Positions 1 to 21,649 of a stretch of DNA of 21,649 bases are shown here, one piece after another; the stretch's first letter is position 1, and each line of letters begins with the position of its first letter. Both the position numbers and the translations under genes were made by a program. The DNA comes from Candidatus Poribacteria bacterium. GTDB lineage: Bacteria; Poribacteria; DTPJ01; WJIO01. Location: positions 1-21,649 of the forward strand of contig WJIO01000067.1 in assembly GCA_014730235.1 (NCBI GenBank), written 5' to 3'. Below the pieces are notes generated by a model. It saw only the letters and a program-made list of their open reading frames with translations. It was not told the DNA's origin and did no database searches.

Positions 1-2
1 AG

Positions 3-1052
3 ATAACTTTTATCGGCCCTTCGGCAGAGAATATCGAATTAATGGGCGATAAAGTCCGGGCCCGCCAGATAATGTCAAAAGCAGGTCTGGACCCGATACC
101 CGGCAGTAAAGGGGTGGTTAGTAACGAGAAAGAGGCTTTTAAGGTTATTAAAAAAATCGGGTATCCCGTTATTGTAAAGTCGGCTGCAGGAGGTGGCGGA
201 ATTGGAATTAGAGAAGCCCATAATGATGCCAGCCTGGCCAGTGCATTCCGCCTGGTTCAGGGGGAAGCCAAGTCAGCTTTTGGTAAATCCGAAGTATATA
301 TTGAAAGACTGATGGAGAAGGCAAGGCATATCGAATTCCAGATATTGGCGGATCAACATGGAAATGTCGTCCACCTGGGTGAAAGAGAATGTTCAGTACA
401 GAGACGAAATCAAAAGCTTGTGGAAGAATCACCATGTTCGGCTTTAGAACCAAAGGTAAGGGAGGAGATAGGTAAATCAGCCGTTAAGGCTGTTAAATCT
501 CTTAAATATACCAATGCCGGTACTGTGGAATTCCTTATGGATGCAGAAGGCAAGTTTTATTTTATGGAGATGAACACAAGGATACAGGTGGAACACACCA
601 TTACAGAGGAAGTAACAGATTTAGACCTGATTAAGCAGCAGATACTTATTGCATCAGGAGAAAAGCTGGAATTTCGTCAGAGCGATATAGACTTTTATGG
701 TCATGCAATTGAATGCAGGATTAATGCTGAAAATCCGGAAAAGGATTTTATGCCTTCCCCGGGCACAATAGAAGCTTTTCATGCACCGGGAGGGCCTGGA
801 ATTCGACTGGACAGCCATATTTATACAGGATACAAAGTTCCACCATTGTATGATAGTTTAATAGCAAAACTCATAATTCATGGGGAAGACCGGGAAACTG
901 CAATAGCACGCACAAAACGTGCTCTTAATGAATTTATTTTGGATGGAATTCATACAACAATACCTTTTCACAAAAAAGTTATGGACGATGAGCGATTTCT
1001 CAGAGGCGAAGTTTACGTTGATTTTCTTAGTTCGTTTAATATGTCAGATTAA
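3..1052 (+). CDS. accC: Biotin carboxylase (acetyl-CoA carboxylase subunit), 5' end outside window
   Basis: This is the C-terminal 349 codons of biotin carboxylase, which uses ATP and bicarbonate to carboxylate biotin on the carrier protein in the first half-reaction of acetyl-CoA carboxylase or a related biotin enzyme. The frame is open from base 3 and reads ITFIGPSAENIELMGDK, the usual end of the N-terminal Rossmann domain, so the ATG at 42 is internal. About 100 N-terminal residues are missing because of the window edge. Visible ATP-grasp signatures are the glycine-rich loop SAAGGGGIGIR, HIEFQILAD, ERECSVQRRNQKLVEESP, the metal/ATP-binding MEMNTRIQVEHT, and HAIECRINAENP of the C-terminal domain. 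A pyruvate or other acyl-CoA carboxylase subunit cannot be excluded, because the partner genes lie off the window. The next gene starts 13 bases downstream on the same strand. Confidence 0.95.
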   Translation: MTFIGPSAENIELMGDKVRARQIMSKAGLDPIPGSKGVVSNEKEAFKVIKKIGYPVIVKSAAGGGGIGIREAHNDASLASAFRLVQGEAKSAFGKSEVYIERLMEKARHIEFQILADQHGNVVHLGERECSVQRRNQKLVEESPCSALEPKVREEIGKSAVKAVKSLKYTNAGTVEFLMDAEGKFYFMEMNTRIQVEHTITEEVTDLDLIKQQILIASGEKLEFRQSDIDFYGHAIECRINAENPEKDFMPSPGTIEAFHAPGGPGIRLDSHIYTGYKVPPLYDSLIAKLIIHGEDRETAIARTKRALNEFILDGIHTTIPFHKKVMDDERFLRGEVYVDFLSSFNMSD

Positions 1053-1065
1053 TATTGGTGGTAAA

Positions 1066-3720
1066 TTGAATAAAAGTGTAAAATTAGCAAAATCATTTTT
1101 TTTACTTATAATTCTAGTTTCATATATTATCCTTGTGCTTCCATCATATTCAAACCAGGGGGCAACTGGAATTGAAAACACCAGCGAAGACGGTATGTGG
1201 ATATCGGGACAGATTATATGGAAAGGGCATGATCTATCAAAGGCCATGGTTGAAGTCTATAAAGATCCTGATTTTACAGAACCTTATACCGGTGGTATTG
1301 TGCTGAAAAAAGAAGGTACTTATTCTCTGACGATTAAAGATGCCGGTACTTATTACATAATGGTTTTTGTGGATGATAATGATAATAAGAAGCTGGATAC
1401 AGGTGATGGTGTGGGCATTTATGGCATTAGCAACAGAGAGAATCCGAACCAAAAGCCTGAACCGATTGTGGTGGAAGAAGGTGCTAAACTATCCGGTGTA
1501 GATATTGAAATTACCGGATCGGTAAGTGAATCCGGCACTATTAAGTCATTTTCAAATATCCCGGATGTAGACATTTCAACCGGGATAAGGGGAAAGGTTT
1601 TATGGCCGGGTAATAAACTTGAGAATACCATACTTTTTGTATATTCAGATCCCTCATGGAGCAACCGGATAGCACAGACGGAAGTGTCAGAAAATGGTGA
1701 GTATGCCATCAGCGTTCCGCCTGGACGTTACTACCTGCTGGCCGTGATTGATGAAAATAACAGCAATCTGCTGGATGTAGGGGATAAATTCGGGATATGG
1801 GGAATGACCAGATTTGGTGTATTTCCAAAAGCTGTGGAAGTTAAAAACGGACAGATTACGGAAAACAGGAATATTTTAATTATCGGTCAGACAGGTTTTG
1901 GTGGCAAAGCCCTACCTCTGACAAACACAGAAAATCTTGAGGATGTATCCTCTGCCGAAGGTACAATTATAGTAACAGGTAATGTTCTTTGGCCTGGTAA
2001 AGACGTAAAAAATGGCATGGTTCAGGTTTACGGCGATCCAAGTATGACCGTCAAAGTAACTCAAGCAAAGACCGATGACAAAGGAAATTTCAGATTTCTG
2101 GTATCACCGGGTGCATATTATATAATGGCTGGAATTGATCGAGATGCCGATGGTAAATATACCCAGGGGGATGGTTTTGGGGCTTATGGTGTCAGCAACG
2201 CCGCTGAGGAAATGCCTGAAAAACTTGTAATATCCAGCAAATCAGAAAGCAAGGCAATAAGTATAGTAATAACGGCTGAGTTTGATAGCTCAGGCCAACT
2301 TATCCATATACCATATAATCCTGAACAGCAAAAAATTGATGATAAATTATCTCTGGATTCTACTCCTGATGATACAGCTACGGGAATATCAGGTAAAATT
2401 ACATGGGAAGGTCAGCAGGTCAACCGGGTAGAACTTATACTTTCTGATAATTCAATTTTTGAGGACGGAACAAAAATACCCCTTGAGCTTTCTGAAGAGG
2501 GCGATTATGTCTGTTCAGTTCCTCCGGGTGAATACTACATCATGGCCTTTGCGGATATAGATGAAGATCAGGAGATTAATTACCGGGATGGGCGAGGATT
2601 TTATGGTGCGGGATTTACAGGTGAACCCCAGAAAGTAACGGTGCTGGAGGGTAGACTAACGCCGCTTATAAATATTGCGATAACCGAATCCCTGGACAGA
2701 AACGGTAAATTTATTCCTATACAAACTCCCGAAAGCGTAAGATTCTGGTACGGTAAACCGGATGATATATATTCACCAGAAGCTGATACCCAGAGATGGC
2801 GTTACTGGAAACAGGGGATCATGTTTACCTTTGAAAAAAATGACTTCGGATGGAATTTAACGGAAGTGTATGAATTTGATCCTGTTGAGGATGCGGAAAA
2901 ACCGGAAGAAGGTGAACCAAAGGATGTTAATAACCAGAACGGCAAAATATTCTTTACCTTCGATACCAATATATGGAAGCTTAACGACGATGCCAGTAGT
3001 GAACCAGAAAGATTGGGTCCTGGAAGTCAACCTTCAACTACGTCTGATGGAAAGAAACTGCTTTTTCTGGATACAACCAGCAACTTATATATGGCAGAAA
3101 TGGAAGGTAATCTATCAGTTGAACGTATTTTAAAAAGACGGGATGCTGGATTACAACCTTCTATATCCGGTGATGGTAAGGCCATTGCCTATGTGAAAAG
3201 TTATGATGGGAAAAGACGTATATTGTTGAGAAATATTAAGACAGAAGAGGAGGATGAACTTCCCGTAGATTTACCTTATATGTATAGTCCAAATTGGTCA
3301 CCAGACGGAGAATTGATCTCCTATGCGGGAGCATCCATATACTCCCAGGAAAAGCTCAACAGGGATATATATTATTATGATATGATGGCAAACAGAGTAG
3401 AACGGGTAACCAGCGATGATGCAGATGAAACTGAACCGGCATGGTCACCATTAATAAACCAGCGGATGCTGGTCTATTCAAAAGCAGAGGGTAATCATTA
3501 CCAGTTGTGGTTTGTGACTTTTGACGAAAACGGTATACCTGATGAACGGCAGTTGACCAGATATGGGGGACGAAATCCATCATGGTCACCTGATGGAAAT
3601 AAGATCGTGTATGAAAATAACGCCCAACTCTGGACTATAAGACCGGATGGAACAGAGGAAGAACCTATACTTGTAAACGATGAACCGGTATTTGGTTTTG
3701 ATCCATCCTGGACTAAATAG
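1066..3720 (+). CDS. Exported four-repeat prealbumin-like protein with TolB-like beta-propeller
   Basis: I do not recognise a named family for the whole protein. The likely start is the TTG at 1066, with GGTGG at 1057-1061; in-frame codons upstream run inside accC. This gives 884 residues. Residues 3-28 form a basic N-terminus plus a long hydrophobic segment, so the protein is exported or membrane-anchored. Four repeats follow, at about 46-150, 173-275, 302-405 and 439-543. Each has a GxxxWxG strand, a P(G)xYYxMA strand of carboxypeptidase-regulatory/prealbumin type, and then an Asp/Asn-rich loop (103-114, 229-240, 358-369, 498-509) followed by GDxxGxYG. These loops resemble calcium-binding DxDxD loops. 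Residues about 640-884 carry TolB/PD40-like propeller blades, with repeated WSPDG motifs at 744-748 and 840-844 and a variant WSP at 793-795. Binding of a surface ligand, cell-wall or extracellular role is inference. It lies between accC and an exonuclease gene without an obvious functional link to either. Confidence 0.8.
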   Translation: MNKSVKLAKSFFLLIILVSYIILVLPSYSNQGATGIENTSEDGMWISGQIIWKGHDLSKAMVEVYKDPDFTEPYTGGIVLKKEGTYSLTIKDAGTYYIMVFVDDNDNKKLDTGDGVGIYGISNRENPNQKPEPIVVEEGAKLSGVDIEITGSVSESGTIKSFSNIPDVDISTGIRGKVLWPGNKLENTILFVYSDPSWSNRIAQTEVSENGEYAISVPPGRYYLLAVIDENNSNLLDVGDKFGIWGMTRFGVFPKAVEVKNGQITENRNILIIGQTGFGGKALPLTNTENLEDVSSAEGTIIVTGNVLWPGKDVKNGMVQVYGDPSMTVKVTQAKTDDKGNFRFLVSPGAYYIMAGIDRDADGKYTQGDGFGAYGVSNAAEEMPEKLVISSKSESKAISIVITAEFDSSGQLIHIPYNPEQQKIDDKLSLDSTPDDTATGISGKITWEGQQVNRVELILSDNSIFEDGTKIPLELSEEGDYVCSVPPGEYYIMAFADIDEDQEINYRDGRGFYGAGFTGEPQKVTVLEGRLTPLINIAITESLDRNGKFIPIQTPESVRFWYGKPDDIYSPEADTQRWRYWKQGIMFTFEKNDFGWNLTEVYEFDPVEDAEKPEEGEPKDVNNQNGKIFFTFDTNIWKLNDDASSEPERLGPGSQPSTTSDGKKLLFLDTTSNLYMAEMEGNLSVERILKRRDAGLQPSISGDGKAIAYVKSYDGKRRILLRNIKTEEEDELPVDLPYMYSPNWSPDGELISYAGASIYSQEKLNRDIYYYDMMANRVERVTSDDADETEPAWSPLINQRMLVYSKAEGNHYQLWFVTFDENGIPDERQLTRYGGRNPSWSPDGNKIVYENNAQLWTIRPDGTEEEPILVNDEPVFGFDPSWTK

Positions 3721-3731
3721 GGGATAATTCC

Positions 3732-4274
3732 ATGAATATAGTATACTTTGACCTGGAAACCAAAAAGCTGTTTGATGAGGTAGGTGGAAGATCCAACATA
3801 GATAAGCTGGAACTGGCTGTAGGGGTAACATTCAGCACCGAAAAGCAGGACTATTACGTATACCTGGAAGAAAATGTAAATGATCTTATAAATGAATTGG
3901 TATCAGCGGATGTGGTTGTAGGATTCAACATTAAAGCTTTTGATTATGTGGTTTTATCCCCTTATTTGCAGCAGGGAAAAAGTTTATGGAAAGTCAATAC
4001 AATAGACATGATGGAGCATATTTTAAAAGCTCTGGGTTTTAGAGTAAGTCTGGATTCACTAGCATCAACTACCCTGGGAGAAACGAAATCAGCCGATGGA
4101 ATTCAGTCGGTAAAATGGTTCAGACAGGGTCAAATTGATAAGGTTATCCAATACTGTAAGAAAGATGTTTTGGTTACCAAGAAGCTACATGAATACGGTG
4201 TCAAGAATGGTTTCGTCAGTTTTATGGATCGGAGGGGAAGACGCAAGCAGGCTATGGTTAACTGGAGTATATAA
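3732..4274 (+). CDS. Small stand-alone DEDDy-type 3'-5' exonuclease (RNase H-like fold)
   Basis: This 180-residue protein has the three exonuclease motifs of the DEDD superfamily. Motif I is D7-x-E9 (YFDLETK), motif II is N66/D71 (VGFNIKAFDY), and motif III is Y141-x3-D145 (YCKKDVLV), where the Tyr marks the DEDDy branch. A two-metal-ion nuclease acting on DNA or RNA 3' ends is therefore expected. It lacks any polymerase or helicase domain, and its length matches only the exonuclease core, as in the predicted RNase_H_2 (YprB-like) proteins. The ATG is preceded by AGGGGA at 3718-3723, and the gene starts 11 bases after the preceding stop, so co-transcription is likely. The C-terminus is basic (RRGRRKQ, 168-174), which may aid nucleic-acid binding. 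The substrate is unknown. Confidence 0.85.
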   Translation: MNIVYFDLETKKLFDEVGGRSNIDKLELAVGVTFSTEKQDYYVYLEENVNDLINELVSADVVVGFNIKAFDYVVLSPYLQQGKSLWKVNTIDMMEHILKALGFRVSLDSLASTTLGETKSADGIQSVKWFRQGQIDKVIQYCKKDVLVTKKLHEYGVKNGFVSFMDRRGRRKQAMVNWSI

Positions 4275-4347
4275 TATGTTATATTAGCCCAGGTTCTTTT
4301 ATCTTTAAGTTAGCATTCACTTTTTTCTATTATTGACTATAAAATTC

Positions 4348-4372
4348 GTCATTCCAGCCTTTGCAGAATGAC
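4348..4372. repeat. GTCATTC...GAATGAC short palindromic repeat, copy 1
   Basis: A 25-bp imperfect palindrome has GTCATTC and GAATGAC ends. It lies between the convergent exonuclease and XRE genes and has the same outer arms and similar core as the hairpin at 5443-5468. It may be a dispersed REP-like element and could act as a weak bidirectional terminator. There is no T-run next to it, so the terminator role is only a possibility. Confidence 0.65.
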
Positions 4373-4380
4373 AGAAGATG

Positions 4381-5262
4381 CTATCCTTCATAAACCATTT
4401 TATGCATTACAGGATATGTTCTGGTACGGGCTCCAACATTAATTTCATTGAAATGCTTACTTAATCCCATGATAAGCTCGGTGCATCGCACCTGATCCGG
4501 ACAAAACGTCTCTATACACCAGTGCCCCTGGGGAGATTTTTTTATTGCCTGAGTCAGCATAATGTTTCCCAAATCAAGCTTTTTCGTTAGCTCCTCAGTT
4601 TTATTCGTTATAGAATCATAAATCCCCTCTAAATATTTTGTAAGTTGTTTCCCTGTTTTATGAAGACTGAATAATTTTACCACGCAGATGTCAATAAAGG
4701 TGAAGAAGTGGATAGCGTTGTCCTCATTTTTTCCCGTCTTCTGAAATACATGTTTGCCTGCAAAATTTGTTATATTTCCGGAGTATTCCAGATATCTAGC
4801 CAGATCTGCTGAAAAATTTTCATCATCTACATTTCGCTGAACTATTATTACGTCGAAATCCCCCCCTAACACATCATAGGCGGAGAAATTTTCGTGGTTT
4901 TCTTTTTTTAACTCCCAACCAATACTTCTTGAATGGAGAAATTCGGACTGCAAGTTCACCAGATAAATAACCACATCAGGATTATCCTTCTCATTTTTTG
5001 CGCAAATAACTTCCTGCATAGGTACATCAACAGGTAAGTCATTGAAGTATCGAAGGGAATCCTTTCCAGTTAATTCACCGGTTCTCTGAAGTATGTCAAA
5101 TGGGATTTTTCTTTCTCCAGACTCATACTGAGAAAGCGAAGCCTGACTGATGCCCAGTTTGCCAGCTAATTTTGTCTGCCTAAGACCTGCTTCCTCTCGC
5201 GCTTTTCTGATAAGATGTCCGATTATCTCATCAAGTTTATTGTCTCGTCTATGAATTTCCAT
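4381..5262 (-). CDS. XRE-family transcriptional regulator with uncharacterised C-terminal region
   Basis: A 293-residue protein. Residues about 16-70 form a Cro/C1-type helix-turn-helix (IRKAREEAGLRQTKLAGKLG, then ISQASLSQYESGERK), which indicates sequence-specific DNA binding. The ATG at 5262 has a strong upstream site, GGGGAAGGA, at a suitable distance. The remaining ~220 residues match no family I can name. The stretch YDVLGGDFDVIIVQ (129-142) and the C-terminal segment from about 246 to the end are reminiscent of ferredoxin-like ligand-binding domains of the Lrp/AsnC type, but this is a visual impression only. Cysteines at 249, 254 and 260 are closely spaced. The gene diverges from argG across 465 bp. 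A 14-bp perfect palindrome lies 31 bases upstream of its start and may be an autoregulatory operator. Targets and effector are unknown. Confidence 0.85.
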   Translation of the reverse strand: MEIHRRDNKLDEIIGHLIRKAREEAGLRQTKLAGKLGISQASLSQYESGERKIPFDILQRTGELTGKDSLRYFNDLPVDVPMQEVICAKNEKDNPDVVIYLVNLQSEFLHSRSIGWELKKENHENFSAYDVLGGDFDVIIVQRNVDDENFSADLARYLEYSGNITNFAGKHVFQKTGKNEDNAIHFFTFIDICVVKLFSLHKTGKQLTKYLEGIYDSITNKTEELTKKLDLGNIMLTQAIKKSPQGHWCIETFCPDQVRCTELIMGLSKHFNEINVGARTRTYPVMHKMVYEG

Positions 5263-5292
5263 TATTCCTTCCCCTGTCCAAAATGAAAATAG

Positions 5293-5306
5293 CCTTTATA
5301 TAAAGG
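5293..5306. promoter_or_regulatory. 14-bp perfect palindrome, candidate operator of the XRE gene
   Basis: CCTTTATATAAAGG is identical on both strands and lies 31-44 bases upstream of the XRE start codon, within an AT-rich stretch suited to a promoter. Symmetric sites of this size are typical targets of dimeric XRE proteins. Binding by this regulator is inferred from position only. Confidence 0.45.
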
Positions 5307-5354
5307 TATAATATTTATAATATCATAAATAAATTGATAAGTAAAGTATATCAT

Positions 5355-5582
5355 AAACATGACCAAGCATAAATTTCTTGTCCGTGAAAACTTTGGCTCA
5401 TCCGGTTTAAGTATGGTTATAATTTGAAAATTCCCTCAGCTTGTCATTCCTGCTTCCGCAGGAATGACAGCGTGAAGAAGTTTCTTATCTTTATCACACT
5501 GAACCCGGAAGGGCCAAACTTTATTTGTTACTCCGTCCTTCGCAATAACGCAGGGATGTAAAATTTATGCTTGGTAAACATG
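5355..5582. mobile_element. MITE-like foldback element with 15-bp terminal inverted repeats and 7-bp flanking duplication
   Basis: The element proper is 5362-5575 (214 bp). It begins with ACCAAGCATAAATTT (5362-5376) and ends with the exact reverse complement, AAATTTATGCTTGGT (5561-5575). It is flanked on both sides by AAACATG (5355-5361 and 5576-5582), which looks like a target-site duplication. Inside the termini, 5388-5415 and 5495-5522 are also imperfectly complementary, so most of the element can fold back. It contains a perfect hairpin (5443-5468) and an imperfect REP-like palindrome (about 5528-5550), and no long ORF. It is probably non-autonomous, and the source transposase is not in the window. 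Confidence 0.65.
5443..5468. repeat. GTCATTCCTGC/GCAGGAATGAC perfect hairpin, copy 2 of the palindromic repeat
   Basis: Two exactly complementary 11-base arms, GTCATTCCTGC and GCAGGAATGAC, are separated by TTCC. The sequence is related to the palindrome at 4348-4372. It forms the near-central hairpin of the foldback element. GTCATTCC...GGAATGAC palindromes are a common dispersed-repeat type in bacteria; family membership here is by resemblance. Confidence 0.75.
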
Positions 5583-5645
5583 TTGTAATATATTATTATT
5601 ATAAATTTATGAATATAATATAATAATATCACAAATATTATATAA

Positions 5646-5674
5646 TTGACATATTATATATTTACTGATATAAT
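5646..5674 (+). promoter_or_regulatory. Consensus sigma-70/sigma-A promoter of argG
   Basis: TTGACA at 5646-5651 and TATAAT at 5669-5674 are separated by exactly 17 bases, matching the housekeeping consensus perfectly. The expected start site is near 5681, leaving a leader of about 47 bases before the argG ATG. The surrounding 5583-5700 is almost entirely A/T. No ArgR-type box with both half-sites was recognised. Confidence 0.85.
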
Positions 5675-5692
5675 AAATTAATATTTATCAGT
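5664..5692. promoter_or_regulatory. Inverted repeat overlapping the argG -10 box, candidate operator
   Basis: ACTGATA (5664-5670) and TATCAGT (5686-5692) are exact inverted repeats separated by 15 bases. They span the -10 hexamer and predicted start site of argG, so a protein bound here would block transcription. The divergent XRE regulator is a possible binder, but the sequence differs from the CCTTTATATAAAGG site near its own gene. Confidence 0.4.
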
Positions 5693-5727
5693 TTATTATG
5701 ACAAATAGACAATAGGAGGTTGTAAGA

Positions 5728-6975
5728 ATGTCTGATTTACTTAAGACTGCATTGAGTAAAGTTGAGAGAACCAGTGTTCCCAAAGTGAACATTGCCATTC
5801 TGGCATATTCAGGTGGGCTGGATTCCTCTTTGGCAGTTGAGTTGCTGCGCAGGAAATATAAGGCAGAGAAGATAATACCGATAACAGTTGATGTTGGTCA
5901 AGGTGAAGAGGAAGTTCAGCTTGGAATTGACAGAGCAAAGATACTGAATATCGAACCTATAATGATTGATGCCAGAGACGAATTCACCGAGGAATGGATG
6001 GCCAAGGCCATAATGGCAAACTCTGATTATATGGGTTATCCAGTCTCTACTTCTATGACGCGTCAATTGATCGCCCGCGAAGTAGCTGAAAAGGCTGTCG
6101 AGGTAGGAGCTGATGCTCTTGTTGAAGGTTCAACTGGAAAGGGTAATGACCAATACCGAATGCACAATGTCTTTACCATGTTCGCACCTGGCAAAAAAGT
6201 CATAGCACCAGTTCGAGATTTTGACTTTACACGGGCAGAAGAAGAAGCTTTATGCCGGGAATGGGGTGTTCCTGTGGAAGAAGTTATATCCGGCGGCGAT
6301 GACAAAACCATGTGGTGCAGGTCAATCGCAAGCGGGGCCATTGACTTAAATATGGAAATACCTGACAGTGTCTGGATGTGGTATAACCCTCCGGAGCAAG
6401 CACCTGATAAAGCAGAAATTATTGAGATTGTTTATGAAAAGGGTATACCTGTAGAATTAAATGGCAAGAGTATGCTTCTCAAGGAACTGGTTCCAACTCT
6501 AAACGAGAAAGCAGGGGCACATGGAATAGGTATGATTGATATATTTGAAGAGGGAATCATGAATCTGAAGTCGCGTGAACTTTATGAGGCACCAGCGGCA
6601 GCAGTTATCATGAAAACACACCGCGACCTTGAGCAAATGTGCCTGACCAAAGAAGAGTTGATGCTTAAGAAGCAAATCGAGCAGAAATGGGGTTATATGG
6701 TCTATCATGGACAGTGGTTCCATCCGCTTAGAAAAGCCCTTGATGCTTTTATTGCCGAAACTCAGGAAATGGTATCCGGTACTATAAAGGTAAAAATGTA
6801 TAAAGGAAACGCGGATATAACCTATAGAGACTCTGTAACTTCGCTTTTCTCTCCTGAGATTAGATCTATCAAATCAAGCGGATTCAGTCAGCCTATGTGT
6901 GCCGATGCAGCCAAGATCAGAGGCCTTCAATACGAAATTCTTGCTAAAAGAGATCATATAGCAAAGAGTCAATAA
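5728..6975 (+). CDS. argG: Argininosuccinate synthase
   Basis: This 415-residue enzyme condenses citrulline and aspartate with ATP to argininosuccinate, the penultimate step of arginine synthesis in the cytoplasm. The ATP-pyrophosphatase loop is SGGLDSS at 28-34, where many family members have SGGLDTS. Further family signatures are GSTGKGNDQYR, the APVRDF region, MWCRSI, GIPVELNGK, the IENR-like segment (IFEEGIMNLKSRELYEAPA) and YHGQWFHPLR. Length is normal, though about 26 residues precede the loop, somewhat more than the usual short lead. AGGAGG at 5714-5719 sets the ATG. It stands alone: no argH, argF or carbamoyl-phosphate genes are adjacent. It has a consensus promoter just upstream. Confidence 0.93.
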   Translation: MSDLLKTALSKVERTSVPKVNIAILAYSGGLDSSLAVELLRRKYKAEKIIPITVDVGQGEEEVQLGIDRAKILNIEPIMIDARDEFTEEWMAKAIMANSDYMGYPVSTSMTRQLIAREVAEKAVEVGADALVEGSTGKGNDQYRMHNVFTMFAPGKKVIAPVRDFDFTRAEEEALCREWGVPVEEVISGGDDKTMWCRSIASGAIDLNMEIPDSVWMWYNPPEQAPDKAEIIEIVYEKGIPVELNGKSMLLKELVPTLNEKAGAHGIGMIDIFEEGIMNLKSRELYEAPAAAVIMKTHRDLEQMCLTKEELMLKKQIEQKWGYMVYHGQWFHPLRKALDAFIAETQEMVSGTIKVKMYKGNADITYRDSVTSLFSPEIRSIKSSGFSQPMCADAAKIRGLQYEILAKRDHIAKSQ

Positions 6976-7080
6976 TTTGCATTCTGAATAAAATAACAAC
7001 AATAGTCATTAAAAGTAGGGAAGTCGCGATTAACTAACATAATACCTCAGTAACGAAAATATAAAATCCTGGCAAAAGCA

Positions 7081-8679
7081 TTATTCCTGATTTATAACAG
7101 TAACTACGGATCTTTTTGGAATGCTTATGTTGTCCAGATATTGGGATATTCGTTTCAGGTTATTTTGTTTGTCTGTTATATAAGTCTCGACTTCTCTATT
7201 TAAACCGATACATACTCGCTTTTCCTGCTGAGACAGGTTGGTAAACACATAAACCATATATTCTTTTTTTGAATCTTTATAGGCTGAAACCAGTAGTCCA
7301 TCTTCTATAGACTGCTCTTTGTCAAAAGAACTCTCTATACGCACCATGCCCGGACGTATAAAACGTGAATAGTTACCCAGCACCCAGAGCAACTTGCTAT
7401 CTCTTACCATACCGTCATGTTGCAGGCTTTTCACATGTCCGCCCATTTTCCCGGTTTCTCCTTGGGAACCATCGTCCAGATATACCAATCCGTCTTTGTA
7501 ATCACACTGTGTGATGGCTGTCCACCACTGCCATGATTTTGCGTTGCACAGGGTAAGATCGTTGTGAATGATTCTTGCCACATACAGGGCTGTTTTCATG
7601 GTCAGATCCCGTCCCCCGCCGCTAACGATCTCATCATTTTTCTGTAAGATGCAGTATTCGCTCATCCAGTAACCAAGCTCGGGATTAGCTTCATTCAAAG
7701 CTTTACGAACCATACTCCTATATTCCACCTGCTTATCCAGAGGCCAGACTGAATGATAACTGTGGGCGGAAATTGTCTTTTCAACATTGGGAAGACTACC
7801 GATATAAAAGGGTGAATCTTCGCTGAAAAAGAACCGGGCCTGATCGTCCCGGCCGTCACCCGGCATACCGATAGTGTTCATGTCTATGCAGGCGTGTCCA
7901 ATAGTTCCCGCTTCTCCGATAACTATTTTCGTTTTCAACCCTCTTGTAGATAATTTGTGAGATAGATATCGGACAAGGGCATATATTTCTTCATTTAAAG
8001 CAGGTGTTCCCTCCTGACCTGGCCCGTCCCAGTTCCACTGGGGTTCGTTGATAGGACTCAAGTAATGGAACTCAATGCCGTTCTGGTTGAAATGTTCTAT
8101 CACCTCTACCATGTAATCGGCATAATCATCCATGTTACCGGGTTTGATGTTGAGATGAATGTCTCCTTTTGCCGCATAACCTTTACCATTATTACTCAAA
8201 TATACAGGAGGAGCATTGGTAAAGGCAAGGAATTTTTCCACCCCTCGTCCTTTTGCAGCCTGAAGGAAAAAGCGCTGTCCCTGGTGTTTACTCCATTCAT
8301 ACGTTCCATCTTCATTCAGGAAACATTCTCCCCGCCGCCAGGGATTTCCTATGTCGGATGATTCACCTTGTTCAGTTGTTCCAGCAGAAAGGTAAAATCG
8401 CCATATGGAAAGACCGATGCCTTTTGTATTACCTTCTGCATCATCTTCTTGACTGAACAGAAGATCTGCGATCCGATTACGTTTTTCTATGGGCCAGTTT
8501 TTGCCCACAAATTGGGCGCGCCAGGCATCGGAAGCACCAAATCCATCTATTGTCTGGTATTCAACTTCTGGAGAGGTATTTACTTTAAGCTTTTTTGGAA
8601 TTTCAGCATGTGTATCTGATGCAACTACACTACTAAAGCACAACAGGTGAACGAGGTATAGAGCGTGAATAGATTTCAT
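7081..8679 (-). CDS. Secreted GH30-type glycoside hydrolase
   Basis: A 532-residue protein with an N-terminal signal peptide (basic K2, hydrophobic to about residue 20, cleavage near 20-25). The rest is a GH30-like (beta/alpha)8 barrel with its C-terminal beta-domain. Visible signatures are the N-terminal QTIDGFGASDAW, FTNAPPVYLSNNGKG near 153-167, the acid/base Glu212 in YLSPINEPQW, and the probable nucleophile Glu341 in YWMSEYC. A retaining endo- or exo-glycosidase is expected. The APPVYLSNNG motif recalls the endo-beta-1,6-galactanase-like branch (subfamily 5-like), but the substrate cannot be fixed from sequence. The ribosome binding site is weak (AGGA, 11 bases from ATG). The gene follows the ATPase terminator and converges with argG. 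It stands alone, with no transporter, SusCD-like or regulatory gene beside it. Confidence 0.85.
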   Translation of the reverse strand: MKSIHALYLVHLLCFSSVVASDTHAEIPKKLKVNTSPEVEYQTIDGFGASDAWRAQFVGKNWPIEKRNRIADLLFSQEDDAEGNTKGIGLSIWRFYLSAGTTEQGESSDIGNPWRRGECFLNEDGTYEWSKHQGQRFFLQAAKGRGVEKFLAFTNAPPVYLSNNGKGYAAKGDIHLNIKPGNMDDYADYMVEVIEHFNQNGIEFHYLSPINEPQWNWDGPGQEGTPALNEEIYALVRYLSHKLSTRGLKTKIVIGEAGTIGHACIDMNTIGMPGDGRDDQARFFFSEDSPFYIGSLPNVEKTISAHSYHSVWPLDKQVEYRSMVRKALNEANPELGYWMSEYCILQKNDEIVSGGGRDLTMKTALYVARIIHNDLTLCNAKSWQWWTAITQCDYKDGLVYLDDGSQGETGKMGGHVKSLQHDGMVRDSKLLWVLGNYSRFIRPGMVRIESSFDKEQSIEDGLLVSAYKDSKKEYMVYVFTNLSQQEKRVCIGLNREVETYITDKQNNLKRISQYLDNISIPKRSVVTVINQE

Positions 8680-8765
8680 TTTATTTTAAATCCTAAGAGG
8701 GTGATGAATACAGATGCTTATTGTCATATATTATTCACTGATTTTCTCTGGATTGGAAGCGATTT

Positions 8766-8821
8766 TATAAATCAAAAAGCCTTCAGCAATGATATCATTG
8801 CTGAAGGCTTTTTGATTTATA
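8766..8821 (-). terminator. 56-bp perfectly palindromic bidirectional terminator of the V-ATPase operon
   Basis: The 28-base left half is exactly the reverse complement of the right half, centred at 8793/8794 (core AGCAATGATATCATTGCT). Outside the GC-containing stem (GCCTTC/GAAGGC) lie five A and five T, so each strand ends in a T-run and can terminate. It lies 20 bases after the ntpD stop and so closes the nine-gene ATPase transcript. It also insulates the GH30 gene from it. Confidence 0.9.
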
Positions 8822-8841
8822 TTTATTTGGGATAATCCGTA

Positions 8842-9456
8842 CTAACTAACAATTTCTTTGACTTTCATGAGACGAGAGAGGTTGGAACGTTCCATTTCAT
8901 CGAGTCTCATGGTAATATACTTAATAGTATCCTGAAGATTTGGTATCAATATATATTCCAAGGCATTGACACGCCTTCGGGTAACTTCAATTTCATTTGC
9001 CAGCAACTGGACAGAGCGTTCTACGTGAGAAAGTCTCAGCATTTCGGGAAGAAGCTCAGAATAAGCCCCTAAAGCAGAATCCAGGTCACCAGAAGTGGTG
9101 GATAACCCATACGAGTATACGCTTCCCTCGGATTTTACGTCAAAACGAGGCAATCGCAGGTTCATAACAGGAACAGTAGACACATTCATGTTCAGGGTTT
9201 GATTGGGGAACATAATAGACTCTTCCATTGTCTCCCTGTCCATAACAGAGCGGGCCATGAGGAATTCCCTATGAGCGTTAGCCAACCGATCTTCGATCTC
9301 TGTTCTGAGATTACCGATCTGCTCTACCAGTTCAAGAAACTGTCGCATTAACTCATCCTGTTTTCTTTTCAGGAGATCATAACCTCTTTGGGCCAGCTTC
9401 AGTCTTTTCTTGAGCCGCATCAGCTCCATTCGTGTGGCATTTACTTCAAGAATCAA
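8842..9456 (-). CDS. ntpD: V/A-type ATPase subunit D (central rotor stalk)
   Basis: A 204-residue, largely helical protein forming the central axle that couples the A3B3 head to the membrane ring. The N-terminal [21 protein letters not shown] and the C-terminal [14 protein letters not shown] and [13 protein letters not shown] are strong family signatures; length is normal. Translation starts at the TTG at 9456, eight bases after AGGAGG. The TTGA overlaps the TGA stop of ntpB by 4 bases, indicating coupled translation. It is the last gene of the operon. Confidence 0.96.
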
Positions 9457-10862
9457 CTGGTTTCCTCCTCAGTATTCTCTTCTTTGAATTTGGGCAGGAA
9501 TTCCTCCAAAAATTCTGAATCAATTCTTTTAAGCTCAGTAACAGGCAAAGCAGATAGAAGTTTCCAACCTAAATCCAAAGTTTCCTCAATAGACCTGTTT
9601 TCGTATTCATCCTGCTTTATATATTCCTGTTCAAAGGCTTCAGCAAATCTATAAAACATTTTATCTGTCTGGCTGAGAGCAGCTTCACCCAGAATAACTT
9701 CTAACTCCCTTGCGGCTAAACCCTTTGTATAGGCGTCGTATAGCTGGTTGAATGTGTCGGCATGGTCTTTCCTTGTTTTTCCTTCACCGATACCTTTGTC
9801 CTTTAGCCTTGACAGAGATTCAGGAGCATCCACAGGGGGATATATACCCTTTCTGTGCATTGGTCTACTCAGTATAACCTGTCCTTCTGTAATATAACCT
9901 GTGAGATCAGGGATGGGATGTGTTTTGTCATCCTCGGGCATGGTCAGGATTGGTATCTGTGTAATGGAACCGGGTTTATCCATGATCTTACCGGCTCTTT
10001 CGTATATGCTGGCAAGGTCGGTATACATGTATCCGGGATAACCTCTTCGCCCTGGTATTTCTTTTCTTGCTGCTGACACTTCTCGAAGGGCTTCGCAGTA
10101 ACTTGTCATGTCAGTCAGAATCGCCAGGACGTGCATACCTTTTTCAAAAGCCAGGTATTCAGCAGCCGTAAGGGCCATTCTTGGAGTTGCTATTCTTTCA
10201 ATAGCCGGGTCGTCGGCCAGATTCATAAATAGCACAGCTCTATCAATAGCACCGGTTTCCCGGAAGTCCGATATAAAATATTCCGATTCCTCAAAAGTAA
10301 TACCCATAGCGGCAAAAACAACGGCGAAACTTTCCTGAGTTCCCAGAACTTTAGCCTGCCGTGCTATCTGGACAGCCATTTTTGAATGTGGTAGACCGGA
10401 ACCGGAGAATATGGGTAGCTTCTGGCCGCGAACCAGAGTATTTAAGCCATCAATACATGATATACCAGTCTGGATGAACTCTGAAGGATAGTCTCGAGCA
10501 AAGGGATTAAGAGGCTCACCGTTAATATCCAGACGCTTTTCGGGGAGAATTTCAGGGCCGTCATCAATGGGTCTGCCCTGACCATCAAAAACTCTGCCTA
10601 ATATGTCCTCAGAAACGGGCAACTCGACACCGCGACCGAGAAATCGGACTCTACTACCACTGGTGCTGACACCTCTAGCCCCTTCAAATAACTGAACCAG
10701 GGCTTTATCCTGGTTTACTTCCAGAACTTTTCCATGTCTAATTTCACCACCGGGCAGCTCAATTTCTACCAATTCTTCGAATTTAACCTCTTCCACTTTT
10801 TCAACGAGCATTAGCGGGCCGGCTACCTCTGATACTGTTTGATATTCCTTGATCATTGACAT
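9453..10862 (-). CDS. ntpB: V/A-type ATPase subunit B (non-catalytic head subunit)
   Basis: A 469-residue subunit that alternates with A in the soluble head. The pseudo-P-loop region reads [12 protein letters not shown] (152-163), lacking a GxxGxGKT motif, as expected for the non-catalytic subunit. R352 in ESLSRL is the likely arginine finger contributed to the catalytic site of A. Other signatures are [17 protein letters not shown] and [21 protein letters not shown]. The first of two close ATGs is chosen, since AAGGTGG lies about 7 bases upstream. The C-terminus overlaps ntpD by 4 bases. Confidence 0.97.
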
Positions 10863-10906
10863 TAAACCACCACCTTGTATGACGAACCTTGAATAAACTT
10901 AAGATA

Positions 10907-12652
10907 TTAAGAAGTTTCTGTCTGAGCAATAATATTGCTTTTTATCTGTTCAAACGAATCCAGTTGTTCTTCGGGAGTAAATTTGGCTCTTGCGATTTCT
11001 TCCTTTACGTCCAGTTCCAATAAATCTTCAATGGATTTTCCAGACTGAAGACATTCCACAGAGCGATCATGCAGGTGCATGATAAGATCAAGAATCTTAA
11101 ACTGTTTTTCAAAAGATGTATAAGTATCAACCTCATGGAAGGCGTTCTGATGTAGGAAATCCTCGCGAATAGATTTTGCGGTTTCCATTATAAGCCGGTT
11201 CTCAGGAGAAAGGGCATCAATACCCACAAGACGAACGATTTCGTTAAGGTCGTCCTCTTCCTGGAGTATAGTTCTGGCTCTTTCTCGCATCTGTATCCAT
11301 GATTCACCGAAATTCTCTATGTAATAATCTTCCAGATCATCGGTATATAGAGAATAACTACGCAGCCAGCTAATTGCGGGGAAGTGTCTGCTGTATGCCA
11401 GTTCCGCTTCAAGACTCCAGAAGACTTTGACAACTCTCAAAGTTGACTGGACAACGGGGTCAGAAAGGTCGCCACCGGGAGGTGAAACAGCTCCAACAGC
11501 GGTAAGAGCACCTTCTCTGTCGTCACTACCTATGCAGATAGCTTTTCCTGCTCTTTCATAAAATTCAGCTATTCTTGTACCCAGATAAGCGGGGTAACCT
11601 TCTTCACCGGGCATTTCCTCAAGTCTACCGGATATTTCACGCATAGACTCGGCCCATCGGGAAGTTGAGTCGGCCATCAGGGCCACACTGTACCCCATAT
11701 CCCGGAAATATTCAGCGATTGTTATACCAGTATAAACAGATGCTTCACGAGCGGCAACGGGCATATTTGAAGTATTTGCGATAAGGACAGTACGTTTCAT
11801 CAGCGGTTCGCCGCTTCTTGGGTCTTCCAGTTCGGGGAATTCCAGAAGAACGTCGGTCATTTCATTACCGCGCTCACCACATCCAACATATACAATAATA
11901 TCGGCATCAGCCCATTTTGCCAACTGGTGCTGAATAACGGTTTTACCGCTTCCGAAAGGTCCTGGAACGCATGCCGTTCCACCTTTACCAACGGGGAACA
12001 AGGCATCAATTACTCGCTGTCCGGTAACCATAGGTGCATCAGGAGCGAGATTTTTCTTAACAGGTCTGGTTTCCCGAACGGGCCACCGCTGGATCATATT
12101 AAGCTCCTGAACACCATCTTCTGTCTTTATTTTTACTATATTTTCTTCTACGGTGAATTCACCGGATTTTATTTCAACTATTTCCCCCTCAATATCCGGG
12201 GGAACCATGATCATATGATTGACGAGAGTAGTTTCCTGAACTTCACCTAAAACATCACCGGGTCCGACTTTATCTCCCTTTTTTGCTTTAGGCTTAAAGT
12301 CCCATTTTTTTTCTCTGGTTAAACCGGGAACTTCAATACCTCTGGAGATAACATCCCCGGAAACGGCTTTAATGGCATCTAACGGTCTTTGTATACCGTC
12401 ATATATAGAACCCATAAGGCCAGGTCCTAACTCAACACTGAGGGGTTCACCAGTTGATTCCACAGGTTCACCAACACCCAAACCAGCGGTATTTTCGTAT
12501 ACCTGTATAGAAGCTCTATCCTCTCTGAGTTCGATGATCTCGCCTATAAGCCTTTGGTCACTAACTCGGACCACATCAAACATTTTGGCACCTTCCATAC
12601 CCTCTGCAACAACCAGAGGGCCGGAAACCCTGACTATTCTTCCTTGATTCAT
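10907..12652 (-). CDS. ntpA: V/A-type ATPase subunit A (catalytic head subunit)
   Basis: A 581-residue catalytic subunit. The P-loop GPFGSGKT is at 231-238 and the catalytic Glu-Arg pair E260-R261 in GERGNEM. The roughly 90-residue non-homologous insertion typical of A subunits lies between the N-terminal barrel and the P-loop (about 110-200). [30 protein letters not shown] spans the switch region. It hydrolyses or synthesises ATP while driving ion transport. The ATG at 12652 has AAGGGAG upstream. A 226-base gap with a heptamer repeat array and a hairpin separates it from ntpF. Confidence 0.98.
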
Positions 12653-12688
12653 CTAAGCGATTCTCCCTTGGATCGTCCATGGTAAAAA

Positions 12689-12752
12689 GTGATCTGTTAT
12701 TGGTTATCTGTGATCGGTGATCATTAATTCGTGATCAGTAATCGGTGATCTG
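12689..12752. repeat. Nine degenerate tandem heptamers (consensus GTGATCN) inside the ATPase operon
   Basis: The stretch parses exactly in 7-base steps: GTGATCT, GTTATTG, GTTATCT, GTGATCG, GTGATCA, TTAATTC, GTGATCA, GTAATCG, GTGATCT, plus one further G. It lies in the only long gap (226 bp) of the operon, between ntpF and ntpA. Such degenerate heptamer arrays are known as dispersed intergenic repeats in some bacteria. It is non-coding and has no cas genes or unique spacers. Confidence 0.75.
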
Positions 12753-12753
12753 A

Positions 12754-12783
12754 AGGTTAGGTTTTGTGGACTTATCCTAACCT
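12754..12783. other. AGGTTAGG/CCTAACCT inverted repeat in the ntpF-ntpA gap
   Basis: Exact 8-base arms are separated by 14 bases, directly next to the heptamer array. On the minus-strand transcript there is no T-run after it, so it is not an ordinary terminator. It could be an mRNA processing or stability structure, or part of the repeat insertion. Confidence 0.5.
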
Positions 12784-12878
12784 ATAAATTTTTATTTAGA
12801 TTAACATAAATACCACAGATATGCACCCACAAAGATCCATTTTTACCTTTTATAGATTTGGGGAATACATAGTAATAT

Positions 12879-13187
12879 TTAAAGTATATCAGCGCCTGCG
12901 GCTCTTCTTACCAGTGATTTCAAGCTAGACCGGGCGAGACCGGTAGAACCTCTATTGCTGGGTATCATTGTAACCACGGGGAAAGTTTTATCTCCGACAA
13001 TCCTGGTAATTTCTTCTGAGCTAGGCGCCATTTGTTCTGTAATAAAAGCGACTTTGTATTCCTGATCGACTATATTGCGCAATATTTCAGCAGATTCACC
13101 TTTGGAATTAACGGGAAAAATCACAACACCCAGAGCTTTGAATCCCAGAATAGAATCTTTGTCGCCAATCATAGCGATCTCAGACAT
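12879..13187 (-). CDS. ntpF: V/A-type ATPase subunit F (rotor stalk, small subunit)
   Basis: A 102-residue subunit that binds D in the central stalk. MSEIAMIGDKDSILGFKALGV is the hallmark N-terminus, followed by a Rossmann-like alternation ending in the C-terminal helix. The name ntpF here means V-type subunit F; in E. hirae the equivalent is called NtpG. The ATG is set by GAGGAAAAC and overlaps the end of subunit C by 8 bases. Confidence 0.93.
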   Translation of the reverse strand: MSEIAMIGDKDSILGFKALGVVIFPVNSKGESAEILRNIVDQEYKVAFITEQMAPSSEEITRIVGDKTFPVVTMIPSNRGSTGLARSSLKSLVRRAAGADIL

Positions 13188-14223
13188 AAGTTTTCCTCAA
13201 CCTCTCTTTAATAGCATCCGAAGGTAGATCATTAAGTTTTCCAATAACAATAATTCGAATCAGCTTCATTTCATGTTCTTTAGCCAGCAAATAACCAATA
13301 ATTGGCTCTACCCCAAAAACCATGTATTTGGCTTTTCTTATGAAATCCATGAAATATTCGTCAGAAAGCCTTTCATATACGGCTAAAGATTTATCTTCAG
13401 GCCAGGATCTTAAACCTTCGGCAACTACTTGGGCATATGGAGTGTTGGACAAAGACGCAGCAAAGTTATCAACGGTTTCATCAAATTGTTTAATGTAAAA
13501 CTGTTTATCAAGAGAACCGTGCGGTAACAATACGGCATCCAGTAAACGCATGGTTTCATCCAAGCTTTTAATTCTTATAAAGCTTTTTATGTTTGTCAGA
13601 TCAGCAATGGCCTTAAGGTAACCAGTCATGAAATTATTGTCAGCATCCTCTGCGCTTTTATACATGAAGCTGTGCATATGCCTATCAATAACAATATCAA
13701 TAACCTGGGGATTCTGGTCTTCTTCATAGCTTTCTTTAGCTTCATCCAGAGCATCATTAATATACTGGGGTAAATTAACGTTACCGGCTTCCTCATCGGG
13801 CTGTATTTTTTGCTTTAAGTCCTCAATAGGAATTGTACCGGATTCAACCAAAGCATCCTGACTAACAGAACCATCCTGATAGTTGGATTTGAGTAATACT
13901 TTGAGATTGTGAAAATCCCATTTTATCCTGAAAATTTGAGACAACTGTGGGTCAAGGGAAAGCTCATCAATAAGATTATAGACATATTCCCGCTCCTGAT
14001 TCAGAGCGGTTTCAAAGTCCATTATGTCGCTGATGCCACTCATGGTTTTTTCATACTCACCTTCAGAAAGAATCTTAATGACTTCAGCGGCAGAATCAGC
14101 TTCCAGCAATCTGGTTATATCTGTTCCGTTGAGAAGCCTTGTTTCCATTGCCCGAATTCTTCCCACAGCATATGCGTATCCTGTATTCTCTTTTGACGGT
14201 CTAAAAATCTGTTGTTCTTGCAT
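13180..14223 (-). CDS. ntpC: V/A-type ATPase subunit C (rotor-ring adaptor)
   Basis: A 347-residue funnel-like subunit that connects the central stalk to the proteolipid ring. YAYAVGRIRAMETRLL at the start and EPIIGYLLAKEHEMKLIRIIVIGKLNDL near the end are family signatures. A TTG at 14238 would add five residues but lacks a ribosome binding site; the ATG at 14223 has AGGG six bases upstream and is preferred. The stop overlaps the start of ntpF by 8 bases. Confidence 0.93.
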   Translation of the reverse strand: MQEQQIFRPSKENTGYAYAVGRIRAMETRLLNGTDITRLLEADSAAEVIKILSEGEYEKTMSGISDIMDFETALNQEREYVYNLIDELSLDPQLSQIFRIKWDFHNLKVLLKSNYQDGSVSQDALVESGTIPIEDLKQKIQPDEEAGNVNLPQYINDALDEAKESYEEDQNPQVIDIVIDRHMHSFMYKSAEDADNNFMTGYLKAIADLTNIKSFIRIKSLDETMRLLDAVLLPHGSLDKQFYIKQFDETVDNFAASLSNTPYAQVVAEGLRSWPEDKSLAVYERLSDEYFMDFIRKAKYMVFGVEPIIGYLLAKEHEMKLIRIIVIGKLNDLPSDAIKERLRKTYV

Positions 14224-14258
14224 TAGCAACCCTATCAATGAGAAACTGAGTGCCAGAT

Positions 14259-14290
14259 ATAGAGATATTATAAAAAAATATAATCTCTAT
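14259..14290. other. Stem-loop between ntpE and ntpC
   Basis: ATAGAGAT (14259-14266) and ATCTCTAT (14283-14290) are exact inverted repeats. Inside them TATA can also pair across a T-rich loop, in the minus-strand transcript. It falls in the 90-base gap between the two genes. A processing or translational role is inferred. Confidence 0.5.
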
Positions 14291-14313
14291 TGCTGGTCAC
14301 AGTAGGATTAAAA

Positions 14314-14925
14314 TCAGGATTCAGATAATTTCGGAAAAAGTATTTTTGAGACTTCAGCTTCCAGATCATCTCTTGATGATTTAAACAAAGACTCAAAAGA
14401 ACCGTTAAGTTCGATTTTACCTCTTTTAAGGACAAACCCTCCAAGCATATCATATGTCTGGTCAGATAAGATAAGTTTACCGTTTTTCTTATTCTTTTTA
14501 AGCTCGTTGTTAAGCTCTTTGAGAAAGTTATTCCCCAATCTTGTTTTGTCCTTTTTTGACAGTATGACTTCCTCTTCGCCTGTTTGGACGTTGGATAAGA
14601 TCATCTGTTTCATCAATTTCCGATATTCCGTATCCTTTGTTTTGATCAGGTCTTGAATGGCCTTTTGGAATGCAGCATCAATAGCTTTCTGTTTTTCTGA
14701 CAGAGTGGCTTTGCGAAGATCAAGGCGTGCAGTAGAAATAATACGCTCTTTTCGCTGTTCTGCATTGACCTCAGCTTCTTCTACCATCTGAGATTTTTGT
14801 TCATCAGCTTCATTTTGAGCTTTTTGAATCATATCATCAGCAGCAGCATTAGCTCGATCTATAATCCTATCGGCCTCGCTCTGAGCATCGCGTTCTATAC
14901 GCTCGATTATCTTTTCCAGAGACAT
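14314..14925 (-). CDS. ntpE: V/A-type ATPase subunit E (peripheral stalk)
   Basis: A 203-residue peripheral stator subunit. The N-terminal ~110 residues are a charged right-handed coiled-coil-type helix (ERIERDAQSEADRIIDRANA and onward). The C-terminal globular part, with LILSDQTYDMLGGFVLKRGKIELN and SFESLFKSSRDDLEAEVSKILF, is characteristic of the family. It pairs with subunit H encoded at the head of the operon. AAGGAAGAG precedes the ATG. Confidence 0.93.
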   Translation of the reverse strand: MSLEKIIERIERDAQSEADRIIDRANAAADDMIQKAQNEADEQKSQMVEEAEVNAEQRKERIISTARLDLRKATLSEKQKAIDAAFQKAIQDLIKTKDTEYRKLMKQMILSNVQTGEEEVILSKKDKTRLGNNFLKELNNELKKNKKNGKLILSDQTYDMLGGFVLKRGKIELNGSFESLFKSSRDDLEAEVSKILFPKLSES

Positions 14926-14960
14926 TGCAATTCTCTTCCTTAAAATATATGGATAACAGG

Positions 14961-14975
14961 CATCAGGGCCTGATG
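14961..14975 (-). other. CATCAGG-G-CCTGATG hairpin just after the ntpK stop
   Basis: Seven-base inverted arms sit around a single central base, 4 bases downstream of the proteolipid stop codon. No T-run follows on the minus strand, so it is more likely an mRNA-protective or processing structure than a terminator. Confidence 0.55.
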
Positions 14976-14979
14976 TTGA

Positions 14980-15525
<546 letters not shown>

Positions 15526-15536
15526 TCAAGAGTCTT

Positions 15537-15559
15537 GTATGGATGTCAACCACCCATAC
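15537..15559 (-). other. Nine-base-pair hairpin upstream of ntpK
   Basis: In the minus-strand transcript GTATGGGTG pairs with CATCCATAC (one G-U pair) around a 5-base loop. It lies in the 82-base gap between subunits I and K, shortly before the GGAGG of ntpK. Together with the hairpin after ntpK it could mark out a stabilised mRNA segment for the highly needed proteolipid. That role is inferred. Confidence 0.6.
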
Positions 15560-15592
15560 AGAGGTAGAATTAACAGCTTGCCTTGTTATTAC

Positions 15593-17593
15593 TTACTTTT
15601 TTTGCAAACTTCCAGAGTCTGCAACGGTTATGTAAGTATGTTCTTTTCTAAATGGTCGAAACTCTTCTCCTCCACCTTCATAAAATTTGGTGAAGAACTC
15701 GACAAACTGAAGCCTCGCAGTGTGGATAAATCCACCGAGAGCGTTTATGACCAGGTTGAATATGTGTCCGCCTATTAATATACCAATGGCAACCACCTTG
15801 CCAATAGCGCTTCCCCACATCATACCAGCCATTGTATTTATAACACTGGCAATAATACCAGTTGCTAGACCCAAAGCGAAAAGCCTCAGGTAAGAAAGAA
15901 TATCACCAGCAGTTCCGGTAAGTTTGCTGTATAGTTCAAATCCTCCGGTACCTAAACGGGCTACGGGGTTACTGCTTTCTCTTCCGGCAAATCCAATAAT
16001 TACAACTACAGAGATGAGTAATATAACCAACACAGCCAAGGTAGGAGTATTTAAACCAGCAGACATATAGAGAGCGACAACAACTGGTGTAAGTATCATA
16101 GCTAAAAGCCAGGGAAATTGATCAAGAAAAGCGGCGGCATAATCGCCGTCCCTGATATCTACATACATCTTTACGAAATATCCAAACCAGACCTGGATAA
16201 ACCCTATAACCAGTATTGCAGCAAAGAATGTCATCTGGCCTGATCCCTGGGGATCTAAAATACGCACACTAAGCAGGAACGAAGGTAACCTGTCGGGTTT
16301 AATACCAAACCATCCACCGGTCAACGCCCCTACAACTATAGTTGCGATACCAGCGAAGATAAGAAGTCGAAATAAATTCTTAGTGCTTCCGGGGGCCATT
16401 TTTTTGGCCATGAAATATCCGAGAAGGGCGACAAGGAAACCATAACCCGCGTCAGTTATACATATTCCAAAGAAAAATGCAAAAAATGGAGCAATAAGGG
16501 GAGTGGGATCAATTTCCTTATAAGCCGGTATACCGTAAAGCCTGGTGACCATCTGGAAGGGATCGGCCGGGCCTTTAATTTCCAGATCAACAGGGGGTTG
16601 ATCTTCTTCGGTTGGTTCAGAAATTATAATTTCCAGTTCTTCATATTTACTGGTTAAATTGTTTTTCAGGTTATCGACATTGTTTTTTTGCACCCATCCT
16701 TCAATGGCAAAGGTGTGTTCTGTTTTTATAAAAGACTCTCTAACCTGTTCCTGGCTTAGAAGTTCAGACATATGGTCATATATGGCCATCAATTCAGTTC
16801 TGTGAACAGCCAGTTGAGTGCTTTTTTGAGATATTTCGTCTCTCTTTGAATTTAATTCTGCGAGTTCTTTATCAATTTCTTTAATTCGGTCAGCAACTGT
16901 ACCGGATGTTAGCGGAAGAGATGCCTGAGAAAAACCGTACCTGTTAAGAAGAGCATTTGCATCCTGTTCATCTTCCTTCAGATAGATAACCATGAAGTTA
17001 ATTTCGGTCTTGGTATCACCGATCTTATGAAAGGCCAGGTCAGCTTTTGAATTTTCGGCATCGGATATGAGAGTATCATATACAGCGGCAGGAATCACAC
17101 CAATATTTATAATAGTTTTTTCAGTCTGTTTAATATCCTCGATGGGTATATTTAAATTATCCCATGTGCTAAGATTTTCTCTATCGCTTCTGAGTCTTCC
17201 TTCCCGATTGGTTAAACCAGCGTATTCGTCTTCCAGCTCCTGACATTCATTGCATATATTTCGCCATTCTCCATGGGATACTTCTTTTGCAAGCTTTGAG
17301 TATTCCTGAGAAGAGAGGATTATGTTTCCTCCCATTAAACCAGCCAAAAGCCCTTTTTTTTCTTCAAAATCTGCCAGGTAATCTATAGCTGATTGTAAAC
17401 GGGACAAATCGTTTTGCATACCTCTTATAACATCCCGGACTTCTTCTTCCGGATGCGCTTCGGCAGCAGATTCGTCCTCTTCATTAGGGTTAATTATATG
17501 AATTATCTCCATATTCTGGAGATCTCTTACTAAGGGTGCGCGTTGCGAAGAGTGCGCGAAAATATGCACCTTCTGCATTGGGCTAACAGCCAT
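15593..17593 (-). CDS. ntpI: V/A-type ATPase subunit I/a (membrane stator, ion half-channels)
   Basis: A 666-residue subunit. Residues 1-360 form the cytoplasmic arm, with coiled-coil segments about 52-140 and 230-285. Residues about 365-620 hold roughly seven membrane helices. R570 in the SYLRLFALGLA motif corresponds to the essential Arg that interacts with the ring acid (SYLRLWALSLA in eukaryotic subunit a). The C-terminal FIHTARLQFVEFFTKFYEGGG is the usual ending. The ATG at 17593 follows the TAA of subunit H immediately; GGGAGGG lies about 12 bases upstream, so translation is probably coupled. Confidence 0.96.
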   Translation of the reverse strand: MAVSPMQKVHIFAHSSQRAPLVRDLQNMEIIHIINPNEEDESAAEAHPEEEVRDVIRGMQNDLSRLQSAIDYLADFEEKKGLLAGLMGGNIILSSQEYSKLAKEVSHGEWRNICNECQELEDEYAGLTNREGRLRSDRENLSTWDNLNIPIEDIKQTEKTIINIGVIPAAVYDTLISDAENSKADLAFHKIGDTKTEINFMVIYLKEDEQDANALLNRYGFSQASLPLTSGTVADRIKEIDKELAELNSKRDEISQKSTQLAVHRTELMAIYDHMSELLSQEQVRESFIKTEHTFAIEGWVQKNNVDNLKNNLTSKYEELEIIISEPTEEDQPPVDLEIKGPADPFQMVTRLYGIPAYKEIDPTPLIAPFFAFFFGICITDAGYGFLVALLGYFMAKKMAPGSTKNLFRLLIFAGIATIVVGALTGGWFGIKPDRLPSFLLSVRILDPQGSGQMTFFAAILVIGFIQVWFGYFVKMYVDIRDGDYAAAFLDQFPWLLAMILTPVVVALYMSAGLNTPTLAVLVILLISVVVIIGFAGRESSNPVARLGTGGFELYSKLTGTAGDILSYLRLFALGLATGIIASVINTMAGMMWGSAIGKVVAIGILIGGHIFNLVINALGGFIHTARLQFVEFFTKFYEGGGEEFRPFRKEHTYITVADSGSLQKK

Positions 17594-17905
17594 TTATCCG
17601 ATTACCCTCCCAATGATGAAAGAAGCAGCCTTTGACATATTATTCTGTGCTGTATCTTGGATTTGATTTGTTTCGGCTTCGTTTTCTTTTTTGAGTTTTT
17701 GAACAACTTTTGCGGCTTCATCCTCGGCATTTTTCATGAGGATTTTGTTTTGTTCCGCTGCTTGCTCCTTTGCTTTCTCAGCTATCTGGCCAGATTTGTT
17801 TCTGGCTTCTCTCAGAATTCTGTCAGATTCGGCTTGAGCTTCCTTTATTTTGTTTCTCGCATCTTCTTCAGCCTGCTTAATTTTTTCTATTGGTCCACCT
17901 ACCAA
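17594..17905 (-). CDS. V/A-type ATPase subunit H/G (peripheral stalk coiled-coil)
   Basis: A 103-residue, highly charged helix (residues ~5-90) rich in Ala, Glu, Lys and Gln, ending in AASFIIGRVIG. This fits the short stator-stalk partner of subunit E that opens bacterial A/V-ATPase operons (AtpH/NtpF-type in E. hirae naming). It starts at the TTG at 17905, seven bases after GGAGG. It is the first gene of the operon and has the promoter about 65 bases upstream. Sequence identity within this family is low, so the call rests on composition, length and position. Confidence 0.85.
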   Translation of the reverse strand: MVGGPIEKIKQAEEDARNKIKEAQAESDRILREARNKSGQIAEKAKEQAAEQNKILMKNAEDEAAKVVQKLKKENEAETNQIQDTAQNNMSKAASFIIGRVIG

Positions 17906-17970
17906 TGCTTCACCTCCGAATACAAGAGATTTCTGGACTACTGATGATAGGATTCCTAAGTGACCCTATT

Positions 17971-17999
17971 ATTATGTCAATTTTCAAAAATTATGTCAA
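17971..17999 (-). promoter_or_regulatory. Promoter of the V-ATPase operon
   Basis: On the minus strand TTGACA (17999-17994) and CATAAT (17976-17971) are separated by 17 bases, a near-consensus sigma-70 promoter. They lie in the 113-base gap between ribH and the first ATPase gene. The decamer TTGACATAAT occurs twice as direct repeats, 19 bases apart (17999-17990 and 17980-17971), so the second copy supplies the -10 box. No terminator was seen after ribH, so some readthrough from the riboflavin operon is possible. Confidence 0.8.
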
Positions 18000-18018
18000 G
18001 GCCTATCTTGGATAACAA

Positions 18019-18483
18019 TTACATAGATTTAAAGAGGTTGGCCATTTCAATAGCAGTCACAGCGGCTTCTGCGCCTTTATTGCCGGCTTTTGTGCCAGCT
18101 CGCTCAATAGCCTGTTCTATGGTGTCAGTGGTAATAACTCCGAAGATCACAGGCATGCCAGTTTTTAATCCTACCTGGGCTATTCCCTTTGAAGCTTCTG
18201 CTGCTATATAATCAAAATGGGGTGTTGCGCCTCTTATTACAGCCCCAAGGCATATAACCGCATCATACCTGTCGCTGGAAGCCATTTTCTGGGCAGCCAG
18301 CGGTATTTCAAAAGAACCGGGAACCCATGCTATTTCTATGTCTTCTTCTTTAACTCCATGCCGATTCAGGGCATCAATTGCCCCGCTCATGAGTTTTGAT
18401 GTTATAAATTCATTGAAACGGCTGTTCACAATACCAATTTTGAGACCTGTGCCTATTAAATTTCCCTGATAAACTTTAGCCAT
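18019..18483 (-). CDS. ribH: 6,7-dimethyl-8-ribityllumazine synthase
   Basis: A 154-residue enzyme that condenses 3,4-dihydroxy-2-butanone 4-phosphate with the ribityl-aminouracil to give lumazine, the penultimate step of riboflavin synthesis. It normally forms icosahedral 60-mers or pentamers. Signatures are [38 protein letters not shown] with the catalytic His, and [27 protein letters not shown]. An upstream in-frame ATG would give 183 residues. The ATG at 18483 is chosen because GAGGAG lies just before it and the family starts at this point. It overlaps ribBA by 8 bases (ATGGCTAA). Confidence 0.96.
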
Positions 18484-19705
18484 TCTTTGCCTTCTCCTCT
18501 TCATATTTCCAGTTAAGCAGATGCCCAAGTTTTCTTCTTTTTGTATCCAGATATTCGATATTATTTTCACAAGGCGGGATTTCCAGGGGTACTCGCTCTT
18601 TTATTTCAAGGCCATAACCGGCCAGGGCGGCAATTTTGCGCGGGTTATTTGTGATTAGCTTTATTTTATGCAAACCCAGACCAACAAGAATTTGTGCCCC
18701 AACGCCGTAATCCCTTAGATCATCTTTAAAGCCAAGTTTTTCATTGGCTTCAACAGTATCCAATCCGGTATCCTGAAGCATATATGCTTTCATTTTATTT
18801 ATCAATCCAATGCCCCGGCCTTCCTGGTGCATATAGATTAAAACCCCTTTGCCCTCTTCCTGAATCATCTTCATTGCCTGTTCCAGTTGGTTACCGCAGT
18901 CACATCGCAATGAACCGAATGTATCCCCGGTCAGACATTGGGAATGTACCCTTACCAGCGTTGGTTCGTCTTTTGACAGATCTCCTGTAGTTAATGCAAC
19001 ATGAGTTTCACAGTCGATCAGACATTCGTAGGCGTGGATCTGGAATTCACCGTATTTTGTGGGTAATTGAGCTGTGGCAACATGTTTTACAAGCTTTTCG
19101 GTCTTTCTGCGATATTGGATGAGGTCGGCTACAGTAACGATCTTAAGATTGTGCTTTTCGGCAAATTTTAACAGATCCGGCACTCTGGCCATTGTACCAT
19201 CATCGTTCATTATCTCACATATTACACCAGCGGGGTATAACCCAGCAAGTTTTGCCAGATCAACAGCGGCTTCAGTATGTCCAGCGCGAACGAGAACGCC
19301 GCCTTCTCTGGCTCTAAGGGGGAATATGTGTCCGGGTCGCATAAAATCCTCAGGCGTTGTATTTGGATCAATAAGCAGACTTATAGTGTGGGCTCTATCA
19401 TGAGCAGAAATACCTGTTGATATTTTATCCTTTGCGTCTATGGAAACGGTATAGGCAGTGCTGAGATGCGAGGTGTTATCTATCACCATAGGATAGATTT
19501 TAAGCTCATCAAGTCTTTCGCCTGTTGCAGGAAGGCATATAAGTCCGCGGCCATATTTTGCCATGAAGTTGATGGCTTCGGGAGTTACCTTTTCCGCAGC
19601 CATTACCAGATCACCTTCATTCTCCCTGTCTTCATCGTCCACAATTACTATTATCTCACCATTTTTAAATGTCTCTATGGCTTCTTTTATAGTGTTAAAT
19701 TTCAT
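18476..19705 (-). CDS. ribBA: Bifunctional DHBP synthase / GTP cyclohydrolase II
   Basis: A 409-residue two-domain enzyme feeding both branches of riboflavin synthesis. The N-terminal half (1-200) makes 3,4-dihydroxy-2-butanone 4-phosphate from ribulose 5-phosphate, with [26 protein letters not shown] and [13 protein letters not shown]. The C-terminal half (205-400) opens GTP, with the zinc motif [17 protein letters not shown] (C-x10-C-x-C) and [21 protein letters not shown] at 19714 is in frame, but AGGTGA right there serves as the ribosome binding site for the ATG at 19705. The two domains appear intact. Confidence 0.97.
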
Positions 19706-19728
19706 TTTTATCACCTGAATGAATAATC

Positions 19729-20379
19729 TTATAAAAATCCATGATTTCTTAAAAAATCCTCACTGAGATTACTGGATGATACATTTTCGTCCTGGAAATA
19801 CATAAGACGTTCAACATATCTGGCTATCATATCCACCTCGATATTAACACTGTCGCCAATATTCTTTAATCCCAGAATTGTACTTTCTTTGGTGAAGGGT
19901 ATAAGCCAAACCTCAAAGGCTGAATCAGAACAAGCGGTTACAGTAAGACTTGTACCGTCAACGCATACCGAACCTTTGACAGCTATATATCTGTTAAGAG
20001 ATGAGGATACCTTTACAGCCATAACAGTTGCTATATCTTCCTGTCTTAAACCAGTAATAGTACCAACTCCATCCACATGACCTGCCACTATATGACCACC
20101 CATCCTGTCAATTGGGCGCAGGGAACGTTCCAGATTAACCTTATCACCTGCCTTAAGCTGTCCCAAGGTGGTTCGGAGCATGGTTTCGGTCATTGCATCT
20201 GCGGTAAATCCCTTTTTATCCAAAGCAGTTACCGTCAGGCATGTGCCATTGACGGCTATACTATCACCCTCTTTGCAATCATCAATTACTTTTTGGGCAT
20301 GGATGGTCAGTTTGCAGGATTTTTCAGACCGGTCTATGCGATATATTGTGCCAATTTCCTCTACGATTCCTGTAAACAT
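19729..20379 (-). CDS. ribE: Riboflavin synthase, alpha chain
   Basis: A 216-residue enzyme that dismutates two molecules of lumazine to riboflavin. It has two homologous barrels: [12 protein letters not shown] with VNGTCLTV in the first, and [15 protein letters not shown] with VDGTSLTV in the second. The C-terminal helix that mediates trimerisation follows. Its ATG overlaps the ribD stop by one base (TAATG), a typical coupled arrangement. Confidence 0.96.
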
Positions 20380-21488
20380 TAATCTTTACCTCTGAAATAT
20401 CCGGTAATAAATATGTCTGCACCAATGGACTCAAACACCATGTCTCTAATCAAAATGGCATCGGATAGCTTTTCAATCCCTGTATCACCAATAGGTCCAG
20501 GCGCGGTGGTGCCTCCTACTATTTTTGGTGCTATAAAGATCATAATCCGGTCAGCCAGTTCTGCCTTTATAATAGAAGCATTTACCCGGGCACCACCTTC
20601 GACCAGAAGACTCGTTATATCCATCCCACCCAGCTTATCCATTAAAGCATTTAGATCAATTCTTCCATCAATAGATGGTAATATCATCACTTCCGCATAT
20701 TTTCTAATTTCATCAAGTTTCCGTTCGGATACCTGAGATGTAACGGCTATTATAGTCTTTGCATTGGAATCCAGGTGAAGCACCCTGGATTCCAATGGTA
20801 TATGGCCTTTGCTGTCCAGGATAATTCTTATTGGGTCTTTACCATTACCGTCAGGAAGCCGGGTAGTAAGGGATGGATCATCTTTTAACACAGTGCCAAT
20901 GCCCACCATGATGGCATCAACCTCATCCCGGATTCGGTGAACAATGTTTCGGGATTCTTCACAGGATATCCAGCGGGATTCACCGGTGCATGTGGCTATT
21001 TTACCATCCAGAGTCATGGCGGTTTTTATGGTAATAAAAGGTCTGCCTGTGGTTATGTGCTTGATAAAGACTTCATTAAGCCTTTGAGCTTCTTTTTCCA
21101 TAATACCGGATTTCACCAGCAAGCCGTGCTCCTGAAGTATTTGTCTGCCTCTTCCACTGACTCTGGGATTTGGGTCTTCCATAGCCATAACTACTCTAGA
21201 TAAACCCGCCTTGATTATGGCTTCAGTGCATGGCCCGGTACGACCTTGATGGGAACATGGTTCAAGACTTACATACATGGTAGAACCTTTGGCCAGTTCA
21301 CCGGCATCATCAATGGCATGAATTTCTGCATGGGGTGTACCGGCTTTACGATGATAGCCCTGTCCCACGATTTTGTCATCCCTTACTATCACTGCGCCAA
21401 CCATAGGGTTTGGACTTGTGCGTCCTCTGGCTTTTTCCGCCAGTTCAAGGGCAAGCTGCATGTATTCTTTATCTTTAAATTTGGACAT
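20379..21488 (-). CDS. ribD: Bifunctional diaminohydroxyphosphoribosylaminopyrimidine deaminase / reductase
   Basis: A 369-residue enzyme for the second and third steps of riboflavin synthesis. The N-terminal deaminase (1-145) has TSPNPMVGAVIV and the zinc ligands H53-A-E55, C78 and C87 in PCSHQGRTGPC. The C-terminal NADPH reductase (150-369) has TLDGKIA, DAIMVGIGTVLKDDPSLTTR and LLVEGGARVNASI. The ATG at 21488 fits the family start, but it follows directly after the T-run of the riboswitch terminator and has no clear Shine-Dalgarno site. First gene of the operon. Confidence 0.96.
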   Translation of the reverse strand: MSKFKDKEYMQLALELAEKARGRTSPNPMVGAVIVRDDKIVGQGYHRKAGTPHAEIHAIDDAGELAKGSTMYVSLEPCSHQGRTGPCTEAIIKAGLSRVVMAMEDPNPRVSGRGRQILQEHGLLVKSGIMEKEAQRLNEVFIKHITTGRPFITIKTAMTLDGKIATCTGESRWISCEESRNIVHRIRDEVDAIMVGIGTVLKDDPSLTTRLPDGNGKDPIRIILDSKGHIPLESRVLHLDSNAKTIIAVTSQVSERKLDEIRKYAEVMILPSIDGRIDLNALMDKLGGMDITSLLVEGGARVNASIIKAELADRIMIFIAPKIVGGTTAPGPIGDTGIEKLSDAILIRDMVFESIGADIFITGYFRGKD

Positions 21489-21520
21489 AAAAAAACCCGA
21501 AGAAATGTCTTCGGGTTTTT
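21489..21520 (-). terminator. Riboswitch-controlled terminator directly before ribD
   Basis: On the minus strand CCCGAAGA and TCTTCGGG pair around a 4-base loop, extended by A5/T5, and run into seven T that end exactly at the ribD ATG. It lies 20 bases downstream of the FMN aptamer and is therefore the expected OFF-state expression platform. Confidence 0.9.
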
Positions 21521-21540
21521 AGTATATTAATTCAAAAAGG

Positions 21541-21649
21541 TCTTCTTCCATCCAGACTTTACTGTCGGCCCCGGAAACTCGCCGGGTCAGTCCCACACTA
21601 TGGCGGGAGTCGCGGGCTTTAACCGCCGGTCAGGAATTTGCCTTTGCAG
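21541..21649 (-). promoter_or_regulatory. FMN riboswitch (RFN element) aptamer, 5' edge outside window
   Basis: The minus strand reads AAATTCCTGACCGGCGGT, AAAGCCCGCGA, CCGGGGCCGACAG and ends with GTCTGGATGGAAGAAGA. These are the highly conserved blocks of the FMN-sensing RFN element. P2 to P6 can be placed, but the 5' strand of P1 and the promoter lie beyond base 21649. FMN binding is expected to favour the terminator before ribD and shut off ribD-E-BA-H. Confidence 0.96.

Follow-up and report, generated by a model that had tools for sequence, protein, structure and literature searches.

What is the short foldback sequence that lies between a gene for an XRE-type regulator and argG in a Candidatus Poribacteria genome, how did it get there, and does it matter to its neighbours? 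The window, that is, the whole stretch of DNA analysed (21,649 nucleotides), had been described in an earlier note as carrying at this place exact 15-bp terminal inverted repeats (TIRs) within AAACATG repeats, the layout of a transposed element. Both the coordinates and the 100% complementarity hold: the left TIR lies at 5362–5376 on the forward strand (ACCAAGCATAAATTT), its reverse complement at 5561–5575 on the reverse strand, and AAACATG abuts both element ends exactly, as a left (5355–5361) and a right (5576–5582) 7-bp target-site duplication. The MITE enclosed by them measures 214 bp (5362–5575, forward strand), with its "A" end on the left and its "B" end on the right. Its first 23 bp from 5362 read ACCAAGCATAAATTTCTTGTCCG, while the right TIR continues inward as TACATCC, which resembles the 3′ end of a transposase-bearing copy on contig C45.

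The MITE contains no ORF of at least 80 aa and is non-coding, and an Rfam search of it returned only chance matches below threshold, with no family above it. Its folding energy as single-stranded DNA is −47.9 kcal/mol, whereas shuffled sequences average −20.5 (z −8.3). The nested REP-like palindromes that had been noted inside it are represented by the GTCATTCCTGC..GCAGGAATGAC hairpin, written out as CTTGTCATTCCTGC-TTCC-GCAGGAATGACAG, at about 5438–5470. This inner hairpin is conserved across the MITE copies in an alignment of 16, and its loop switches between CTTTCG/CTTCCG and CGAAAG from copy to copy (window 5438–5470; alignment A1, columns 84–108), a pattern that looks as if the tip of the hairpin had been inverted repeatedly.

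Is the element alone in its genome? The genome from which the window comes (451 contigs, 5.53 Mb in all) contains dozens of alignable copies. With up to two mismatches allowed, the TIR gives 133 + 129 matches, versus 5 + 5 for a reversed-pattern control; a tighter end pattern, which answers the call in the earlier note for a search for further copies, gives 128 + 130 versus 1 + 1, and the genome holds about 130 copies of the MITE. In most of them the constant TIR consists of the outer ∼12 bp (NCCAAGCATAAA) followed by an A/T-rich stretch, and the outermost base, N, differs between copies in the alignment of 16. The same alignment resolves subfamilies of 214 and 198 bp, with a mean column identity of 89%. 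Element lengths are 25 bp (two abutting ends), 196–216 bp, and up to about 335 bp. In some copies the ends are in tandem, the first TIR being followed 25 bp further in by another (ACAAAGCATAAATTTCTTGTCCGGATCCAAGCATAAA; L006:1475–1500 and L213:1489–1515).

The pairing of ends and the duplications were counted on fetched loci, a set of listed places rather than every copy. Among 102 candidate end pairs, an exact 7-mer duplication is present in 38 and a duplication with one mismatch in 8 more (46 in total); none extends to 8 bp, and randomly paired flanks give an exact 7-mer in 0.3% of cases. A paralogous empty site is also available: the copy at L187 is nested in a different repeat, and at L030 and L091 this repeat is uninterrupted and has TTTCTTG only once (79% in an 85-bp stretch that spans the junction). 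This second repeat, with flanks GTGTGGTAATGACA .. CATTACCACACTTAAC, spans L187:1424–1505 and 1799–1886 and has uninterrupted relatives at L030, L091 and L189. Palindromes of only 25–32 bp (ACCAAGCATAAAATTTATGCTTGGT) keep 7-bp duplications as well (L152:1496–1520, L057:1491–1515, L040:1484–1515); they are either minimal mobile units or deletion remnants. The view that this is a transposed, MITE-like element is borne out by its multiple copies, its 7-bp duplications, the paralogous empty site of another copy and a transposase that shares its ends.

As for this transposase, a search for which had also been proposed, it is found in decayed copies and in one intact relative. The decayed copies on contigs C162, C41 and C92 start with (A/C)CCAAGCATAAATTTCTTGTCCGGA, run into the N-terminus of a transposase and break off where other repeats interrupt them; on C45 a transposase C-terminus is followed by a ACCAAGCATAAAATTTACATCC end. 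These copies match about 22–23 bp of each MITE end (left: C162, C41 and C92; right: C45), and the first 23 bp of the window MITE are identical to the 5′ end of the copy on C162. The DNA that interrupts the copies on C162 and C92 is IS3-like, and these interruptions (L044:1900–2075 and L063:1560–1918) coincide with contig ends; the copy on C41 (L062) breaks off at a different point. No intact transposase with exactly the MITE ends (CCAAGCATAAATTTCTTGTCCGG / CCAAGCATAAAATTTACATCC) was found in the 451-contig assembly, which may be because the IS3-like interruptions fall at contig ends.

The intact relative is a 1,511-bp IS on contig C354 (L064), with ends TCCAAGCATAAAAATAATGTTCCCTT / AAGGGAACATTATTTTTATGCTTGGC and the 7-bp duplication CGATTTG. 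It has CCAAGCATAAA ends, its inner TIR sequence differs from that of the MITE, and it encodes one protein of 442 aa. This protein passes the cut-off of PF06782 (UPF0236) and, among NCBIfam models, scores best with ISKra4 (153 bits, cut-off 205) and ISLre2 (145 bits, cut-off 200). Its homologues on cyanobacterial plasmids, at 22–30% identity, are annotated as ISKra4 family transposases. When aligned with members from the same phylum, it displays the motif D ... D(2)H and has D in place of E at the third catalytic position. Inspection by eye of the transposase fragment on C45 likewise gives D at this position. Judged by the common ends, the mobilising family is likely UPF0236/ISKra4–ISLre2-like, i.e., a prokaryotic Mutator.

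How far does the element extend beyond this genome? Of the 84 genomes of the phylum that were compared, the one containing the window is alone in having an amplified TIR, and the right-end pattern has no exact match in viral contigs. In other genomes of the phylum there are ISKra4-like elements that have GGGTGTGTAAAGTTTTTG at their ends (L114, L117, L119, L121, L123). The internal hairpin has a different distribution. The search took in one other genome of the order, G001, in which the TIR is not amplified and the GTCATTCCTGC..GCAGGAAT hairpin is abundant without CCAAGC ends (L065–L074); the hairpin is therefore probably a repeat module in its own right, which the MITE has captured. The element is like REP/BIME repeats in being intergenic and folding back, and in an inner GTCATTCCTGC hairpin that resembles the repeat in G001. 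Unlike them, it has TIRs, target duplications and a linked transposase, and the REP-like hairpin is an internal module only.

Where do the copies land? Of the 46 copies with duplications, just 2 fall within an ORF of at least 100 aa, and many flanks display TTGACA at a constant distance. Promoters of the sigma70 type were scored outward from each junction with hand-set, E. coli-like weights, so that all promoters discussed here are predictions. The 46 duplicated copies give 92 flanks, and in 29 of these the −35 box starts exactly 15 bp from the junction; offsets 11–14 and 16–20 have 0–3 matches each, and the background at 45–270 bp is 0.33 starts per position (Poisson p about 1e−45 at offset 15). 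Counted by element, 34 of 46 have a promoter at offset 12–19 on at least one side, whereas intervals of equal width farther out average 2.6. The spike does not depend on the choice of duplicated copies: among 207 ends taken without this selection, 60 have the −35 box at offset 15, versus 5, 14, 5 and 4 at offsets 13, 14, 16 and 17 and a background of 1.2 per position. The promoter lies on the side of the A end in 11 cases and of the B end in 11, with no orientation bias. The three shortest copies (25–32 bp) are 14–15 bp from a −35 box, and three decayed parents have TTGACT at 14, 15 and 17 bp. The flanks of the C354 IS contain no clear promoter at the ∼15-bp spacing. Insertion is targeted to a fixed distance upstream of predicted promoters. 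Insertion ∼15 bp upstream of promoters allows the element to spread widely without breaking genes.

At the window locus, the XRE-type HTH regulator gene (4381–5262, reverse strand; 293 aa; PF01381) and argG, for argininosuccinate synthase (5728–6975, forward strand; 415 aa; PF00764 and PF20979), diverge from the MITE. The predicted XRE promoter, TTTACT-N17-TATTAT (5317–5345, reverse strand), is a moderate match (score 7.8) whose −35 box starts 16 bp from the left junction of the MITE; the predicted argG promoter, TTGACA-N17-TATAAT (5646–5674, forward strand), matches at 12 of 12 positions and begins 64 bp past the right duplication. These positions place the MITE between two divergent promoters, the XRE one being nearer and both undamaged. 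The earlier note was correct in saying that the element separates a regulator from the promoter of its neighbour, and the tighter relation is to the regulator's own predicted promoter. Its suggestion of terminator activity found no counterpart, as a search for terminator-like sites at the XRE–argG locus found none. The nearest named argG, at 76% identity, belongs to a MAG, Candidatus Poribacteria B28_G17 (L094), and suggests a Poribacteria-type MAG as host. No XRE gene adjoins it there, and its intergenic DNA cannot be aligned; none of the close relatives retains XRE and argG as neighbours.

These features can be compared with systems already described. TnGBS and ISLre2 elements insert 15–17 bp upstream of −35 boxes (PMC3942029), and 13 ISs of the ISKra4 group with near-perfect inverted repeats have the same promoter-upstream specificity, in both orientations (PMC3942029, Guerillot et al. 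2014). The system described here shares with ISLre2/TnGBS (p-MULT 3) and the ISKra4 group (p-MULT 4) a UPF0236-type transposase with a D ... D(2)H motif and an insertion spike 15 bp upstream of a predicted −35 box, and its MITE, like ISKra4 elements with near-identical inverted repeats, is inserted in both orientations. It differs from ISLre2 and ISKra4 elements in several respects. The duplications of both the MITEs and the C354 IS are strictly 7 bp, whereas published p-MULT direct repeats are 8–9 bp (PMC3942029), and one variable base lies between the duplication and the TIR of the MITE. The third catalytic residue aligns as D, and the NCBIfam scores lie under both cut-offs. The ends of the C354 IS and of the MITE are CCAAGCATAAA; for other ISKra4 copies of the Poribacteria type, GGGTGTGTAAA is the usual end. 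With bacterial MITEs the element shares its short, non-coding nature, TIRs, target duplication, multiple copies and ends common to transposase-bearing elements; unlike bacterial MITEs in general, it is targeted upstream of promoters with single-base precision and has 25-bp palindromic copies that still carry duplications (L152, L057). In the literature searched, which covered few subscription journals, links between ISKra4/ISLre2/TnGBS and MITEs, or between MITEs and Poribacteria, appear only in passing mentions, and no miniature element with a promoter-seeking habit was found. This is a new MITE family, set apart by the 7-bp duplication, the CCAAGC ends and the 25-bp minimal copies.

All of these points are most probably explained by a non-autonomous MITE that is moved in trans by an ISKra4/ISLre2-type transposase and delivered upstream of promoters. 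The copies, duplications, common ends and promoter spacing can be read directly from the genome. A prokaryotic Mutator-like DDE transposase (ISKra4/ISLre2-type, UPF0236) would recognise the NCCAAGCATAAA ends and move the MITE in trans to sites next to sigma70-type promoters, with a 7-bp staggered cut at a fixed distance of about 15 bp upstream of their −35 box. At the window locus a copy would have landed in this way upstream of the XRE promoter, between the divergent promoters, leaving both intact. This group of transposases would be responsible for the mobilisation, and the spacing may arise from recognition of promoter DNA or of bound RNA polymerase, by analogy with the proposal made for TnGBS (PMC3942029). 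For XRE and argG the insertion may be near neutral, or its effect may be limited to the contacts that the XRE promoter makes through its UP element and with upstream regulators.

Could the pattern arise in other ways? Perhaps there is no true targeting: insertions into genes are purged by selection, and the survivors are intergenic and hence near promoters. Purifying selection would also leave 44 of 46 sites outside ORFs of at least 100 aa, but it predicts a broad enrichment, whereas a single-base spike is observed that persists without selection for duplications; this alternative is already largely refuted by the offset-15 spike and deserves hardly any credence. Or the mover is an unrelated, unassembled transposase, e.g., of an IS family with 7-bp duplications, and the likeness of the C354 ends is convergent. 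A draft assembly without an intact parent having exactly the same inner ends leaves some room for this, as does the difference between 7 bp and the p-MULT repeat length; the CCAAGCATAAA ends and 7-bp duplication that the C354 IS has in common with the MITE, the decayed copies that carry 22–23 bp of each MITE end, and a promoter spacing that fits ISKra4/ISLre2 specificity make it very unlikely.

There is also a functional reading, in which the element is retained between XRE and argG as a regulatory unit, such as a terminator, an RNA structure or a protein-binding insulator. Its strong foldback, the conserved inner hairpin and the location between divergent promoters all suit such a role. On the other hand, the locus lacks a terminator-like site, no Rfam family scores above threshold, about 130 copies adjoin unrelated genes, and the element is confined to one lineage, so that this reading appears improbable.

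Returning to the preferred reading of trans-mobilised MITEs, the assignment of a transposase and the targeting to a fixed distance from promoters are what the present analysis adds to the earlier note. More tentatively, and with somewhat less than even confidence, a distinct prokaryotic Mutator-like group may be envisaged, with 7-bp duplications, CCAAGC ends and an apparent D-D-D transposase; its MITEs would carry only 12–13 bp ends and be delivered upstream of promoters with single-base precision across the genome, and the 25-bp palindromes made of two ends may themselves be mobile.

What does this mean for the biology of these elements and their host? The promoter-upstream targeting of TnGBS, ISLre2 and ISKra4 elements can pass to tiny non-coding derivatives, which can then insert about 130 times in a single genome and yet spare its genes. 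Minimal end sequences are now available for probing how the transposase reads a promoter, a point on which the 2014 superfamily study offered a proposal only (PMC3942029). Because a predicted −35 box lies 15 bp from many of the copies, the aligned insertion sites serve as a partial, natural promoter map of an uncultured lineage.
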